Part shown: in pieces, positions 1 to 64,000 of the stretch | How positions within the stretch are numbered: the first letter of the stretch is position 1 | How the letters are laid out: every line of letters starts with the position of its first letter | From: Tepiditoga spiralis | GTDB taxonomy: Bacteria > Thermotogota > Thermotogae > Petrotogales > Petrotogaceae | DNA length: 64,000 nt | Assembly: GCF_014701195.1 (NCBI RefSeq) | Contig: NZ_AP018712.1 | Span: 1,320,501-1,384,500, forward strand | Direction: 5' to 3' | Notes under the pieces: model-generated | The model's input: the letters and a program-made list of their open reading frames with translations, nothing else | Database searches by the model: none | Told to the model about the DNA's origin: nothing | Program-made: the position numbers and the translations under genes

Positions 1-2
1 CA

Positions 3-686
3 GCTCTAACAATGATATATGCAATAAAATTACCTTTTGGAATGGAAAGTACAGCCTTCTTTTTTGGTGTTTTTTCAACTATATTAGTATTTTTAATTGC
101 AAAAGAAGGGAAAAAAATACCAATATTGTCTTTGATTTTAAGTGGTGTTATTGTAAGTTTTTTATTTAACTCAATAACAACCTTATTTACTGTTATGTAT
201 TGGAAAAACTTAATTCATGTAAACATATGGTTAATGGGGAGTACAGCATCTTTAACTTGGAAAGATTGCTATATATTATTATTTGTTTTATTTTTACAAA
301 TAATAACTTCTTTATTATTTTCAAAACAGTTAAATGTTCTCTCAATGGGAGAACATATGGCTGTTTATTCTGGAATAAATCCAGAGAAAATAAAAATAAT
401 TTTAATAGGAATAAATGTTTTAGCAGTTTCAATTGCCGTTTCTAAAACTGGTATAATAGGTTTTGTTGGATTAGTTATTCCTCATATTGTAAGAAAAGTT
501 ACAGGACCTTATTCATCAGTATCAACTTTTTATTCATTGTTTGTTGGTGGATCATTTCTTGCAGCAAGTGATTTTGTTTCAAGAACTATATTTGCACCAA
601 CAGAATTACCAATAGGGGTTGTAACTTCAATAATTGGTGCTCCAGTATTTATTTACATACTAAAGAGGGAGAGAAAAAATGATTAA
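3..686 (+). CDS. FecCD-family ABC importer permease (5' end outside window)
   Basis: Inner-membrane permease of an iron-siderophore, heme or cobalamin ABC importer (FecCD/BtuC family). The reading frame is open to the left edge, so the true start lies upstream and the ATG at 12 is internal. About 227 residues of the C-terminal part are visible, with several hydrophobic helices and the family-typical block GLVIPHIVR, which couples the permease to the ATPase, followed by GASFLAASDF-like sequence (here GGSFLAASDF) and a terminal helix with GAPVF. The last 8 bases overlap the ATP-binding gene, so the two are translationally coupled. The binding protein is not in the window, so the substrate cannot be decided; iron chelate is the usual one. 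Confidence 0.9.
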   Translation, partial: ALTMIYAIKLPFGMESTAFFFGVFSTILVFLIAKEGKKIPILSLILSGVIVSFLFNSITTLFTVMYWKNLIHVNIWLMGSTASLTWKDCYILLFVLFLQIITSLLFSKQLNVLSMGEHMAVYSGINPEKIKIILIGINVLAVSIAVSKTGIIGFVGLVIPHIVRKVTGPYSSVSTFYSLFVGGSFLAASDFVSRTIFAPTELPIGVVTSIIGAPVFIYILKRERKND

Positions 687-1446
687 AATAAATAATTTAA
701 ACTTTTCTTATGGTAATGGATTTAATTTAAATATAGAAAAATTAAATATAAAAGCTGGAGAATTTGTGTCAATAATAGGTCCTAATGGTTCTGGTAAAAG
801 CACACTATTGAAGATATTATCAGGTATTTTAAAAAATTTTAATGGAGAAATTTTAATAAAAAATAAAAATATTAAAAATTTTAATTATAAAGAGTTAGCT
901 AAAACAATATCTATTGTTCCACAAGAGTTTAATACTATTTTTAAATATGATGTTGAGAGTATAATTTCAACGTCGAGGGTTCCTTATTCTAAAACGTTTT
1001 CTTTTTTTGAAACAATGGAAGATAAAAAAATAATTGAAGAAGCTATGAAAAAAACAGATACAATTAAATATAAAAATAAATTTTTTTCAAATTTATCAGG
1101 TGGAGAAAAACAAAGGGTAATGATTGCAAGAGCTTTAGCTCAAAAAACTAAAATTTTATTTTTAGATGAGTTTACTTCTCATTTAGATCCTGGTCATGCA
1201 CAATCATTAATGAATATAGTAAAAGAAAATACTCAAAATGGACATACAGTTGTAGCGGTTTTTCATGATATAAATCTTGCGAGTATTTATTCAAAAAGAT
1301 TAATTATAATGCTAAAAGGTAATGTTGTGTGTGATGGTTCACCAATAGATGTAATAACCCAAGAAAATATTAAAGATATTTATAATCTCGATGGAAGTAT
1401 AATAAAGCATCCTAAATATAATGTTCCACAGATAGTATTTAATTAA
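679..1446 (+). CDS. ABC importer ATP-binding protein (FepC/BtuD-like)
   Basis: Cytoplasmic ATPase of the importer whose permease precedes it. 255 residues. Walker A GPNGSGKST is at residues 34-42. The ABC signature LSGGEKQR lies near residue 140, followed by Walker B ILFLDE and the H-loop histidine in VFHDIN. It starts inside the end of the permease gene with an overlap of 8 bases; GAGAGG-like sequence upstream serves as ribosome binding site. A strong bidirectional hairpin follows directly, so this is the last gene of the operon. Assignment to the iron/cobalamin class rests on the FecCD partner; the ATPase alone would not show the substrate. Confidence 0.92.
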   Translation: MIKINNLNFSYGNGFNLNIEKLNIKAGEFVSIIGPNGSGKSTLLKILSGILKNFNGEILIKNKNIKNFNYKELAKTISIVPQEFNTIFKYDVESIISTSRVPYSKTFSFFETMEDKKIIEEAMKKTDTIKYKNKFFSNLSGGEKQRVMIARALAQKTKILFLDEFTSHLDPGHAQSLMNIVKENTQNGHTVVAVFHDINLASIYSKRLIIMLKGNVVCDGSPIDVITQENIKDIYNLDGSIIKHPKYNVPQIVFN

Positions 1447-1447
1447 A

Positions 1448-1488
1448 ACAATAAATGATAATTGAAAAATTCAATTATCATTTATTGT
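1448..1488. terminator. Bidirectional intrinsic terminator
   Basis: A perfect 18-bp inverted repeat (1448-1465 with 1471-1488) with a 5-base loop separates two convergent genes. It is AT-rich without a long separate T-tract on the plus side. The stop codon of the minus-strand gene (1478-1480) lies inside the right arm. Confidence 0.75.
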
Positions 1489-2086
1489 AGAGGTTTATAA
1501 ATAACATTACTTCACCTATTCCTATATTTAATTTTTTTCCTATTTCTTGAGGGGTTAATCCTTGATGATAATATTCTAAAACCATACTTTTTTTATCTAA
1601 TATTATTTCTTCTTTATATTTATTTTTTGTAGTTTCATTATTTTCTTTATTGATAATTTTTTCTTCATTTTCACTTTTAATTATTTCATCATTTTTTTCA
1701 AGTATTTCATTTATTTTTTGAGATTCTAAGGGTTTTTCATCGCTAGCTTTTATACTATCTATAATTTTATTATTCATAATTTTATTTTTAAAATGTTCAT
1801 CATTTATTTTTTCTACTTCAGATAATATTGAAGCTAAACGACTATAAGATTCATTAACATCTTTTAATAACTGATCAACTATTTCAATTTTATTATCTAA
1901 AGCTCTTAATTTAGTTGTAGTTATTTTTTGGAATCTTGCTAAAAGTTTATTTGATTCCTCATCAAAGCTAATAGAAGTTAATTCGTTGTTTTTATCTGTT
2001 TTTTTTAATATTTGTATCATCAAAATAATATTAAATATAGATACGATCATTGCTAATAATGAAATAAAAAAAGTAAATACTGTCAT
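1478..2086 (-). CDS. Membrane-anchored coiled-coil protein with C-terminal helix-turn-helix-like segment (DUF6115-like)
   Basis: 202 residues. Residues 3-27 form one transmembrane helix; residues 60-160 are charged and heptad-like, probably coiled coil, rich in K, E and N. The last 35 residues read GLTPQEIGKKLNIGIGEVMLF, which resembles the helix-turn-helix tail seen in DUF6115-type proteins of Firmicutes (pattern IAxxLxIGxGEVxL). That match is from memory. No function is established. It sits 9 bases downstream of another membrane-anchored gene of unknown role and is probably cotranscribed with it. A structural or signalling role at the membrane is only a guess. Confidence 0.7.
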   Translation of the reverse strand: MTVFTFFISLLAMIVSIFNIILMIQILKKTDKNNELTSISFDEESNKLLARFQKITTTKLRALDNKIEIVDQLLKDVNESYSRLASILSEVEKINDEHFKNKIMNNKIIDSIKASDEKPLESQKINEILEKNDEIIKSENEEKIINKENNETTKNKYKEEIILDKKSMVLEYYHQGLTPQEIGKKLNIGIGEVMLFINLYNK

Positions 2087-2095
2087 TTTTTCCTC

Positions 2096-2692
2096 CTATT
2101 TTTTATTTAAAACAATTTTTGAAAAATCAATAGTTCCAACATTATTCCACAATAAGTATGTTCCTAAGTTTTTTGAAGGAGTTGGAATAGATTCTTTTAA
2201 GGTCCAATTTTCTGGAAGATATACGTATAAATTAGAATTTGCATCGATGTTTAATCGCTTAATGGGAAAATTAAAAATTAATTCGTTATTATTTTTATTT
2301 ATTATTCCAGATAAATCCATTGTTTCTTCAACAAATATATTGAGTTCTGAAGTATTAATTATAGATTTATAATTTAATACTTTGCAATAAATATTTTTAT
2401 TGTTTTTTTCATTAAAAATTTTTTCATAACCTTTAGATTTTTCTATGTCAGAACGTTTATATCCATTCAATAAATAATTAAAACTCTTTTTATCTTGCGC
2501 TTTTATTGTTGTTGTTAATTTTAAAGATGTAATTCCATTTTCATTTATGTTGAAAATAATATTTTTTGATAGGATATCATATTTATATGATCCAGATTTA
2601 AAAATAGAAAGATTCAATATTAGTATAGCTGCAATGAATAAAATAGTCATTATAGTAAAGTTTATACCTTTATTTTTCAAATTTTTTTGCAT
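2096..2692 (-). CDS. Unrecognised membrane-anchored or secreted protein
   Basis: 198 residues with an N-terminal hydrophobic helix at about residues 13-31, then a mostly beta-predicted, N- and K-rich extracytoplasmic part. I see no catalytic motif. It could belong to DUF4897, a Thermotogota-type family of similar size, but I recall that only loosely. The start ATG follows a good AGGAGG-type ribosome binding site. It is the first gene of a two-gene minus-strand unit driven by an extended -10 promoter in the short divergent gap before trpS. Confidence 0.6.
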   Translation of the reverse strand: MQKNLKNKGINFTIMTILFIAAILILNLSIFKSGSYKYDILSKNIIFNINENGITSLKLTTTIKAQDKKSFNYLLNGYKRSDIEKSKGYEKIFNEKNNKNIYCKVLNYKSIINTSELNIFVEETMDLSGIINKNNNELIFNFPIKRLNIDANSNLYVYLPENWTLKESIPTPSKNLGTYLLWNNVGTIDFSKIVLNKK

Positions 2693-2725
2693 AATACGCC
2701 TCCTAAAAATATATTCTTATTAACT

Positions 2726-2734
2726 ATTATACCA
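2726..2734 (-). promoter_or_regulatory. Extended -10 promoter (minus strand)
   Basis: On the minus strand this reads TGGTATAAT, a consensus extended -10, about 35 bases before the start of the membrane-anchored gene. On the plus strand a possible trpS -10 TATAAT occurs at 2757-2762 with only a weak -35. Confidence 0.6.
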
Positions 2735-2789
2735 TATTGAAAGATATGTGATAGAATATAATGAATTAAGTTTATCGGAGGTGCTTTTT

Positions 2790-3767
2790 ATGATAGTAGT
2801 TAGTGGAAGTAGACCAACTGGAAAATTACATCTTGGACATTTTATGACAATAGGGAAATGGCTTGAATTTCAAAATAAAGCAGATAAATCTTATTTTTTT
2901 GTAGCTGATTGGCATGCATTGACTTCACATAGAGATGATGTAAATACTATTGAAAGTTCAACATTAGATTTAGTTAGACATTATTTGGCAATGGGCGTTG
3001 ATCCTAAAAAATCAACTATTTTTGTTCAATCTGCAATAAAAGAACATGCTGAACTTTATCTTTTATTTAGTATGCTTGTATCCACAACAAGATTAGAAAG
3101 AATGCCAACATTTAAAGATATGAAAGAAAATATAAAAGACAAAGATTTATCAACATTGGGATTTTTAGGATATCCTGTTCTTCAAGCAGCAGATATTTTA
3201 ACTTATATGGGAGATACTGTACCTGTTGGAGAAGATCAAATTTATCATGTTGAGTTTACAAGAGAAATAGCCAGAAAATTCAATAATTTATATGAAGAAA
3301 TATTTCCAGAACCAGAAGCTTATGTTGCATCAGTTCCAAAACTACCTGGAACTGATGGAAGAAAGATGTCAAAGAGTTATGGAAATTCTATTATAATTGA
3401 AACAGAAGAAAAAGATATGTCAAAACAAATAATGCAAATGAAGACAGATCCTGCAAGAATGAGAAGAACTGATCCGGGTGATCCTGAAAAATGTCCTGTA
3501 TGGGATTTTCATAAAGCATTTACTAATTCTGAAGAAGAAAAAAATTGGGTAATAAATGGATGTAAAACAGCAGAGATAGGTTGTATACAGTGTAAAAAGG
3601 TATTGTTTAAAAATATGAAAGAACAATTAGAACCTGTTTGGAATAATTTAAAAAATATTTCTAATGATGATGCTAAAAAAATTATTCTTGATGGAAATGA
3701 AAAGGCAAGATCGGTTGCAGAACAAACTTTAAAAAGGGTTAGAAATGCAATGAAATTAAGGTGGTAA
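2790..3767 (+). CDS. trpS: Tryptophanyl-tRNA synthetase
   Basis: Class I aminoacyl-tRNA synthetase charging tRNA-Trp in the cytoplasm. 325 residues, normal for the bacterial enzyme. The HIGH-type motif is KLHLGH at residues 12-17 after SGSRPTG, and the KMSKS loop is at about residues 192-196. An in-frame ATG lies 14 codons earlier at 2748, but the ribosome binding site GGAGGTG at 2777-2783 is 6 bases before 2790, which fixes the start there. First gene of the trpS-scpA-scpB-rluB unit; scpA begins one base after its stop codon. Confidence 0.96.
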   Translation: MIVVSGSRPTGKLHLGHFMTIGKWLEFQNKADKSYFFVADWHALTSHRDDVNTIESSTLDLVRHYLAMGVDPKKSTIFVQSAIKEHAELYLLFSMLVSTTRLERMPTFKDMKENIKDKDLSTLGFLGYPVLQAADILTYMGDTVPVGEDQIYHVEFTREIARKFNNLYEEIFPEPEAYVASVPKLPGTDGRKMSKSYGNSIIIETEEKDMSKQIMQMKTDPARMRRTDPGDPEKCPVWDFHKAFTNSEEEKNWVINGCKTAEIGCIQCKKVLFKNMKEQLEPVWNNLKNISNDDAKKIILDGNEKARSVAEQTLKRVRNAMKLRW

Positions 3768-3768
3768 A

Positions 3769-4440
3769 GTGTTAGAATTAGATATTAATATTGATATTTA
3801 TTCTGGTTCATTTCAAAAATTAGTTGAATTAATAAAAGAAAAAAAAATATCAGTAAGAAATATACCTGTTTCAAAAATTGCTGATTTATTTAATGAATAT
3901 ATTCAGAAAAATAAAAAAAACTTAAAAAATGTAGGCGAGTTTATGCGACTCGCTTCTTATCTGACATTTTTAAAGTCTAAAGAATTATTACCGCGTTCTT
4001 CAAAAGATAACGAATTGAGAAAACATAAAGATTTTTTATATAATGTTATAGAAGATTATGAACTTTTGAAAAAAACTTCAAATATAATAAAAAATGATTT
4101 TGGAACACCAAGAACCAAATATATAAAAATAAAAAATATAAATACTCCAAATAAAGAAAATTTTTCTAAACAATTAGAGTTGTTTTTTTCAGAGTATATT
4201 TCTATACAAGAAAAATTAGAAATAATAAGAGAAGTTTATACAGTTGAAAAAGCTATGGAAAAACTATCAACTTTTGATAAAATTTCTATTTATAATTTAT
4301 ATGAAATATCAGAATATAATAAATTAAAATTTATAGTTTATTTTCTTGGAGCATTAACTTTAGTTAGGAATAATATATATAAATTTGAGTCTGATACATT
4401 TATAAAAGCTGGTGAGAAAATTGAAACAACAAATGATTGA
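3769..4440 (+). CDS. scpA: Segregation and condensation protein A (kleisin)
   Basis: Kleisin subunit that bridges the SMC head domains in the SMC-ScpAB condensin complex. 223 residues. The N-terminal part has the ScpA pattern: a leading segment SGSFQKLVELIKEKKISV, then a helix with MRLASYLTFLKSKELLP, the family-typical end of the first domain. The C-terminal winged-helix region is present but diverged. The start is GTG, preceded by AGGTGG at 3759-3764. scpB begins inside its 3' end. The SMC partner is encoded on the minus strand at 32500-36030. Confidence 0.85.
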   Translation: MLELDINIDIYSGSFQKLVELIKEKKISVRNIPVSKIADLFNEYIQKNKKNLKNVGEFMRLASYLTFLKSKELLPRSSKDNELRKHKDFLYNVIEDYELLKKTSNIIKNDFGTPRTKYIKIKNINTPNKENFSKQLELFFSEYISIQEKLEIIREVYTVEKAMEKLSTFDKISIYNLYEISEYNKLKFIVYFLGALTLVRNNIYKFESDTFIKAGEKIETTND

Positions 4441-4969
4441 AGCTTTAATTTATTCAAGACAAAATGGTATTTCTATAGAAGAAATTATGAAAATTCTTTC
4501 TTTAAATGAAACTGAAGTAATAGATTTAATTCATGAAATACAATATCATTATACAAAAACAGAACATGGAGTTGAATTAATAAGAAATAATAATAAATAT
4601 AGATTTGAAATAAAATCAGAAATAAAAGCTTTAATAACACCAAAACCTAAAAGGATTGATTTAACAGGATCTCAATTTGAAATACTTGCAATTTTGTATT
4701 TAAATGGTCCTTCAAGAAGTGGTGAAATAGAAAGATCGAGAGGTAAAAATAGCTATTTTCAATTAAATCGTTTAATGGATTATGGGTTAATAAAGAGAAT
4801 AAGAAAAGATGAAAGAAAGATATATTATTATACATTAACAGAAAAATTTTATAATTGGATACCAGAAGATACTTTAAAAAAATTGGAGGAATTAAAAAAT
4901 GTACAAATTACAAAAAATTTTACAAATGATGGGGATTCCTCGGAGAAAAGCAGCACAGATAACCTTTGA
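4421..4969 (+). CDS. scpB: Segregation and condensation protein B
   Basis: Winged-helix partner of ScpA in the SMC complex. About 182 residues from this start. Two winged-helix units are visible; the second contains LTGSQFEILAILYLNGPSRS, the ScpB-typical T-x-x-Q-x-E-x-L-A-I pattern, followed by GRPxxY-like RGKNSYFQLNRLMDYGLI. The start is uncertain: GTG at 4412, TTG at 4421 and ATG at 4433 are all in frame. GGTGA at 4411-4415 suits the TTG best. The gene overlaps scpA by about 20 bases, and its last 71 bases overlap the next gene in another frame. Confidence 0.85.
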   Translation: MKQQMIEALIYSRQNGISIEEIMKILSLNETEVIDLIHEIQYHYTKTEHGVELIRNNNKYRFEIKSEIKALITPKPKRIDLTGSQFEILAILYLNGPSRSGEIERSRGKNSYFQLNRLMDYGLIKRIRKDERKIYYYTLTEKFYNWIPEDTLKKLEELKNVQITKNFTNDGDSSEKSSTDNL

Positions 4970-5633
4970 TGAATTAGTAAAAGTAAATGGTGAAGTTATA
5001 AAAGAACCTTGGTTTAATGTTGAAGATTCTGATGAAATTGAATATTTAAATAAAAAAAATTTAGTATCTGATATTATAAAAAAATCTTCTAAAAAAAGTT
5101 ATTATTTATTTCATAAACCCGTTGGAGTATTAACAACAATGAAGGATTCTTATGGAAGAAAAACAATTAGAGATATTTTAGATGAAAATAATATTACAGA
5201 AACCTTATTTCATGTTGGAAGGCTTGATTTGAATACATCTGGTATAATAATGCTAACTAATGATGGAGAACTTGCAAATAAATTAATGCATCCAAGCCAT
5301 GAAATAACTAAAACATATAAAGCATTGATAAAAGGAAATATAACAAGAGAAGAAATAAAACAATTAGAAAGTGGTATTATAATTGATGATTATAAAACAA
5401 GACCTGCAAAGATTGAAAAGGTAATAAGAAAAGGTTCTAATCATGAAATAACTTTAACAATAAGTGAAGGAAAGAAGAGACAAATTAGAAGAATGTTTGA
5501 AGCATTAGGTCATAAAGTTATAAAACTTAAAAGAACAAAATTTGGTCCATGGAGTGTTTCTTTGGTTCCGTATCCAGGTAATATATTAAAATTAAATGAA
5601 AGTGAAATAAATAAAATAAAAGGTAGTGACTAA
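4899..5633 (+). CDS. rRNA pseudouridine synthase, RsuA/RluB family
   Basis: Isomerises a specific uridine in 23S (RluB-type) or 16S (RsuA-type) rRNA. 244 residues: an N-terminal S4 RNA-binding domain (about 1-60), then the catalytic domain with HKPVGVLTT, the catalytic aspartate in GRLDLNTSG (about residue 109), and the conserved end segment EGKKRQIRRMFEALGH. The neighbourhood scpA-scpB-rluB is a widespread arrangement and favours RluB. The ribosome binding site GGAGGA at 4885-4890, 8 bases before the ATG, fixes the start even though it lies inside scpB. Confidence 0.92.
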   Translation: MYKLQKILQMMGIPRRKAAQITFDELVKVNGEVIKEPWFNVEDSDEIEYLNKKNLVSDIIKKSSKKSYYLFHKPVGVLTTMKDSYGRKTIRDILDENNITETLFHVGRLDLNTSGIIMLTNDGELANKLMHPSHEITKTYKALIKGNITREEIKQLESGIIIDDYKTRPAKIEKVIRKGSNHEITLTISEGKKRQIRRMFEALGHKVIKLKRTKFGPWSVSLVPYPGNILKLNESEINKIKGSD

Positions 5634-5645
5634 AAGTCACTACCT
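5621..5645 (+). terminator. Hairpin at the end of the trpS-rluB operon
   Basis: A perfect 10-bp stem (5621-5630 with 5636-5645), whose loop TAAAA contains the rluB stop codon. It is followed by A-rich rather than T-rich sequence, so it is a weak candidate for a simple intrinsic terminator. Confidence 0.5.
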
Positions 5646-5651
5646 AAAAGG

Positions 5652-5673
5652 CCGAAAATAATTAAATTTTCGG
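5652..5673 (+). other. Second stem-loop, followed by a G-run
   Basis: An 8-bp stem (5652-5659 with 5666-5673) is followed by GGGGATGG. Together with the hairpin 6 bases upstream it makes a tandem hairpin pair in a 150-base gap before the nucleotidyltransferase gene. The function is unknown: RNA end processing or a leader element are possible. Confidence 0.4.
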
Positions 5674-5785
5674 GGGGATGGTTAATACATTATAACTCAT
5701 GTTTATTAAATATCAAGATGCTTAATTTAAGAAAAGGAAAAGATATTCATAAATTTTAATAATACTTAATTAAGGAGTGATACAA

Positions 5786-6859
5786 ATGAAAGCTATAGTT
5801 TTATGTGCTGGTAAAGGTACAAGATTGAGACCATTAACCTTTACAAATGCAAAACCACTTATTCCTATTGCAAATAAGCCTACCATTATGTATAGTTTAG
5901 AAAAAATTAGAGAAGCTGGAATAACTGAAATAGGAATAATTGTAAATCCGGATAATAAAAAAGATTTTGTAAAAGTTTTAGGTGATGGAAAAGATTATGG
6001 ATTAGATATAAAGTACATAATTCAAGAAGAAGCAAAGGGATTAGCTCATGCTGTCGCAATAAGCGAAGAATTTATAGATGGTGATGATTTTTTAATGTAT
6101 TTAGGAGATAATCTTATAAATACAGATTTAGCAAAATTTACAACAGAATTTAAAGAAGGTAATTTTGACTCTTTTATACTTTTAACTCCAGTGGAAGATC
6201 CATCAAGATTTGGAATAGCAATAATGGAGGGGAATAATGTAATTGATGTTGTTGAAAAACCTCAAAATCCACCATCAAACTTGGCTATAGTTGGAGTATA
6301 TGTGTTCAAACCTATTGTTTTTGAAGCAATAAAAAATATAAAACCATCATGGAGAAATGAATTGGAAATAACTGATGCTATAGCTTGGTTAATAAAGAAT
6401 AAAGGAAATACTGGAGCTCAAGTAATATATGGATGGTGGAAAGATACTGGAAAACCAGAGGATTTAATAGAAGCAAATAGATCAATTCTTGAAAAAATGA
6501 AATCTAAAGATATTCAAGGAAATATTTATGAAAATTCAGTTGTTCAAGGAAATGTAAAGATAGGGAAAGGATCAAAGATAATAGATTCAATAGTAAGAGG
6601 ACCAGTAATAATTGGTGAAAACGTAACATTAAGCAATGCTTATGTAGGACCATATACTTCAATAGGGAATGGAGTTACTGTTGAAGATTCAGAAATAGAA
6701 AATTCAATAATTTTAGATAATGCGACTATTTCTTCATTTAAATCAAGATTAGATTCTTCTATAATAGGTTCAAATGCAGAAATTGTATCTATAGAAAAAA
6801 ATCCAAAAACAATAAAATTAGTTATAGGAGATTTTGGAAAAATAGAAATACCTAGATAA
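5786..6859 (+). CDS. Sugar-1-phosphate nucleotidyltransferase (long RmlA/GlmU-like)
   Basis: Predicted to make an NDP-sugar, most likely dTDP-glucose, from glucose-1-phosphate and dTTP. 357 residues. The N-terminal nucleotidyltransferase domain has LCAGKGTRLRPLT at about residues 5-17 and metal-binding LGDN near 108. The C-terminal part from about residue 245 has hexapeptide-repeat left-handed beta-helix character (IGKGSKI, IGENVTL, IGNGVTV). This matches the long archaeal/actinobacterial RmlA-type proteins; GlmU-like activity cannot be excluded. TAAGGAGTG at 5771-5779 makes the ATG at 5786 the start. It stands alone, with no other sugar-nucleotide genes around. Confidence 0.85.
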   Translation: MKAIVLCAGKGTRLRPLTFTNAKPLIPIANKPTIMYSLEKIREAGITEIGIIVNPDNKKDFVKVLGDGKDYGLDIKYIIQEEAKGLAHAVAISEEFIDGDDFLMYLGDNLINTDLAKFTTEFKEGNFDSFILLTPVEDPSRFGIAIMEGNNVIDVVEKPQNPPSNLAIVGVYVFKPIVFEAIKNIKPSWRNELEITDAIAWLIKNKGNTGAQVIYGWWKDTGKPEDLIEANRSILEKMKSKDIQGNIYENSVVQGNVKIGKGSKIIDSIVRGPVIIGENVTLSNAYVGPYTSIGNGVTVEDSEIENSIILDNATISSFKSRLDSSIIGSNAEIVSIEKNPKTIKLVIGDFGKIEIPR

Positions 6860-6894
6860 ATTATTAAAAAAATATTAACGAACAAACAATTGTG

Positions 6895-6918
6895 TAAGAA
6901 AAAATTAATTTTTTCTTA
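6895..6918. other. 24-base perfect palindrome
   Basis: A perfect inverted repeat of 12 bases per arm, made only of A/T apart from one G and one C. It is followed within 20 bases by a run of T at 6931-6939. It lies after the nucleotidyltransferase gene and just before the riboswitch promoter. It could be a weak terminator or an operator. Confidence 0.4.
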
Positions 6919-6938
6919 ATGAAAAAAAGTTTTTTTTT

Positions 6939-6947
6939 TGTTATTAT
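6939..6947 (+). promoter_or_regulatory. Extended -10 promoter for the riboswitch transcript
   Basis: TGTTATTAT, an extended -10, ends about 13 bases before the riboswitch aptamer begins, which is the distance expected for a transcript that starts just ahead of the aptamer. Confidence 0.5.
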
Positions 6948-6959
6948 TTCTTTGTAAGA

Positions 6960-7113
6960 AAAACCTGTATAATACCGAAGATATGGTTCGGAAGTTTCTA
7001 CCGGATAACCGTAAATTATCCGACTACAGGAAAAGAGATTGTTTTTATGTATTTACCAACAAATATTTAAAAAATAACAATCCCTCTTCCTAGTGGAAGA
7101 GGGAATTTTTTTT
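6960..7113 (+). promoter_or_regulatory. Guanine-type purine riboswitch with terminator
   Basis: Purine aptamer. P1 is CCTGTA (6964-6969) with TACAGG (7025-7030). The core has the conserved TATAAT beside P1, loop 2 GATATGG and the signature GTTTCTACCGG. P3 closes GGATAA with TTATCC. The specificity base, in GACTA just before P1, is C (7024), which selects guanine/hypoxanthine rather than adenine. Platform: terminator stem 7081-7090 with 7095-7104 plus a T-run to 7113. The antiterminator 7028-7043 can pair with 7077-7092 at 14 of 16 positions and shares three bases with P1. Ligand binding should therefore release the terminator and turn the permease off. Confidence 0.95.
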
Positions 7114-7128
7114 ATAGGAGGAAGAACG

Positions 7129-8433
7129 GTGGATAAATTTTTTAAGATCTCTGAATCCGGAAGTACAGTTAAAAATGAAATATTTGGTGGTATAGCAACA
7201 TTTTTAACAATGGCTTATATTATTTTTGTAAATCCATCAATATTATCAAGTGCTATAAAAGTTGATGGAGCATATGGAGCATTAATGGTTGCAACTATAT
7301 TGGGTGGAGCTGTTGCAACATTAACAATGGGGTTATTGGCTAATTATCCATTTGCATTAGCACCAGGAATGGGATTAAATGCTTATTTTACATATACTGT
7401 AGTTATGAAAATGGGAGTAGATTGGAGAGTTGCTTTAGGAGCTGTTTTTATAGAAGGATTAATTTTTATTTTAATAACCTTAGTTGGAGTAAGAACATAT
7501 ATAGCTAATGCAATTCCTCATTCAATAAAAATTGCAACAAGTGCTGGGATAGGATTATTTATAACTTTTATTGGTTTGAAAAATGCTGGAATAGTTGTTT
7601 CTGATCCAGCAACATATTTAGCACTTGGAAAAATAACGACACCAGAAGCATTGACTACAATTATAGGTCTTTTAATAATAGCAGCATTGTATGCATTGAG
7701 AGTACCTGGTTCAATATTAATAGGTATTCTATTGGCTACAATTTTTGGAGCTTTTGTTGGAATTACAAAATTTAATGGTGTTTTTGGACCAATTCCAAAT
7801 ATTGCACCTACATTTTTTAAATTAAAATTAACAGGAGCATCTCTTATAGATCCAAGTTTTTGGGTAATAGTATTGACTTTTTTCTTTGTTGATTTTTTTG
7901 ATACAACAGGAACTCTTATGGGGCTTGCTAATTCAGCAGGAATGACAGATAAAGAAGGAAATTTACCTCGTGCAACCAAAGCTTATATGGCTGATGCAAC
8001 TGGTACTTCAATAGGAGCTTTATTTGGTACGTCAACAGTTACGACTTATATAGAAAGTGGTGCAGGTATTGCACAAGGAGCAAGAACTGGTCTTGCATCT
8101 GTAGTAACAGCTGGATTAATGTTATTAATGCTTTTTATGTCACCTCTTGCATCATCTATTCCAGCGGCTGCAACTGCTCCTGCATTAATATTTGTAGGGT
8201 CATTAATGATAAAAAATTTAAAAATAATAGATTGGGATGATACGACAGAAGGATTACCTGCTTTTATAACATTAGTAATGATGCCTTTGACTTATTCTAT
8301 TGCTACTGGTATTACTCTTGGAATGATTGTATATCCAATAGTAAAATTATTTAGCGGTAAAGCAAAAGATGTTCATTGGCTAACATGGGTACTTGGATTC
8401 TTATTCATTCTTTACTTGATATATCTAAGATAA
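7129..8433 (+). CDS. pbuG: Purine (guanine/hypoxanthine) permease, AzgA/PbuG subfamily of NCS2
   Basis: Inner-membrane importer of purine bases. 434 residues with about 12 hydrophobic helices. The N-terminus has GGIATFLTMAYIIFVNP and later LAPGMGLNAYF, hallmarks of the AzgA/PbuG subfamily; the central block FFVDFFDTTGTLMG carries the family-typical acidic/threonine motif. Start chosen at GTG 7129, because AGGAGG at 7117-7122 lies 6 bases upstream; earlier in-frame codons lie inside the riboswitch terminator. Control by the guanine riboswitch supports guanine/hypoxanthine as substrate. The gene is monocistronic and ends in its own hairpin. Confidence 0.93.
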   Translation: MDKFFKISESGSTVKNEIFGGIATFLTMAYIIFVNPSILSSAIKVDGAYGALMVATILGGAVATLTMGLLANYPFALAPGMGLNAYFTYTVVMKMGVDWRVALGAVFIEGLIFILITLVGVRTYIANAIPHSIKIATSAGIGLFITFIGLKNAGIVVSDPATYLALGKITTPEALTTIIGLLIIAALYALRVPGSILIGILLATIFGAFVGITKFNGVFGPIPNIAPTFFKLKLTGASLIDPSFWVIVLTFFFVDFFDTTGTLMGLANSAGMTDKEGNLPRATKAYMADATGTSIGALFGTSTVTTYIESGAGIAQGARTGLASVVTAGLMLLMLFMSPLASSIPAAATAPALIFVGSLMIKNLKIIDWDDTTEGLPAFITLVMMPLTYSIATGITLGMIVYPIVKLFSGKAKDVHWLTWVLGFLFILYLIYLR

Positions 8434-8467
8434 TAAATAATATAATACTACCAACCTTTATACATTA

Positions 8468-8500
8468 GGCTACACCATATTTGGTGTAGTCCCCTTTTTT
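8468..8500 (+). terminator. Intrinsic terminator
   Basis: Stem CTACACCA with TGGTGTAG, extended by a GG/CC pair across a small bulge, then CCCC and seven T. It ends the permease transcript and faces the convergent binding-protein gene. Confidence 0.85.
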
Positions 8501-8520
8501 TAAAGAAATATAAATAAATT

Positions 8521-9282
8521 TTATTTTAAATATTTATCTACTATTTTTTGATAACTACCATCTTTTTTCAACTTATCTAAAGCATTTTGAAACTCTTTTA
8601 TAATAGAGTCAGGTGTATTTTTATTGAATGCATAGTATAAATCTGCAGTGGATAAAATATAAACCATTTCATAATCATTAGGTTTTATATTCAATATTTT
8701 CATTTCCCATTTAGAACCAAGTTCATCATACGTAAATAAATCAATTCTTCCAGCAGCTAATTTTTTTAAAGAATTATCAACTGCTCCTGTTCCACCAACA
8801 CGTTCTAAGCTCTTGAGAGGAATTCCATTTTCTGTAAGTAATTGTTCTCCAACATCTTCTATAATTGTACCAGTTTTATATTTTAATATATCTTTGAGTT
8901 CTTTTATTTTAATATTTCTTTCTTTTTTTGCAAGTATACCTTCTTTTATTTGATAAATAGGGCCAACCCATTTAAATAAATTTTCTCTTGCTTTTGTTCT
9001 TGTTGTTGAGAATAAACAGGTATTTTTTTCATTTAAAGCAATTTTATAACCTCTTGCCCATGGAAGTACTTGTATATCTTTAACGGTTAATTTTGAGTTC
9101 ATTTCTTTTAACATCAATCCAATTAAATCAACTGCTATACCTTGTAATTTCCCATCTTTTTCATAGTTTAATGGAGCAAAATTTTCTGTCATTATTTTTA
9201 AATTGCTTGCGGTTACAGAAAATATCATACCATTAAACAAAATTAAAGAACACAACAAAAATCCCAAAAAAATTTTTTTCAT
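8521..9282 (-). CDS. Family 3 extracellular solute-binding protein
   Basis: Periplasmic or surface amino-acid-type binding protein (SBP_bac_3 fold). 253 residues. The first 25 are a signal peptide ending near VTASN. The mature part begins LKIMTENFAPLNYEKDGKLQG, the usual N-terminal strand and ligand loop of the family, followed by GIAVDLIGLM and, further on, the second-lobe segments VGGTGAVDNSLKKLAAGRID and ELGSKW. No permease or ATPase adjoins it, so it may serve a distant transporter or act as an orphan sensor. AGGAGGTGA is correctly placed before the ATG, behind an extended -10. Confidence 0.88.
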   Translation of the reverse strand: MKKIFLGFLLCSLILFNGMIFSVTASNLKIMTENFAPLNYEKDGKLQGIAVDLIGLMLKEMNSKLTVKDIQVLPWARGYKIALNEKNTCLFSTTRTKARENLFKWVGPIYQIKEGILAKKERNIKIKELKDILKYKTGTIIEDVGEQLLTENGIPLKSLERVGGTGAVDNSLKKLAAGRIDLFTYDELGSKWEMKILNIKPNDYEMVYILSTADLYYAFNKNTPDSIIKEFQNALDKLKKDGSYQKIVDKYLK

Positions 9283-9303
9283 AAAAAATCACCTCCTATA
9301 CTT

Positions 9304-9312
9304 ATTATATCA
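9304..9312 (-). promoter_or_regulatory. Extended -10 promoter (minus strand)
   Basis: Reads TGATATAAT on the minus strand, about 22 bases upstream of the start of the solute-binding protein gene. Confidence 0.65.
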
Positions 9313-9443
9313 TAAATTAAATTTAAATTAATTTTTTATTAATGTTTTTTTGTTATTGAAATAAAAAAACAAAAGATAATTAACTATTGTTTTATTTATT
9401 TTCATTTTACTTGAACTATTTTTTAATGAGGTCACATTTTATG

Positions 9444-9452
9444 GTACAATTC
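9444..9452 (+). promoter_or_regulatory. Extended -10 promoter for cinA
   Basis: TGGTACAAT, one mismatch from the extended -10 consensus, about 80 bases upstream of the cinA start. The rest of the 250-base gap is AT-rich with nothing else I can name. Confidence 0.5.
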
Positions 9453-9533
9453 AATTAGTATGAATAATTATATTTTTTCATGATGATTGTACTGAATTTA
9501 TGTAAAAATATAAATATTAAAAAGGAGATTAAT

Positions 9534-10775
9534 ATGAAGGCAGAAATAATAAGTGTTGGAACAGAATTATTACTAGGTGACATAGTAAATACAAATGCAC
9601 AATTTATATCTCAAAAACTCTCAGAATTGGGGTTTGATGTATACTATCAAACAACAGTTGGAGATAATGAAGAAAGATTGAAGAAAGCTATTAAAAATGC
9701 TTTTGAAAGAGCTGATTTAATTATTACAACGGGAGGTCTTGGACCAACAAAGGATGATTTAACCAAAGAAACAATTGCAAAATATTTTAATAAAAAATTA
9801 ATTTTACACAATGAATCTTTTGATAAATTAAAATTCTTTTTTAAAGATAAAAAAATGACTGAAAATAATAAAAAACAATGCTATTTTCCAGAAGGTGCTA
9901 CAATAATTCAAAATAAAAATGGAACTGCTCCAGGATGTATTATTGAAAAAAACGATAAAATTGCTATTCTTTTACCAGGGCCACCAAAAGAAATGAAACC
10001 AATGTTTTTAAATACTGTATTTCCATATTTAAAAAAACAAACAAATGAAATTTTATTTTCAAAGATACTTAGAGTCATTGGAGTTGGAGAAAGTGAAGCT
10101 GAAACATTAATAAAATCATTAATAGAAAATCAAAACAATCCAACAATAGCTCCTTATGCTAAAGATGGAGAAATGTTTTTTAGAATAACAGCAAAAGCAA
10201 AAAATAAAATGGAAGCATTAGAATTAATAAATCCAATATCAAAAAAAATTAAGGATATTTTAAAAAATAATGTTTATGCAGAAGGGAATACTCCTATTGA
10301 AGAAGTAGTTGCAAAATTATTGATAGAAAAAAATTTAAAGATATCAGTTGCAGAATCTTGTACTGGTGGTATGGTGAGTTCTAAATTAATAAACTATCCA
10401 GGAATATCTTCTGTTTTTTTGGAAGGAATAGTAACTTATAGTAATGAATCAAAAATAAATAGATTGAATGTTTCTAAAAAAACATTAGAAACATATGGTG
10501 CAATTAGTAAACAGGTAGCAAAAGAAATGGTAGAAGGAATTGTAAAAAATTCAAATAGCAATATTGGATTATCAACTACAGGAATTGCAGGCCCTAGTGG
10601 AGGAACAAAAGAAAAACCAGTTGGATTAGTATACATAGGAATCTATATTAATGGAAAAACAATAATTAAAAAATTAAATTTACATGGAAATAGAGAAAAA
10701 ATTAGAAGTAGGACGACTAAAATAATTTTAGATCAACTAAGAAGAGAATTAATAAAAACTAAAGTTCATTCATAA
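9534..10775 (+). CDS. cinA: CinA-type nicotinamide-nucleotide amidohydrolase
   Basis: Two-domain protein of pyridine-nucleotide salvage. The N-terminal COG1058 domain (about 1-250; ADP-ribose pyrophosphatase-like, MoCF fold) has SVGTELLLGDIVNTNA and TTGGLGPTKDD. The C-terminal domain (about 260-413; PncC, NMN deamidase) has SVAESCTGGMVSS and TTGIAGPSGGT with the catalytic serine and lysine region. 413 residues, standard length. AAGGAG at 9521-9526 fixes the ATG at 9534; an earlier in-frame ATG at 9480 has no ribosome binding site. It likely recycles NMN. nadK and pncB, also pyridine-nucleotide genes, lie elsewhere in the window. Confidence 0.95.
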   Translation: MKAEIISVGTELLLGDIVNTNAQFISQKLSELGFDVYYQTTVGDNEERLKKAIKNAFERADLIITTGGLGPTKDDLTKETIAKYFNKKLILHNESFDKLKFFFKDKKMTENNKKQCYFPEGATIIQNKNGTAPGCIIEKNDKIAILLPGPPKEMKPMFLNTVFPYLKKQTNEILFSKILRVIGVGESEAETLIKSLIENQNNPTIAPYAKDGEMFFRITAKAKNKMEALELINPISKKIKDILKNNVYAEGNTPIEEVVAKLLIEKNLKISVAESCTGGMVSSKLINYPGISSVFLEGIVTYSNESKINRLNVSKKTLETYGAISKQVAKEMVEGIVKNSNSNIGLSTTGIAGPSGGTKEKPVGLVYIGIYINGKTIIKKLNLHGNREKIRSRTTKIILDQLRRELIKTKVHS

Positions 10776-10850
10776 AATTATATGAAATAACAACAAACAT
10801 TATTATTTTTTTTAATTTTATATTTAAAAATGAATTTAATAAAAAGCCTA

Positions 10851-10859
10851 TGATATAAT
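10851..10859 (+). promoter_or_regulatory. Extended -10 promoter of the first AAA/PD-(D/E)XK gene
   Basis: TGATATAAT, a perfect extended -10. Transcription would start near 10866, leaving a leader of about a dozen bases that is almost entirely ribosome binding site. The in-frame ATG at 10858 lies inside the -10, so it cannot be the translated start. Confidence 0.65.
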
Positions 10860-10878
10860 GAAATTAGAGGTGATAAAA

Positions 10879-12411
10879 GTGAAGAAGTTGCCAATAGGAG
10901 TACAAGACTTTAAAGAGTTAATAACAAATTATATATACATAGATAAAACAAAATATTTATATGAATTAATAACAAGTGGAAAATTTTATTTTTTATCACG
11001 CCCAAGAAGATTTGGAAAGAGTTTAACGGTATCAACACTGTACTATCTATTTAAAGGAGAAAAAGAATTATTTAAGGGTACATACATATACGACAAATGG
11101 GAGTTCAAAGAATATCCAGTGATAAAAATAGATATGTCAGATAATACATTAACCACATATGAAGAATTTATAGAATCATTAAAAGATAAAATAAATAAAA
11201 TATATAAAGAAGAAGGAATAACACCAACAACAAAAGATTTACCAACGATGTTTGGAAATATAATAGAAGATTTAAATAAAAAAAATAAAGAAAGAACAGT
11301 AATACTAATAGATGAATATGAATCACCAATATTAGAACATCTAAACAATAAAGAAGAAGCAGAAAAAATAAGAAGATTTTTAAGAGAGTTCTATAAAAAA
11401 ATAAAATCAAAAGACGAATACATAAAGTTTGTATTCATGACAGGAATAACAAAGTTCACAAAAACAGGAGTATTTTCAGCATTGAACAACTTAAATGATA
11501 TATCATTAGATAAAACATACGCACAGATGTTGGGATACACACAAGAAGAGTTGGAAAGTAACTTTAAAGAGCACATAAAAGAAACAGCAGTTGAGATGAA
11601 GATGGAAGAAAAAGAGTTATTAAAAAACTTAAAAATGTACTACAATGGATTTTCATTTGATGGAGAAAGTTCTGTATACAATCCATTTTCAATATTAAAA
11701 TTTTTTAAAAAAAGAGAATTTGAAAACTATTGGTTTGAAAGTGGATCACCATCATTTTTATATGAATACATAAAAGGGAAGAAGATAAGATACGAAGACT
11801 TAGTGAAGTATCCGGTGAGCGAACTCGATTTTTCAACCCGAGAAATAGAAGAAGCAAATGCAAGTATATTCTTTACCCAAGCAGGATACTTGACCTTTAA
11901 AGGAATAAAAAGATTAGGATTGAGAAAAAAGTACATATTAGACTATCCAAATATAGAAGTAAAAAACAGCTTTTCAAAGATAATATTAGAAGCAAACTAT
12001 GGAATAAGAGAAACAGAACAAATAGAAACCACAATATATGAAAGAATATATGAAAAAGACATAGAAGGAATAATAAAAGAAATAAAAAGAATAATAAGTG
12101 CAATACCATACAACTTGCATAAAAAAGAAGAAAGTTACTATCATTCATTGATATATACAATATTAGCATCAGCAGGACTGAACGTAACAGCAGAAGAATT
12201 AACGAACTTAGGAAGAAGCGATATAGTAATAGAGGAAGACGTCATATACATAATGGAAATAAAGATAGACAAGAGTGCAGAAAAAGCTTTGAATCAAATA
12301 AAAGAAATGAAGTACTATGAAAAATACAAAGGGAAAGAAATTTATATAATAGGAATAAACATAAACTCAGAAAAAAGGAACATAGACGAATACAAAATAG
12401 AAAAGATATAA
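10879..12411 (+). CDS. AAA-ATPase-like / PD-(D/E)XK nuclease-like protein (PF09820 + PF08011 type)
   Basis: 510 residues from GTG 10879, chosen because GAGGTGA at 10867-10873 precedes it. The N-terminus LPIGVQDFKELI, then YIDKTKYLYELI and the P-loop RPRRFGKSLT, is the signature of the AAA-ATPase-like family often found in many copies in anaerobes; IDEYESPI is the Walker B region. The C-terminus has the PD-(D/E)XK-type motif GRSDIVI and MEIKID. The function of the family is not established; defence and mobile-element roles have been suggested. Codon use is strikingly A-rich (ATA, AAA, GAA, AGA), like the second such gene at 57061 and unlike neighbouring core genes. Confidence 0.88.
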   Translation: MKKLPIGVQDFKELITNYIYIDKTKYLYELITSGKFYFLSRPRRFGKSLTVSTLYYLFKGEKELFKGTYIYDKWEFKEYPVIKIDMSDNTLTTYEEFIESLKDKINKIYKEEGITPTTKDLPTMFGNIIEDLNKKNKERTVILIDEYESPILEHLNNKEEAEKIRRFLREFYKKIKSKDEYIKFVFMTGITKFTKTGVFSALNNLNDISLDKTYAQMLGYTQEELESNFKEHIKETAVEMKMEEKELLKNLKMYYNGFSFDGESSVYNPFSILKFFKKREFENYWFESGSPSFLYEYIKGKKIRYEDLVKYPVSELDFSTREIEEANASIFFTQAGYLTFKGIKRLGLRKKYILDYPNIEVKNSFSKIILEANYGIRETEQIETTIYERIYEKDIEGIIKEIKRIISAIPYNLHKKEESYYHSLIYTILASAGLNVTAEELTNLGRSDIVIEEDVIYIMEIKIDKSAEKALNQIKEMKYYEKYKGKEIYIIGININSEKRNIDEYKIEKI

Positions 12412-12438
12412 TCCCAGCGGGTGCTGGGATATTTTTTT
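12411..12438 (+). terminator. Intrinsic terminator
   Basis: Stem ATCCCAGC (12411-12418) with GCTGGGAT (12423-12430), then seven T. Overlaps the stop codon of the preceding AAA/PD-(D/E)XK gene. Confidence 0.88.
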
Positions 12439-12469
12439 ATAAAAACTCATAACTTTTAAAAATATTATC

Positions 12470-12511
12470 CATAAAAAGCGTGAAAGTAACGATGAAAAAT
12501 AGTGAAAAATC
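12470..12511 (+). repeat. Dispersed 40-bp repeat, copy A
   Basis: Core CATAAAAAGCGTGAAAGTAA followed by CGATG, an A-run and TAGTGAAAAA. The same core recurs at 56971-57011 (forward) and 17697-17739 (reverse). This copy sits just after the terminator of one AAA/PD-(D/E)XK gene; copy B sits just before the other. Confidence 0.8.
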
Positions 12512-12548
12512 AAAGTAAAAAAATGGTCTTACCCAAGAAGAGTAGACG

Positions 12549-12872
12549 AGACCATAAAAAATTTTGTGTAAATAAAAAAATAAAACCTTCTTCTTGGGAT
12601 GGTAAAATAAAACCAGGAAGGAGGTTTTTAAAATGGAAAGAAGGAAAAAAGAAGAAAAAGAAGAAAGCAACATTGAAAAATTAGCAAGATTAATAGCAAG
12701 GGATCCAGAGGTAAACACAATAAAAGATGTATATGAAAAGATAAAAGAATTAGTGGGACCGTTAATACAAGGGATGTTAGAAGCAGAATTAGAAGATGAA
12801 TTAGGTTATGGGAAATATGATAAAGAAAACAAGAAAACAGATGATTCTAGTCCTTGTGTAAAAGTCAAGTAG
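12549..12872 (+). mobile_element. IS256-family remnant, left end and transposase start
   Basis: The left end appears to begin near GAGACCATAAAAAATTTTG, with TTTTGTGTAAAT typical of IS256-family terminal repeats. A flanking inverted repeat CCCAAGAAGA/TCTTCTTGGG (12532-12541, 12590-12599) may be part of the end structure. Only the first 80 codons of the transposase follow. The right end is missing, so the element is dead. Confidence 0.65.
12633..12872 (+). pseudogene. Mutator-type (IS256 family) transposase, N-terminal fragment
   Basis: 79 residues. After a K/E-rich leader it reads LIARDPEVNTIKDVYEKIKE and then LVGPLIQGMLEAELEDELGY, the hallmark start of IS256-family DDE transposases (…LLEAELEDHLGY…). 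A normal protein continues TDNSRNGY… for about 400 residues; here it departs after NKKTDDSS and stops within 7 codons. The ribosome binding site AAGGAGG and ATG are intact, so a short peptide could be made. Truncation may result from insertion of the IS21-like fragment that follows. Confidence 0.85.
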
Positions 12873-12915
12873 AAAATGTAAGAAAAAGGCAAAATAAAAA
12901 TGAATAAAAAAATAA

Positions 12916-13137
12916 TTATTTTTTAGAATTGAAAATAAGTTTGTCTTTAAGCCTGTAAGAAGGACCTTTAATAGAAACGATATGAGAATGATGAATAAGT
13001 CTATCTAAAATAGCGTTAGCCAAAGTAGGATCACTAAAAACATTAGCCCATTTACTAAAAGGTTGGTTAGTAGTAATAATAGTAGACTTCTTCTCATAGC
13101 GTTTATTAATAAGTTGAAAAAACAAATTAGCGCTAAA
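12916..13137 (-). pseudogene. istB: IS21-family helper ATPase IstB, C-terminal fragment
   Basis: On the minus strand the frame reads ANLFFQLINKRYEKKSTIIT, then TNQPFSKWANVFSDPTLANA and ILDRLIHHSHIVSIKG. This is the last third of an IstB AAA+ transposition helper, including the sensor region. The upstream two thirds and any istA are absent. The 3' end of the IS21 would lie toward 12853, where TGTGTAAAAGTCAAG could be an IS21 end inserted in the IS256 transposase; that is inference. Confidence 0.85.
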
Positions 13138-13754
13138 TGTTTAATGTATAATAAAAGTAAGCCAGGAATACAATTGAAAAATGGGCCATGAAGGAAAAAT
13201 GCCCCTTAGAAGTGGCGATCCAGAGGACGGAGGGATGTTGGTTGTTGGTATATTCGATGTTTAATAGTAAATAGAAAAACAGGAAGAGAAACACCCCTCC
13301 GATAACCACTCGTCCCCTCAAGGGGACAATTATAAAGCGAAAATATTATGACATAATATACGCTTCCACAAATGAAAGTGTTTAAAGTATAAAAAAAGAA
13401 AGCCAGGGAAAAAAAGAAAAAAGGATCATGAAGGAAAAATGCCCCTTAGAAGTGGCGAGTCCAGAGGACGGAGGGATGTTGGTTGTTGGTATATTCGATG
13501 TTTAATAGTAAATAGAAAAACAGGAAGAGAAACACCCCTCCGAAAAACCCACGTCCCCTCAAGGGGACAATTATAAAGCGAAAATATTAAGACGTGATAG
13601 AAGATGACTTTTATAATGACTTTGATATGCTCAAGGGGAGAATTATAAACCTTAAATATTATGACATAATATACGCTTCCACAAATGAAAGTGTTTAAAG
13701 TATAAAAAAAGAAAGTCAGGAATAAAAAAGAAAAAAGGATCAGGAAGGGAAAAT
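13137..13754. repeat. Tandem 240-bp structured repeat, two copies plus a partial third
   Basis: Two near-identical units run from about 13137 and 13377 (for example GCCCCTTAGAAGTGGCGA at 13201 and 13441). A partial third covers about 13630-13750 and repeats the spacer with ATGACATAATATACGCTTCC. Each full unit has a perfect hairpin GTCCCCTCAAGGGGAC and a longer stem CGGAGGG...CCCTCCG closing about 60 bases. Reading frames across it are out of phase between copies, so it is not protein coding. It lies between two opposed istB fragments. GC-rich stems in an otherwise AT-rich region suggest a structured RNA or palindromic mobile repeat. Confidence 0.8.
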
Positions 13755-14082
13755 ATGATAAACTCTTCATTAAAAATACATTTTAAAGAATATATAAAAG
13801 ATGCAAATAATACAGAAATAAGTTATGAATTATTTTTGTATGAGACATAAAAAAAAGAATATGAAAGATTATTAGATTCAAGATTAAAAAGTAAGATAAG
13901 AACAGCAAATTTCTCACAAAAAAAGTATATAGAAGATTTAGAAATAGAATATTTACCATAAAAAATTAAAAGTATTATCTACATTAGAATTTATACAAAC
14001 AAATCAGAATGTAATATTATCTGGTAATCCTGGAACAGGGAAAACTCATATAAGCAATATGACTTGGTATGAAAGCATTTAA
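13755..14082 (+). pseudogene. istB: IS21-family helper ATPase IstB, N-terminal fragment, multiply disrupted
   Basis: Starts at ATG 13755 behind AGGAAGGGA. The first frame reads IKDANNTEISYELFLYE, a stop, then KKEYERLLDSRLKSKIRTAN and IEYLP, another stop. After a frameshift it continues LSTLEFIQTNQNVILSGN and PGTGKTHISNM before a final stop at 14080-14082. This is the N-terminal domain and Walker A (GNPGTGKT) of IstB with two nonsense changes and one frameshift. It faces the C-terminal istB fragment at 12916-13137 in opposite orientation, which implies an inversion or two separate IS21 insertions. Confidence 0.88.
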
Positions 14083-14090
14083 AGCTATCT

Positions 14091-14122
14091 AACCAACCAC
14101 CTAACCAACCAACCAACCAACT
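14091..14122. repeat. AACC tetranucleotide tract
   Basis: A short imperfect tandem of AACC units, seven in about 32 bases, between the istB fragment and the permease pseudogene. Confidence 0.7.
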
Positions 14123-14169
14123 AATGTACTCTTGAAAAAATATTTTTAATTACACTCACCTTCTTAGCA

Positions 14170-14844
14170 TTAAAAATCTAATACTTTTTTATTTTTTATC
14201 TGATGAATCCCCAATACAATCAAAGAAAAAAACACAAATAGTATTATAATCATGTAACTAATAGCATTGACGCCTCCCAAATCTGGTCTCACTATTATAT
14301 AAGGTAAAATTAATATTATTAGTGTAAATATCGTTTCTATATTTACAGCTTTAACGTCTGATTTAAAAAGTAAGCGTGAAATAATACCTCCATTTGATGC
14401 TATAATTGCTGAACATAATGGTATTATTATTAACGTTTCTAATGGAATACTTATATCGACAAAAACATACTTTAATAATGTGCTCATTTCAATTGTAGAA
14501 ATAATTGAATATATTATCCCCAATAAAAGTGGTAAAATTATTTTTACTATATAAAAATTCAATGGTTTTATTCCAGAAGATAATAAAAACTCTAACGTTT
14601 CATCCATTCTTTCAAATCTTATGGAGTTGTCAGAAAAATTACCCGTTACACCCAAAGGCATTAGTCCTGAAAATAAAATTATAATATCCCTATAAGAAAA
14701 AGGGGAAAAAGGAGTTTTAGGCATAAATAAAAGTGCTGGAAAAATGAAAATAATTGCTATAGATCAATAAATTTCTCTTTTTTGATACTTTAAATACTTT
14801 AAATCCTTATAAAAAATTGCCAATATTGTATCTATTTTACTCAC
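14170..14844 (-). pseudogene. ABC-2-type exporter permease interrupted by an in-frame TGA
   Basis: On the minus strand, SKIDTILAIFYKDLKYLKYQ and KREIY run into a TGA at 14766-14764. The same frame then continues SIAIIFIFPALLFMP and NFSDNSIRFERMDETLEFLL, with about five hydrophobic helices to residue 224. Size, the RxERxDxTLExLL-type segment and helix pattern fit an ABC-2 permease. A single nonsense change splits an otherwise open frame. No ATPase gene is next to it. The N-terminal start is uncertain (GTG 14844 proposed). Restart at ATG 14724 would give a 184-residue fragment lacking the first helix. Confidence 0.65.
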
Positions 14845-14952
14845 CTCAAATTTCTTAATTATCAATAAAATAAACATAAAAAACATTGAAAAATTTTTAG
14901 GTCTATCTTCTAATAACAAAATCAAATACATTGTTGGTAAATATATTAATTT

Positions 14953-15228
14953 TAACACATAGAACGTTTTTTATTTACTGAAATAAATTCTTGAAGCTCT
15001 TTATAAAAAATTATTATTATTTCATTCAACAAAATCTTCAATTAAATCTTGCTTCATTTCATAAATTTTTTCAACAGAGGTATTTAAAAATGGATTTGGA
15101 TAAGTACTTTTAATTTTATCAAATAAAAAATTCAAATCTTCTTTTAACATCATTCCATTAAAAAATTTGCTTGAAAAAGTTATTGAAATAGCAAAAATCA
15201 ATAAAATAAACATGAATATTCTCTTCAT
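14953..15228 (-). pseudogene. Signal peptide and N-terminal fragment of an S41-peptidase-like protein
   Basis: 68 residues in one frame: a signal peptide (MKRIFMFILLIFAISITFSS), then LKEDLNFLFDKIKSTYPNPF and a segment ending DLIEDFVE, which resembles the N-terminal cap of S41 (tail-specific) peptidases. After the stop, the +1 frame continues FYKELQEFISVNKK, where intact relatives have FYKEL...DGHT. So a frameshift and a 3' deletion removed the catalytic domain. It has a good ribosome binding site and is likely dead. The family call is from pattern memory only. Confidence 0.5.
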
Positions 15229-15995
15229 CTTTCCCTCCTAAAAATAAAAGTTTATGTTACTGTGATCTATTTTGTTTTTTGAATATATTGCAAAAATTAT
15301 ACTATATTCTTTTCTTTCTAATAAAAATCCATTTATATAAATTTTATATATAAAGTTTTTTATATTTTTTACAATCATATTCTAATATTACCATTATAGA
15401 AATTGGAACTTTAATTATATTAAATTTTAGCTTCAACATACCTATATTTTTATTTGAATAATTAAAAATTATATTATTTTTTTGATAAAAATTTAATGAA
15501 ATGAGTTCAGAGTTGATGTAGGTACTTTTTGTTATTATATTTTATTATAATTATAACACCAAATTTTATTATTTATGATTTTAAAATCAACAAAATGATG
15601 TGGAAAAAAATAATCCACACCATTAATTAATATTCTAAAAGGTACCTTTATTATATTTATTTTAGAAAGTTCAAATTTGTTTTTTTCTAAATCAATTAAA
15701 ATAATTTTTGCTTTCTTTGAATCTAAAATACTTAAAATGGGAATTAACCCTCAGAAAGTTTTAATTCTTCTAATCTAAATCCAGCTGAACAAAAAATGGT
15801 TCCTGCATCATTTCCAAAATCATTTGGAAAATTGTCTATAGGTCTATTAATTAAATTTTGTGCTTTTCCTCCACCAGAATATAAATGATATTTTTCGTAG
15901 GTTCATATTTTGCTCCTTTCCTTTCTTATTTTTTTATTATTTTAATAAATGCTCTTATATTTGAAGAAAATTTAAATTATGTGATCTGACCCCAA
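15229..15995 (-). pseudogene. Decayed minus-strand coding remnants, unidentified
   Basis: No intact gene in about 770 bases. Short open stretches on the minus strand retain protein-like composition: one at about 15744-15904 contains LYSGGGKAQNLINRPIDN and DAGTIFCSAGFRLEEL. Another further on contains SKKAKIILIDLEKNKFEL and GVDYFFPHHFVDFK. A third has ISLNFYQKNNIIFNYSN. They are in different frames with stops between them. I do not recognise the family. They may derive from one or two genes upstream of the S41-like fragment, or from an insertion into it. Confidence 0.4.
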
Positions 15996-16000
15996 AAAAA

Positions 16001-16009
16001 TGATATAAT
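16001..16009 (+). promoter_or_regulatory. Extended -10 promoter
   Basis: TGATATAAT, perfect extended -10, about 50 bases upstream of the esterase start. The promoter remains intact although the gene is frameshifted. Confidence 0.6.
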
Positions 16010-16058
16010 TAATAGTAGAATACGAAATTTTTAATATTTATTTTGATTGGAGGAAAAA

Positions 16059-16828
16059 ATGTTTTTTGATAACATCCCAAAAGAAACTTCCATAAATAAA
16101 ATTTCACAACCATCTTTTTTTGAAGGTGGTGAAGAAGCAGTTCTTTTAATACATGGATATACGGGAACTCCACATGATATGAGATATTTAGGTCATATGT
16201 TACACAAAGCTGGTTTTACAGTTTCAATACCACGTCTACCTGGTCATGGAACTAATTCTATTGATTTTCAAAATTCAAATTGGAAAGACTGGTTAAGAAA
16301 GGTAACAGATGAATATATAGATTTGAAGTATAAATATAAAGAAGTTTATATTTCTGGACTATCTATGGGTGGAGTTTTAACTTTGATATTAGCTTCAAAA
16401 TTTAAACCTAAAAAAATAGCATTGGCTGCACCAGCCATTGAAGCAAAAAATAAAAAAATAAAAATAACTCCTTTTTTAAAATATTTTATAAAAAAATTGA
16501 TAGAAAATATAAAGAAGTTCATGAAGATGAAAATTTAAATAAATTAGCAAAGGAATATTGGCATCATAATTGGATAAATAAAGCTGCTGATTTAAGAAAA
16601 CTCCAAAAAATTTCATTAAAATGTTTATCTGAAGTTGAAGCAGATACATTAACTATCTTATCTAAAACAGATGGTTCTGTACCACTTGTTGTTGGAGATA
16701 TTATAGAAAATAATATAAATTCTAAAAATAAAAAGAAAATAATTTTGGAAAAAAGCCATCATGTTCTTGTAAATGATATAAAAAGAGAGTATGTTGCTCA
16801 AGAAATAATAAAATGGTTTAAAAGTTAA
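16059..16828 (+). pseudogene. Carboxylesterase/monoacylglycerol lipase-like alpha/beta hydrolase, frameshifted in an A7 tract
   Basis: The first frame (to 16538) has the oxyanion segment LLIHGYTGTPHDM, cap region and nucleophile elbow GLSMGG. The remaining third continues in the next frame from about 16500: VHEDENLNKLAKEYWHH, then TKTDGS-like SKTDGSVPLVVGD with the acid, and KSHHVLVND with the catalytic histidine, ending at 16828. The frames join across AAAAAAA at 16491-16497; one extra A would restore about 256 residues, the usual Est30-type length. It is either a real single-base deletion, a slippage site or a sequencing error. Ribosome binding site GGAGG at 16049 fixes ATG 16059. Confidence 0.88.
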
Positions 16829-16863
16829 TTATATTAATCATAAATATTGCGGAGGTGAACTTT

Positions 16864-17371
16864 ATGGCATTATCAGAAAAGATAGAGAAGATGTTCAACG
16901 AACAAATAAATAAATAAAGAATTTTATTCAGCTTATTTGTACTTAGCTATGGCATCTTACTTTGAAGAACAAAACTTACCAGGTTTTGCAAATTGGATGA
17001 GAATACAGTTTCAAGAAGAAGCACACGCATTTAAATTTTTTGATTATTTGGTTGAAAGAGGTGGACATGTAGAGTTAGAAAAAATTGAAAAGCCAAAAAC
17101 AACTTGGGAAAATCCTATTGATGCTTTTAATGATGTTTATGCTCATGAACAATTTATATCTAAATCAATAAATGAAATTTTTAAAGTTGCAAGAGAAGAA
17201 AATGATTATCCAACAGAAACTTTTATTCATTGGTTCATAATGGAACAAGTTGAAGAAGAAAAGAATGCTAAAGAAATATTGGATAGACTATCTATGATTA
17301 AAGACAATATTCAACCTCTTTTTATGCTTGATTCAGAACTTGCAAAAAGAGTATTTACACCACTAGTATAA
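16864..17371 (+). pseudogene. ftn: Ferritin, frameshifted by an AAAT repeat expansion
   Basis: Iron-storage ferritin. From ATG 16864 (GCGGAGGTG upstream) it reads MALSEKIEKMFNEQINK and stops at 16915. The rest, EFYSAYLYLAMASYFEEQ onward, is open in another frame to 17371. Removing one AAAT unit from the (AAAT)3 at 16904-16915 rejoins them exactly to EQINKEFYSAY and gives 167 residues, a normal length. Ferroxidase-site residues are present: E in EFYSAY, EEAH, and the later EQVEEEKNA. The coding region downstream is otherwise undamaged, so the lesion is recent or switchable. A terminator follows directly. Confidence 0.92.
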
Positions 17372-17396
17372 TAAAATGGGCTTTAGCCCATTTTAT
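17371..17396 (+). terminator. Intrinsic terminator of the ferritin gene
   Basis: Perfect 11-bp stem ATAAAATGGGC with GCCCATTTTAT, loop TTTA, ending in T-rich sequence. Overlaps the ferritin stop codon. Confidence 0.85.
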
Positions 17397-17404
17397 TAAT
17401 GCAA

Positions 17405-17452
17405 TGGTCGTTGAATTAGGAAGCTCCATTGCTTTAGCTGTGGGAGAATTCA
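17405..17452 (+). mobile_element. IS200/IS605-family right-end remnant
   Basis: TGGTCGTTGAATTAGGAAGC followed by a short hairpin region and TTTAGCTGTGGGAGAATTCA. This is the typical sequence at the 3' end of tnpB-type genes, from the last codons (…VVELGSS…) through the end hairpin (TTTAGCTGTGGG…TTCA). No tnpA or tnpB frame precedes it; ferritin and its terminator do. So it is a solo end or deletion scar. In complete elements this region also forms the 3' guide-RNA scaffold of TnpB. Confidence 0.7.
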
Positions 17453-17478
17453 TACTATGATTTTAATTATAAAGAATA

Positions 17479-17528
17479 GATGTATGGTTTTGAAATTCTA
17501 AAGGAGCCATGCATCTTAATTTTTTTTA
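17479..17528 (+). terminator. Long GU-containing hairpin with T-run
   Basis: 12 pairs, three of them G-U, between 17479-17490 and 17504-17515, followed by TTAATTTTTTTTA. It looks like an intrinsic terminator but has no obvious gene before it. It may belong to the lost mobile element. Confidence 0.5.
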
Positions 17529-17631
17529 TTTTTTTGATTCAGAAAATCGTTATCCTAACAAAGGTATTCTATTTTCTATCGATGATTCCTCCACTAATTT
17601 TTGATTTTGTTTTATAATTTATTATTAACTT

Positions 17632-17739
17632 ACAAAATGTGTGAATATTACAAAGAACGAAATACGTTTTTTAGAAAATTTGAACGGCGAATGTTTTATT
17701 TTTTCGCTATTTTCCATCGTTACATTCACGCATTTTATG
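17632..17739. repeat. Dispersed 40-bp repeat, copy C (reverse, 17697-17739) with an inverted degenerate partner (17632-17665)
   Basis: Read on the minus strand, 17739-17697 gives CATAAAATGCGTGAATGTAA, then CGATGGAAAATAGCGAAAA, the same core as copies A and B. A weaker forward copy, ACAAAATGTGTGAATATTAC, begins at 17632, so the pair forms an inverted repeat about 108 bases long, like a small non-autonomous element. The remaining sequence up to 17930 is AT-rich with no gene. Confidence 0.65.
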
Positions 17740-17933
17740 AGTTATTACATTAAAATTATAATATTAAATAGAACTTTAGTTGAGTAATTTTTTATATTTT
17801 ATTAATTTTTTTTAAAATAAAAAAATTAAAAAGAAATAACAAAGTATAAAATTAATTCTGATATAAAAAATTTCTTTTTAACTTATATGCGTTTATTTTT
17901 TTTTAATAATGTAAGATATTTTAAACATACATA

Positions 17934-17942
17934 TGTTAAAAT
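17934..17942 (+). promoter_or_regulatory. Extended -10 promoter of the nine-gene operon
   Basis: TGTTAAAAT, one mismatch from the extended -10 consensus, about 40 bases upstream of the Fe-ADH start. Confidence 0.5.
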
Positions 17943-17980
17943 GTACGATAGAAAGGTATATTTAAAAAGGGGGAGAAAGA

Positions 17981-19075
17981 ATGTTTTCATTTTTTAATCC
18001 AACAAGAATATTTTTTGGTAATGATGTAATAAAAGATAATTTTAATTATATTGATGAACTTGGTAATAAAGCTTTAATTGTAACTGGTAAAAATTCTGCA
18101 AAAGTTAGTGGAGCTCTTGAAGATATTTTAAGTGCTTTAAAAAAATTAAATAAAGAATGGGTTATTTTTGACGAAATTAAAGAAAATCCGACTTATGATT
18201 TAATTGAAAAAGGTAAAAAAGTGGGATTAAATGAAAATGTTGATTTTGTAATAGGAATTGGCGGTGGAAGTCCAATGGATGCATCTAAAGCAATATCTAT
18301 ATTAATAGCAAATGATTTTTTATCTGTAGAAGAATTATACAATGGAGATTATGATGTTGCTTTACCAATTGTTGAAGTTCCAACTACTTCTGGAACAGGA
18401 AGTGAGGTTACTCAATATTCCGTTTTAACTTCTATGGAAGGTAAAAAAGCTGGTTTTAGTAGCGAAGTTAATTTTCCAGATGTTTGTTTTATTGATCCAA
18501 AATATACGTTGAAACTTTCAAAAGCATTAACTTTAACTACAGCAATAGATGCTTTATCCCATGCTGTTGAAGGTAGTATTTCAACAAAAGCAACTGATAT
18601 ATCTGATTTAATGGCAAAAGAATCAATTAAATTAATAAAAGAGAATTTAATGAATAGTTTGGATAATTTAGATAATATTAAATATAGAGAAAATTTATCA
18701 AAGGCTTCTATGCTTGCTGGTATGGTAATAGCTCAAACAGGAACAACTTTACCACACTCACTTGGATATTCTGTTACTGTTAAGTATGGCGTTAGACATG
18801 GTATTGCTACAGCTATATTTTTACCAAATGTTTTAAAGAAAATAGAAAAAGAAAATCCAAAAAAATTAAATGTATTAAAAAATGTATTTGAAAGTTTAGA
18901 AAACTTTGAAAACTTTTTAAATGAAGTTGGTATTTTTAATAACTTACCAAAATTAAAAGAAGAAGATATTATTAGTTTTTCTAATACAGTTATTAAATCT
19001 TCTCATGTAAAGGTTACACCAGCTACATTTACAGTAGAAGATATTAAAAAGTTATATTTGGAGGTTTTTGAATGA
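17981..19075 (+). CDS. Iron-containing alcohol dehydrogenase
   Basis: Group III Fe-ADH that interconverts alcohols and aldehydes or ketones with NAD(P). 364 residues. The N-terminal nucleotide-binding part has ALIVTGKNSA and the glycine-rich GIGGGSPMDASK at about residues 90-101. PTTSGTGSEVT follows. Metal ligands are the aspartate before TLKL, H in DALSHAVE, H in LPHSLGY and H in RHGIAT, all present. Start ATG is behind GGGGGAGAAAG. It is first in a tight operon and overlaps rlmI by 4 bases, an unusual partner for rRNA modification genes. The substrate cannot be read from sequence. Confidence 0.93.
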   Translation: MFSFFNPTRIFFGNDVIKDNFNYIDELGNKALIVTGKNSAKVSGALEDILSALKKLNKEWVIFDEIKENPTYDLIEKGKKVGLNENVDFVIGIGGGSPMDASKAISILIANDFLSVEELYNGDYDVALPIVEVPTTSGTGSEVTQYSVLTSMEGKKAGFSSEVNFPDVCFIDPKYTLKLSKALTLTTAIDALSHAVEGSISTKATDISDLMAKESIKLIKENLMNSLDNLDNIKYRENLSKASMLAGMVIAQTGTTLPHSLGYSVTVKYGVRHGIATAIFLPNVLKKIEKENPKKLNVLKNVFESLENFENFLNEVGIFNNLPKLKEEDIISFSNTVIKSSHVKVTPATFTVEDIKKLYLEVFE

Positions 19076-20253
19076 TAGTAAAATTAAAGAAAAATATTAA
19101 ATCTCGTGTAGCTAATGGTCACCCTTGGATATATGAAAATGAAATAGAAAGTGTTGAAGGTAATCCAAATCCAGGAGATATTGTTTCTGTTTTTAGAGGA
19201 AGTAATTTTTTAGGGAAAGGTTATTACAATCAAAATTCTTTAATAAGAGTTAGGATCTTAACAAGGAAAAATGTAGAAATAGATAAAGAGTTTTTCAAAG
19301 ATAAAATAGAAAAAGCTTTAAATTATAGAAATTTAATATATCCAAACAGTAATACTTATCGCTTAATATTTGGAGAAAGCGATGGACTCCCAGGTTTAAT
19401 AATAGATAAGTTTGATGATTATATATCAATGCAAATTAATACTTTGGGAATATTTTTAAGAAAAAATTATATAGTTGAATCATTAATAGAATTATTAAAT
19501 CCAAAAGGAATTTATGAAAAAGATGATGAGAGAAGTTCTAAAATTGAAAAGTTTGAAATGACTAATAAATGGATATATAAAAGTGGTCCGGAATTAATTC
19601 CTTTTACTTTAAATGGCATAACTTTTTTTGCAGACACTTTAGGACAAAAAACTGGATTTTTCCTTGATCAAAGAAATAATGCTCTTGAAACGGCAAAATA
19701 TTCAAAGGATAAAACTGTTCTTGATGCTTTTACCTATACTGGAAACTTTGGTGTTCATTGTTTAAATGCTGGAGCTAAACATGTAACTTTTGTTGATTAT
19801 TCAGAGAGATCATTATATGTTCTTGAACAAACTTTGAAGATAAATAATTTTGATAGTTCAAGATATGAAATAATAAATGCTAATACTTTTGATTATTTAA
19901 GAACATTAGATTCAATTGGTAAACTATATGATGTTACAATAATAGATCCACCATCAATGGCTAAATCAAGAAAAGTAAAAAATGGTGCAATAAGAGGTTA
20001 TAAAGAATTAAATTTAAGAGCTATGAAGATAACAAAAAGTGGAGGTTTTTTATCTACTTCTTCGTGTACTCAAATAATTTATGATGAAGAGTTTAAAAAA
20101 ATAATTTATTCAGCAGGTGAAGATACAAAAAAAATTTTAAAAGTTATTTTTAGAGGTTATCAATCTCCTGATCATCCAATAAATTTAAATATTTTAGAAA
20201 CAGAATATTTAAAACACATGCTAATAAAAGTAGAAAATATCGATAATTTTTAG
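19072..20253 (+). CDS. rlmI: 23S rRNA m5C methyltransferase, RlmI/RlmK-like with PUA domain
   Basis: SAM-dependent methyltransferase acting on rRNA cytosine. 393 residues: N-terminal PUA domain (about 1-75, with RVANGHPWIYENEI), a central EEHEE-like domain, then a Rossmann methyltransferase domain from about 200 with TGFFLDQRNN, VLDAFTYTGNFGVH (SAM-binding), and IIDPPSMAKS. The later TSSCTQII region carries the Cys of this group. Overlaps the preceding gene by ATGA. Assignment as RlmI rather than another COG1092 member is by resemblance. Confidence 0.88.
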   Translation: MIVKLKKNIKSRVANGHPWIYENEIESVEGNPNPGDIVSVFRGSNFLGKGYYNQNSLIRVRILTRKNVEIDKEFFKDKIEKALNYRNLIYPNSNTYRLIFGESDGLPGLIIDKFDDYISMQINTLGIFLRKNYIVESLIELLNPKGIYEKDDERSSKIEKFEMTNKWIYKSGPELIPFTLNGITFFADTLGQKTGFFLDQRNNALETAKYSKDKTVLDAFTYTGNFGVHCLNAGAKHVTFVDYSERSLYVLEQTLKINNFDSSRYEIINANTFDYLRTLDSIGKLYDVTIIDPPSMAKSRKVKNGAIRGYKELNLRAMKITKSGGFLSTSSCTQIIYDEEFKKIIYSAGEDTKKILKVIFRGYQSPDHPINLNILETEYLKHMLIKVENIDNF

Positions 20254-20267
20254 GAGGTGTTTAAAAG

Positions 20268-20942
20268 ATGTTTTTTTATGATTCAACACTTATATTATTA
20301 ATACCAGCATTTATTTTTTCTGTAATAGCTCAAATGAAAGTAAAGAGTACTTTTAATAAATATTCAAGAAAAATGTCTACAATGGGTGAAAGTGGCGCAT
20401 CTTTTGCAAGAAGAATGTTAGATTCTATGGGACTTTTTGATGTAAAAATAGAAAATGTTAATGGATATTTGAGCGATCATTATGATCCAACATCAAAAAT
20501 TTTGAGATTATCAAATGCAACATACAACAATAAATCAGTTGCTGCAATAGGTGTTGCAGCTCATGAAGTTGGACATGCAATTCAACATTCAAAAGGATAT
20601 AAACCGCTTGCTTTAAGAAGTGCAGTTGTACCTATGGCAAACTTTGGTTCTAACTTATCGTGGTTAATATTTTTTGGAGGTTTCATATTTAATGCTCCGT
20701 TATTATTGAATATAGGAATAATATTGTTTTCTTTTGTTGTTGCTTTTACATTAATAACTTTACCAGTAGAATTTGATGCAAGTAGAAGAGCTTTAAAGCA
20801 ACTACCAATGTTAGGAATGCCAAATAGTGAAGTTTCAATGGTAAAAAGTGTTTTAACTTCTGCAGCTATGACATATGTTGCAGCAGCAGCAGTTGCAATA
20901 TTACAATTAATTAGAATGATACTTTTATCGAGAAGAGATTAG
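20268..20942 (+). CDS. Membrane zinc metallopeptidase (PF04298, YugP-like)
   Basis: 224 residues. N-terminal helix 4-22, then a soluble stretch, then AAHEVGHAIQH with the HExxH zinc motif (about residue 96-106), followed by two or three further membrane helices and EFDASRRAL, the third-ligand region of the family. The family is common beside rsmB and other translation genes in anaerobes. Substrate unknown; membrane protein quality control is a plausible role. AGGAGGTG upstream of the ATG. Confidence 0.9.
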   Translation: MFFYDSTLILLIPAFIFSVIAQMKVKSTFNKYSRKMSTMGESGASFARRMLDSMGLFDVKIENVNGYLSDHYDPTSKILRLSNATYNNKSVAAIGVAAHEVGHAIQHSKGYKPLALRSAVVPMANFGSNLSWLIFFGGFIFNAPLLLNIGIILFSFVVAFTLITLPVEFDASRRALKQLPMLGMPNSEVSMVKSVLTSAAMTYVAAAAVAILQLIRMILLSRRD

Positions 20943-20943
20943 T

Positions 20944-22215
20944 ATGGTAAGAAGTATAGCTTTTAAAATTTTAAAAAAGTTTGATAAAAGATATAAAGTT
21001 TCTATTGAAGATATAAATATTGCGAAAGATATTTTAAATGACTTACAAATAAGAGAATTAAAAGGAATGGTTTGGGGAACTATAAGAAATTTAACTAAAA
21101 TAGATTATATCCTTTCAAAATTTGTAAAAAACTTTAATAAAAACACACCAGCCTCAAAAACAATTTTAAGGCTGGGTGTTTATCAATTATTAGCTGGATA
21201 TGATGAACATGCAGTTGTTTATGAAACGGTTGAACTTGCAAAAAATAAAAAATTAAAAGGATTTATAAATGCAGTTTTAAGAAAGTGCATTAGAGAAATT
21301 GAAAGTATGGAATTTCCAGAAAACATAAAGTATTCGTATCCAAAGTGGATTTACGATTATATAAAAAAGAATTATTCTTTTTATAAAGAAATATTAGAAA
21401 AACATATTTATCCTTCAAATCTTGTTTTAAGAGTTAATACATTAAAAACAAATAGAAAAGAGTTAAGTAAACTATTGCAAGATAAAAAATGGGATGTGGC
21501 TGAAACTATTCATAGTTCTTATGCAATAGAAGTTTTAAATTTAAATGAAGTGCCAGAATATTCTAATGAATATAAAAATGGATATTTTTATATTCAAAAT
21601 GAATCTTCTCAACTCGTTCCAATAATTATGAATCCAAATGAAAATGATATGATTTTAGATATGTGTTCAGCACCAGGAGGAAAAACAACCTTTATTTCTC
21701 AATTGATGAATAATAAAGGTAAAATAATAGCTTTAGATAATGATTTTGATAGAATTTCAATGGTTTCAGAAAATATAAAAAGACTTGGTATTCTTAATAC
21801 AAGTACAGAATTAATTTCTGCTTCAGAATATAAATCAAGTATAAAGTTTGATAAAATATTAATGGATGTTCCATGTTCTTCAATAGGAACTTCATCAATA
21901 CATCCAGAAGTTATTTTAAGAACAAATAAAAAAGATACTTTAAATTATCAGAAGATACAAAGAGAAATAATAAAAAACTCTTTTAATTTGATAAAAAAAG
22001 ATGGAAAAGTTATTTATTCAACGTGTACAATTTTTAAAGAAGAAAATACTGATAATATGAAATGGATATCAAAAAATTATAATGTTGAATTTATTGATTT
22101 TTCAAAAGAGTTAAAAAATATGAATGTAAAATATTACTATGATGGATACGGATATTATATAATTCCAGATGATACTTTAATACCTTTTTATATTTGTAAA
22201 TATAAGGTTAGATAG
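20944..22215 (+). CDS. rsmB: 16S rRNA m5C967 methyltransferase
   Basis: Methylates C967 of 16S rRNA. 423 residues. The N-terminal NusB-like domain (about 1-130) contains SKTILRLGVYQLL and FINAVLRK. The methyltransferase domain has MCSAPGGKTTFISQ (motif I), MDVPCSSIGTSSIHPE (motif IV with the first catalytic Cys) and YSTCTIFKEEN (motif VI with the second). The start codon follows the zinc protease stop codon by one base, so the genes are coupled. Confidence 0.95.
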   Translation: MVRSIAFKILKKFDKRYKVSIEDINIAKDILNDLQIRELKGMVWGTIRNLTKIDYILSKFVKNFNKNTPASKTILRLGVYQLLAGYDEHAVVYETVELAKNKKLKGFINAVLRKCIREIESMEFPENIKYSYPKWIYDYIKKNYSFYKEILEKHIYPSNLVLRVNTLKTNRKELSKLLQDKKWDVAETIHSSYAIEVLNLNEVPEYSNEYKNGYFYIQNESSQLVPIIMNPNENDMILDMCSAPGGKTTFISQLMNNKGKIIALDNDFDRISMVSENIKRLGILNTSTELISASEYKSSIKFDKILMDVPCSSIGTSSIHPEVILRTNKKDTLNYQKIQREIIKNSFNLIKKDGKVIYSTCTIFKEENTDNMKWISKNYNVEFIDFSKELKNMNVKYYYDGYGYYIIPDDTLIPFYICKYKVR

Positions 22216-22233
22216 AAAAATTAGGAGGAAAAA

Positions 22234-23265
22234 ATGAAAAAAAATGTATTGGATTTTACTTTTGAAGAATTAGAAGGTTATATAACTCAAAAGTTGGAAA
22301 TGAAAAAATTTAGAGCTACTCAAATAGCTGATTGGATTTATAAAAAACATATTTATGAATTTGATAATATGAAGAATATTTCAAAAGATGATAGATATTT
22401 ATTAAATGAGAATTTGTATATAGGAATACCAGAAATAAAGGCAGTACAAGAATCTAAAATTGATGGAACTACAAAATTTTTATTTGAACTTGAAGATGGG
22501 AGTACTGTTGAATCAGTAATTTTATTTTATCCTAATAGAGTTTCTGCATGTATTTCTACACAAGTTGGTTGTGCATTAAAATGTAAATTTTGTTCAACAG
22601 GAGCTTCTGGATTTGTAAGAGATATGACAGCAGGAGAAATAGTTTCTCAAATACTTGCAATGGAAGAAGTAAAAAATATAAACATAAATAATATAGTTTA
22701 TATGGGAATGGGTGAACCATTTTTAAATTATGATAATGTAATTAAAAGTATAAAAATTTTAAATGATAAAAAAATGAAATGTCTTGGTGGAAGACACATA
22801 ACTGTTTCAACTTCTGGTATAGTAGAAAAAATAGAAGAATTAGGTGATTTACCAATAGAAGTAAGGCTTTCTGTTTCATTACATGCACCAAACAATGAAA
22901 TAAGAGATAAAATTATGCCTATAAACAATAAATATCCAATTGAACAAGTAATTCAAGGATGTAAAGATTATCAAGAAAAAACAAATAAAAGAGTTACTAT
23001 GGAATATATAATGATAAGAGGATTGAATGATTCAGAAGAAAATGCAAGAGAACTTGCAAAATTAATACAAGATTTAAAAGTGATGGTTAATTTAATACCA
23101 GTTAATCCTAATCCAGCAGGATATGAAAGACCATCAAAAAAATTTATAGATCAATTTGCTAAAATTTTAATTGAAAATGGTATTGATGTTACAATAAGAG
23201 CAGAAAAAGGTACTGATATAGATGCAGCTTGTGGACAGCTTAGAAGACGAAATGAAAAAAAATGA
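22234..23265 (+). CDS. rlmN: 23S rRNA m2A2503 / tRNA m2A37 methyltransferase
   Basis: Radical-SAM methylase. 343 residues. The cluster motif is CALKCKFCSTG (CxxxCxxC) near residue 115. The GMGEPFLN segment, the mid-domain SVSLHAPNNEIRDKIMP and the C-terminal Cys in DAACGQL that forms the thioether/methyl carrier are all in place. AGGAGG upstream of the ATG. Sits between rsmB and a PASTA protein, a common layout. Confidence 0.97.
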   Translation: MKKNVLDFTFEELEGYITQKLEMKKFRATQIADWIYKKHIYEFDNMKNISKDDRYLLNENLYIGIPEIKAVQESKIDGTTKFLFELEDGSTVESVILFYPNRVSACISTQVGCALKCKFCSTGASGFVRDMTAGEIVSQILAMEEVKNININNIVYMGMGEPFLNYDNVIKSIKILNDKKMKCLGGRHITVSTSGIVEKIEELGDLPIEVRLSVSLHAPNNEIRDKIMPINNKYPIEQVIQGCKDYQEKTNKRVTMEYIMIRGLNDSEENARELAKLIQDLKVMVNLIPVNPNPAGYERPSKKFIDQFAKILIENGIDVTIRAEKGTDIDAACGQLRRRNEKK

Positions 23266-23277
23266 GGTGTTTTTTAA

Positions 23278-23781
23278 ATGAACTTATTTTTGAAAATTAT
23301 TAAATCAATATTTTTTTTCTTATCTGGTTGTTTTGTAGCAGCAGTAGCTGCTTTTCTGTTTATGACTGTATGGGTAAACTCTGCTAAAGTTGTAGAAGTT
23401 CCTTATATAATAGGAGAATCAGAGGATATAGCCATTAAAGCATTAAAAGAAAAACACCTTCAACCAAATATAGAAGGTACAGGTAATAAGGTTTTATATA
23501 CTGAACCAGGACCTGGATCTAAAGTAAAAGAAGGGCATCATATTATAGTACAGCTTAGAAATATTGAAAAACAAAAAGTACCAGATTTAATTGGAATACC
23601 AGGTGAAGTTGCAGAGCAGTTTTTAATTGAATATAAGATACCATATATAATACAAAAGATAAAAACATATCAAAAAAGAAATAATGGAATTGTTATTTCA
23701 ACAGAACCAGAACCTGGAAAAACTTATGGTGAAAATAAAGTTAAAATAAATATAGGTATTTATGAGGGTGTGAATGAATGA
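23278..23781 (+). CDS. Stand-alone PASTA-domain membrane protein
   Basis: 167 residues: a membrane anchor (about 8-30), then two PASTA domains. The first begins VEVPYIIGESEDIAIKALKE and ends GSKVKEGHHIIVQL; the second begins QKVPDLIGIPGEVAEQFL and ends EPGKTYGENKVKINIG. PASTA domains normally lie outside the cell on PknB-type kinases or penicillin-binding proteins and sense peptidoglycan or beta-lactams. Here there is no kinase or transpeptidase domain. It overlaps rsgA by 4 bases. A cell-wall sensing or scaffolding role is inference. Confidence 0.88.
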   Translation: MNLFLKIIKSIFFFLSGCFVAAVAAFLFMTVWVNSAKVVEVPYIIGESEDIAIKALKEKHLQPNIEGTGNKVLYTEPGPGSKVKEGHHIIVQLRNIEKQKVPDLIGIPGEVAEQFLIEYKIPYIIQKIKTYQKRNNGIVISTEPEPGKTYGENKVKINIGIYEGVNE

Positions 23782-24680
23782 ATTGGGAAAAAGGAATTGT
23801 TATGAGATTTCATTCTAATACTGTTTCAATTATGAATACAAAAACAAAGAAAAGAGAAGAATGTGTTCTTAGAGGTAAATTTAAAAAACAAAAAATAAGA
23901 CCCATAGTTGGAGATTATGTAGAATATACTTTAAATGAACAAGAAGAATATGGGAAAATAGAAAATATTCTTCCAAGAAAAAATAACTTATATAGACCTA
24001 AAATTGCTAATGTTGATCAAGCAATTTTAGTTACTACATTAAAAAATCCATTTGTAGATGCTTTAATTGTAGATAAATTTTTAATTCAAGTTGAAAAAAT
24101 GGGTATAGACTGTGCTATTGTAGTAAATAAAGTTGATTTACTACAGACTTCTGAAGAAAAAGAATTATTACAATTATTTCTTGACACCTATTCGCCATTA
24201 TATACAACTCTTCCTGTTTCTTCAGTTACAGGAGAAAATATAGATAAATTAAAGATAATTTTTAAAGATAAGATAAGTACTATGGCTGGTATGTCTGGTG
24301 TTGGAAAATCAAGTTTGTTAAATAGTATAAATACTGGTTTAAAATTAAGAGTTGGAGAAATATCAGATAAATTAAAAAGAGGGAAACATACAACAACTTA
24401 TACAGAACTTCTTCACTTTGATTTTGGTGGATTTATAGCAGATACACCAGGTTTTTCAAATTTAGAGTTAAGAGGTTTTAATAAAGATGAAATAAGAGAT
24501 TATTTTATAGAATTTTTAGAATTTTCTCCTTATTGTGGTTTTTCAGATTGTTCTCATACGGTAGAACCATACTGTATGATAAAAGAAAAATATGAAATGG
24601 GAGAAATTGCTTCGAGTCGATATGAAGATTATGTATTTATTTATGAAGAATTAAAAAAAAGAGGTGATAAAAGATGGTAA
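23778..24680 (+). CDS. rsgA: Ribosome small subunit-dependent GTPase A
   Basis: Late 30S maturation GTPase with circularly permuted G motifs. 300 residues. OB-fold N-terminus (about 1-70), NKVDLL (G4) before GMSGVGKSSLLN (G1), then DTPGF (G3). The C-terminal zinc knuckle has C in YCGFSDC, the histidine in SHTVEP and the final YCM cysteine. Overlaps the PASTA gene by ATGA; rpe starts 7 bases before its end. Confidence 0.96.
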   Translation: MNWEKGIVMRFHSNTVSIMNTKTKKREECVLRGKFKKQKIRPIVGDYVEYTLNEQEEYGKIENILPRKNNLYRPKIANVDQAILVTTLKNPFVDALIVDKFLIQVEKMGIDCAIVVNKVDLLQTSEEKELLQLFLDTYSPLYTTLPVSSVTGENIDKLKIIFKDKISTMAGMSGVGKSSLLNSINTGLKLRVGEISDKLKRGKHTTTYTELLHFDFGGFIADTPGFSNLELRGFNKDEIRDYFIEFLEFSPYCGFSDCSHTVEPYCMIKEKYEMGEIASSRYEDYVFIYEELKKRGDKRW

Positions 24681-25306
24681 AAATATTTCCGTCAATACTC
24701 GCTGCAAACTTTGCTAATCTTGAAAAAGATTTAAAAAATGTTGAAAATAATGTAGATGGATTTCACATGGATATAATGGATGGTAGATTTGTTCCAAACA
24801 TATCTTTTGGTTTTCCTGTTTTAGAGTCATTGAGGAAAATAACAAATAAATATTTTGATACACATTTAATGATAGTAGAACCAGACAATTATATAGAAAG
24901 ATTTTCAAAAGTTTCTGATTCTATAACAGTTCATTATGAAGCAACAACACATCTTCATAGAACTATTTCTCAAATAAAAAAGTTTGATTGTGAAGCTGGA
25001 GTTTCTTTAAATCCTCATACACCAGTATCACTTTTAGAAGAAATTTTACCATATTTAGATAAGGTGCTTATAATGAGTGTTAATCCTGGATTTGGTGGCC
25101 AAAAATTTATAGAAACAACTTATAATAAAATAAGAAAATTAAAAGATATGAATTCAAATGTAGAAATAATGATTGATGGTGGAGTTAATCCAAATAATAT
25201 AGATAAATTAGTAAAAGCAGGAGCATCGTCCTTTGTTGTTGGATCTGCTGTTTTTAAAACTTCTGATCCAAATAAAGCAATAAAAGAAATGAGGGATATA
25301 TTATGA
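24674..25306 (+). CDS. rpe: Ribulose-phosphate 3-epimerase
   Basis: Pentose-phosphate enzyme converting ribulose-5-P to xylulose-5-P. 210 residues, TIM barrel. FPSILAANFANLEKD, HMDIMDGRFVPNISFG with the metal-binding H and catalytic D, DTHLMI, VNPGFGGQKFIE and MIDGGVNPNN with the second catalytic D are all conserved. rsgA-rpe adjacency is widespread. Confidence 0.97.
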   Translation: MVKIFPSILAANFANLEKDLKNVENNVDGFHMDIMDGRFVPNISFGFPVLESLRKITNKYFDTHLMIVEPDNYIERFSKVSDSITVHYEATTHLHRTISQIKKFDCEAGVSLNPHTPVSLLEEILPYLDKVLIMSVNPGFGGQKFIETTYNKIRKLKDMNSNVEIMIDGGVNPNNIDKLVKAGASSFVVGSAVFKTSDPNKAIKEMRDIL

Positions 25307-25881
25307 AAGCTTTTTTAGCTACTTCAAATAAACATAAAGTTGAAGAATTAAATTATATTTCTCCAAATTGGATAGAAGTATCTCCAATATCTGATTTGTT
25401 TAACGAATTTAATCCAGAAGAAACTGGTAGCACTTTTATTGAAAATTCAGTAATAAAAGCAGTTACTGGTGGAAATAAAATAAAAAAAATAGTTTTAGCA
25501 GATGATTCGGGACTTTGTATAGAATCATTAGATGGATTTCCTGGAATAAAATCTTCAAGGTTTATGGAAGGACGTACATATGAAGAAAAAATGAAAGCAA
25601 TTTTTAAAATGTTAGAAGGAAAAGATAGAAAGGCTTATTTTGCGTGTGCAGCGACTTATTATAATCCAATGACTAATCAATTGATTTCATATGAAGGAAG
25701 AGTATATGGAAAGATCTCTGAAGTAATACGGGGTCATGAAGGATTTGGATACGATCCATTTTTTATACCAGATGGATATAGTGAAACATTTGGAATTCTT
25801 GGGAATAATGTAAAAAAAGAAATAAGTCATAGAGCTCGTGCATTTAATGGTTTATTTAATATATTGAATAAAATTATATGA
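25303..25881 (+). CDS. rdgB: XTP/dITP pyrophosphatase (RdgB/HAM1)
   Basis: House-cleaning hydrolase of xanthosine and inosine triphosphates. 192 residues. ATSNKHKVEEL at the N-terminus, ETGSTFIENSVIKA, LADDSGLCIESL with the catalytic D pair, and GFGYDPFF near the end are signature segments. The SHRARAF segment ends the active site. Overlaps rpe by ATGA. Last gene of the operon that starts at 17981; an intrinsic terminator follows. Confidence 0.96.
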   Translation: MKAFLATSNKHKVEELNYISPNWIEVSPISDLFNEFNPEETGSTFIENSVIKAVTGGNKIKKIVLADDSGLCIESLDGFPGIKSSRFMEGRTYEEKMKAIFKMLEGKDRKAYFACAATYYNPMTNQLISYEGRVYGKISEVIRGHEGFGYDPFFIPDGYSETFGILGNNVKKEISHRARAFNGLFNILNKII

Positions 25882-25915
25882 AAGTAGTATTAACTATAGT
25901 TAATACTACTTTTTA
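25882..25915 (+). terminator. Intrinsic terminator of the Fe-ADH to rdgB operon
   Basis: Perfect 13-bp stem (25882-25894 with 25899-25911), loop TATA, then T5. Confidence 0.88.
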
Positions 25916-25994
25916 ATTATGTGTGTTTATGTATATACAGTTTTTAAATTTATGATTTTTTTAATTATTTTGATTTAAATGTATATATTTGGGT

Positions 25995-26023
25995 TTGACA
26001 AAAGATATGTAATATGTTATTAT
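25995..26023 (+). promoter_or_regulatory. Near-consensus sigma-70 promoter for amtB
   Basis: TTGACA (25995-26000), 17-base spacer, TATTAT (26018-26023), also with the TG of an extended -10. The strongest promoter I can see in the window. Confidence 0.8.
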
Positions 26024-26064
26024 CAATCTTGTGTTTTTAAAAATTATAGAGGGAGGAATGAATT

Positions 26065-27270
26065 ATGTTTAATACTGGGAACACTGCATTTATGCTTCTT
26101 GCAACAAGTCTTGTCATGTTAATGACTCCTGGTCTTGCCTTTTTTTATGGTGGACTTGTTGGAAGAAAAAATACATTAAGTATTATGATGCAAAGCTTTG
26201 TTTCGCTTGGTGTAACTACAATTATGTGGTTTGCTGTTGGATATTCTTTGAGCTTTAGTGGAGACGTTTGGGGAATTATAGGTAATTTAAATCATGCTTT
26301 TTTACACGGAATAAAAGTAACAGATGTTTTTTCTGTAAATGATAATATTCCAATTATAGTATTTATAGCATATCAAATGATGTTTGCTATAATTACACCA
26401 GCTTTGATTACAGGAGCATTCGCTGATAGGGTTAAATTCAAGGCTTATTTAGTATTTTTAGTATTTTGGCAATTATTAGTTTATTACCCATTTACACATA
26501 TGGTATGGGGCGGAGGATTCCTTCAAAATTGGGGAGTTCTTGATTTTGCTGGTGGAATTGTTGTTCATACAACCGCTGGATTTGCAGCATTGGCTTCTGT
26601 ACTTTATGTTGGTAAAAGGAAAAATAGAAAAATGGAACCACACAGTATACCACTTGTTGCACTTGGAACTGCTTTATTATGGTTTGGATGGTATGGATTT
26701 AATGCAGGTAGTGAATTAAAGGTTGATGAAATAACTTCAATTGCATTTTTAAATACAGATATTGCAGCATCTTTTGCTTCAATAACATGGTTAATAATTG
26801 ACTGGAAAAGAGCAAGAAAACCAAAATTCCTTGGATTCTTAACTGGTGCAGTTGCAGGACTTGCAACAATAACACCAGCTGCAGGTTTTGTAACCTTACC
26901 TGTTGCTGCTTTAATAGGTATATTAGCTGGAATAGTTTGCTATCTTGCTGTTGAAGTTAAAGTAAAAAGAGATTGGGATGATGCCTTGGATGTTTGGGGA
27001 GTTCATGGAATGGGAGGTTTCATGGGTGTTATTTTCTTGGGACTCTTTGCAACCAAAAGCGTAAATCCTAATGGAGCTAATGGACTCTTTTATGGGGGAG
27101 CAGGATTTTTTATGAAAGAAATAATTGCAGCAGTATTTGCAGCTGTTTATGCATTTGTATTTACATATATAATGCTTATAATAATCAATAAATTTACTCC
27201 AGTAACAGTAAAGAAACAAGAACAAGAACATCTTGATGAAAGCTTACATGGAGAAGATGCTTATATATAA
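26065..27270 (+). CDS. amtB: Ammonium transporter
   Basis: Amt/Rh family channel for ammonium. 401 residues, about 11 helices. FYGGLVGRKN near the start, then FAYQMMF-like IAYQMMFAIITPALITGAFA, the signature region with the substrate-gate residues. GGIVVHTTAGFAAL carries the first pore histidine and VWGVHGMGGFMG the second. Normally amtB is followed by glnK; here the next gene is unrelated, so the usual PII pair is missing at this locus. Own strong promoter and terminator. Confidence 0.96.
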   Translation: MFNTGNTAFMLLATSLVMLMTPGLAFFYGGLVGRKNTLSIMMQSFVSLGVTTIMWFAVGYSLSFSGDVWGIIGNLNHAFLHGIKVTDVFSVNDNIPIIVFIAYQMMFAIITPALITGAFADRVKFKAYLVFLVFWQLLVYYPFTHMVWGGGFLQNWGVLDFAGGIVVHTTAGFAALASVLYVGKRKNRKMEPHSIPLVALGTALLWFGWYGFNAGSELKVDEITSIAFLNTDIAASFASITWLIIDWKRARKPKFLGFLTGAVAGLATITPAAGFVTLPVAALIGILAGIVCYLAVEVKVKRDWDDALDVWGVHGMGGFMGVIFLGLFATKSVNPNGANGLFYGGAGFFMKEIIAAVFAAVYAFVFTYIMLIIINKFTPVTVKKQEQEHLDESLHGEDAYI

Positions 27271-27282
27271 ATTAATAAAAAC

Positions 27283-27317
27283 AATAAAACGCTCACAAGA
27301 TTTGTGGGCGTTTTATT
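27283..27317 (+). terminator. Intrinsic terminator of amtB
   Basis: 16-bp stem with one G-T pair (27283-27298 with 27302-27317), ending in TTTTATT. Confidence 0.85.
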
Positions 27318-27332
27318 ATTAGGTTAAAAATG

Positions 27333-27341
27333 TGTTATAAT
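27333..27341 (+). promoter_or_regulatory. Extended -10 promoter
   Basis: TGTTATAAT, perfect extended -10, about 40 bases before the next gene. Confidence 0.6.
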
Positions 27342-27380
27342 TATAGTGTGAGGGTGTGTTTAAAAAAAGGAGGGATACTT

Positions 27381-27785
27381 ATGATTTTTGCGAAAAAAGA
27401 AGGAGAACCTTTTGATATTTTTGAAGTTTCGGATGAAACAAAGTATAAAATTTATCAAACTCTACCTTATGATGGAATAGAGTACATTGATTTTAATGTT
27501 ACTAAGGAGTATAGAATACAGTTATTAAAAGTAGTTGATGTAAAAGATGATTTTGATGTTTATATTTCTTATAACCCTGACAAAGAACATGTTTTAAAAA
27601 TTATGGAAGAATTTTCTGAAAAAGTTTTAGTTTTAATTAATAAAAAAGATGATGAAAAACATTGGTTTTATAATTCGGTAATGCACGAAATGATAAATCA
27701 ATATAAGAGATTTTTAAAACAAAATCATATAAACTTCATTGAAGAAATAGAATCTGAAAAAGTTGTTTTCATATTAAAAAAATAG
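27381..27785 (+). CDS. Unrecognised 134-residue protein
   Basis: Starts at ATG 27381, fixed by AAAGGAGGG at 27366-27374. Acidic and mixed alpha/beta in composition, with no membrane helix, signal peptide or Cys cluster. Segments such as FAKKEGEPFDIFEVSDETKY and DDEKHWFYNSVMHEMINQY match nothing I know. It has its own promoter and a shared terminator, so it is a single-gene unit between amtB and the long minus-strand operon. A link to ammonium sensing in place of GlnK is speculation from position only. Confidence 0.7.
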   Translation: MIFAKKEGEPFDIFEVSDETKYKIYQTLPYDGIEYIDFNVTKEYRIQLLKVVDVKDDFDVYISYNPDKEHVLKIMEEFSEKVLVLINKKDDEKHWFYNSVMHEMINQYKRFLKQNHINFIEEIESEKVVFILKK

Positions 27786-27806
27786 AGCTTTAAGCTCTAT
27801 TTTTTT
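27778..27806. terminator. Bidirectional terminator between convergent genes
   Basis: Near-perfect palindrome AAAAATAGAGCTTTAAGCTC... with T7 on the plus side and A-run on the other side. Contains the stop codons of both flanking genes. Confidence 0.85.
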
Positions 27807-28876
27807 AATATATTAAGTATGTTCTCAATAATTATATTACCTTTTAAATTAGCTCTAACTTTATTTCCTCCACCTTTTACATCATATTTTTGAATAATAT
27901 TTTTTGATAGTTCTTTACAGTCAATAGTATTTGAAGTAATAGTATACTCTCCATCTTTACCAAAGATATAAGTGAAGTCTTTGAAGTATTTTATTAAATT
28001 TTTAGCAACATCATTATTTTCTTCATATACAATAATATTGTCTTTAGAATTTTTTATTAAAAATTCAGATAATAATTTGGCATGTTCTTCACTGAGTTTT
28101 TTTAAATCTTTTTTTAATTCCTTTTTTTCTTCTAATAAACTTTTGATTCTTTCATTTAAGGATTCAATAGAAGTTGTTAAGTTTATAGATAATGATTTTA
28201 ATAGAGTGTTTTTATAATTATAATCATTTAAGGCTCTTTTCCCAGCTACATAATAAATTCTTGTTAAATTACCTTTTATTTTTTCTTTATTTATTATTTT
28301 GATTAGTCCTATTTCTGCAGTATTATTGACATGAAAACCACCACAAGGATTAATATCAAAATCACCAATTTTTATTAATCTTACTTTTCCTGTTACTTTA
28401 CTACTTAAAGGTTTTCTCAATTTATATTTTTCTATTTCAGATTTTTCAATTAATATTTTTTCAACTTCTATATGTTTTTGAATAATATTATTAGAAAGAT
28501 CTTCTATATTTTTAATTTTTTCATCACTAAGATTTGAACAATCAATATCTACGGTTGTATAGTTTTTACTCATGTGAAATCCTTTAGTTTCATAGTTGTA
28601 TTTTTGTTCAAAAGAAGCAGATATAATATGTTGTGCAGTGTGTTGTTGTGCAATATCTATTCTGTTTTTTAAGTCAATATTATATTCATATGATCCTGGT
28701 TTTAACTCTTTGTCAATTAATATATAATCCTTTAATACCTCTATTATATTTGCATCTTTTATAGTTCCTCTATCTCCAAGTTGTCCGCCTTTTCCATCTG
28801 GATAAAATGGAAAATTCTCAACTTTGATTTTATAAATATCATTATATTTTATAGTTTCTAATATATTTATAGTCAA
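27797..28876 (-). CDS. AlaX-type alanyl-tRNA editing protein with DHHA1 domain
   Basis: Predicted trans-editing enzyme that removes Ser or Gly mischarged onto tRNA-Ala. About 359 residues. The editing core resembles AlaRS: FYPDGKGGQLGD near residue 25, zinc site HTAQH with later NPCGGFHV (Cys and His). A coiled coil follows at about 240-275. The C-terminal DHHA1-like domain ends VKGGGNKVRANLKG. This is the long AlaX-L layout. The start is uncertain: TTG at 28876 with AGGAAGTGA at good distance, or GTG at 28885, which overlaps that site. It is last in the long minus-strand operon. Confidence 0.87.
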   Translation of the reverse strand: MTINILETIKYNDIYKIKVENFPFYPDGKGGQLGDRGTIKDANIIEVLKDYILIDKELKPGSYEYNIDLKNRIDIAQQHTAQHIISASFEQKYNYETKGFHMSKNYTTVDIDCSNLSDEKIKNIEDLSNNIIQKHIEVEKILIEKSEIEKYKLRKPLSSKVTGKVRLIKIGDFDINPCGGFHVNNTAEIGLIKIINKEKIKGNLTRIYYVAGKRALNDYNYKNTLLKSLSINLTTSIESLNERIKSLLEEKKELKKDLKKLSEEHAKLLSEFLIKNSKDNIIVYEENNDVAKNLIKYFKDFTYIFGKDGEYTITSNTIDCKELSKNIIQKYDVKGGGNKVRANLKGNIIIENILNILKK

Positions 28877-28893
28877 AATTATCACTTCCTCAC

Positions 28894-29823
28894 TTATTTT
28901 GAAGTTTTTTCTATATAATGATTTATATCAATATCAATAAAATCAAATGAATTTTCAATTTTTTTAGACCATTTTAAGTTTTGTGGATGTTCTATTCTTG
29001 TTGAAAGCATAGTTTCAGCTCCAATTAAATTTGAAAGTTCAAGTGCTTTTTTTATATTTAATATTCCTCCAAATTTTGTTATATCTAATACAAAACCTGT
29101 TCCAATATTATTTATTCTTAAAATATCTTCCATTTTTTCAATAGATTCATCCCAAAATATGGCATAATCCAGAGCAAAGTCAGAAACATGATATTCTCTT
29201 CCTGGAGGAACAGGTTGTTCAATAGCTATTATGTTATAAGTATATATTTCTTTTAATAACTTTCTTAGTTCATAATGATTATATTTTCCTCTAAAATCTA
29301 ACCATAAATTTTTATTACCACAAAGTTTTAATGTTTCTAATACATCTTTATAAGATGGTTTTTCTAAAAATTCAATTTTTATATTTTTTTTGTTTATAAT
29401 ATTTAATATATTTAAATCTTTTTTCCAAAAAATTTTTTGAAGAGTAGTATTTTCAGCTTTTTGTTTTTTAAAAAACATTTTAGAAATATCTAAACTTTTT
29501 TTATTATTTATATAATCACATATTGAAAGAGAAACTGCTGTTTTAGATGCCATATCTTTTTTTACTAAGTTATTCATTTGTTCTTCAAAGTCATATAAAT
29601 TACCAAGATCTTTAAAATTTTCTGTTAATCTTCTAAGTAATTCAATTACTGCCATTGTTGTTTTAAATGTTTCACCATACAAAGATTCTGGAGTGGCTGC
29701 TCCAATACCTTCATATCCATCTTTATCTATTATTTTAAAAACAATATGTTCTTTCCATTCTGAATTTAAATTTTTTAAAATGCTACGCTCTTGCCAATAA
29801 TAAACATCTCTTTCACGTTTCAT
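28894..29823 (-). CDS. Enolase-superfamily protein (dipeptide epimerase/MLE-like), altered lysine motif
   Basis: 309 residues from ATG 29823, set by GGGAGGG and coupled to the upstream gene by ATGA. The C-terminal barrel has the three metal ligands in order: D in LWLDFRGKY, E in IAIEQPVPP, D in IFWDES, then the KxxG lysine in DITKFGGI. The N-terminal cap has GYEGIGAATPESLYGE. Where epimerases have K-x-K, this protein has NIKIEFLEK, so the second lysine appears to be replaced. That points to a diverged muconate-lactonizing/epimerase-type enzyme or one with one-base chemistry. Substrate unknown. Confidence 0.75.
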   Translation of the reverse strand: MKRERDVYYWQERSILKNLNSEWKEHIVFKIIDKDGYEGIGAATPESLYGETFKTTMAVIELLRRLTENFKDLGNLYDFEEQMNNLVKKDMASKTAVSLSICDYINNKKSLDISKMFFKKQKAENTTLQKIFWKKDLNILNIINKKNIKIEFLEKPSYKDVLETLKLCGNKNLWLDFRGKYNHYELRKLLKEIYTYNIIAIEQPVPPGREYHVSDFALDYAIFWDESIEKMEDILRINNIGTGFVLDITKFGGILNIKKALELSNLIGAETMLSTRIEHPQNLKWSKKIENSFDFIDIDINHYIEKTSK

Positions 29824-30434
29824 TTTAACCCTCCCATTATTAACATCCAAATAAATGAAAGTGCTGTACCATAGATAATTGAGTAAATAATTTCTTTATC
29901 TTTTCTTTTTTCAAATAGCATTTTATATATTATTCCAGCAATTATTGCAATTAATGCTAAAATATATTGATGTGCCATTATAAATATAAAAACTGCAAGT
30001 CTTTCTGATGTACCAGTAGTATCTTTTTTCCCTTTTGGAAGTATATTAAAAGTTCTAAAAATATAACTTCCTATACTAGTTGTTATTAATAATCCAAGAA
30101 TATATATTTGAAATGGATTTGATATATAAGAATCTAAATAATAATTATTCATAGGTATTGAAAGTATTAAAAATGATAATGAACTAATTGTTTCAAAAAG
30201 TAAAGTGCTTCCTTTTTTTATTCTGAAAAAATCTAAAGCAACATGAATTAAAAAGGCTAAAACTGCAAATAATTTTCCTAAATTATTTGTATCAAAATTG
30301 AAAATAAAAAACACTACTGCAGCCCAAATCATGTGTTTATAATAATTTTTTTTGTCTAAAAAATCTTTTGAGTAAACATCAGAAAAAGCAAAATCACTAA
30401 TTAAATGACTTAAAAATAAATTTATTTGAAACAT
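29820..30434 (-). CDS. Multi-pass membrane protein (DUF3307-like)
   Basis: 204 residues, about six or seven membrane helices. The N-terminus FLSHLISDFAFSDVYSKDFL, then KHMIWAAVV and FLIHVALDFFRIK, repeat the H...D pattern seen in DUF3307 proteins, where such His and Asp residues sit near the membrane. The family call is tentative. The gene overlaps the enolase-like gene by ATGA and follows the degenerate GGDEF gene by 13 bases. Function unknown. Confidence 0.6.
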   Translation of the reverse strand: MFQINLFLSHLISDFAFSDVYSKDFLDKKNYYKHMIWAAVVFFIFNFDTNNLGKLFAVLAFLIHVALDFFRIKKGSTLLFETISSLSFLILSIPMNNYYLDSYISNPFQIYILGLLITTSIGSYIFRTFNILPKGKKDTTGTSERLAVFIFIMAHQYILALIAIIAGIIYKMLFEKRKDKEIIYSIIYGTALSFIWMLIMGGLK

Positions 30435-30447
30435 ATTGTGCCTCCCA

Positions 30448-31197
30448 TTATAAAAATGATATTTCTCCTCTATTTCCTTCAGATATGTAAAGTGCTTTTT
30501 TTAATCTTTCCATTATTGTTTCTATACTTTCATTTGGATTAACAACTTCTGTAATTCCAAATGCTAGTTTTATTCCTCTTAAATTTTTTTCTAATTTTTT
30601 GATTCTCCTTTTTATTCTTTCACAGGCTGTTTCTGTATTTCTGAGTTCTGTAAAAGGTAATACTACTCCAAACTCTTTTCTTGAAATCTTTAATACATCA
30701 TCAGATTTACGCATAGATAATTTTATTAATTTTAAAATTTCTTTTGAAACTTCATCTAATGAAAATTGTGAAATTTGTTTTTCCCGTTCGTTGAAGTCTA
30801 GTATAGATATTACGGCAAGAGAAAAAGAACCGCCACTTCTTTTTATTTTATCTAATTCTTTTAAAACTCTTTGTTTAAATGCTCCTCTACTTCCACGTGC
30901 CAAAACAAAATAAATTGCATTTTGAAGTTTTAATTTTAAAATTTTTTCTGAATAATCTTCTAATATAAAATCTATTGTTTCATTTTTTAAAATAGGTAAA
31001 TTTTCTAAAGATTTTACATTATCAATAATAGCAATATGTGGAAAAGCATATCTTAAAACATTATCAACAATAGCAAAATCAGAATTAAATATATCTTCAA
31101 ACTCCACATCAATGTTATTACTTCTTAAAAGTAATTCAATTTTTTCTTTTAAAATTAAATTTTTTGTATTTAAATATACAGAATATATAGAATTCAT
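30448..31197 (-). CDS. Degenerate GGDEF-domain protein
   Basis: 249 residues. The C-terminal half follows the diguanylate-cyclase fold: RGSRGAFKQRVLKELDKI, then SMRKSDDVLKISRKEFGVVL, then ETACERIKRRIKK. The catalytic GGDEF signature is SRKEF here, so both glycines and the first acidic residue are gone; no cyclase activity is expected. The N-terminal 95 residues look like a diverged receiver domain with AIIDNVKSLENLP. It may bind a nucleotide or a partner. An HD-GYP protein with an intact site lies at 45174. Start fixed by AAGGGGG. Confidence 0.75.
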   Translation of the reverse strand: MNSIYSVYLNTKNLILKEKIELLLRSNNIDVEFEDIFNSDFAIVDNVLRYAFPHIAIIDNVKSLENLPILKNETIDFILEDYSEKILKLKLQNAIYFVLARGSRGAFKQRVLKELDKIKRSGGSFSLAVISILDFNEREKQISQFSLDEVSKEILKLIKLSMRKSDDVLKISRKEFGVVLPFTELRNTETACERIKRRIKKLEKNLRGIKLAFGITEVVNPNESIETIMERLKKALYISEGNRGEISFL

Positions 31198-31216
31198 AAG
31201 TACCCCCTTTTTGTTT

Positions 31217-32503
31217 TTACCAATAAATTTTATTAATAATATTTAATCTTGAATGATCAGATTTTCGTCTACCTATTTTAGCACAAGGTTTTCCATCTAC
31301 TTCTACTATATCTGCAGTAAAGTCTATTTTATGTTTTAACAATTTTGATCCAACACCGTATACATCTACAGGAACATTCAATTTTTCAAATAAAGATATT
31401 TTATTTGCATCAAATCCGCCAGAAACAACAATTTTTAGATCATTTAATCCATTTTTATCAAATTCTTGACGAGCTTTCCATACTAATTCAGGATTAACGC
31501 CTAAAGATGATTCATTTCTTGGAATAACAGATTTGTCTCTTAAAGAACCTGAAGTATCAAATCTTACTGCCCATATTTTATTTTTTCCTTCTCCAATTAT
31601 TTCTTTTGGATCTGTTTTACCAAGTATAAAATCTTTTCCAGTTATATATTTATAGAATTTTTTAACAACTTTAAATGTTGTTCCTATAACATCATTATCC
31701 CAATCAACCAAAACCATTCTATTTACATGAGGATCAATGTGCTTATCAAAAGCAATTGCAGCATCTTCAGTTTTTCCATCGTATACAGCAATCAATGCAT
31801 GTGGAATGGTGCCAGCAGACTCTATTCCCCAATAATCAGCATTAGCATCAGTGGATACACCAAAAGCTCCAGCTTTTAAGGCTGCGTATCCATCAGTTGC
31901 TTGTGTCCAGAAATGATCAAATCTTGCACTAAAAAATAAAATAGGTTTACCTCCAGAAGTTTTAACTACTTTTTTTACAGAGGTTGCTGTACTTGATGCT
32001 CTAGATAAAACACCCAATAAAACAGTTTCTAAATGTCCAAAAAAGGCTGGGTTCCCTTCTATTGTCATTATTGGTTCCATGTTTTTTGCTTCATCACCAT
32101 CATTTAATGCTTTTACATTTATTTCATCCCATTTATCTACCCACATATCATCTAAAAGCATTCTATAATCCCATTTTTCTGCTGTTTTTTTCAATAATTC
32201 TTCTTTGTTCATTTTACTTGCAGCATCTTGTATTTCTCTTTCAAGATGCATTATTTTTGAAAATAATTCAAGTGCTTTTTCTTCATCAGAATAGTATCCT
32301 GTTCCATATCTTAATATAGCTAGTGCTTCATCAATTCCAACTATTGTGGCATCTTCACGAGGAAAAAATTGATATAAAACTTTTTTATTTATTTTATCTT
32401 TTTTTAGAACTTCAACATATCTTGTAAAATATTTGTCAGTATAATAACCATTTCTTATTTTATCTATTGGTACTTTAAAAACATTTGGATTTAATCTTTT
32501 CAT
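31217..32503 (-). CDS. pncB: Nicotinate phosphoribosyltransferase
   Basis: Makes nicotinate mononucleotide from nicotinate and PRPP in NAD salvage. 428 residues. NGYYTDKYFTRYV at residues 18-30, the central FFSARFDHFWTQATDGYAAL and AGAFGVSTDANADYWG, and VVSGGFDANKI plus DVYGVGSKL (phosphate and PRPP site) are conserved. GAGTG before the ATG; it overlaps smc by 4 bases. Together with cinA and nadK it covers recycling, salvage and phosphorylation of pyridine nucleotides. Confidence 0.94.
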   Translation of the reverse strand: MKRLNPNVFKVPIDKIRNGYYTDKYFTRYVEVLKKDKINKKVLYQFFPREDATIVGIDEALAILRYGTGYYSDEEKALELFSKIMHLEREIQDAASKMNKEELLKKTAEKWDYRMLLDDMWVDKWDEINVKALNDGDEAKNMEPIMTIEGNPAFFGHLETVLLGVLSRASSTATSVKKVVKTSGGKPILFFSARFDHFWTQATDGYAALKAGAFGVSTDANADYWGIESAGTIPHALIAVYDGKTEDAAIAFDKHIDPHVNRMVLVDWDNDVIGTTFKVVKKFYKYITGKDFILGKTDPKEIIGEGKNKIWAVRFDTSGSLRDKSVIPRNESSLGVNPELVWKARQEFDKNGLNDLKIVVSGGFDANKISLFEKLNVPVDVYGVGSKLLKHKIDFTADIVEVDGKPCAKIGRRKSDHSRLNIINKIYW

Positions 32504-35500
32504 GAGTTCACTCCTTTTTCTAATAGTTTGAAATTTACTGGAACAACTTTAGTAATACCTTGTTTCATTGTAATTCCATAAAAAACTTCTGCAATTTCCA
32601 TCATTAATTTATTATGAGTTATTACTAAAAACTGAGATTTATTAGAGTTTTCATGTATTAAAGAAGCAATCTTTCCAGCATTTATATCATCAAGAGGTGC
32701 ATCTATTTCATCGAGTATATAGAATGGACTTGGGTTTAAATTCATCATAGCAAATAAAAAAGCAATAGCTATTAATGCTTTTTCACCACCAGAAAATAAA
32801 GAAAGTTTTTGAAATCTTCTTCCAGCTTTTTTTACGGAAATTTGTATACCTTTTTCAAAATCTTTTCCTTCTCCAATTAGATTTAATTCTCCATATCCAT
32901 TGACAAATAATTTACTAACTAATTTTTTAAATTCTTCATTTAAAAGATTAAAAAAATTAAAAAATTCTTTTTCGGCTGTTTCATCAAGTAAATCGATGGA
33001 ATCTTTTATTTTTTTTATAGAATCTAAAATATCTTTTTTTTCAATATTTTTTTGTTCAAAATCATTTCTTACTTCTTTATATTCTTTTAAAACAGTTAAA
33101 TCGACAGAACCAATATTTTTTAAAGCTTTTTCAATGTCTTTAATTCTATTTTCTAAAGCTTTTATTTCAAATTCTTCTAATTGTTCTTTCTCAAATTCCT
33201 CTTCATTTAGATCAATATTTTTAGCTTTTTCAACTATAAATTTTATATTTTGTTCAAGTGTTTTTATATCAAAATCATTTTTATTTTTTTTATCTTTTAT
33301 TTCTTGAATTTTGTTTTTTATGTTAGTTCTATTTTTATCTAATTCTTCAAGTTTGTCAATTTTTTCTACTTTTCCTTTTCTGTTATTTTTCATAATGTCA
33401 AAAATTTTAGATATTTCTTCACTCAATGTTTTATGAGAATTTTGAACTTTTTCAAAATCTTTTTTGTATGTTTCTAATAAAGATTTGAGATTTTTAAATT
33501 CAGTTTCATTATTTATAATATTATTTTTTAAATTATTTATCTCATGATTTATAGATTTTTTTTCATTTAAATACATATAATATTTTTCTTCAGTATTTTT
33601 TAATTGAGAGTTTTTTTCTAAAATTTCAAAGTTTATTTTATTCATTTTTTCTGTATACTGTGTGGAATTTTCTGAAAAAATAGAAAGTTCTTCAGTATAG
33701 TATTTTATATTTTTTTCTTGTTCTTTTTGAATAACTTTTAAAGAGTTTATTTCTTTATTTAGTTCATTTAATTCATTTTTATAGGTTTCAATTCTATTTA
33801 AAATAGAATCATAAGAACTTTTTTTATTTTTTAAATCATTGTTTAATTGTTTATAATTAGAACTTTCAATATTTCTTTTTAATATTAACTCTTTTAATTC
33901 TTCTTCTAAAGAGTTTAAATGTAATTTTAATTTTTTTATTTTTTGAGATTTTTGTTCTTCTAAATCTTTATAATAATTAATATTTTCAATACTTTCTTCA
34001 ATTTTTAACTTTAATTCTTCTATTTCTCTTTTTCTTTTTAATATAATAGATGAATCATATCTTGTTTTTCCACCACTTATAGCTCCTGAGCCATAAACGA
34101 CTTCACCTTTTAAAGTAACAATTGTTGATTTGAAACCATTTTTAGATATTGTTATTGCGGTTTTTAATTCATCTACAAGCAAGATATTAGAAAAAGTATA
34201 TTGCATTACTTTTATATATTTTTTATCAAATTCTACTATATTAATTAAATAATCAATTACACCAGCTTCTTTTAAAATATTTTTATTTAGTGCATACGTA
34301 CCTTTCATTAAATCAAGAGGTAAAAAAGTGATTCTTCCTCCAACTCTTTTCATATAATTAATATACTTGTCTGCTTCTGAAGAACTGTTAATTACTATAT
34401 TTTGAAGCTTTGCACCAGCTGCTGCCGAAATAGCCTCTTCAAATTGTTCTTCAACTTCTATTAGATTTGCAACTACATCTATTACATTTTTTTCATCTTT
34501 GAATCTTTTAAAGAATTCTTTTATGGACTTAGAATATCCATCATAAGAATTTACTTGATTTTTAATAATTTCAAGTTTGTATTCGCTTTCTTGTTTTTCT
34601 TTAAAAAAATAGTTAAGTTCATTTTTTATTTTCTCTAATTCTTGAAACTCTATACTTTGTTTATTTTTTTCTTTTATAATTATTTCTTTTAATGTTTTTT
34701 CTTCATCGGTACTTATTTTTAATTTATCTTCTATTTTTTGTATTTCTTTAGATAAGTTTTTAATATCTTTTTCTAATTTTTTGAATTCTTCATTTAAATA
34801 TGAAATTCTTTCTTGTTTTCCTGTTATTTCTTTGTTAGAAGTAGATAATTTTTTGTTAGTTTCAGTAAATAAATTTTTTTCTTGAGATAGTTTTGCTTTA
34901 AATTCTGAAATTTTTTTATTTTGTTCTGAAACTTTTTCGTCTAATTCATTTTTTTCAGAAGTAATAATTTCAAGCTTATTTTTTACTTTAATCATATCAT
35001 TATAATATTTTTCTGATAAGTCTTTTATTTCTGTATAACGTAATTCTAATTTTTTTAAATTTTCTGTATATGTTTTTATTTTCCAATCATGTTCAACAAT
35101 TTTACTATTTGTGTTATTTAATAGTTCTGAAATTCTATTTTTTTCTTTTTCAAGTAAAGAAATTCTATTTCTATAATTTTCTATTATTTCACCATTTTGA
35201 GATAATGATTTATCAACATTTTCTATTTCTTGTTTTAAAGACATGTAAGCTCTTTCGGCATCAAAAGATTTTGAAAGCAACTCTTTCATTTCTTTAGAGA
35301 GTTCTTCATTTAAATATTTTAATGAATCTATTTTTAATTTAATAGATATTTTTTTTGCACCATAAAATTTTTTTCCAATGTTTTTTAATTCATTTGTATA
35401 TGATAAATGTTTTTTAGCTCTGGAAGCTCTATTAGAAAGATTTTTTAACCTTTTTTCAGTTTCAAATAAAACATCTTTTAATCTTTCTAAATTTTCAGAT

Positions 35501-36030
35501 GTTTTTTCAAGTAATTTAAGTGATGTTTCTTTTTCTTTCAAATATTTTCCAATATCTATTATTCCAAGTACTAAATCTCTTAAATCTTCTGGAGAAGATT
35601 TTACTATATCACTAACTTGACCTTGACTTATTATAGAATAAAATTGCTTACCTACACCTCCGTTTGAAAAAATAGAGTGTAATTCTTTTAAAGTAGAAGT
35701 TTTATTATTTAATAAGTATTTTCCAGAATTTTTATCTAAAATTTTTCCAATTTCAAAAATTTCATTTTTTTCATTTTTTAAGGTTAAAAAAACTTTTGCA
35801 ATTTTTGCAGGTTTTAATTTTTCAGTACCAGAAAATATTACATCAGTTCTATCATCTATTCTCATTTGTTTTGATGATTGTTCTCCTAATAGCCATCGAA
35901 TTGCATCAACTATATTAGATTTCCCAGAACCATTAGGTCCAACAATTGCTATTATTTTTTTATTTAATTCAAAACTAGTTGGTTTTGCAAAGCTTTTAAA
36001 ACCATCTATTGTTAAATTTAATAGTTCCAT
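32500..36030 (-). CDS. smc: Chromosome segregation protein SMC
   Basis: Condensin ATPase that pairs with ScpA/ScpB. 1176 residues, standard size. Walker A GPNGSGKSN at residues 31-39 with the following DAIRWLLGEQSSKQMR. A long coiled coil to about 500, the hinge at about 505-650 (GYSKSIKEFFKRF, then GRITFLPLD and later GAISGGKTR), and a second coiled coil. The head closes with the ABC signature LFSGGEKALIAIAFLFAM and Walker B FYILDEIDAPLDDIN. GGAGGAG precedes the ATG. Overlaps pncB by 4 bases. Confidence 0.97.
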   Translation of the reverse strand: MELLNLTIDGFKSFAKPTSFELNKKIIAIVGPNGSGKSNIVDAIRWLLGEQSSKQMRIDDRTDVIFSGTEKLKPAKIAKVFLTLKNEKNEIFEIGKILDKNSGKYLLNNKTSTLKELHSIFSNGGVGKQFYSIISQGQVSDIVKSSPEDLRDLVLGIIDIGKYLKEKETSLKLLEKTSENLERLKDVLFETEKRLKNLSNRASRAKKHLSYTNELKNIGKKFYGAKKISIKLKIDSLKYLNEELSKEMKELLSKSFDAERAYMSLKQEIENVDKSLSQNGEIIENYRNRISLLEKEKNRISELLNNTNSKIVEHDWKIKTYTENLKKLELRYTEIKDLSEKYYNDMIKVKNKLEIITSEKNELDEKVSEQNKKISEFKAKLSQEKNLFTETNKKLSTSNKEITGKQERISYLNEEFKKLEKDIKNLSKEIQKIEDKLKISTDEEKTLKEIIIKEKNKQSIEFQELEKIKNELNYFFKEKQESEYKLEIIKNQVNSYDGYSKSIKEFFKRFKDEKNVIDVVANLIEVEEQFEEAISAAAGAKLQNIVINSSSEADKYINYMKRVGGRITFLPLDLMKGTYALNKNILKEAGVIDYLINIVEFDKKYIKVMQYTFSNILLVDELKTAITISKNGFKSTIVTLKGEVVYGSGAISGGKTRYDSSIILKRKREIEELKLKIEESIENINYYKDLEEQKSQKIKKLKLHLNSLEEELKELILKRNIESSNYKQLNNDLKNKKSSYDSILNRIETYKNELNELNKEINSLKVIQKEQEKNIKYYTEELSIFSENSTQYTEKMNKINFEILEKNSQLKNTEEKYYMYLNEKKSINHEINNLKNNIINNETEFKNLKSLLETYKKDFEKVQNSHKTLSEEISKIFDIMKNNRKGKVEKIDKLEELDKNRTNIKNKIQEIKDKKNKNDFDIKTLEQNIKFIVEKAKNIDLNEEEFEKEQLEEFEIKALENRIKDIEKALKNIGSVDLTVLKEYKEVRNDFEQKNIEKKDILDSIKKIKDSIDLLDETAEKEFFNFFNLLNEEFKKLVSKLFVNGYGELNLIGEGKDFEKGIQISVKKAGRRFQKLSLFSGGEKALIAIAFLFAMMNLNPSPFYILDEIDAPLDDINAGKIASLIHENSNKSQFLVITHNKLMMEIAEVFYGITMKQGITKVVPVNFKLLEKGVNS

Positions 36031-36681
36031 TTAGACTCCTCCTGAAGCTTTCATCCTTTCATTTATTACTTTTACTATTTCATCAGCAGTTTTTCCAGAA
36101 TTAAAAGCTTTATACATCCAACCTATTGCCTTCATATCAAAAGAAGCATACCATGTAGGAGAATTTTTTTCCATTGATTGATTTCTTATTAAATAACTTG
36201 GATGAAATGTTGCAAAAATTTTTATGTTGCCTTTCCAGTCAAAAAAATGACCCCTTGCTGCAGTTATTTTTTTATTTATACCAAAATATTTTAGAGATGT
36301 TGAACCAAGTGCAACAATTATTTTAGGTTTTAATATAATTAATTGAGATTCTAAAAAGGGAGTGCATAATTTAATTTCTTCTGTTGTTGGAACTCTATTT
36401 TTAGGAGGTCTACATTTTACGATATTGGTTATATACACATCACTTTTTTTTAATTTAGACCAATTAACTAACATTTTTTCAAGAAACTGACCAGCTTTCC
36501 CAACAAATGGATGACCAGTAGCATCTTCATCGGCTCCAGGACCTTCTCCTACAAAAACTATTGGAGAGTTTATATTTCCTTCTCCAGGAACAGTTGTATT
36601 TCTACTTAGATGTAATGAACATTTTTCGCATTTACTAATTTTTTTATTTATGTATTCAATTTCAAAATTTTTATCAAACAT
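36031..36681 (-). CDS. udg: Uracil-DNA glycosylase, family 4 (Fe-S)
   Basis: Removes uracil from DNA, the first step of base-excision repair; the family is typical of thermophiles and many anaerobes. 216 residues from ATG 36681, set by GGAGG. Motif GEGPGADEDATGHPFVGKAG is the uracil-binding loop. The Fe-S cysteines are C18 and C21 in KCEKCSLH plus those in KCRPP and KLCTPF. FATFHPSYLIR is the second catalytic motif. Ends just before smc. Confidence 0.94.
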   Translation of the reverse strand: MFDKNFEIEYINKKISKCEKCSLHLSRNTTVPGEGNINSPIVFVGEGPGADEDATGHPFVGKAGQFLEKMLVNWSKLKKSDVYITNIVKCRPPKNRVPTTEEIKLCTPFLESQLIILKPKIIVALGSTSLKYFGINKKITAARGHFFDWKGNIKIFATFHPSYLIRNQSMEKNSPTWYASFDMKAIGWMYKAFNSGKTADEIVKVINERMKASGGV

Positions 36682-36692
36682 AAGATCCTCCA

Positions 36693-39600
36693 TTACATTA
36701 AATTAATTCCCCAACTTCCTGTATTTTCATAATAAACATTTTTTTCTGGTATATCATTTATATAAAATTTTAAAGTAAATTTTTTTAAATTAAATTCTGG
36801 AAGTAAAGATAATTCTGCTTCAAATAACATTGTCCAACATATTATTCTTTTTTCAATTTTAAACTTTGTAAAATCAAACAAATTATTATTAATATCATAA
36901 TCAAAATTTGTAGAGATAGATTCTATAATCGAATTGTGTTCTTTTTTTTCATAAGTAAGTGTAGAAGTTAAAAAGTTAGTATCAACTTTATAATCAAAAA
37001 TACTTTCAAGATTAAAGGGTGTTTTATTTTCTAAAAGTTTTAATCTAAAGTAATATTCATTATATTTATCTTTTAAATTAAAATCTCCTAAAGCTATATA
37101 ATTCTTATATGAAAATTTATATGAATTTTCAATTTCAGGCAAACTTTCTTCAAAACTTTTTTTATTAAAATAGTATTTATAAGATGACTTTATAAAATTA
37201 TTTCTTGAAAAAGATAATTTTTCTATATTTTCAGTATAATCAATTGGATTTTCTTCTTTATGATTATAAGTGAATTTTGTTTCATGATTTATTAATCTTT
37301 TTGATGAATTTGGGTTGTTTATTCTAAGAATTACTTTTGTTGTGTTTGGTTCTAAATGAAATTCATTAGTTGTATCATAAGAAGTATCTGTTAAAGCTGA
37401 AAATTTTAAATCAAATAAATCAATTGAATTTGATGTTTTAAAAGAAAGTTCTTTTAAATGTATATTTGAGAAATCATTTGCAAGATATTTTCTACTTATT
37501 TTTGCGTAACTTTCAAATATTTTTAATATTGGCAACTTGTATTGATAATAATCAATGTAATATAAATTATTTGTTGCTTCAGGAGTAAATCCCTTAGTAT
37601 ACTTTAATGAATTTTGAGCTTTAAAAATTGAAAAAGAATAGTTAAAATTTGGTGATGTACTAAAATTAAATACATGTTTTCCATAAAAATATGGTCCACT
37701 TTCAAAAAAATCTTTTGAATAATCAAAATTTATTTCATTATCTAGTTTTAAATTAGATGAAAAAAATTTAGAATTAGTTTTAAATAAAATATTTGAATTT
37801 TTTAATGAATTTTTTGATTCTAAACCATTTTTTACAGTTTCTGTAGCAACAACTGAAGTATTATATAATAAAGTTCCAGATAGTTTTGTATTGTGTGAAA
37901 AAAAATTATAATTTGCATTAGCATAAGTATCAATTTTTTTATTATTCCAAGCTTCTATAATGTCAGAGTCTAAATTTGTTTTTGTTTCTATATTTAAATT
38001 AAGTTTGTTTATACCAAAATTTGAACGTTTATACTTTTTTTGTAGTCCTTTTGAAGAAGAAACTGTTAAAAAATTTATATAATATAATTTGTTATTTTTC
38101 CATAAAAATTTTGATTTTATATTATTCAATTCTCCAAGTTGTGTTAGTAATGTTGGAACATTTAAATTTACAGAATTTTCATTTGATGAAGGAGAATAAA
38201 GATAGTTTAAATAAGAATATTTTCCAAAAATTTTATCATTAAGAAAATCTATTCTAAAACCAAAATTACCTGGATTATAATTTTTTATTTCTGAAAAAAG
38301 ATAAAAATTATAATCATTTATATTAAATCCATAGTTGAATGTAGATGTTTGATCAAAAGTATTTTTTTTAGTATCATTTAAAATCGATTGTTTATATTTT
38401 ATAAAAGTATTATTTTTAAACTTATAATTTATAGAAATATCTATGCTTAATTTATCTTCTCCATAGTTAAGAGATAATTTAAAGGGAGAATCTTTTTCAT
38501 CTGATAAATTTTGAAAATAAAAAGGGAAATAAAATACAGGAACACCAAATAAATCAACAATAACATCTCTTGCTACAAGAAATTTTTCTGGATATATAGA
38601 TATTTTTCTTGCATAAAAATAATAAGTTGTTGCTTGACAAGCCTTACATGTTGTAAGTTTTGTTCCATGTGCAATCATAAAATCTTTTTTTGTTGGTTTT
38701 TCAAGTTTATCTGACCATATTCTAACATCTATTTCTTTCTTTTCCTTTGTTTTATATTTTTGTACTGTATAAGAATTTAAAAATAAAGTATCATCTTTTT
38801 CAAAGTTTAAAGTTAATTCAGATGATTCAACAGTAGTCTTTTCATGCTTATAAGTAATATTACCTTTTAAAGTGGCATTTATTATTTTATTTTTTTTATC
38901 AAGAAGAGCATTACCATAATCAGCTTTAACTATAGAATTTTTATATTTTATTGTTATGGAACTTTCGAAGGTTATATTATTATCTTTTATATTTATATTA
39001 TTACAATCAATATAAACATTTTCAGAAAATCCTGTGTTTGTTAAAAATAGAAAAAATACTATTAAAATAAAAAATTTCTTAATGGGTTCTATTAGTTTGT
39101 AAGATAATTTAGTATCTAATAGAAAAAATAATGATATACCAGAAACAATAAAAATTATATTAGGTATCCAAGGAGCTAAAATTGGATTTAATATTTTTTC
39201 TTTTCCAAGAGCTGAAATCCAAGCTCCAGAACCCTGATATAAAACTACTAAAATAAAAGTAGAAATAACACTCCAAGATTTACTCTTTAAATTTAAAAAT
39301 AAAGATAAAGAAACACCTAAAAGTGCAATTACAAATGGTGAAAAAGAATCAGCAAATTTTTGTTGATAAGCAACATTTAAACTTGCTACATCTACACCAA
39401 GTTTTGAGAAAGTATCTATTTTTGTTTTTATTTCTTTAGTTGTCATATCATTAGGAGATTTAGCAAACCTTAAAAATTGATCAACATCTTGTTTAATGTC
39501 AAGTTTTAATTTTTTAAAAGAAATATCTAATTTTAAATATCCTTCATCATCAGTTTTAAATAATCTACCATTTTCCATATACCATCCATCTTTTTCTTTT

Positions 39601-40178
39601 TTTGCTTTTTTTGCATGATATACAGATACACTATCATATTTTACTTCATATAATAAAAGATCGTAAAGATATCCATGTTCTTTATCAACTTGTTTTACAA
39701 ATAAATAGCGACCATCACCTACATCAACAAATTGATTTTCTTCGATAAGTGCTTCTGCTCTTTTATAAATATACTTTGCAATAGCTTGTTTTGCTTTGAA
39801 ATTAGAAATAGGAACTATAGAATTTAAAAGCATAAAGGTTACAATACATAAAATCAAAGAATTTATTATAAATGGAATTACTATTTTTTTTAAAGGAATT
39901 CCTAAAGTTTGTAATGCAATGATTTCATTATCATTTGATAATCTTGAAATTAACCAAAATATTGAGAACAAAACACCAACTGGAATGCCTAAAGATATAA
40001 AATAAGGCAAATTATAAGCTAATAATAACAATAATTTTGAAAAAGAAACTCTATTGCTAACAATTTGTTCAGAAAGCTGGTATAAAAGTTGAACACTTGC
40101 AAAAATTATAAATCCAAAAAGACCCATTAAAAACGGTCCTATCATTTCTTTTGATAAATATTTAAAAAGTTTTATCAT
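36693..40178 (-). CDS. LptF/LptG-type permease fused to an LptD/OstA-like outer-membrane barrel
   Basis: One uninterrupted 1161-residue frame. Residues 1-355 are a complete LptF/LptG permease: helices about 16-35, 48-75 and 98-121, a periplasmic domain 122-275, then helices 278-297, 302-322 and 335-354. Residues 366-385 (KKFFILIVFFLFLTNTGFS) look like a signal peptide retained inside the protein. From 388 an OstA/LptA-like beta-jellyroll follows, then TTCKACQATTYYFYARKISI and GVPVFYFPFYF, the LptD middle signature, and about 600 residues of alternating aromatic strands fit for a beta-barrel. Cleavage after the internal signal could release the barrel. Starts by ATGA overlap with the PhoU-like gene. 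Confidence 0.88.
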   Translation of the reverse strand: MIKLFKYLSKEMIGPFLMGLFGFIIFASVQLLYQLSEQIVSNRVSFSKLLLLLAYNLPYFISLGIPVGVLFSIFWLISRLSNDNEIIALQTLGIPLKKIVIPFIINSLILCIVTFMLLNSIVPISNFKAKQAIAKYIYKRAEALIEENQFVDVGDGRYLFVKQVDKEHGYLYDLLLYEVKYDSVSVYHAKKAKKEKDGWYMENGRLFKTDDEGYLKLDISFKKLKLDIKQDVDQFLRFAKSPNDMTTKEIKTKIDTFSKLGVDVASLNVAYQQKFADSFSPFVIALLGVSLSLFLNLKSKSWSVISTFILVVLYQGSGAWISALGKEKILNPILAPWIPNIIFIVSGISLFFLLDTKLSYKLIEPIKKFFILIVFFLFLTNTGFSENVYIDCNNINIKDNNITFESSITIKYKNSIVKADYGNALLDKKNKIINATLKGNITYKHEKTTVESSELTLNFEKDDTLFLNSYTVQKYKTKEKKEIDVRIWSDKLEKPTKKDFMIAHGTKLTTCKACQATTYYFYARKISIYPEKFLVARDVIVDLFGVPVFYFPFYFQNLSDEKDSPFKLSLNYGEDKLSIDISINYKFKNNTFIKYKQSILNDTKKNTFDQTSTFNYGFNINDYNFYLFSEIKNYNPGNFGFRIDFLNDKIFGKYSYLNYLYSPSSNENSVNLNVPTLLTQLGELNNIKSKFLWKNNKLYYINFLTVSSSKGLQKKYKRSNFGINKLNLNIETKTNLDSDIIEAWNNKKIDTYANANYNFFSHNTKLSGTLLYNTSVVATETVKNGLESKNSLKNSNILFKTNSKFFSSNLKLDNEINFDYSKDFFESGPYFYGKHVFNFSTSPNFNYSFSIFKAQNSLKYTKGFTPEATNNLYYIDYYQYKLPILKIFESYAKISRKYLANDFSNIHLKELSFKTSNSIDLFDLKFSALTDTSYDTTNEFHLEPNTTKVILRINNPNSSKRLINHETKFTYNHKEENPIDYTENIEKLSFSRNNFIKSSYKYYFNKKSFEESLPEIENSYKFSYKNYIALGDFNLKDKYNEYYFRLKLLENKTPFNLESIFDYKVDTNFLTSTLTYEKKEHNSIIESISTNFDYDINNNLFDFTKFKIEKRIICWTMLFEAELSLLPEFNLKKFTLKFYINDIPEKNVYYENTGSWGINLM

Positions 40179-40915
40179 ATTTCATCCTCTAAAGAAAAAA
40201 AGTATTCAAGCTTATTATTTCTACACTTATATCGAGATCCTTTTATTGCCCAAATTACATTTTCAGAAATATTTGTTGCAAAATCTGAAAAAGTTTCTAT
40301 ATTTGTTAAAATAATTAAATGTAAATTTACAGATTTTATAGAGTCTTTTGAGCGATAAAGAGAACGTTTATAAGCTTTTAATAAACTAGATACTTCCTGT
40401 TTTAAAATACAAATATTTTTTGCAGGTTCAAAAAAATGTTCTGAAACTTCACTTACAGTTAATTCTTTTATTTCAAGATTTATAAAATCAGAAAACATTC
40501 TTAAAGAAGTAGATAACATTTCTTGAGTTTGCATAAATATATCTTCAAAATTATTTAAATTAATCCTTTGAGGCATTTTTAAAAGTTCAACATTTAATTT
40601 TGCAGCTTCTTCACATAAATCACCCATTATTTCAAAAACATAAATTAATTTTAATCCGACAAGATTAGCTTTTAAAAATTTACCAGTGAAGTTTGAAGCT
40701 CCTATTAGAGCCATACCATCAGCTTCTAATTTGGATTCTAAAAAATCTAATCTGTCATCTTGAGCTATAACTTCTTCACTTAAATTTTTATCTTTTTCAA
40801 AATAAGAATCTTTAAGCTTAAAAAACATTCCTTGAGTTAGTCTTCCCATTTTTAAAACATTGTTTAGATAAATTATTAATTTTTTATGACTGTATTCAGA
40901 AACTATAGATTTCAC
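40175..40915 (-). CDS. PhoU-domain-like protein
   Basis: 246 residues, almost entirely helical. Starts at GTG 40915, behind AGGAGGT, which itself lies in the end of nadK. Two repeated three-helix units, one with KANLVGLKLIYVFEIMGDLC and one with HLIILTNIETFSDFATNISE, follow the PhoU pattern (E/D-x-x-x-D with D-x-x-x-N metal positions). PhoU proteins regulate phosphate import and signalling; no pst or pho genes are nearby. It could instead act with the unusual transporter encoded next, but that is only suggested by overlap. Confidence 0.75.
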   Translation of the reverse strand: MKSIVSEYSHKKLIIYLNNVLKMGRLTQGMFFKLKDSYFEKDKNLSEEVIAQDDRLDFLESKLEADGMALIGASNFTGKFLKANLVGLKLIYVFEIMGDLCEEAAKLNVELLKMPQRINLNNFEDIFMQTQEMLSTSLRMFSDFINLEIKELTVSEVSEHFFEPAKNICILKQEVSSLLKAYKRSLYRSKDSIKSVNLHLIILTNIETFSDFATNISENVIWAIKGSRYKCRNNKLEYFFSLEDEI

Positions 40916-40916
40916 T

Positions 40917-41741
40917 TTATTCAAACCTCCTGCCAAAGGCAAGTTTGTAATTTAACACATTACAAAAATTATCTCCTAATTTTTGAGCAAGTTTTACCTT
41001 TTTTTTGCTACTTGTTATTGTTAAAGAAGTATTTAATTCTAATCTATGAATAATATCTCCATCTGCTGTTACATACGCAAGTTCCATTTCATCTGATTTT
41101 ATTTTTATTACTATTTTTTTTTCTGGAGACAAAATAAATGGTCGTATATTTAATGCATGAGGAGATAAAGGAATTATCTCTATTGCATTTAAATTTGGAT
41201 CTATTATAGCTCCACCAGCAGATAAGCCATATGCTGTTGACCCAGTTGGTGTTGAAACTATTATTCCATCGCCTTTAAAAGAATATAAAATATTATTTGA
41301 AGATAAAACATCTAAGTTAATAGTTCGCAATGGTTGACTTTTTTGAATTACAATATCATTTAATGCTAAAAATTTTTTATTTGCTATTATGCATTCTAAC
41401 ATCATTCTTTCAGAAAAAGTTATTGATTCTTTTGATATTTCTTTTGCAGCTAATTCTATTTCAGTTTCAGAATAAGCTGTTAAAAATCCAAGGTTTCCCA
41501 TATTAATTCCAATAATTGGTTTTGAATAATCAGCTGAAAGTTCTGAAACTCTTAAAACTGTTCCATCTCCACCAAAGACAACATAATAATCTGCCATTAG
41601 AGCTACTTTTTCAGTAACTTCTGTTCCAGCAGTAAATATGTTTAAAATTTCTATTTTATACTTTTTAAATAAAGGAATTACGTGTTCTTTAATGTGCTCA
41701 AGTGAAACTTTATTTGGATTATAAAAAAAGAGCACTTTCAC
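40917..41741 (-). CDS. nadK: NAD kinase
   Basis: Phosphorylates NAD to NADP. 274 residues. GGDGT at residues 57-61, NMGNLGFLT near 80, and STPTGSTAYGLSAGG around 160-175 are the three family hallmarks. Starts at ATG 41741, 4 bases after yggT. The 3' end carries the ribosome binding site of the PhoU-like gene. Confidence 0.96.
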   Translation of the reverse strand: MKVLFFYNPNKVSLEHIKEHVIPLFKKYKIEILNIFTAGTEVTEKVALMADYYVVFGGDGTVLRVSELSADYSKPIIGINMGNLGFLTAYSETEIELAAKEISKESITFSERMMLECIIANKKFLALNDIVIQKSQPLRTINLDVLSSNNILYSFKGDGIIVSTPTGSTAYGLSAGGAIIDPNLNAIEIIPLSPHALNIRPFILSPEKKIVIKIKSDEMELAYVTADGDIIHRLELNTSLTITSSKKKVKLAQKLGDNFCNVLNYKLAFGRRFE

Positions 41742-41745
41742 ATTA

Positions 41746-42042
41746 TCACCTCAATCTGTATGCAAGTTCAAGTAATGAATTTACTAAAAAATTATCAAAA
41801 AATACAAGAACAATTAATCCTATCATAGGAGAAAAATCAAGTCCAGCAAACACAACAGGTATGTACTTTCTTATTGGATATAATATTATATTTGATATTG
41901 AATCTAATGCATATTTATATTTGTTTGGATAAGGCATTAAAAAACTCAATATAGAAGATATTATTATTGAAAATTCAAATGTATATATTACAATTCTCAA
42001 TATAACAGCAATTGCTTGAATTAAATTTGCTATAACAAACAT
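41746..42042 (-). CDS. yggT: YggT-family membrane protein
   Basis: 98 residues with two long hydrophobic segments. RIVIYTFEFSIIISSILSFL near the start and NIILYPIRKYIPVVF (the family's ...PlLrPlRrilP-like block) mark YggT. It is commonly linked to yggS, as here, with 2 bases between them. The function is not established; a role in membrane or divisome homeostasis has been proposed for the family. Confidence 0.88.
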   Translation of the reverse strand: MFVIANLIQAIAVILRIVIYTFEFSIIISSILSFLMPYPNKYKYALDSISNIILYPIRKYIPVVFAGLDFSPMIGLIVLVFFDNFLVNSLLELAYRLR

Positions 42043-42044
42043 TC

Positions 42045-42740
42045 TTACACCCCACTTCCATAATTTCTATTTCCAAAAATTTTACTGCCAATTCTTAAAA
42101 ATGTTGCACCACATTCAATAGCAATTTTAAAATCATTAGACATGCCAAATGACAATTCTTTAAAATTGGTATCTTTTATATATATTTTATCTCTTATATT
42201 TTTTAAAGAATTAAATATTTCTTTTAATTTTTCTTTATCTTGAGTATATGGAGGTACAGTCATTAAACCAGATACGATAATATTTTCATATTTTTTTGAA
42301 AGTTCATAAAAATAATCAAATTGTTCAATGGCTATTCCAGATTTTGAATCTTCTCCAGAATTAATTTCAATTAATATTTTTTGTTTTTTATTAAATTTTT
42401 TTGCTTTTTTATCAATTTCTATTAATTCTTTTTCTCTATAAACTGAATGTATATATTCACAAATAGGAACTATATACTTTATTTTGTTTGTTTGTAATTG
42501 TCCTATAAAATGCCATTCAATATCTTTATGATTTGAAAAAAATTCACTTTTATTTTTTAATTCTTGAGCTTTATTTTCCCCAAATAATTTTTGACCAGAT
42601 TCATAACAATACTCTATGAATTCTTTTGGAAATGTTTTTGAGACAGCTATTAATTTTACATTTTTTCTATTGTATTTGTAGATAGTTTCATTAATTTCAT
42701 CAAGTACAGCTTTATAATTTTTTTGAATTATTTTTTTCAT
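42045..42740 (-). CDS. yggS: PLP homeostasis protein YggS
   Basis: Alanine-racemase-fold protein that binds pyridoxal phosphate but has no known catalytic activity. 231 residues. The PLP lysine is K35 in [41 protein letters not shown] and the final [22 protein letters not shown] are all typical. Its start overlaps the end of ruvB by 29 bases; a GGGAGATGG site precedes the ATG. Confidence 0.96.
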
Positions 42741-43767
42741 TTTTATCCATCTCCCATAACTTTAAATTAGAGTTATTTTTTTCATAATTTAATAGTTCAT
42801 AGGCTTTATTAGTTACCATTCTTCCCCTATGGGTTCTAATTAAAAAACCATTTTGTAGTAGATAAGGCTCATAAACTTCACTTATTGAATCTGATTCTAA
42901 TCCTAACGAAGAAGCAAGAGCATTAATCCCAACTGGACCACCTTTATAATTTTCTATAATTGTTTTTAAAATTCTTCTATCTATTTCATCTAATCCTTGA
43001 GTATCTATTTCTAAAATTTTCATAGTTTCTAAAACATTTTCAACTTCTATCAAATCTTTTTTTTGTACTTGTGTGAAATCTCTTACTCTTTTTAACAATC
43101 TATTAGCTATTCTTGGTGTTCCTCTAGAACATTTTCCCATTATCATAGCAGCATCAGAACTTATTTTCATATTTAACAGTTCAGAATTTCTTTCTATAAT
43201 TGTTTTTAATTCTTCAGGAGGATAAAAATTCATTTCAAGTATTATTCCAAATCTACTTCTAAGTGGAGAAGCTAACAAACCAAGTCTTGTTGTTGCACCA
43301 ATTAAAGTAAAAGGATTTAAGTCAACTCTTATTGAACGGGCAGAAGGACCTTTTCCTATCATTATATCTAATTGATAATCTTCCATAGCAGAATATAATA
43401 TTTCTTCAATAGATCTATTTAATCTATGGATTTCATCTATAAAAAGTATATCACCTGGATTTAGATTTGTTAAAATAGCAGCAAGATCACCGGCTCTTTC
43501 AAGAACCGGTCCACTAGTTATTTGTATATTGGCTCCCATTTCATTTGCAATAACATTTGCCATTGTTGTTTTTCCAAGTCCAGGTGGTCCCGCAAGAATA
43601 ATATGATCTAAATGTTCTTTTCTCATTTTTGCAGCGTCAATGAATACAGATAATCTTTTCTTTATTTTTTCTTGACCTATATATTCATTTAAAAACTTAG
43701 GACGAAGGCTAATTATACTTGCTTCGTCCTTTAATTCTTCGGGATTTAAAATTCTTTCTTCATTCAT
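42712..43767 (-). CDS. ruvB: Holliday junction branch-migration helicase RuvB
   Basis: AAA+ motor that moves Holliday junctions with RuvA. 351 residues. Begins with [17 protein letters not shown]; Walker [10 protein letters not shown] at residues 60-68; Walker [17 protein letters not shown]-type sensor sequence is replaced by [19 protein letters not shown]-terminal winged helix ends RTHRGRMVT. About 25 extra residues, rich in N and K, follow the normal end and overlap yggS. ruvA and ruvC are not in the window. Confidence 0.97.
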
Positions 43768-43781
43768 TAAAATTCCTCCGA

Positions 43782-45083
43782 TTAAGGGTAAACTCTATAA
43801 AGTGTTCTTGCAAAAGGAATTGCTTCTCTTATATGATTTAATCCACATATCCAAGCTACAGTTCTTTCAACTCCAATTCCAAAACCACTGTGAGGTACTG
43901 AACCGAATTCTCTCAAGTCTATATACCATTGATAATCTTCGATAGGCAAATCTTTTTCTTTTAATCTTTCAATTAAAACATCTTTTTCCCAAATTCTTTC
44001 AGATGCACCTACTATTTCACCATAACCTTCAGGAGCAAGCATATCATCACAAAGAACAACATCTGGATTTTCTGGATCTGGTTGCATATAAAAGGCTTTG
44101 ATATCTTTAGGATATTTTTCAACTATTAATGGTTTATCTTGTTGAGAAGATAAAACAGTTTCATGTTCAGCGCCTAAATCATCTCCCCATTTTATATCGT
44201 ATCCTTTTTCTTGTAAAAGTTTTATAGCATCTGTGTAAGTTATTCTTGGAAATGGAGCTTTTACATTCTTTAATTTATCTATATCTCTTCCAAGTGCTAT
44301 TAAATTTTCTTCAGCCCTTTCAATAACTTTTTGAACAATATATTCGACTAAATCTTCTTGTAATTTCATATTATCTTCATGTGTATAATAAGCAACTTCT
44401 GCTTCATTCATCCAAAACTCAATTAAATGTCTTCTTGTCTTGGATTTTTCAGCTCTAAAAGTTGGACCTAAATTAAAAACTTTTCCTTGAGCCATACAAG
44501 CAGCTTCTAAATATAATTGACCAGTTTGCGCAAGATAAACATCACCATAATCAAAATATTCCATTGAAAATGTATTTCCTGCAGATTCTCCAATAGATCC
44601 AGTAAAAATAGGTGTATCTATTAATTTAAAATCTCTATTTAAATAAAATTCTCTCATAGCTTTTATTATTTCATTTCTAACTTTAAGAATATGAAATTGT
44701 CTTTGAGATCTTAGCCAAAGATGTCTATGTTCCATTAAAAAATCAATTCCATGTTCTTTATTTGAAATTGGATAATCTGTTTCATTTGCATGAATAATTT
44801 CAACTTCATCAATAGATATTTCTACACCAATTGTCGATCTTGTATCTTCTTTAACGGTTCCTCTTATAATAAGGCTTGATTCTATTTTTAATTTTTTTAC
44901 TTTAGAATATAATTCTTCATCAATAGTGCTTTTTTCTAATACACCTTGCACAAATCCAGTGCCATCTCTTAATTGTAAAAATGAAATTTTTCCACCAGTT
45001 CTTTTATTTCTTAACCAGCCTCTTATTTCTACTCTCTCTCCTATATGTGCTTTTAAATCTTTTATTGATATCCATGGCGTCAT
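43782..45083 (-). CDS. asnS: Asparaginyl-tRNA synthetase
   Basis: Class IIb synthetase charging tRNA-Asn. 433 residues. N-terminal OB fold with [20 protein letters not shown]; motif 2 [21 protein letters not shown]; the C-terminal motif 3 [35 protein letters not shown]-type sequence distinguishes AsnRS from AspRS. First gene of a 14-gene co-directional cluster (45083 to 27797) with no gap over 20 bases, driven by an extended -10 at 45133-45141. AGGTGC-type ribosome binding site. Confidence 0.95.
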
Positions 45084-45132
45084 CGTTCAGCACCTCCATA
45101 ACTATTTGTTTAAATTTATTTAGATTTATAGT

Positions 45133-45141
45133 ATTATAACA
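45133..45141 (-). promoter_or_regulatory. Extended -10 promoter of the 14-gene minus-strand operon
   Basis: Reads TGTTATAAT on the minus strand, about 50 bases upstream of asnS. No other strong promoter lies in the 17 kb downstream that I can see between genes, since the gaps are too small. Confidence 0.65.
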
Positions 45142-45173
45142 TATGAGCTTTATTAACTCAAATTATTTTTTAC

Positions 45174-46091
45174 TTATATGAATACATTTTTTGATAAATA
45201 ATCTTTAATAAACTTTAAAAAACTTTTTGACAATTCTGGGTCAAATATCTCTCCTGATTTTTCTTCTATGTATTCTATGGCTTCTTCAGGAGTTAAGATC
45301 CCTTCATACTCTGATGTTGCAGTATGAGTAGCAATATCAAACCAATCTACTATCCCAATAAACCTTGCATAATAAGGAATTTCTTCACCCTTTAATCCAT
45401 CAGGGTAACCACTTCCATCCCAATTTTCATGGTGACCTCTAACTACGGGAACAGCAAACCAAAGTTCATCTAAAGAACTTAAAAAAATTGAGCCAGTTAT
45501 TGTGTGTTCTAATTCCCATGTTTCAAATTGATTAATTCTTGTTGGGGTAAATAGCATTAATTGTTCTATACCAATTCTTCCTATATCATGTAGCATTGCT
45601 AATTCTTTAATATTTTCTATTTCTTCTGATGTTTTATTTAAAAACTGAGCAAATTTTTCGCAGTAATAAGCAACCCTTTGAGAATGGCTCATATTTGTTT
45701 TTGTATCTTCAACTTCCATTGTAACAACTAAACCTTGCAAAAATTTTGAAATTTTATACTTATGCTTTAACTTCAAATCAAATAAGTCTAACGGATTTTT
45801 ATTTTTTGATATAGATATACCTTTTATTAAAGCTAAATCAATGTTTTCATACATGTTTTTTGAATTGAATATTTGAATTTCATTATCTTCAATAAATAAA
45901 GAAACACTATTATCATTTATTAACATATATACTGAATTTTTAATTTCTGGTTTTTTCCCTAAAAAAACATCGGCATCTTCTTTATTCTCAGTTATATTTA
46001 TTGCTGTTTTTACTGAAATGTTTTCAATATGTTTTAATAAATTTATTTGTATTGTATCTTTAAAGATAAAAATTTTAGGAAAGTTATACAT
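45174..46091 (-). CDS. HD-GYP domain protein, c-di-GMP phosphodiesterase-type
   Basis: 305 residues. The N-terminal 100 residues are a diverged receiver-like domain without a clear phosphorylation site. The HD-GYP domain (about 125-300) has H136 in SHSQRV, HD at 168-169 in LHDIGRIGIE, HH at 220-221 in RGHHENWDGSGYPDGL with GYP 228-230, and D249. All metal residues are kept, so hydrolysis of c-di-GMP or a related nucleotide is likely. Single gene, with its own -10 at 46127-46132 and AGGAGGAG site. Confidence 0.9.
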   Translation of the reverse strand: MYNFPKIFIFKDTIQINLLKHIENISVKTAINITENKEDADVFLGKKPEIKNSVYMLINDNSVSLFIEDNEIQIFNSKNMYENIDLALIKGISISKNKNPLDLFDLKLKHKYKISKFLQGLVVTMEVEDTKTNMSHSQRVAYYCEKFAQFLNKTSEEIENIKELAMLHDIGRIGIEQLMLFTPTRINQFETWELEHTITGSIFLSSLDELWFAVPVVRGHHENWDGSGYPDGLKGEEIPYYARFIGIVDWFDIATHTATSEYEGILTPEEAIEYIEEKSGEIFDPELSKSFLKFIKDYLSKNVFI

Positions 46092-46126
46092 TTTTTCTCC
46101 TCCTAACTTTTAATTTTGTTTATATA

Positions 46127-46132
46127 ATTATA
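46127..46132 (-). promoter_or_regulatory. -10 element for the HD-GYP gene
   Basis: TATAAT on the minus strand, about 36 bases before the start codon. The -35 is not evident. Confidence 0.45.
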
Positions 46133-46175
46133 CTATAAAAATAAAAAAAATAGAAATTTTTATTATTAAAATTGC

Positions 46176-46203
46176 TTGACAATAGTAAAAAATGTAGTAT
46201 AAT
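46176..46203 (+). promoter_or_regulatory. Consensus promoter for tRNA-Thr
   Basis: TTGACA (46176-46181), 16-base spacer, TATAAT (46198-46203), ending 11 bases before the tRNA, as expected for a stable RNA gene. Confidence 0.85.
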
Positions 46204-46214
46204 ATCTTGAGAGT

Positions 46215-46289
46215 GCCGATGTGGCTCAATGGTAGAGCGAGTCATTCGTAATGATTAGGTTGGGGGTTCGATTCCCTTCATCGGCTCCA
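46215..46289 (+). tRNA. trnT: tRNA-Thr (anticodon CGT)
   Basis: Cloverleaf: acceptor GCCGATG with CATCGGC, D arm GCTCAATGGTAGAGC, anticodon stem AGTCA with TGATT (one G-T pair), loop TTCGTAA giving anticodon CGT, T arm GGGGGTTCGATTCCCTT. CCA is encoded at 46287-46289. Reads threonine codon ACG. Confidence 0.95.
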
Positions 46290-46300
46290 AAATATTCAAT

Positions 46301-46326
46301 ATGCGCCCTCTGGGCGCATTGTTTTT
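46301..46326 (+). terminator. Terminator between tRNA-Thr and tilS
   Basis: Perfect 8-bp GC-rich stem ATGCGCCC with GGGCGCAT, loop TCT, then TGTTTTT. tilS transcription must either read through this or use a promoter I cannot see. Confidence 0.85.
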
Positions 46327-46340
46327 GTGAGGTTTGAAAT

Positions 46341-47291
46341 GTGAAACTTAATAAAATTGAAAAAAAAGTTTTTAATTTTATAAAAACGTATAAAATCTTT
46401 AAAAAATATGATAAAATATTAATAGCAGTATCGGGAGGTAAAGATTCCATGATGCTGTTACATCTTTTAAATAAAATAGCTCCACTTATGGAGTTAACTC
46501 TTAGTGTTGCTCATTTTAATCATAAAATAAGAAGAGAATCGGACTATGAAGAAGAATTTGTAAAAAAAGAGTGTGAAATATTAGGAATAAAATTTTACAG
46601 TAACTCTGGAGATGTTATAGGTTACTCTAATAAAAATAAAATTGGTATAGAAGAAGCAGCAAGAAAATTAAGATATGATTTTTTATTTAACACTTTAAAT
46701 GATATTTCATATAATAAAATTGCAACTGCTCATCAAGGAGGAGATCTTTTAGAAACAGTTATATACAGAATAACAAGAGGCTCTGGAATCTATGGAATTG
46801 GAGGTTTGACTCCAGTTAACGAAAAATTAACAAGACCTATGTTAATTGTAACGTTGAAAGATGTACTAAAATATGTTACAATAAATAATGTTAAGTATGT
46901 AAATGATCCTTCAAATTTATCTGTTGAATACGCAAGAAATAGAATAAGGCATAATGTTATTTCAGAACTTTATAAAATAAATTCTAATGTTGAAGAAAAT
47001 GTGTTAAGATTAGTTGAAACAGTTTGGGAATATAGAAACACCGTAGATATTGAATTTAAAAAAAGAGTTAAATTCAAAGAAAATACATATATTTTTAAAC
47101 TTTACGAAGATATATTTGATGCAGAAGTTTTAAGAAAAATATTTTTAATTAATGGAACGTATCCGCCAAATATGGAAGAAACTAAAAAAATATTAAGAAT
47201 GAAATCAAGTGGAGAACGTTTCATTACCCCTTTAAAAATAGTCAAAAAAAAGGATGAACTATTTGTTAGAGTAGAAAAAAAGGAGGAATAA
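46341..47291 (+). CDS. tilS: tRNA(Ile)-lysidine synthase
   Basis: Converts the wobble C of tRNA-Ile(CAT) to lysidine. 316 residues, the short form without the long C-terminal domains of the E. coli enzyme. PP-loop SGGKDSMMLL near residue 31, then VAHFNHKIRRES, GIEEAARKLRYDFL, TAHQGGDLLETV and NRIRHNVI. Start is GTG 46341 behind TGAGG. tilS followed by ftsH is a widely conserved pair. Confidence 0.95.
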   Translation: MKLNKIEKKVFNFIKTYKIFKKYDKILIAVSGGKDSMMLLHLLNKIAPLMELTLSVAHFNHKIRRESDYEEEFVKKECEILGIKFYSNSGDVIGYSNKNKIGIEEAARKLRYDFLFNTLNDISYNKIATAHQGGDLLETVIYRITRGSGIYGIGGLTPVNEKLTRPMLIVTLKDVLKYVTINNVKYVNDPSNLSVEYARNRIRHNVISELYKINSNVEENVLRLVETVWEYRNTVDIEFKKRVKFKENTYIFKLYEDIFDAEVLRKIFLINGTYPPNMEETKKILRMKSSGERFITPLKIVKKKDELFVRVEKKEE

Positions 47292-47294
47292 GCT

Positions 47295-49259
47295 TTGGCA
47301 GAAAAAAATAAGAATAGTAATCAAAAAAGATTAGGTATATTTTTTGTTTATATTGTTCTTGCAATTTTAATATATGTTGCTGTAAACAATATGGTTCATA
47401 CCCAAGATGTAAAAGAGGTAAGTTATTCACAACTTGTTAGTATGATAAACGAAAAACAGATTATGAAATTAGACATAGAAGACACAGGTAATGTTACAGC
47501 AAAGACAAAAGATGGATTAAAATATCATGTTTATGCTCCATCATTATTAATGGATCAACAATATGTTTTAGCACTTGCAAATGATGGAATAATGGTGAAT
47601 TACACAAAAGGATTATCTTCAAGTTGGTGGTTAAATTTAGTAGGATATATAATACCAATTTTATTTTTTGTTTTCATATGGTATATGATGTTAAAACCAA
47701 TGAGAGGAAATGGACCACAAGGAATGAATTTTACTAAAAGTCCATCAAGAAAATATGATCCAGTAAAAGATAAAATTACATTTGATGATGTTGCTGGTGT
47801 TGAAGAAGCAAAAGAAGAATTAATTGATGTTGTTAACTTTTTAAAAGATCCAAAAGGATTTAATGATCTAGGAGCCAGAATGCCAAAAGGTGTTTTATTA
47901 GTAGGACCTCCAGGTACAGGTAAGACTTTAATTGCTCGTGCAGTTGCTGGAGAAGCAAATGTACCTTTTCATTTTATAAGTGGTTCTGATTTTGTTGAAC
48001 TATTTGTAGGTGTTGGTGCAGCAAGAGTTAGAGATTTATTCAACAAAGCAAAAGAAAATTCTCCATCAATAATTTTTATAGATGAAATTGACGCTGTTGG
48101 TAGGCAAAGAGGCGCAGGACTTGGTGGAGGTCACGATGAAAGAGAACAAACATTAAATCAACTTTTAGTTGAAATGGATGGATTTGATACTTCAACTGGA
48201 GTAATAATAATGGCAGCTACAAATAGACCAGATATACTAGATAAAGCTCTTTTAAGACCAGGAAGATTTGATAAAAAAGTAATAATAGATAGCCCTGACT
48301 TAAAAGGAAGAGAAGAAATATTGAAAATCCACATGAGAGGCAAAAAAATTGGTAAAGACGTAAATGCTGAAGTGTTAGCAAGAAGTACACCAGGATTTGT
48401 TGGTGCTGATTTAGAAAACCTAATAAATGAAGCAGCTCTTCTTGCAGCAAGAAACAAGAGACCAAATATTAATATGGAAGACTGTGAAGAAGCAATTGAA
48501 AGAGTTATAGCAGGTCCAGCAAGAAAATCCAGATTAGTTTCAGCTAAAGAAAAAGAAATAATAGCCTATCATGAATTAGGACATGCAATAATAGGTCATT
48601 TGTTACCAAACTCTGATCCTGTTCACAAGGTAACTATAGTACCAAGGGGCCATCAAGCTTTAGGTTATACATTACAATTACCTATGGAAGATAAATACTT
48701 AATGAGTAAAACTGAAATAATGGATAAAATAGTTACTGTACTTGGTGGAAGAGCTTCAGAAGAAATTGTTTTTGATGAAATAACTTCTGGTGCTGGTAAT
48801 GATTTAAAAAAAGCTACTGAATATGCAAAAACTATGGTGTGTAAACTTGGAATGAGTACTAAAATAGGACCAATTGCTTGGGGAGAAGAGGAAGGCGAAG
48901 TTTTCCTTGGAAGAGAATTAACAAAAATGAAGAATTATTCTGAAGAAACCGCAAGTCAAATTGATGCAGAAATAAAAAGAATAATCATTGAAAGTTATGA
49001 AAAAGCAAAGAATATATTAATAAAAAATAGAGAAAAATTAGATTTAATTGCAAAATATCTTCTTGAAGTTGAAACATTATCAGGTGAAGAATTAGGAAAT
49101 TTATTAAAGAAAGAAATTTCAGAATTAGAAGAATTTGTAGAAAAAGAATTAAATGATTCTAAAGACAAAGTAGAATTAGAAAAAAGTGATAAAGAAATAA
49201 AAAATAACGAAACTTTAGAAGAAAAAGTAAGTTTGGAAAAAGATGTTGAAAACTCTTAA
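47295..49259 (+). CDS. ftsH: ATP-dependent zinc metalloprotease FtsH
   Basis: Membrane AAA+ protease for membrane-protein and regulator turnover. 654 residues. Two membrane helices at about 13-33 and 113-134; Walker A GPPGTGKT and Walker [10 protein letters not shown]; second region of homology with [17 protein letters not shown]; zinc motif HELGH in [12 protein letters not shown]; third ligand D in the [10 protein letters not shown] block. The C-terminal 60 residues are K/E-rich. TTG start at 47295, set by AGGAGGA at 47281-47287. Confidence 0.97.
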
Positions 49260-49274
49260 AAGAGGTGAATAAAT

Positions 49275-49709
49275 ATGGAGGAGATTTTAAACAGTTTAAA
49301 AAGGAAAATAGGAAAAGAAATCACCTTTAGTTTTAAAGTTAATGATGATAGTTTTTTGTGGTCTGAAGATACAAAATTATTAGAATACCATGCATTGAGT
49401 ACATCAGCTCTTTTAGAAGAAGTACATAGAAGTGGGTACTTAACTTTAAAAGAAGAACTTTCGGATGGATTTACTTCAGTTGTTTTTTCAACGAGTTTAA
49501 AACATTTAAAACCAACACCATATTCTTTTAATGTTTTTATTAAATTAAAAATAGTAAATATAAAGAAAAACGAAGTTATTTTTGAAGGAGAAGCTTTTGA
49601 TGAAAATGAAAAAATTGCAGAATTTAAATTTTCAAGAATAATTATTTCAGCTAATTATCTTAAAAGAAAAATTCATGAAAAAGCTTCTAAAATAAACGGA
49701 TACCAATAA
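49275..49709 (+). CDS. Hotdog-fold thioesterase, FlK-like
   Basis: 144 residues. The hotdog pattern is seen in LSTSALLEEVHRSGYLTLKE, GFTSVVFSTSLKHLKPTP (the His of the family's H-x-x-A/P-T-P loop), IVNIKKNEVIFEGEAFDENE. This resembles fluoroacetyl-CoA thioesterase-type proteins, a group that is widespread and rarely acts on fluoroacetate. An acyl-CoA housekeeping thioesterase is most likely. It lies between ftsH and a two-component system; GAGGTG site upstream. Confidence 0.8.
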   Translation: MEEILNSLKRKIGKEITFSFKVNDDSFLWSEDTKLLEYHALSTSALLEEVHRSGYLTLKEELSDGFTSVVFSTSLKHLKPTPYSFNVFIKLKIVNIKKNEVIFEGEAFDENEKIAEFKFSRIIISANYLKRKIHEKASKINGYQ

Positions 49710-49732
49710 TACCCAGAAGGGAGGAAATAAAT

Positions 49733-50461
49733 ATGGCAAAAAAAATTATTATGATTGTTGAAGACGACCCGGCAATATCAGAAATGCTCTCTATTAATCT
49801 TTCAAAAGAAGGTTATGATGTTTTAACTGCTGGTTCTGCCGATGATGCTCTTAAAACAATTGAAGAAAAAGATGTAGATTTTTTTATTGTTGATATTATG
49901 TTACCTGGTTCTATGGACGGTTTTGATTTTATTAGAATTGTTAAGAGTAGTGAAGCACATAGAGCTACACCAGTTTTAATCCTCAGTGCTAAAGATGATG
50001 CAGCTGATAAAGTTGCTGGTCTTGAACTTGGTAGTGATGATTATGTAACTAAACCATTCAATGTAAGAGAACTTCTTGCAAGAATAAAGAGTATTTTTAG
50101 AAGACAAACAACAGCTTCTTTAATGAAAGAAGAAGGACCAAAAAAGATTTCTGCAAAAGACTTAGTTATTGATACTGAAAGACTTGAAGTATGGGTGAGA
50201 AATGAACTTGTTAGTTTAACACCTCTTGAATTTGATCTTCTTGTTTTCTTAGCAAAGAACGAAGGAAAAGTATTTAACAGAGACGTTCTTCTTGATAAAC
50301 TTTGGGGATATGACTACTATGGAGACACAAGAACAGTTGATGTTCATATCAGAAGATTGAGAACAAAAATAGAAGAAGATCCATCAAATCCAAAATATAT
50401 AATAACAGTAAGAGGAAAAGGGTATAAATTTAGAGATCCCGGAAAAGAAAAAAATAACTAA
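49733..50461 (+). CDS. OmpR/PhoB-family response regulator
   Basis: 242 residues. Receiver domain with acidic pair DD at 11-12, phosphorylation site D54 in FFIVDIMLPG, and the switch lysine in VTKPFN. Winged-helix DNA-binding domain from about 145, with LTPLEFDLLVFLA and RTVDVHIRRLRTKIEEDP. AGGGAGG site before ATG. The histidine kinase gene follows but is separated by a strong terminator hairpin, so expression of the two is uneven. Confidence 0.95.
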   Translation: MAKKIIMIVEDDPAISEMLSINLSKEGYDVLTAGSADDALKTIEEKDVDFFIVDIMLPGSMDGFDFIRIVKSSEAHRATPVLILSAKDDAADKVAGLELGSDDYVTKPFNVRELLARIKSIFRRQTTASLMKEEGPKKISAKDLVIDTERLEVWVRNELVSLTPLEFDLLVFLAKNEGKVFNRDVLLDKLWGYDYYGDTRTVDVHIRRLRTKIEEDPSNPKYIITVRGKGYKFRDPGKEKNN

Positions 50462-50462
50462 T

Positions 50463-50491
50463 ACGACAGAGGATACCCTCTGTCGTTTTTT
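50463..50491 (+). terminator. Hairpin between response regulator and kinase genes
   Basis: Perfect 10-bp stem (50463-50472 with 50477-50486), loop ATAC, then T6. Looks like a full intrinsic terminator within a two-component operon. Confidence 0.88.
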
Positions 50492-50511
50492 GAATATGAG
50501 GTGGGATTTTA

Positions 50512-51798
50512 ATGATTTTAAATACTGTACTTATTACTATTTTTTTAATATTGTTTATGTCATTTATATTTCTATATAAACATTTTTATATAACTAAAAA
50601 TAAATATACTAAAATAAAAAATGAAATATCAAAAATGTTTGATATAAGTATAAAAAATCCTTCAGATGATTTCCTACTCCATCAACTCTCTACAAATATA
50701 AAAAATTTAAAAGAAAGATTTAACACAGAAAAATATAGAAGAAGAAATAGTTATTCTATACTGAACTCTTTATCAGAAGGGGTTGTTTTATTGTCATTAC
50801 ATTCTGGAGATGTTGTTAAAGTTGATTTTGCAAACGAAATATCAAAAAAAATTTTTACAGTTGATGATTATGTTGGAAGATCTTTAGCAGAAATAGTGGA
50901 TAATCATTATTTAATAGATATGGTTTTGAAAAGTTTTAAAAAAAACAAAGACATAAAAGATGAATTACTCTTTTACTCTCCAGAAAAAAAATACTATGAT
51001 TGCAAGGTAAAATTAACTAATATTGATGATAAATATAGAATAATAATTTTAAATGATATAACAAAAGAAAAAGAAATTGAAAACTTAAGAAGAGAATTTT
51101 TAACAACAATGTCTCATGAGCTTAGGACACCTCTCGCCGTAATGAATGGATACCTTGAAACTATTTTAATGAATTCTACTTTTGAAAAAGATATAGAAAA
51201 AATGTTAAAAATAATAGAAGATGAAAGTGCGAGACTTACGAGACTTGTTAATGATCTTATAGATTTAGGAAAGATAGAAAAGAATAATATAAGTTCTTCT
51301 AAATTTAATAAAATAAATTTAAGTGATTTAATTAAAAAGACATATAGATTTTTTAGAATGTTATCTGAAGAATTAAATATAAAAATAGTTCTTGAAATTG
51401 AAGAAGATGTATATATATATGGAGAAGAAGATAGAATTTTACAGGTCATATATAACATTTTAGATAATTCTTTAAAATTCACTGCTTTAAATAAAAAAGA
51501 AGATAACACAATTTGGATTAGATTATATAAGGATAAAGATACTTCAGAAGAAGTTGTTTTTGAGGTTGAAGATACAGGAATAGGAATTCCACCAAAAGAC
51601 ATACAAAAAATATTTGATATGTTTTATAGAGTAGACAAATCAAGAACAAGACAAATTACTGGATTTGGATTAGGACTTTATATAGTAAAAAATATACTAG
51701 AAATGCATAAAGCAAGAGTTTTTTTGGAAAGTGAAGAAAATAATGGAACATTATTTAGAATTAATTTTAAGAGTTTATCAAATGAAAATAAAGGTTGA
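50512..51798 (+). CDS. Sensor histidine kinase, PhoR/WalK-like
   Basis: 428 residues. One N-terminal membrane helix (about 5-25) and no sizeable extracellular domain, so the signal is probably intracellular or membrane-borne. PAS domain at about 85-185 (LNSLSEGVVLLS...), HisKA with the phospho-acceptor His in FLTTMSHELRTPLAVM, HATPase with N box DNSLKFTA, G1 EDTGIGIPP and G2 GFGLGLYIVK. Pairs with the preceding regulator. GAGGTG before the ATG. Confidence 0.94.
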   Translation: MILNTVLITIFLILFMSFIFLYKHFYITKNKYTKIKNEISKMFDISIKNPSDDFLLHQLSTNIKNLKERFNTEKYRRRNSYSILNSLSEGVVLLSLHSGDVVKVDFANEISKKIFTVDDYVGRSLAEIVDNHYLIDMVLKSFKKNKDIKDELLFYSPEKKYYDCKVKLTNIDDKYRIIILNDITKEKEIENLRREFLTTMSHELRTPLAVMNGYLETILMNSTFEKDIEKMLKIIEDESARLTRLVNDLIDLGKIEKNNISSSKFNKINLSDLIKKTYRFFRMLSEELNIKIVLEIEEDVYIYGEEDRILQVIYNILDNSLKFTALNKKEDNTIWIRLYKDKDTSEEVVFEVEDTGIGIPPKDIQKIFDMFYRVDKSRTRQITGFGLGLYIVKNILEMHKARVFLESEENNGTLFRINFKSLSNENKG

Positions 51799-51826
51799 AC
51801 TTTAACTTATAAGGAGGTAGTATTAC

Positions 51827-53137
51827 ATGAGAGCTTATGATATTATTATGAAAAAAAGAGATGGACAAGAAAATACAAAAGAAGAAATAAAATTTATGGT
51901 TGAAGGATATGTTAAAGGCGAAATACCAGATTATCAAGTATCAGCATGGTTAATGGCAATATTTTATAATCATATGACAGCTGAAGAAAGATATGAGCTT
52001 ACAATGAATATGTTAAAAAGTGGAGATACAGTAGATCTTTCATCTATTAAAGGTAAAAAAATTGATAAGCATTCTACTGGTGGAGTTGGAGATAAAACAA
52101 CAATGGCTTTAGCTCCAATGGTTGCATCTTTAGGTTTAAAAGTTTCTAAACTTTCAGGAAGAGGACTTGGACATACTGGAGGAACTATTGATAAATTAGA
52201 ATCAATACCAGGATTTAAAACCTCTATATCTCCTGAAGAGTTTGTAAAAAATGCAAATGAAATAGGAGTTGTTGTTGCTGGTCAAACTGCAAATATAGCT
52301 CCAGCAGATAAAAAATTATATGCATTAAGAGATGCTACTGCAACTGTAGATGAAGTTTCTTTAATTTCTGCTAGTATTATGAGTAAAAAATTAGCTGTAA
52401 TGTCTGATGGAATAGTATTAGATGTAAAAACCGGATCTGGAGCTTTTATGAAAACAGTAGAAGATTCAGAAAAATTAGCAAAAGCAATGGTTGAAATTGC
52501 TAAATTAAATAATAGAAATGCAGTTGCAATGGTTACAAATATGAATCAGCCACTTGGTGATAATGTGGGAAATGCTTTAGAAGTACTTGAAGCTATTGAA
52601 ACAGTTAAAGGAAATGGACCTAAAGATTTTACTGAATTATGTTATGAACTTGCAGGTAATATGTTAGAAGTTTCAGGAATAATGACTTATGATGAAGCAA
52701 AGAAAAAATTAGAAGAAAATATAAAAGATGGAACAGTTGCAAATTTAATGAAAAAATGGATAAAAGCACAAGGTGGAGATTCAAATGTTGTGGATAATCC
52801 AGAAGAAGTATTAACTATTTCAAAAGATATTGTTGATTTTAAAGCAAAAAAAGATGGTTATATTTATACAATAGATACTGAAAAAGTTGGTATAGCTTCA
52901 ATGGTATTGGGAGCAGGAAGAGCTAAAAAAGAAGATGAAATAGACAATTCTGTTGGAATAAAAATTCTAAAAAAATTAGGAGCTAAAGTTTCAAAAGGAG
53001 ATATAATTGCAAAACTTTATGTTTCTAAGATTAGTAATGTAGAAAGTTCTTTATCTCTTTTAAAAGAAGCTTATGAAATAAAAAATGAAAAACCAGATTC
53101 ATACAACTCTAAGTTAATTTATAGTATTGTAAAATAG
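51827..53137 (+). CDS. pdp: Pyrimidine-nucleoside phosphorylase
   Basis: Cleaves uridine, thymidine or deoxyuridine with phosphate in salvage. 436 residues. IMKKRDGQENTKEEI at the N-terminus; KHSTGGVGDKTT, the phosphate loop, near 81; SGRGLGHTGGTIDKLESI; SIMSKKLAVMSDGIVLDVKTGSGAFM; the C-terminal domain has the deoA/pdp-type GIASMVLGAGRAKKED. Member of the deoA/pdp family; substrate range between thymidine and general pyrimidine nucleosides is not decidable. AAGGAGG site. Confidence 0.94.
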   Translation: MRAYDIIMKKRDGQENTKEEIKFMVEGYVKGEIPDYQVSAWLMAIFYNHMTAEERYELTMNMLKSGDTVDLSSIKGKKIDKHSTGGVGDKTTMALAPMVASLGLKVSKLSGRGLGHTGGTIDKLESIPGFKTSISPEEFVKNANEIGVVVAGQTANIAPADKKLYALRDATATVDEVSLISASIMSKKLAVMSDGIVLDVKTGSGAFMKTVEDSEKLAKAMVEIAKLNNRNAVAMVTNMNQPLGDNVGNALEVLEAIETVKGNGPKDFTELCYELAGNMLEVSGIMTYDEAKKKLEENIKDGTVANLMKKWIKAQGGDSNVVDNPEEVLTISKDIVDFKAKKDGYIYTIDTEKVGIASMVLGAGRAKKEDEIDNSVGIKILKKLGAKVSKGDIIAKLYVSKISNVESSLSLLKEAYEIKNEKPDSYNSKLIYSIVK

Positions 53138-53152
53138 TGGGAGGATCATGAT

Positions 53153-54820
53153 TTGAAAAAATTTCTGGTCATATTAACTTTAATATTGAATATTATAATA
53201 TTTTCTGAAAAGGCGGTTTTTCTTCAAGAGGCAAAACCGCCCTTGTATATTGAAAGTATAAAAAATTTGGGAAACTTTTATTTGAATATAAATGATATTA
53301 TAAAAGGCTTTGATATTAAAATATTTGAAAATAAAGTAAGAAATGTTATTATTTTAAGTTATAAAGATAAGATACTCGAAGTAGTATCTGAAGAAAATTA
53401 TTCAAAAATAGATTTTATAAATAAATATAAAAATAGTGTTATTGTTTATAACAAAAAAATATTTGTAAAAGAAGATGTTATAAAAGATTTTTTTAATTTG
53501 TCAATACATAAAGAAAAAGATATTATATTTTTATATGATAGTACACCAAAAATAAAAGAATTTAACTTTTCATCAGAAAAGATTAGTTTGTTGTTAGATA
53601 AATTTATTTCAAGAGAATCAATAAAATATTCTAAAGTTGATGATATAGTAATATTAACAGTATCTCCAGTACAGAATTTAAAGATTATACCTTCAGGAAT
53701 TGACTATTCATATGATTCTGAAAAAGCATATATAAAATTTAAAAGTTCATTTGATTATGATCTTGAAATAAATAAAAATAAAATTTTATTGACAATGAAA
53801 AATACAAATCAATCAAAAAATTCTTTGAATACTATAAAAGCTAATACTAACTATGAAGAAAAAGTATATAAAATAAAAGATTCAGAATATAAAGTATACA
53901 GCGCAAAAATAGATTTTAATAAATTTGATTTAAAAATAGATACAAATAGATTAGGAACATACTCTGATATAAACACATTTTTTGAAGAAAAAAAGCCATA
54001 CTTTTCTATAAATGCTTCATTTTTTAATCCTAAAAATATGGAACCAGTAGCTAATCTGATAAAAGATAATAAATTAATATATTTAAGTGCACAATCTTAC
54101 AGACCTAATTTTTATATAACAAAAGACGGATCTCCAAATATTAATTATTTAAAATTAGAGTATCAAATATATATAAACAATATACCTTTGTGGATAAAAG
54201 CAATAAATACAAATTGGAAATCAGAAGTAAAAGTATATACCAGTGAATACTTTGGAAATATATCAGAAACACAAAATGATTATTTATTTTATTTAGTACA
54301 AGATAAAAAGATAATATCTACAGAACCAATTAAACCAATAGATAATCAAAAATTAATAGTTATTAATAAAAAATATGAAAAATATTTTAAAGATATAAAA
54401 GTTGGAGATAGTATAGAAGAAAGTATAAAAAATAGTTTAGATGTTGAAATAAAAGAATTAGCAGGTACAGGACCATTTTTAATAAACAATGAATTTTCTC
54501 AAGAAAAAATGATTGAAGAGAAAAGAGCATGGGATAATGATATTATTTATGGGAAACGTTCAAGAACAATACTTGCAATTGACAATAACAATGTGGTAAC
54601 ATTTATAGTAGCGGAAGGAAATAATTCTGAAACTTTAGGTTTAAATTATGATGATTGTAAAGCCTTATTGGAAAAAATTGGAAATTTTAAAAAAGCTGTA
54701 CTTTTAGATGGGGGAAGTTCAACTATATTTTATTATAATGGTATTATAAAAAACAAAAGAAATGAAAATTGGAGAAAGTACATACCTGTTTTTATTAGTT
54801 CTTATAAAAAGTCTGAGTGA
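53153..54820 (+). CDS. Secreted phosphodiester glycosidase-family protein (NAGPA domain)
   Basis: 555 residues. Signal peptide at the N-terminus (ILTLILNIIIFSEK). Residues about 30-115 look like a copper-amine-oxidase N-terminal-type substrate- or wall-binding domain. The C-terminal NAGPA (PF09992) domain from about 270 has FSINASFFNPKNMEPVANLI, GTGPFLI, RSRTILAID and the end motif AVLLDGGSSTIFYYNG. The family hydrolyses GlcNAc-phosphodiesters on wall or capsule glycans. Start is TTG 53153 after TGGGAGG. Likely outside the cell. Confidence 0.88.
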   Translation: MKKFLVILTLILNIIIFSEKAVFLQEAKPPLYIESIKNLGNFYLNINDIIKGFDIKIFENKVRNVIILSYKDKILEVVSEENYSKIDFINKYKNSVIVYNKKIFVKEDVIKDFFNLSIHKEKDIIFLYDSTPKIKEFNFSSEKISLLLDKFISRESIKYSKVDDIVILTVSPVQNLKIIPSGIDYSYDSEKAYIKFKSSFDYDLEINKNKILLTMKNTNQSKNSLNTIKANTNYEEKVYKIKDSEYKVYSAKIDFNKFDLKIDTNRLGTYSDINTFFEEKKPYFSINASFFNPKNMEPVANLIKDNKLIYLSAQSYRPNFYITKDGSPNINYLKLEYQIYINNIPLWIKAINTNWKSEVKVYTSEYFGNISETQNDYLFYLVQDKKIISTEPIKPIDNQKLIVINKKYEKYFKDIKVGDSIEESIKNSLDVEIKELAGTGPFLINNEFSQEKMIEEKRAWDNDIIYGKRSRTILAIDNNNVVTFIVAEGNNSETLGLNYDDCKALLEKIGNFKKAVLLDGGSSTIFYYNGIIKNKRNENWRKYIPVFISSYKKSE

Positions 54821-54841
54821 AAAAATCGGAGGTGGGATAAC

Positions 54842-56911
54842 ATGGGGAAGCTTGTACCATCAAAAAAAAGAATTGTAGGACTATTTGGACATCATGGTTG
54901 TGGTAAAACCACTATGATGGATGCTGTTTTAAAAGATTATTCAAAAGCAGACAGAATTGGACAAAGATACTTAGACAAAGATGAAGTAGAAAAAGAAAAA
55001 GGAGCAACATTTTCAAATCATATAGTTTCAGTTGATTATGATGATCTTAGAGTTACTTTTTTTGATACACCAGGTTCTGCAGAGTTTTTAGGAGATATAG
55101 AAACAGCTCTGCATTCAGTTGATAATGTTTTAATAGTTATAAACGGTGTTTCTGGTGTAGAAGTAACAACAGAAAGAGTATGGAAAGTTGCAAGACGCAT
55201 GCATAAACCTATAATGTTTTTTATAAATCAATTAGATAAAGAAGGAGCAGATTTTGAAAGAGTTGCTTCCGAATTAAAAGAAATATTTGAAGATGGAGTA
55301 AAAGTTGTACCATTTCAAGTACCAATTGGAAAAGAAGATAACTTTAGAGGAATAGTAAATCTTTTAAATAAAAAATCTTATATATATAAAGATGATAAAC
55401 TTGGAAAAAGTGAAGAACAAGATGATATTCCAGAAGAAGCAAAAGAATACTTTGAAAAATATCATCCAGAATTGATAGAAGATATAGTTGAAAATGATGA
55501 AGAAGCTCTTGAAAAGTATTTTGAATCAGGAGAAGAAGAATTAAATATGCAAACATTAATAAAAGATTTGCATGAAGCTTATGGACACGATCAAATAGTA
55601 CCAGTTTTAGTTGGATCTGCTGAAAAAAATATAGGAATGGATAGAATTTTATTTGCTGTTAAAAACTTTGGAAAATTGACATCTGAAAAGTTCTATGAAA
55701 CAATTGAAGGTAAAAAAATAGAAGCTGATTTTGAAGCTCCACTTTCTGGATTAATTGTAAAAAATGACGTTGATCCATTTGTTGGAAAATTAACTTATAT
55801 AAGAATAACTTCTGGAGTTTTAAAAACAGGAGATTCATTTAATATAGTTGATGAAGAAGCAACAGAAAGAGTTTCTCATATTTATTTACCAAGATTTGAT
55901 AAAGATGAAGAGATAAATGAAGCAAAAGCAGGAGATATAGTTGTTATACCAAAATTAAAAAGTTCAAAAATAGGAGAAACAATAGGATCAGCTGAATTTA
56001 GTGGAAAAATAAAAACACCAGAATATCCAGAACCAATGATATCAAAATCAATAATACCTAATTCAAAAAAAGATATAGATAAAATAACCAATGCACTTTC
56101 TAAATTACAAGAATCAGATCCAACTTTTGCATGGGAATATGATTCTGAAACTGGTGAAACAGTTGTAAATGGAATAGGAACAATTCATCTTGAAGTTATG
56201 ATGGAAAAATTAAAGAAAAACTTTGGTATTGATTTTGAAATAGGAAAACCAAAGATAGCATACAGAGAAACAATAAAAAAATCAACAAAATCAGAATTTA
56301 AACATAAAAAACAAACAGGTGGACACGGTCAATATGGACATGTTAGAATAGAAATGATTCCACTTGAAAGAGGAAGTGGATACGTATTTGAAGATAAAAT
56401 TGTTGGTGGAGTAATTCCTAAAAACTTCATACCATCAGTTGACAAAGGAATTCGAGAAGCACTAAAAAAGGGAATTGTTGCAGGGTATCCTGTAGTAGAT
56501 GTTAAAGTAACACTTTATGATGGTTCAACACATGATGTTGATTCATCAGACATAGCATTCCAAATAGCAGCAAGAACTGCATTTAAAAATGGAATGAAAG
56601 ATGCAAAACCAACACTATTAGAACCAATAATGCACGTTGAAATAATAGTACCAAATGAATATACTGGAGGAGTAATGGGAGAAATAAGTTCAAAAAGGGG
56701 AAGACCAATGGGAATGGAAACAATAAGTAAAGGTGTGGATAAAATAAATGCAGAAATACCATTGGCTGAAATGCTTGATTTTTCTCCTAAGCTAAGCTCA
56801 ATAACTTCAGGAAGAGGATACTTTATAATGAAATTTTCACATTATATGGAAGTACCAAATGATATACAAAAAAAGATAATTGAAGAAAACGAAAGTGAAG
56901 TAAACGCATAA
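54842..56911 (+). CDS. EF-G-like translational GTPase (EF-G2 type)
   Basis: 689 residues with full EF-G domain layout. G1 is GHHGCGKTT at residues 16-24, G3 DTPGSAEF, G4 NQLDKE in place of NKxD, and the C-terminal domains have GGHGQYGHVRIE and VVDVKVTLYDGSTHDVDSS. The G4 change and the switch I sequence GATFSNHI differ from canonical EF-G, matching the EF-G2-type paralogues whose role in translation or stress is unclear. The true fusA is probably elsewhere with the str operon. GGAGGTGG site. Confidence 0.92.
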   Translation: MGKLVPSKKRIVGLFGHHGCGKTTMMDAVLKDYSKADRIGQRYLDKDEVEKEKGATFSNHIVSVDYDDLRVTFFDTPGSAEFLGDIETALHSVDNVLIVINGVSGVEVTTERVWKVARRMHKPIMFFINQLDKEGADFERVASELKEIFEDGVKVVPFQVPIGKEDNFRGIVNLLNKKSYIYKDDKLGKSEEQDDIPEEAKEYFEKYHPELIEDIVENDEEALEKYFESGEEELNMQTLIKDLHEAYGHDQIVPVLVGSAEKNIGMDRILFAVKNFGKLTSEKFYETIEGKKIEADFEAPLSGLIVKNDVDPFVGKLTYIRITSGVLKTGDSFNIVDEEATERVSHIYLPRFDKDEEINEAKAGDIVVIPKLKSSKIGETIGSAEFSGKIKTPEYPEPMISKSIIPNSKKDIDKITNALSKLQESDPTFAWEYDSETGETVVNGIGTIHLEVMMEKLKKNFGIDFEIGKPKIAYRETIKKSTKSEFKHKKQTGGHGQYGHVRIEMIPLERGSGYVFEDKIVGGVIPKNFIPSVDKGIREALKKGIVAGYPVVDVKVTLYDGSTHDVDSSDIAFQIAARTAFKNGMKDAKPTLLEPIMHVEIIVPNEYTGGVMGEISSKRGRPMGMETISKGVDKINAEIPLAEMLDFSPKLSSITSGRGYFIMKFSHYMEVPNDIQKKIIEENESEVNA

Positions 56912-56939
56912 AAGAAGGTGGCTAAAGCCACCTTCTTTT
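56911..56939 (+). terminator. Intrinsic terminator
   Basis: 13-bp stem (56911-56923 with 56926-56938), A/T ends and GC-rich middle, T4. Ends the EF-G-like gene. Confidence 0.85.
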
Positions 56940-56970
56940 ATTGTATATCTTTTAAAAGTCTAATGAATTT

Positions 56971-57011
56971 CATAAAAAGTGTGAAAGTAACGATGGAAAA
57001 TAGGGAAAAAA
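56971..57011 (+). repeat. Dispersed 40-bp repeat, copy B
   Basis: CATAAAAAGTGTGAAAGTAA then CGATGGAAAATAGGGAAAAA. Same core as copies A and C. Lies between a terminator and the promoter of the second AAA/PD-(D/E)XK gene. Confidence 0.8.
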
Positions 57012-57024
57012 TATAAGATCTTTT

Positions 57025-57048
57025 CTAAGAATATGTTATAATTCTTAG
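57025..57048 (+). promoter_or_regulatory. Extended -10 promoter within an inverted repeat (candidate operator)
   Basis: TGTTATAAT (57034-57042), perfect extended -10, is bracketed by CTAAGAAT (57025-57032) and ATTCTTAG (57041-57048). The leader is only about a dozen bases, ending in GGGAGG before ATG 57061. A repressor binding this dyad would block the promoter; no repressor gene is adjacent. Confidence 0.5.
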
Positions 57049-57060
57049 GGAGGCGAAAAA

Positions 57061-58593
57061 ATGAGAAGATTTTGTACATCAGGACCCGTAGATAGAGAAA
57101 CCTGCTATTATGCAGAAAGACCAAAGATAATGGAAAAAGCATTAATATATATAGAAAGTTGGAGATACTTTACGGTATCTGCTCCAAGACAAACAGGAAA
57201 AACAACATTTTTAAATGACATAGTTGAAAAAACAAAAGACAAATACTTACCTATATTTATATCTTTTGAAAGTTATGGAAATAAAAATATAGAACAATTT
57301 TTAAAAACCCTTACAAAGGATATAATTGAAGACATTGAGTATAGACATAATATAAAATTAGAAATAGAAACGCCAAAAGAAATAGATGAAATAAGAGATA
57401 TAATAATGGAAATATATGAAAAAACAGGAAAAGAAGTAATATTAATGATAGATGAGTTTGAAAGATTTAAAAATGAAGAACTAATAAATGATTTTTTACA
57501 TGTAATAAGAAGTATATATCATAAAAAACAATTACATAAACTAAGAAGTTTAATATTAATAAGTGTAGGATATTTAAGCGGCGTGTTGGAAGATAGTGCA
57601 AGTCCATTCAATATAGCAGAACATATAGAAGTACCATATTTTACTAAAGAACAGGTATATAACTTGTTAAATCAACATGAAAGCGAAACAAAGCAAAACT
57701 TTGAAGAAGAAGTAAAGAGATTAATATGGGAAAATGCAGCAGGACAACCTGGATTAACAAATGCATTAGCAAATGATTTGGTGGAAGAAAAAGCAAAAAA
57801 CAAAAAAATAATAACAAAAGAACATTTTGAAAAAACATACTTTGATTTTACAAAAAAATATATACAAAAAAATATAGAAAATGTAATATCAAAAGCAAAA
57901 AAAGAAAGAGACTTAATAATAAAAATATTATTTGATCCAGAAACAATGGACTTTGATATAAGTGATGAAAGAATAAAATATCTATACTTAAATGGAGTAA
58001 TAGATGAATATAACGGTAAATGTTGTGTAAAAGTACCTTTGTATTATAAAAAATTATATGGATATTTCAAGCCTCAAATAAATGGTGAAAAGAAATATAT
58101 GGCAACATTTAAAGATACAACAAATGAATATATAAAAGAAGAAGGTACATTAGATTTAAATAAATTAATAAAAAGATATACAAAATACATAAAAACAAGA
58201 GGAGCAATAATGTTCAAAGGAAGAAATTATTATGAAGGAGTATATCAATATAATTTAGATCAATTTCTAAGTTTATATGTAGAAGCAGCAAATGGAAAAG
58301 TATATCCAGAAACACAAGTTGGTGGAGGAAGAATAGACTTATTAATAAATTTTAATAATAAAGAATATTTAATAGAAGTAAAAGCAAATATAACAGGAAA
58401 TGAATATGAAAAAGCAAAAAAACAATTGATAGAATACATAAAAAGAAAAGAATTAAAAGAAGGATGGTTAATAGTATACAGCAGTGAAATAGATGATTTT
58501 GAATATATAATAGAAGAACATGAAGATAAAAAATTACACATATGGCTAATTAAAACAAACTTTGAAAGTCCTTCTATAAAAAGTAATGTGTAA
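57061..58593 (+). CDS. AAA-ATPase / PD-(D/E)XK nuclease-like protein, second family
   Basis: 510 residues. The N-terminus FCTSGPVDRETCYYAERP, then the P-loop SAPRQTGKTTFLND and Walker B LMIDEFERF, marks the AAA_14-like/AAA-PD-(D/E)XK group. The C-terminus GGGRIDLLINFNNKEYLIEVKAN is a complete PD-(D/E)XK-type site (D...E-V-K). It differs from the 10879 gene in family but shares length, layout, A-rich codon use, minimal leader, extended -10 and the neighbouring 40-bp repeat. Function unknown; genome defence or repair at mobile DNA is a guess. Confidence 0.87.
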   Translation: MRRFCTSGPVDRETCYYAERPKIMEKALIYIESWRYFTVSAPRQTGKTTFLNDIVEKTKDKYLPIFISFESYGNKNIEQFLKTLTKDIIEDIEYRHNIKLEIETPKEIDEIRDIIMEIYEKTGKEVILMIDEFERFKNEELINDFLHVIRSIYHKKQLHKLRSLILISVGYLSGVLEDSASPFNIAEHIEVPYFTKEQVYNLLNQHESETKQNFEEEVKRLIWENAAGQPGLTNALANDLVEEKAKNKKIITKEHFEKTYFDFTKKYIQKNIENVISKAKKERDLIIKILFDPETMDFDISDERIKYLYLNGVIDEYNGKCCVKVPLYYKKLYGYFKPQINGEKKYMATFKDTTNEYIKEEGTLDLNKLIKRYTKYIKTRGAIMFKGRNYYEGVYQYNLDQFLSLYVEAANGKVYPETQVGGGRIDLLINFNNKEYLIEVKANITGNEYEKAKKQLIEYIKRKELKEGWLIVYSSEIDDFEYIIEEHEDKKLHIWLIKTNFESPSIKSNV

Positions 58594-58640
58594 GTCAATC
58601 ATTTTTATTGAGGGAAAGAAATAATACTTAATATAAGTAA

Positions 58641-58681
58641 CTAAAACAAAAGGCATCTTAATAAGATGCCTTTTGTTTTAG
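58641..58681. terminator. Bidirectional terminator, 20-bp perfect arms
   Basis: 58641-58660 pairs perfectly with 58662-58681. A- and T-runs on both sides serve both converging genes. The stop codon of the DMT gene (58658) is inside it. Confidence 0.9.
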
Positions 58682-59545
58682 TTCTGCGATGACTGTTCCA
58701 CCAAGAACTAATATAATTCCAATTATTGCATATATATTTGGATAATTTTTTAATATTATTGAATCTGCAATTACAGTAACTACTGGAATAAAATATATAC
58801 CATTAGTAACTGTTCGAGAACCAGAAAGTCTTATTGCTTGATTCCATAAGATATAAGCAAGTGCAGAACTAAGAACACCAAGATAAATTAAAGCAATTAT
58901 TATTTTAGGTTGTAGCCATAATGAAAATATTGGACATGTATTTGATGTTTTCAACTCTAAAAAAACAAGTGGAATGAAAAATATAGATCCTAAAATATTT
59001 ATATCTCTTGTTACAATATTACTATTTAAGTGTTCGAGTTTTTCTAAAAATAAGGTATATAAAACCCACGAAGCAACTGCACCTATCATTAAAGTATCTC
59101 CAAGAGGATTTAGTTTTAATATAAATTTTCCATTTAACACTAAGATTGAAACACCTATTAGTGCAATAAAAGTTCCTAAATATCTAATTTTATGTGAAAA
59201 ACTTTTTTTTATTATATCGTTTATTATTAAATAAATCATTGGTGTTGTAGAAATTATTAAAGAACTGTTTGTTGCCGTTGTATATTGAAGTGCTGAATTT
59301 TCAAATAAAAAATAAGCTGTTATACCAAAAAAAGCTGTTAAAGATAAAATAAAAAACTCTTTTTTTGTATATTTTATATCCTTTCTAAAAAATAACATTA
59401 AAGCAATTGCTGCAAGTAAAAATCTAAAAAAACCAGCTGTTAGAGGTGGTATATATTCAACCACTATTTTTGTTCCTACAAAAGAAATACCCCAAAGTAT
59501 AACTGCAATCCACATAAAAATTATTCCCTTTTTTTTAGAATCCAT
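58658..59545 (-). CDS. DMT-family exporter (EamA)
   Basis: 295 residues, about ten membrane helices in two EamA repeats. WIAVILWGISFVGTKIVVEY near the start, TAGFFRFLLAA, ATNSSLIISTTPMIYL in the first repeat and GVLSSALAYILWNQAIR in the second are typical. Members export amino acids or metabolites; no substrate can be named. GAGGTG site. Cotranscription with the clamp-like gene upstream is probable (9-base gap). Confidence 0.9.
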   Translation of the reverse strand: MDSKKKGIIFMWIAVILWGISFVGTKIVVEYIPPLTAGFFRFLLAAIALMLFFRKDIKYTKKEFFILSLTAFFGITAYFLFENSALQYTTATNSSLIISTTPMIYLIINDIIKKSFSHKIRYLGTFIALIGVSILVLNGKFILKLNPLGDTLMIGAVASWVLYTLFLEKLEHLNSNIVTRDINILGSIFFIPLVFLELKTSNTCPIFSLWLQPKIIIALIYLGVLSSALAYILWNQAIRLSGSRTVTNGIYFIPVVTVIADSIILKNYPNIYAIIGIILVLGGTVIAELKQKASY

Positions 59546-59554
59546 ATTTCACCT

Positions 59555-60604
59555 CTATAATTTTTTAAATTCAAGAACTTTGAAGCGAGATTTAAAGTTT
59601 TTATTTACAAAAACTATTTCATTTTTTCCTAAATATAAGGTTATTTTTTTATTCATTCTTGTTAAAATACTTCGCATTTTTTTTATGTGAATGCTCACAA
59701 GGTATTGATTTTTAGTTGAAATTGGTAATTTCCATGAAATTCTTGAATTATTTTCATCTTTATAAATAAAACTTGTTTGAGGGTTTAATATTAAAAATGC
59801 TATATTGTTAGAGAATGCTACATATAATTTATTTAAGGCTTTTTTTATTTCATCTGTTTCTATAATTATTTTTTCAATATAGTGTTCTTTAATTAAACCG
59901 TTGTATGGTTTTTCTATACTTTGATAACATATATTTAAAAATATTCCTGGTATATAAAATATTAAATTATTATTTTTTATACCAAGATTCATGTTAACAT
60001 CTTTAAAGTTTGATAATGCCTTTACTAAATGTCTTGATGTTGTATATGGAATTTGAAATGAAAAATCACTTTTAGTTTTAAAAGAACTGCTTATTAGTTG
60101 ATAATAATTACAAGAATAAGAAAAGTATAGTTTATTGTTTCTCGAAAAAATGGATATATTATCTCCTTCATTTGCAGAAATGGATACAAAATCAAGTGCT
60201 TTTATAAATTCTTTTAAAGGTCCTTCTGATAAAACTTTAAATTTTTTATTTAATTCAATATTTTGTTCTTTTCTATTTATATCTATATTCATTGTCATAT
60301 TTTCTAATTCGAATTCCATTTTTTCTTTATTTATTATTATTTTTATAATATCATCACTTTGTTTGGGTGTTCCACGTAATAATCCTTTTAAATAACGTAT
60401 GGGAACAATAGCTGTACCAGAAAATGGTAAAAATTCTCTTGAAAAGTTTATCATTACTTTAGCACATCCATCTGTTGCATATATTTTAAGACCATTTTCA
60501 TAAAAAAAGTAAATATTTCTATGCATTGGCTCAATATTGCCACAAAAATAATCTAAAAATTTAGTCATTTTTTTTAATCTTGATAATGTAATCCAACCTT
60601 CCAT
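59555..60604 (-). CDS. DNA polymerase III beta-clamp-like protein
   Basis: 349 residues from ATG 60604, set by GGAGG at the end of polC. The protein seems to have three repeats of clamp type: one with LKIYATDGCAKVMINF and TAIVPIRYLKGLL, a second with LVKALSNFKDVNMNLGIKNN, a third with ALNKLYVAFSNNIAFLIL and FKVLEFKKL at the end. Clamp ends normally carry a Pro-Met-Arg-Leu-type tail, and here it is different. Sequence is far from true dnaN, and Lys/Asn-rich. Its position directly after polC supports a replication role. It might be an accessory clamp or not a clamp; low to moderate certainty. Confidence 0.45.
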   Translation of the reverse strand: MEGWITLSRLKKMTKFLDYFCGNIEPMHRNIYFFYENGLKIYATDGCAKVMINFSREFLPFSGTAIVPIRYLKGLLRGTPKQSDDIIKIIINKEKMEFELENMTMNIDINRKEQNIELNKKFKVLSEGPLKEFIKALDFVSISANEGDNISIFSRNNKLYFSYSCNYYQLISSSFKTKSDFSFQIPYTTSRHLVKALSNFKDVNMNLGIKNNNLIFYIPGIFLNICYQSIEKPYNGLIKEHYIEKIIIETDEIKKALNKLYVAFSNNIAFLILNPQTSFIYKDENNSRISWKLPISTKNQYLVSIHIKKMRSILTRMNKKITLYLGKNEIVFVNKNFKSRFKVLEFKKL

Positions 60605-60605
60605 A

Positions 60606-63600
60606 TTATCCTCCAAAAAGAGACATTTGATTAGTTTCAGGAAGTCCCTTTAATATTCCAAGCTCTTTTAGAGTTTCTATATTGGTTTTATTTAAACCGG
60701 TTCGAGATAATAAGTTTTGTATTGAGTTAAAAGGTTTTTTTTGTCTTTCTACTATAATGCTTTCTGCAGCTTTTTCACCAAGTTGAGGTATTTTTAAAAA
60801 TGGGATTAATAATCCATTATCAACAATTAAAAATTTTTTTGAATCGGAATTATTTAAATCAACATTTTTAAATTCAAAACCTCTTAAAAGCATTTCGAGT
60901 GCAATTTCAAGAACTGTTTTTTCACTTTTCTTTTTAACATCAAGATCCATAGTTTTTAACTCCATCAATCTTTTTTTTATTGCATTTTTACCTTTTATTA
61001 TAACGGCTAAATTAAATTCATCGCCTTTTACTGAAAAATAAGTTGCATAAAATGCAAGTGGTTCATGTACTTTAAACCAAGCAATTCTAACAGCCATAGA
61101 AACATAAGCTGTAGCATGAGCTTTTGGAAAAAGGTATTTTATTTTTTTACAGGAATTTATAAACCATTCTGGCACTTTAACATCTCTCATTTGTTTTTCT
61201 TCTTCTGGAGTTAAACCTTTTCCTTTTCTTACTTTTTCCATTATAAAAAAAGATTTTTTTGGATCATTTCCTTTTTGAATTAAGTAATTCATAATATCAT
61301 CTCTACAAGAAATAACATCTTTTAGGGTTGCTTTTCCTTCTTTTATAAGAGTTTGAGCGTTACCAAGCCAAACATCAGTTCCGTGAGATAAACCTGAAAT
61401 TCTAACAAGTTCTGCAAATGTTTTTGGCATAGTATCTTCCAACATTCTTCTAACAAATGGAGTTCCAAATTCTGGGATTCCGAATGAACCAACATTTGAA
61501 TCTAGTTCTTTTTTTAGATCAGCTTTTAATGCACTATAACCTGAAAACAAACTTATTGTTTCTTTATCATCTAAAGGAACATCTAATGGATCTATCCCTG
61601 TAAGATCTTGAAGCATTCTTATAAATGTAGGGTCGTCGTGTCCAAGTGCATCTAATTTTATTAAATCATCATGTATTACATGATAATCAAAATGAGTTGT
61701 TGTAACTGTTGATTTTTGATCATTGGCTGGTCTTTGTATTGGTGTGAAATCATAAACTTCATATTCTTTTGGAACAATCATGAGTCCACCAGGATGCTGA
61801 CCTGTTGTTCTTTTTACACCGGTTATGTGAGATGCAATTCTTTGAAGTTCAGCACTTCTTACATCTCCATAAAATTTATCTAAATTATATTTATCCATAT
61901 CTTCTTTAAAAGCTTTAGCATAACCATACGCAGTTCTTTCTGCAACGGTGGAAATAGTTCCAGCTTTAAAAACATGACCAACACCAAACATTTCTTCAAC
62001 ATATTTATGAGCTGTTGTTTGATATTCTCCAGAGAAGTTTAAATCTATATCAGGTACTTTATCTCCTTCAAATCCCATAAAGGTAGCAAAAGGAATCGAT
62101 TGACCGTTTTTCTTTAATTTCGAACCACATTTAGGGCATTTTTTGTCTGGTAAATCATATCCTGAACTATAAGAGCCATCTGTAATAAACTCTGAATATT
62201 TACATTCTGGACAGATATAATGAGGTGCAAGGGGATTTACTTCAGTTATTCCCATCATTGTTGCAACTAATGATGACCCAACAGAACCTCTTGATCCAAC
62301 AAGATAACCATCATCATTGGATTTTTTAACTATTTTTTGAGCCATTAAGTATAAAACTGAATAACCATTATTTATTATTGCATCTAATTCAAAGTTAAGT
62401 CTATCTACTATTATTTGTGGTAAAGGCTCACCATAAATTTTGTGTGCTGTATCCATTGAAAGATTTCTAACCATATCTTCGGCTCCATCAATTTTTGGAG
62501 GGGTTAATACTTTTTTCAATGGTTGAATTTCTTCAATTAAATTAGCAATTTTGTTTGTATTTTTTATTACTATTTCTTCGGCAATAGTTTTATCTTCAAA
62601 TATTTTAATTGCTTCATCTATCATTTCATTTGTTGTTCTAAAATATCTATTTGATATCATAGGTCTTTTTTTATCTGCAACTTTTAAAGCATATCTGAAT
62701 TTAACATCTTTTGATTCCATATAATGAACATTTCCAGTCATTACTGATGGAAGGTTTAATTCTTTTGATATATTATAAAATGTTCTATACATATCTTTTT
62801 TTAAATCATCAGTTAATGGATCTTTTGTTTCTACAGTATCTATTGGCATTATTTCTATAAAGTCATAAAATTTTGCAATTTCTACAAGTTCATCTTTGGT
62901 AGCACTTCTTAAAAATGCTTCTGATAATTCACCATCTTGACATCCGCTTCCTATTAATAAACCTTCTCTTAGATTGTTCAATTCGCTTTTTAAAATTCTT
63001 GGAACTCTATAAAAATACTTTAAATGTGCATTTGAAATTAATTTATAAAGATTTTTTAAACCAATTTTATTTTTAACTAAGATAGTCATATGTACTGGTC
63101 TCAAACTCTTATAATCTATTAATTTTTTTAAATTATCTAATTCAGATAATTTTTCTAAACCTCTATTTTTAGCTTTTTTTAACAATTCTAAAAATACCAA
63201 AGCCGTTATTCTTGCATCTTCATCAGCTCTATGATGATTGAAATTATCTAATTTTAAAGCTTTAACAACTCTATTTAAAGCATATCCAGAAAGATTTAAA
63301 AGGGATTTTGACATAGAAAGAGTATCTATGTAAGTCATTTTAAACTTTTTATTATAAAGTTTATTTACCCATTCTCTTAGGAATCTATAATCAAAGTCAG
63401 CGTTGTGTGCAACCAATACAGTTCCTTCTATAAATTCTAAAAAAGAAGGTAATACTTCTTCAATGCCTTTTTTATCTTCAAGCATTTCATCTGTTATATT
63501 TGTTATTTTTGTTATAATTTCAGGTAATTTTACAGTTGGTTTAATTAGTTCATGATAAGTTTCAGATACTTCACCATTTTTTATTTTTACAGCACCTATT

Positions 63601-64000
63601 TCAATTATTTCATTGACTGCTGGTTGAAGTCCAGTTGTTTCAAAATCAAAAACAACATAATCGGTTTCGTCTAATAATTTGTCTTCTGAATTTAAAGTTA
63701 TAATATTTACAGATTCATCAACAACATAAGCTTCTGTACCAAAAATTGGTTTTATATTAGCTTTTTTAGCTGTATCATAAAAAACAGGTATACTTTGAAC
63801 AATACCGTGATCGGTTATAGCAACTGCTTTGTGTCCCCATTTTGCTGCTTGATTTACTATATCTTTTATTGGTAAAATTCCATCCATTGTACTCAATCTT
63901 GAATGCATATGAAGTTCTACTCTTTTTTCTTCATAAGTATCCATTCTTTCATCATTGCTTTTTTCTTTTATTAAATTAAATGGCATTATAGCAAAGTCAT
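60606..64000 (-). CDS. polC: DNA polymerase III alpha subunit, PolC type (5' end outside window)
   Basis: Replicative polymerase with built-in proofreading. The frame is open to the right edge, since DFAIMPFNLIKEKSNDERMD runs on upstream, so the N-terminal OB part is missing. Visible in order: PHP domain start with EKRVELHMHSRLSTMDGILP, a DnaQ-type exonuclease inserted in it with VVFDFETTGLQPAVNEIIEIG, the PHP continuation, then the polymerase core. The core has SRGSVGSSLVATMMGITEVN, a zinc module CPECKYSEF plus CPKCGSKL, and PDIDLNFSG with two catalytic aspartates. HhH-like C-terminus with GEKAAESIIVERQ. Ends MSLFGG, the stop overlapping the next ribosome site. Confidence 0.96.
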   Translation of the reverse strand, partial: DFAIMPFNLIKEKSNDERMDTYEEKRVELHMHSRLSTMDGILPIKDIVNQAAKWGHKAVAITDHGIVQSIPVFYDTAKKANIKPIFGTEAYVVDESVNIITLNSEDKLLDETDYVVFDFETTGLQPAVNEIIEIGAVKIKNGEVSETYHELIKPTVKLPEIITKITNITDEMLEDKKGIEEVLPSFLEFIEGTVLVAHNADFDYRFLREWVNKLYNKKFKMTYIDTLSMSKSLLNLSGYALNRVVKALKLDNFNHHRADEDARITALVFLELLKKAKNRGLEKLSELDNLKKLIDYKSLRPVHMTILVKNKIGLKNLYKLISNAHLKYFYRVPRILKSELNNLREGLLIGSGCQDGELSEAFLRSATKDELVEIAKFYDFIEIMPIDTVETKDPLTDDLKKDMYRTFYNISKELNLPSVMTGNVHYMESKDVKFRYALKVADKKRPMISNRYFRTTNEMIDEAIKIFEDKTIAEEIVIKNTNKIANLIEEIQPLKKVLTPPKIDGAEDMVRNLSMDTAHKIYGEPLPQIIVDRLNFELDAIINNGYSVLYLMAQKIVKKSNDDGYLVGSRGSVGSSLVATMMGITEVNPLAPHYICPECKYSEFITDGSYSSGYDLPDKKCPKCGSKLKKNGQSIPFATFMGFEGDKVPDIDLNFSGEYQTTAHKYVEEMFGVGHVFKAGTISTVAERTAYGYAKAFKEDMDKYNLDKFYGDVRSAELQRIASHITGVKRTTGQHPGGLMIVPKEYEVYDFTPIQRPANDQKSTVTTTHFDYHVIHDDLIKLDALGHDDPTFIRMLQDLTGIDPLDVPLDDKETISLFSGYSALKADLKKELDSNVGSFGIPEFGTPFVRRMLEDTMPKTFAELVRISGLSHGTDVWLGNAQTLIKEGKATLKDVISCRDDIMNYLIQKGNDPKKSFFIMEKVRKGKGLTPEEEKQMRDVKVPEWFINSCKKIKYLFPKAHATAYVSMAVRIAWFKVHEPLAFYATYFSVKGDEFNLAVIIKGKNAIKKRLMELKTMDLDVKKKSEKTVLEIALEMLLRGFEFKNVDLNNSDSKKFLIVDNGLLIPFLKIPQLGEKAAESIIVERQKKPFNSIQNLLSRTGLNKTNIETLKELGILKGLPETNQMSLFGG

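Follow-up and report, generated by a model that had tools for sequence, protein, structure and literature searches.

How can one reading frame encode two proteins whose Gram-negative counterparts belong in different membranes? The question is raised by a gene in a 64,000-nucleotide stretch of the Tepiditoga spiralis genome (hereafter the window), which a sequence-only reading had described as an unbroken 1161-residue frame combining an LptF/LptG permease with an OstA/LptD-like barrel. The open reading frame and homology bear this description out. Positions 36693–40178 of the minus strand form a single open frame from ATG to stop, encoding 1161 aa, which we designate lptF/G-lptD. Read directly, the DNA has no in-frame ATG, GTG or TTG in the linker between the permease and LptD halves, and the fusion should therefore be translated as one chain. 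The gene directly upstream (40175..40942, minus strand) overlaps the start of the fusion by 4 bases and encodes a PhoU-domain protein, assigned by domain search, which we treat as a neighbour only. The gene order ruvB, yggS, nadK, phoU-like, fusion is common to the window's family and family f9 (window:36693-43767 and L219), and the window's ruvB-to-fusion run (window:36693-43767) also includes a yggT-like ORF.

A stop codon or frameshift between the halves was looked for in relatives. An open fusion, counted as a frame of 900–1500 aa, is present in 89 of the 100 Thermotogota genomes with a permease, which rules out a frameshift or assembly artefact as its origin. Among the 11 exceptions, six are truncated where a contig ends, three (G041, G044, G093) carry internal stops or frameshifts, and two (G053, G005) are real splits. 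In G078, a frame break inside the barrel leaves a fused frame of 907 aa. A single scan of named genomes returned the fusion only from Thermotogota, from Bipolaricaulota/Acetothermia and from one ‘bacterium’ MAG; in the 100 Bipolaricaulota genomes searched, about 76 of 91 permeases lie in frames longer than 950 aa, and more distant members were also inspected closely. Relatives in both phyla thus keep the fusion. Trees built from the permease half and from the LptD half agree on almost all families, a pattern that fits vertical inheritance over a long time, and the presence of the fusion in both Thermotogota and Bipolaricaulota, the two phyla covered by the survey, fits a common envelope type. 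In one member of the Bipolaricaulota, G175 (L234:3292-4803, on a contig of 1.73 Mb), the frame of the permease stops within the signal peptide, with no LptD after it; its LptD may have been lost or may lie elsewhere.

The first 355 residues (39114..40178, minus strand) form a complete LptF/LptG permease with six helices and a periplasmic jellyroll, as the sequence-only reading had it and as PF03739, AlphaFold (AF2) and Foldseek agree. Specifically, residues 6–351 align with the whole of the PF03739 (LptF_LptG) model (E = 6.9e-78; 262.6 bits against a cut-off of 27.9), the AF2 model shows six helices and the strands of the periplasmic jellyroll, and the best Foldseek match for this half is LptG/LptF (6mjp_G, LptG; E = 2e-15, TMt 0.69). 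The equivalog cut-offs of TIGR04407/TIGR04408 (LptF or LptG) are not reached (148.5 of 230 bits and 142.8 of 240), and the half is therefore filed under the LptF/LptG superfamily, specifically neither as LptF nor as LptG. Across relatives, conservation of the permease is strong, and many columns of the alignment are invariant. Weak PDDEXK_3 and GxxExxY matches fall below cut-off and were taken as chance.

Residues 386–1161 are, as judged from sequence and structure models, a homologue of LptD. Searched by itself, the C-terminal part of the window protein matches no LptD/OstA model of Pfam or NCBIfam, so the LptD claim had to be tested through relatives. We collected 54 further complete Thermotogota fusions (55 including the window's) and used 47 C-terminal halves for a profile. 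PF03968 (LptD_N/OstA) matches 24 of 47 related C-terminal halves, and the 47-sequence profile, searched against the PDB, retrieves LptD first (7omm, 4.6e-8; 8h1r, 8e-8) and LptA structures next. The search of this half against LptD/OstA profiles, as proposed in the sequence-only reading, was thus negative for the window protein alone and positive for the family profile and PF03968. Judged by that reading's own refutation test, the window protein by itself would have seemed to refute the LptD claim, a verdict that the family evidence overturns. The alignments to 7omm and 8h1r take in the OstA domain as well as the TTC...GVPVFYxP stretch specific to LptD.

On this basis, the LptD half comprises an OstA/LptA-like periplasmic domain (residues 386 to about 480; 38739..39023), whose first strand begins at residue 388 in the AF2 model; the LptD signature region (residues 505–560; 38499..38666), which carries TTC(511)...GVPVFYFPFY and aligns to the solved LptD structures; and an all-beta region predicted to be an LptD-type outer-membrane barrel (residues 561–1161, approximate limits; 36696..38498; AF2 pLDDT 87), all on the minus strand. 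The AlphaFold models have a pLDDT of 84.8 for the whole chain and 87.2 for residues 386–1161. LptD is the best Foldseek match with either model (8e-18 for the whole-chain model and 1.5e-16 for residues 386–1161, where ranks 1–22 are all LptD), and structure prediction of the full chain thus yields LptG/LptF for the first half and LptD for the second. The TM-scores of the LptD half against the PDB are only 0.30–0.38, with high rmsd, so that the models identify the fold family but not the exact barrel (strand number, registration and closure).

Cysteines are rare in the LptD half, and Cys511 of the TTC motif is invariant in all 55 fusions. Its predicted disulfide partner is the C-tail cysteine (LHCW/IICW), Cys1114 in the window protein (36837..36839, minus strand), which is kept in 49/55 relatives at 46–56 residues from the C-terminus. 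In E. coli LptD, cysteines (Cys31, 173, 724 and 725) pair the N-domain with the barrel. Six fusions (L068, L069, L070, L072, L073, L081) have His or Lys for the C-tail cysteine and keep the TTC cysteine. The C-terminal residue is Phe, the usual barrel-assembly signal, in 38 of 55 fusions, and Met in the window protein and 14 others. The barrel half diverges fast (12–35% identity to the window's across families). Fusions of family f2 (Kosmotogaceae/Mesotoga-like, L041–L048) are 1426–1466 aa, about 300 residues longer than the others, with nearly all of the extra length in the barrel region.

Between the halves lies a predicted internal signal peptide (residues 361–385, KLIEPIKK + FFILIVFFLFL + TNTGFS; 39024..39098, minus strand), defined in an alignment of the 55 fusions. 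The signal-peptide-like segment first noticed at residues 366–385 was correctly read as signal-like; by sequence, cleavage by signal peptidase I is predicted after Ser385. The layout after the sixth permease helix is the same in all families: a short loop, basic for the most part, leads into a hydrophobic core, and an ending like that of a signal peptidase site comes last. Among the 53 Thermotogota rows, position −1 is A, G, S, C or T in 49 and without a small residue in four, position −3 is small or aliphatic in 49, and position −2 is mostly Phe or Tyr; the Bipolaricaulota junction is often of the AxA or WA↓QEPPP type. In the genome that contains the window, Skp and LptA have N-terminal signal peptides with the same x-F-S ending. 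Residues 376–385 have a pLDDT below 50 in the AF2 model. The hydrophobic core is about 11 residues long in the window, and the median uncharged, non-polar-amide run across relatives is 15. The simple (−3,−1) rule is also satisfied at some ordinary helix ends; being too permissive alone, it was rejected as proof of a signal peptidase site, and the site-by-site counts and natural splits were used instead. Very probably, the cell uses this internal signal to cleave the chain into two parts.

The strongest evidence for a cut comes from four genomes (UR.bin268, G005, G152 and G153) in which the halves are separate genes, parted exactly at the junction, and every separate lptD begins with an N-terminal signal peptide. 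UR.bin268 is closely related to the window (71% permease identity); there, the permease ends with the stop codon TGA at 5932–5934, and lptD begins four bases on, with ATG at 5939 and a complete 29-residue signal peptide. G005 has separate lptF, lptG and lptD genes, distributed over two loci. Both UR.bin268 and G005 are MAGs, and each split call rests on a single assembly. In G152 and G153, both Bipolaricaulota, the two halves lie next to each other as independent genes, and GTG is the probable start codon of lptD. The signal peptide of LptD is thus internal in the fusions and N-terminal in their split relatives. Both Thermotogota splits are nested among fused relatives in the trees, which makes it probable that fused ancestors came apart repeatedly at this one position. 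We disfavour G005 as the ancestral unfused state: its LptD and both permeases group with fused sequences of their own family, although the permease branches are long. Of the Thermotogota genomes seen, G005 alone has two complete LptF/G genes, and it encodes a 603-aa multi-repeat OstA/LptA-like protein (L051:6410-8743, L143:6294-8105); the duplicated permease and the longer bridge may go together there.

Sequence and models make it highly likely that lptF/G-lptD encodes a precursor that is cut at the internal signal peptide to give two proteins of an Lpt-type lipid exporter. The six permease helices would insert in the inner membrane and leave the chain end in the cytoplasm, where the short basic loop and the internal signal peptide would start Sec export of the second half, and signal peptidase I would cut after Ser385. 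The LptF/G product, probably a homodimer since there is normally one LptF/G gene per genome, would join LptB and extract lipid. The C-terminal product would be an ordinary LptD that Skp and BamA fold into the outer membrane and a Cys511–Cys1114 disulfide locks, and a separate LptA-like protein would link the two products.

The sequence-only reading had offered a choice between one envelope-spanning chain and a cut at the internal signal; the conserved site, the splits and the retained LptA favour the cut, and the spanning chain is disfavoured. Cleavage that is absent or delayed, such that a covalent chain joins the inner-membrane ABC permease to the outer-membrane pore for part of its lifetime, is unlikely; if it did occur, lipid-export sites would be physically fixed where the two membranes lie close. 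That the chain stays intact, with the internal hydrophobic segment as a seventh transmembrane anchor and one molecule spanning the envelope, is quite unlikely. Such a chain would agree with the single frame in most genomes of two phyla and with an OstA domain that follows the hydrophobic segment with almost no linker, but the core is short for a helix anchor, the signal-peptidase-type site is conserved, and four natural splits in which lptD carries an N-terminal signal peptide are hard to reconcile with a chain that must remain whole. Furthermore, separate LptA and LptB genes indicate that a bridge between the products is kept, which argues against a one-chain protein, and the outer membrane of both Thermotogae and Bipolaricaulota is detached at the poles (PMC10665443), beyond the reach of one short chain there.

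As to the separate LptA, LptB and LptC genes about which the sequence-only reading had asked, LptA-like and LptB genes were found; LptC was not securely found, as PF06835 (LptC) matches fall mostly in the LptA-like gene. LptB scores over the TIGR04406 equivalog cut-off in 41/41 genomes (G000:C1:301172-301858 in the window's own genome). The LptB gene lies directly downstream of a gene for a Skp/OmpH-like periplasmic chaperone (L141:7167-8372; G000:C1, about 301166-302371). In the window's own genome, the LptA-like protein (about 210 aa) is encoded away from the fusion. Its gene comes after one for an Omp-alpha-like SLH/coiled-coil protein and two ORFs for patatin-like phospholipases (L142:3700-7949; G000:C1, about 2480700-2484950), a neighbourhood that is a possible envelope-lipid cluster. 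A BamA/Omp85-family gene is present in seven of the eight genomes checked.

A search with PF03331 for LpxC, the key LPS-synthesis gene, found none in 103 Thermotogota, in line with the earlier expectation of an unusual cargo in a phylum without classical LPS. Ordinary LPS is therefore not the cargo, and we describe the system as Lpt-like lipid export, not LPS export. The cargo is most likely an outer-membrane glycolipid, which is the least certain part of the explanation; glycolipids have been proposed as the cargo of LPS-less Lpt systems, and T. maritima glycolipids are mentioned (PMC10353723). The lack of LpxC and the fast divergence of the barrel half would also suit a vestigial LPS-transport relic, drifting without transport function in lineages that lost LPS, but this is very unlikely given that the permease is strongly conserved, the TTC cysteine is kept in 55/55, the fusion is retained in nearly every genome of the phylum, and the LptB, LptA-like and BamA-family genes are kept. 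The least probable reading, that the C-terminal half is some other outer-membrane barrel (a porin or receptor) with a borrowed OstA domain, could appeal to PF04453 (LptD barrel), which finds nothing over cut-off in 103 genomes, and to the missing OstA match of the window protein alone, but PF04453 also fails on the controls from Synechococcus, Thermus and Bacteroides and is thus too insensitive to be informative as an LptD test, the signature region can be aligned to known LptD structures, the interdomain pair of cysteines is retained, and TonB receptors and ushers come far below LptD in the Foldseek ranking (about 4e-4 or weaker, against 1.5e-16).

A cleaved two-product precursor, as we favour here, has a counterpart in Bradyrhizobium fbcH, which encodes a cytochrome b/c1 precursor: a multispanning inner-membrane protein is joined to an exported protein via an internal signal peptide, and one gene gives two proteins, as proposed for lptF/G-lptD. 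fbcH differs in that it serves a respiratory complex and both products stay at the inner membrane. The window's system shares with E. coli LptB2FGC-LptA-LptDE the permease fold, the LptB ATPase, an LptA-like bridge, the LptD N-domain with a predicted barrel, the cysteine pair and a BamA-family assembly factor. It departs from the E. coli system in that one frame, with an internal signal peptide, holds both permease and LptD, and in that one LptF/G gene takes the place of two; LpxC is missing, hence there is no ordinary LPS, and LptC was not securely found. Like the Lpt-like system of Borrelia burgdorferi (PMC10353723), it belongs to a diderm without LPS for which a glycolipid cargo is proposed, but B. 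burgdorferi has a complete Lpt set of six separate genes, with separate LptF and LptG and no fusion. One LptF/G gene is also found in the Lpt clusters of diderm Firmicutes (PMC5007114), together with LptB and two LptA/LptC-like proteins; unlike in the window, no clear LptD was found there, and these organisms make LPS.

Previous surveys portray the Thermotogae envelope differently: lptD was never found in atypical diderms, and Thermotogae were without nearly all outer-membrane genes studied, bamA excepted (PMC8871954); LPS capacity could not be found in Thermotogae (PMC5007114). An Acetothermia genome study found no LPS genes and reported an outer-membrane antigen and a permease (PMC6092417). 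A passage of PMC10353723 mentions T. maritima Lpt orthologues, citing Putker et al. 2015. No description of the fusion was found in the literature searched, the Putker et al. 2015 review lying outside that scope.

The lptF/G-lptD polyprotein is a variant of the Lpt pathway for which the literature searched gave no description, in which one gene encodes the pump and the exit pore of a lipid-export system, predicted to reside in the inner and the outer membrane, respectively, after cleavage. In place of the absence reported in PMC8871954, virtually all Thermotogota genomes, and most of those from Bipolaricaulota, encode an LptD that is concealed by the permease domain ahead of it, and the fusion is a shared character joining the two phyla. 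It is an apparent bacterial precursor whose two products would end in two different membranes. The system is a candidate for how toga lipids reach the surface, and the question of what an LPS-free Lpt pathway carries becomes testable.
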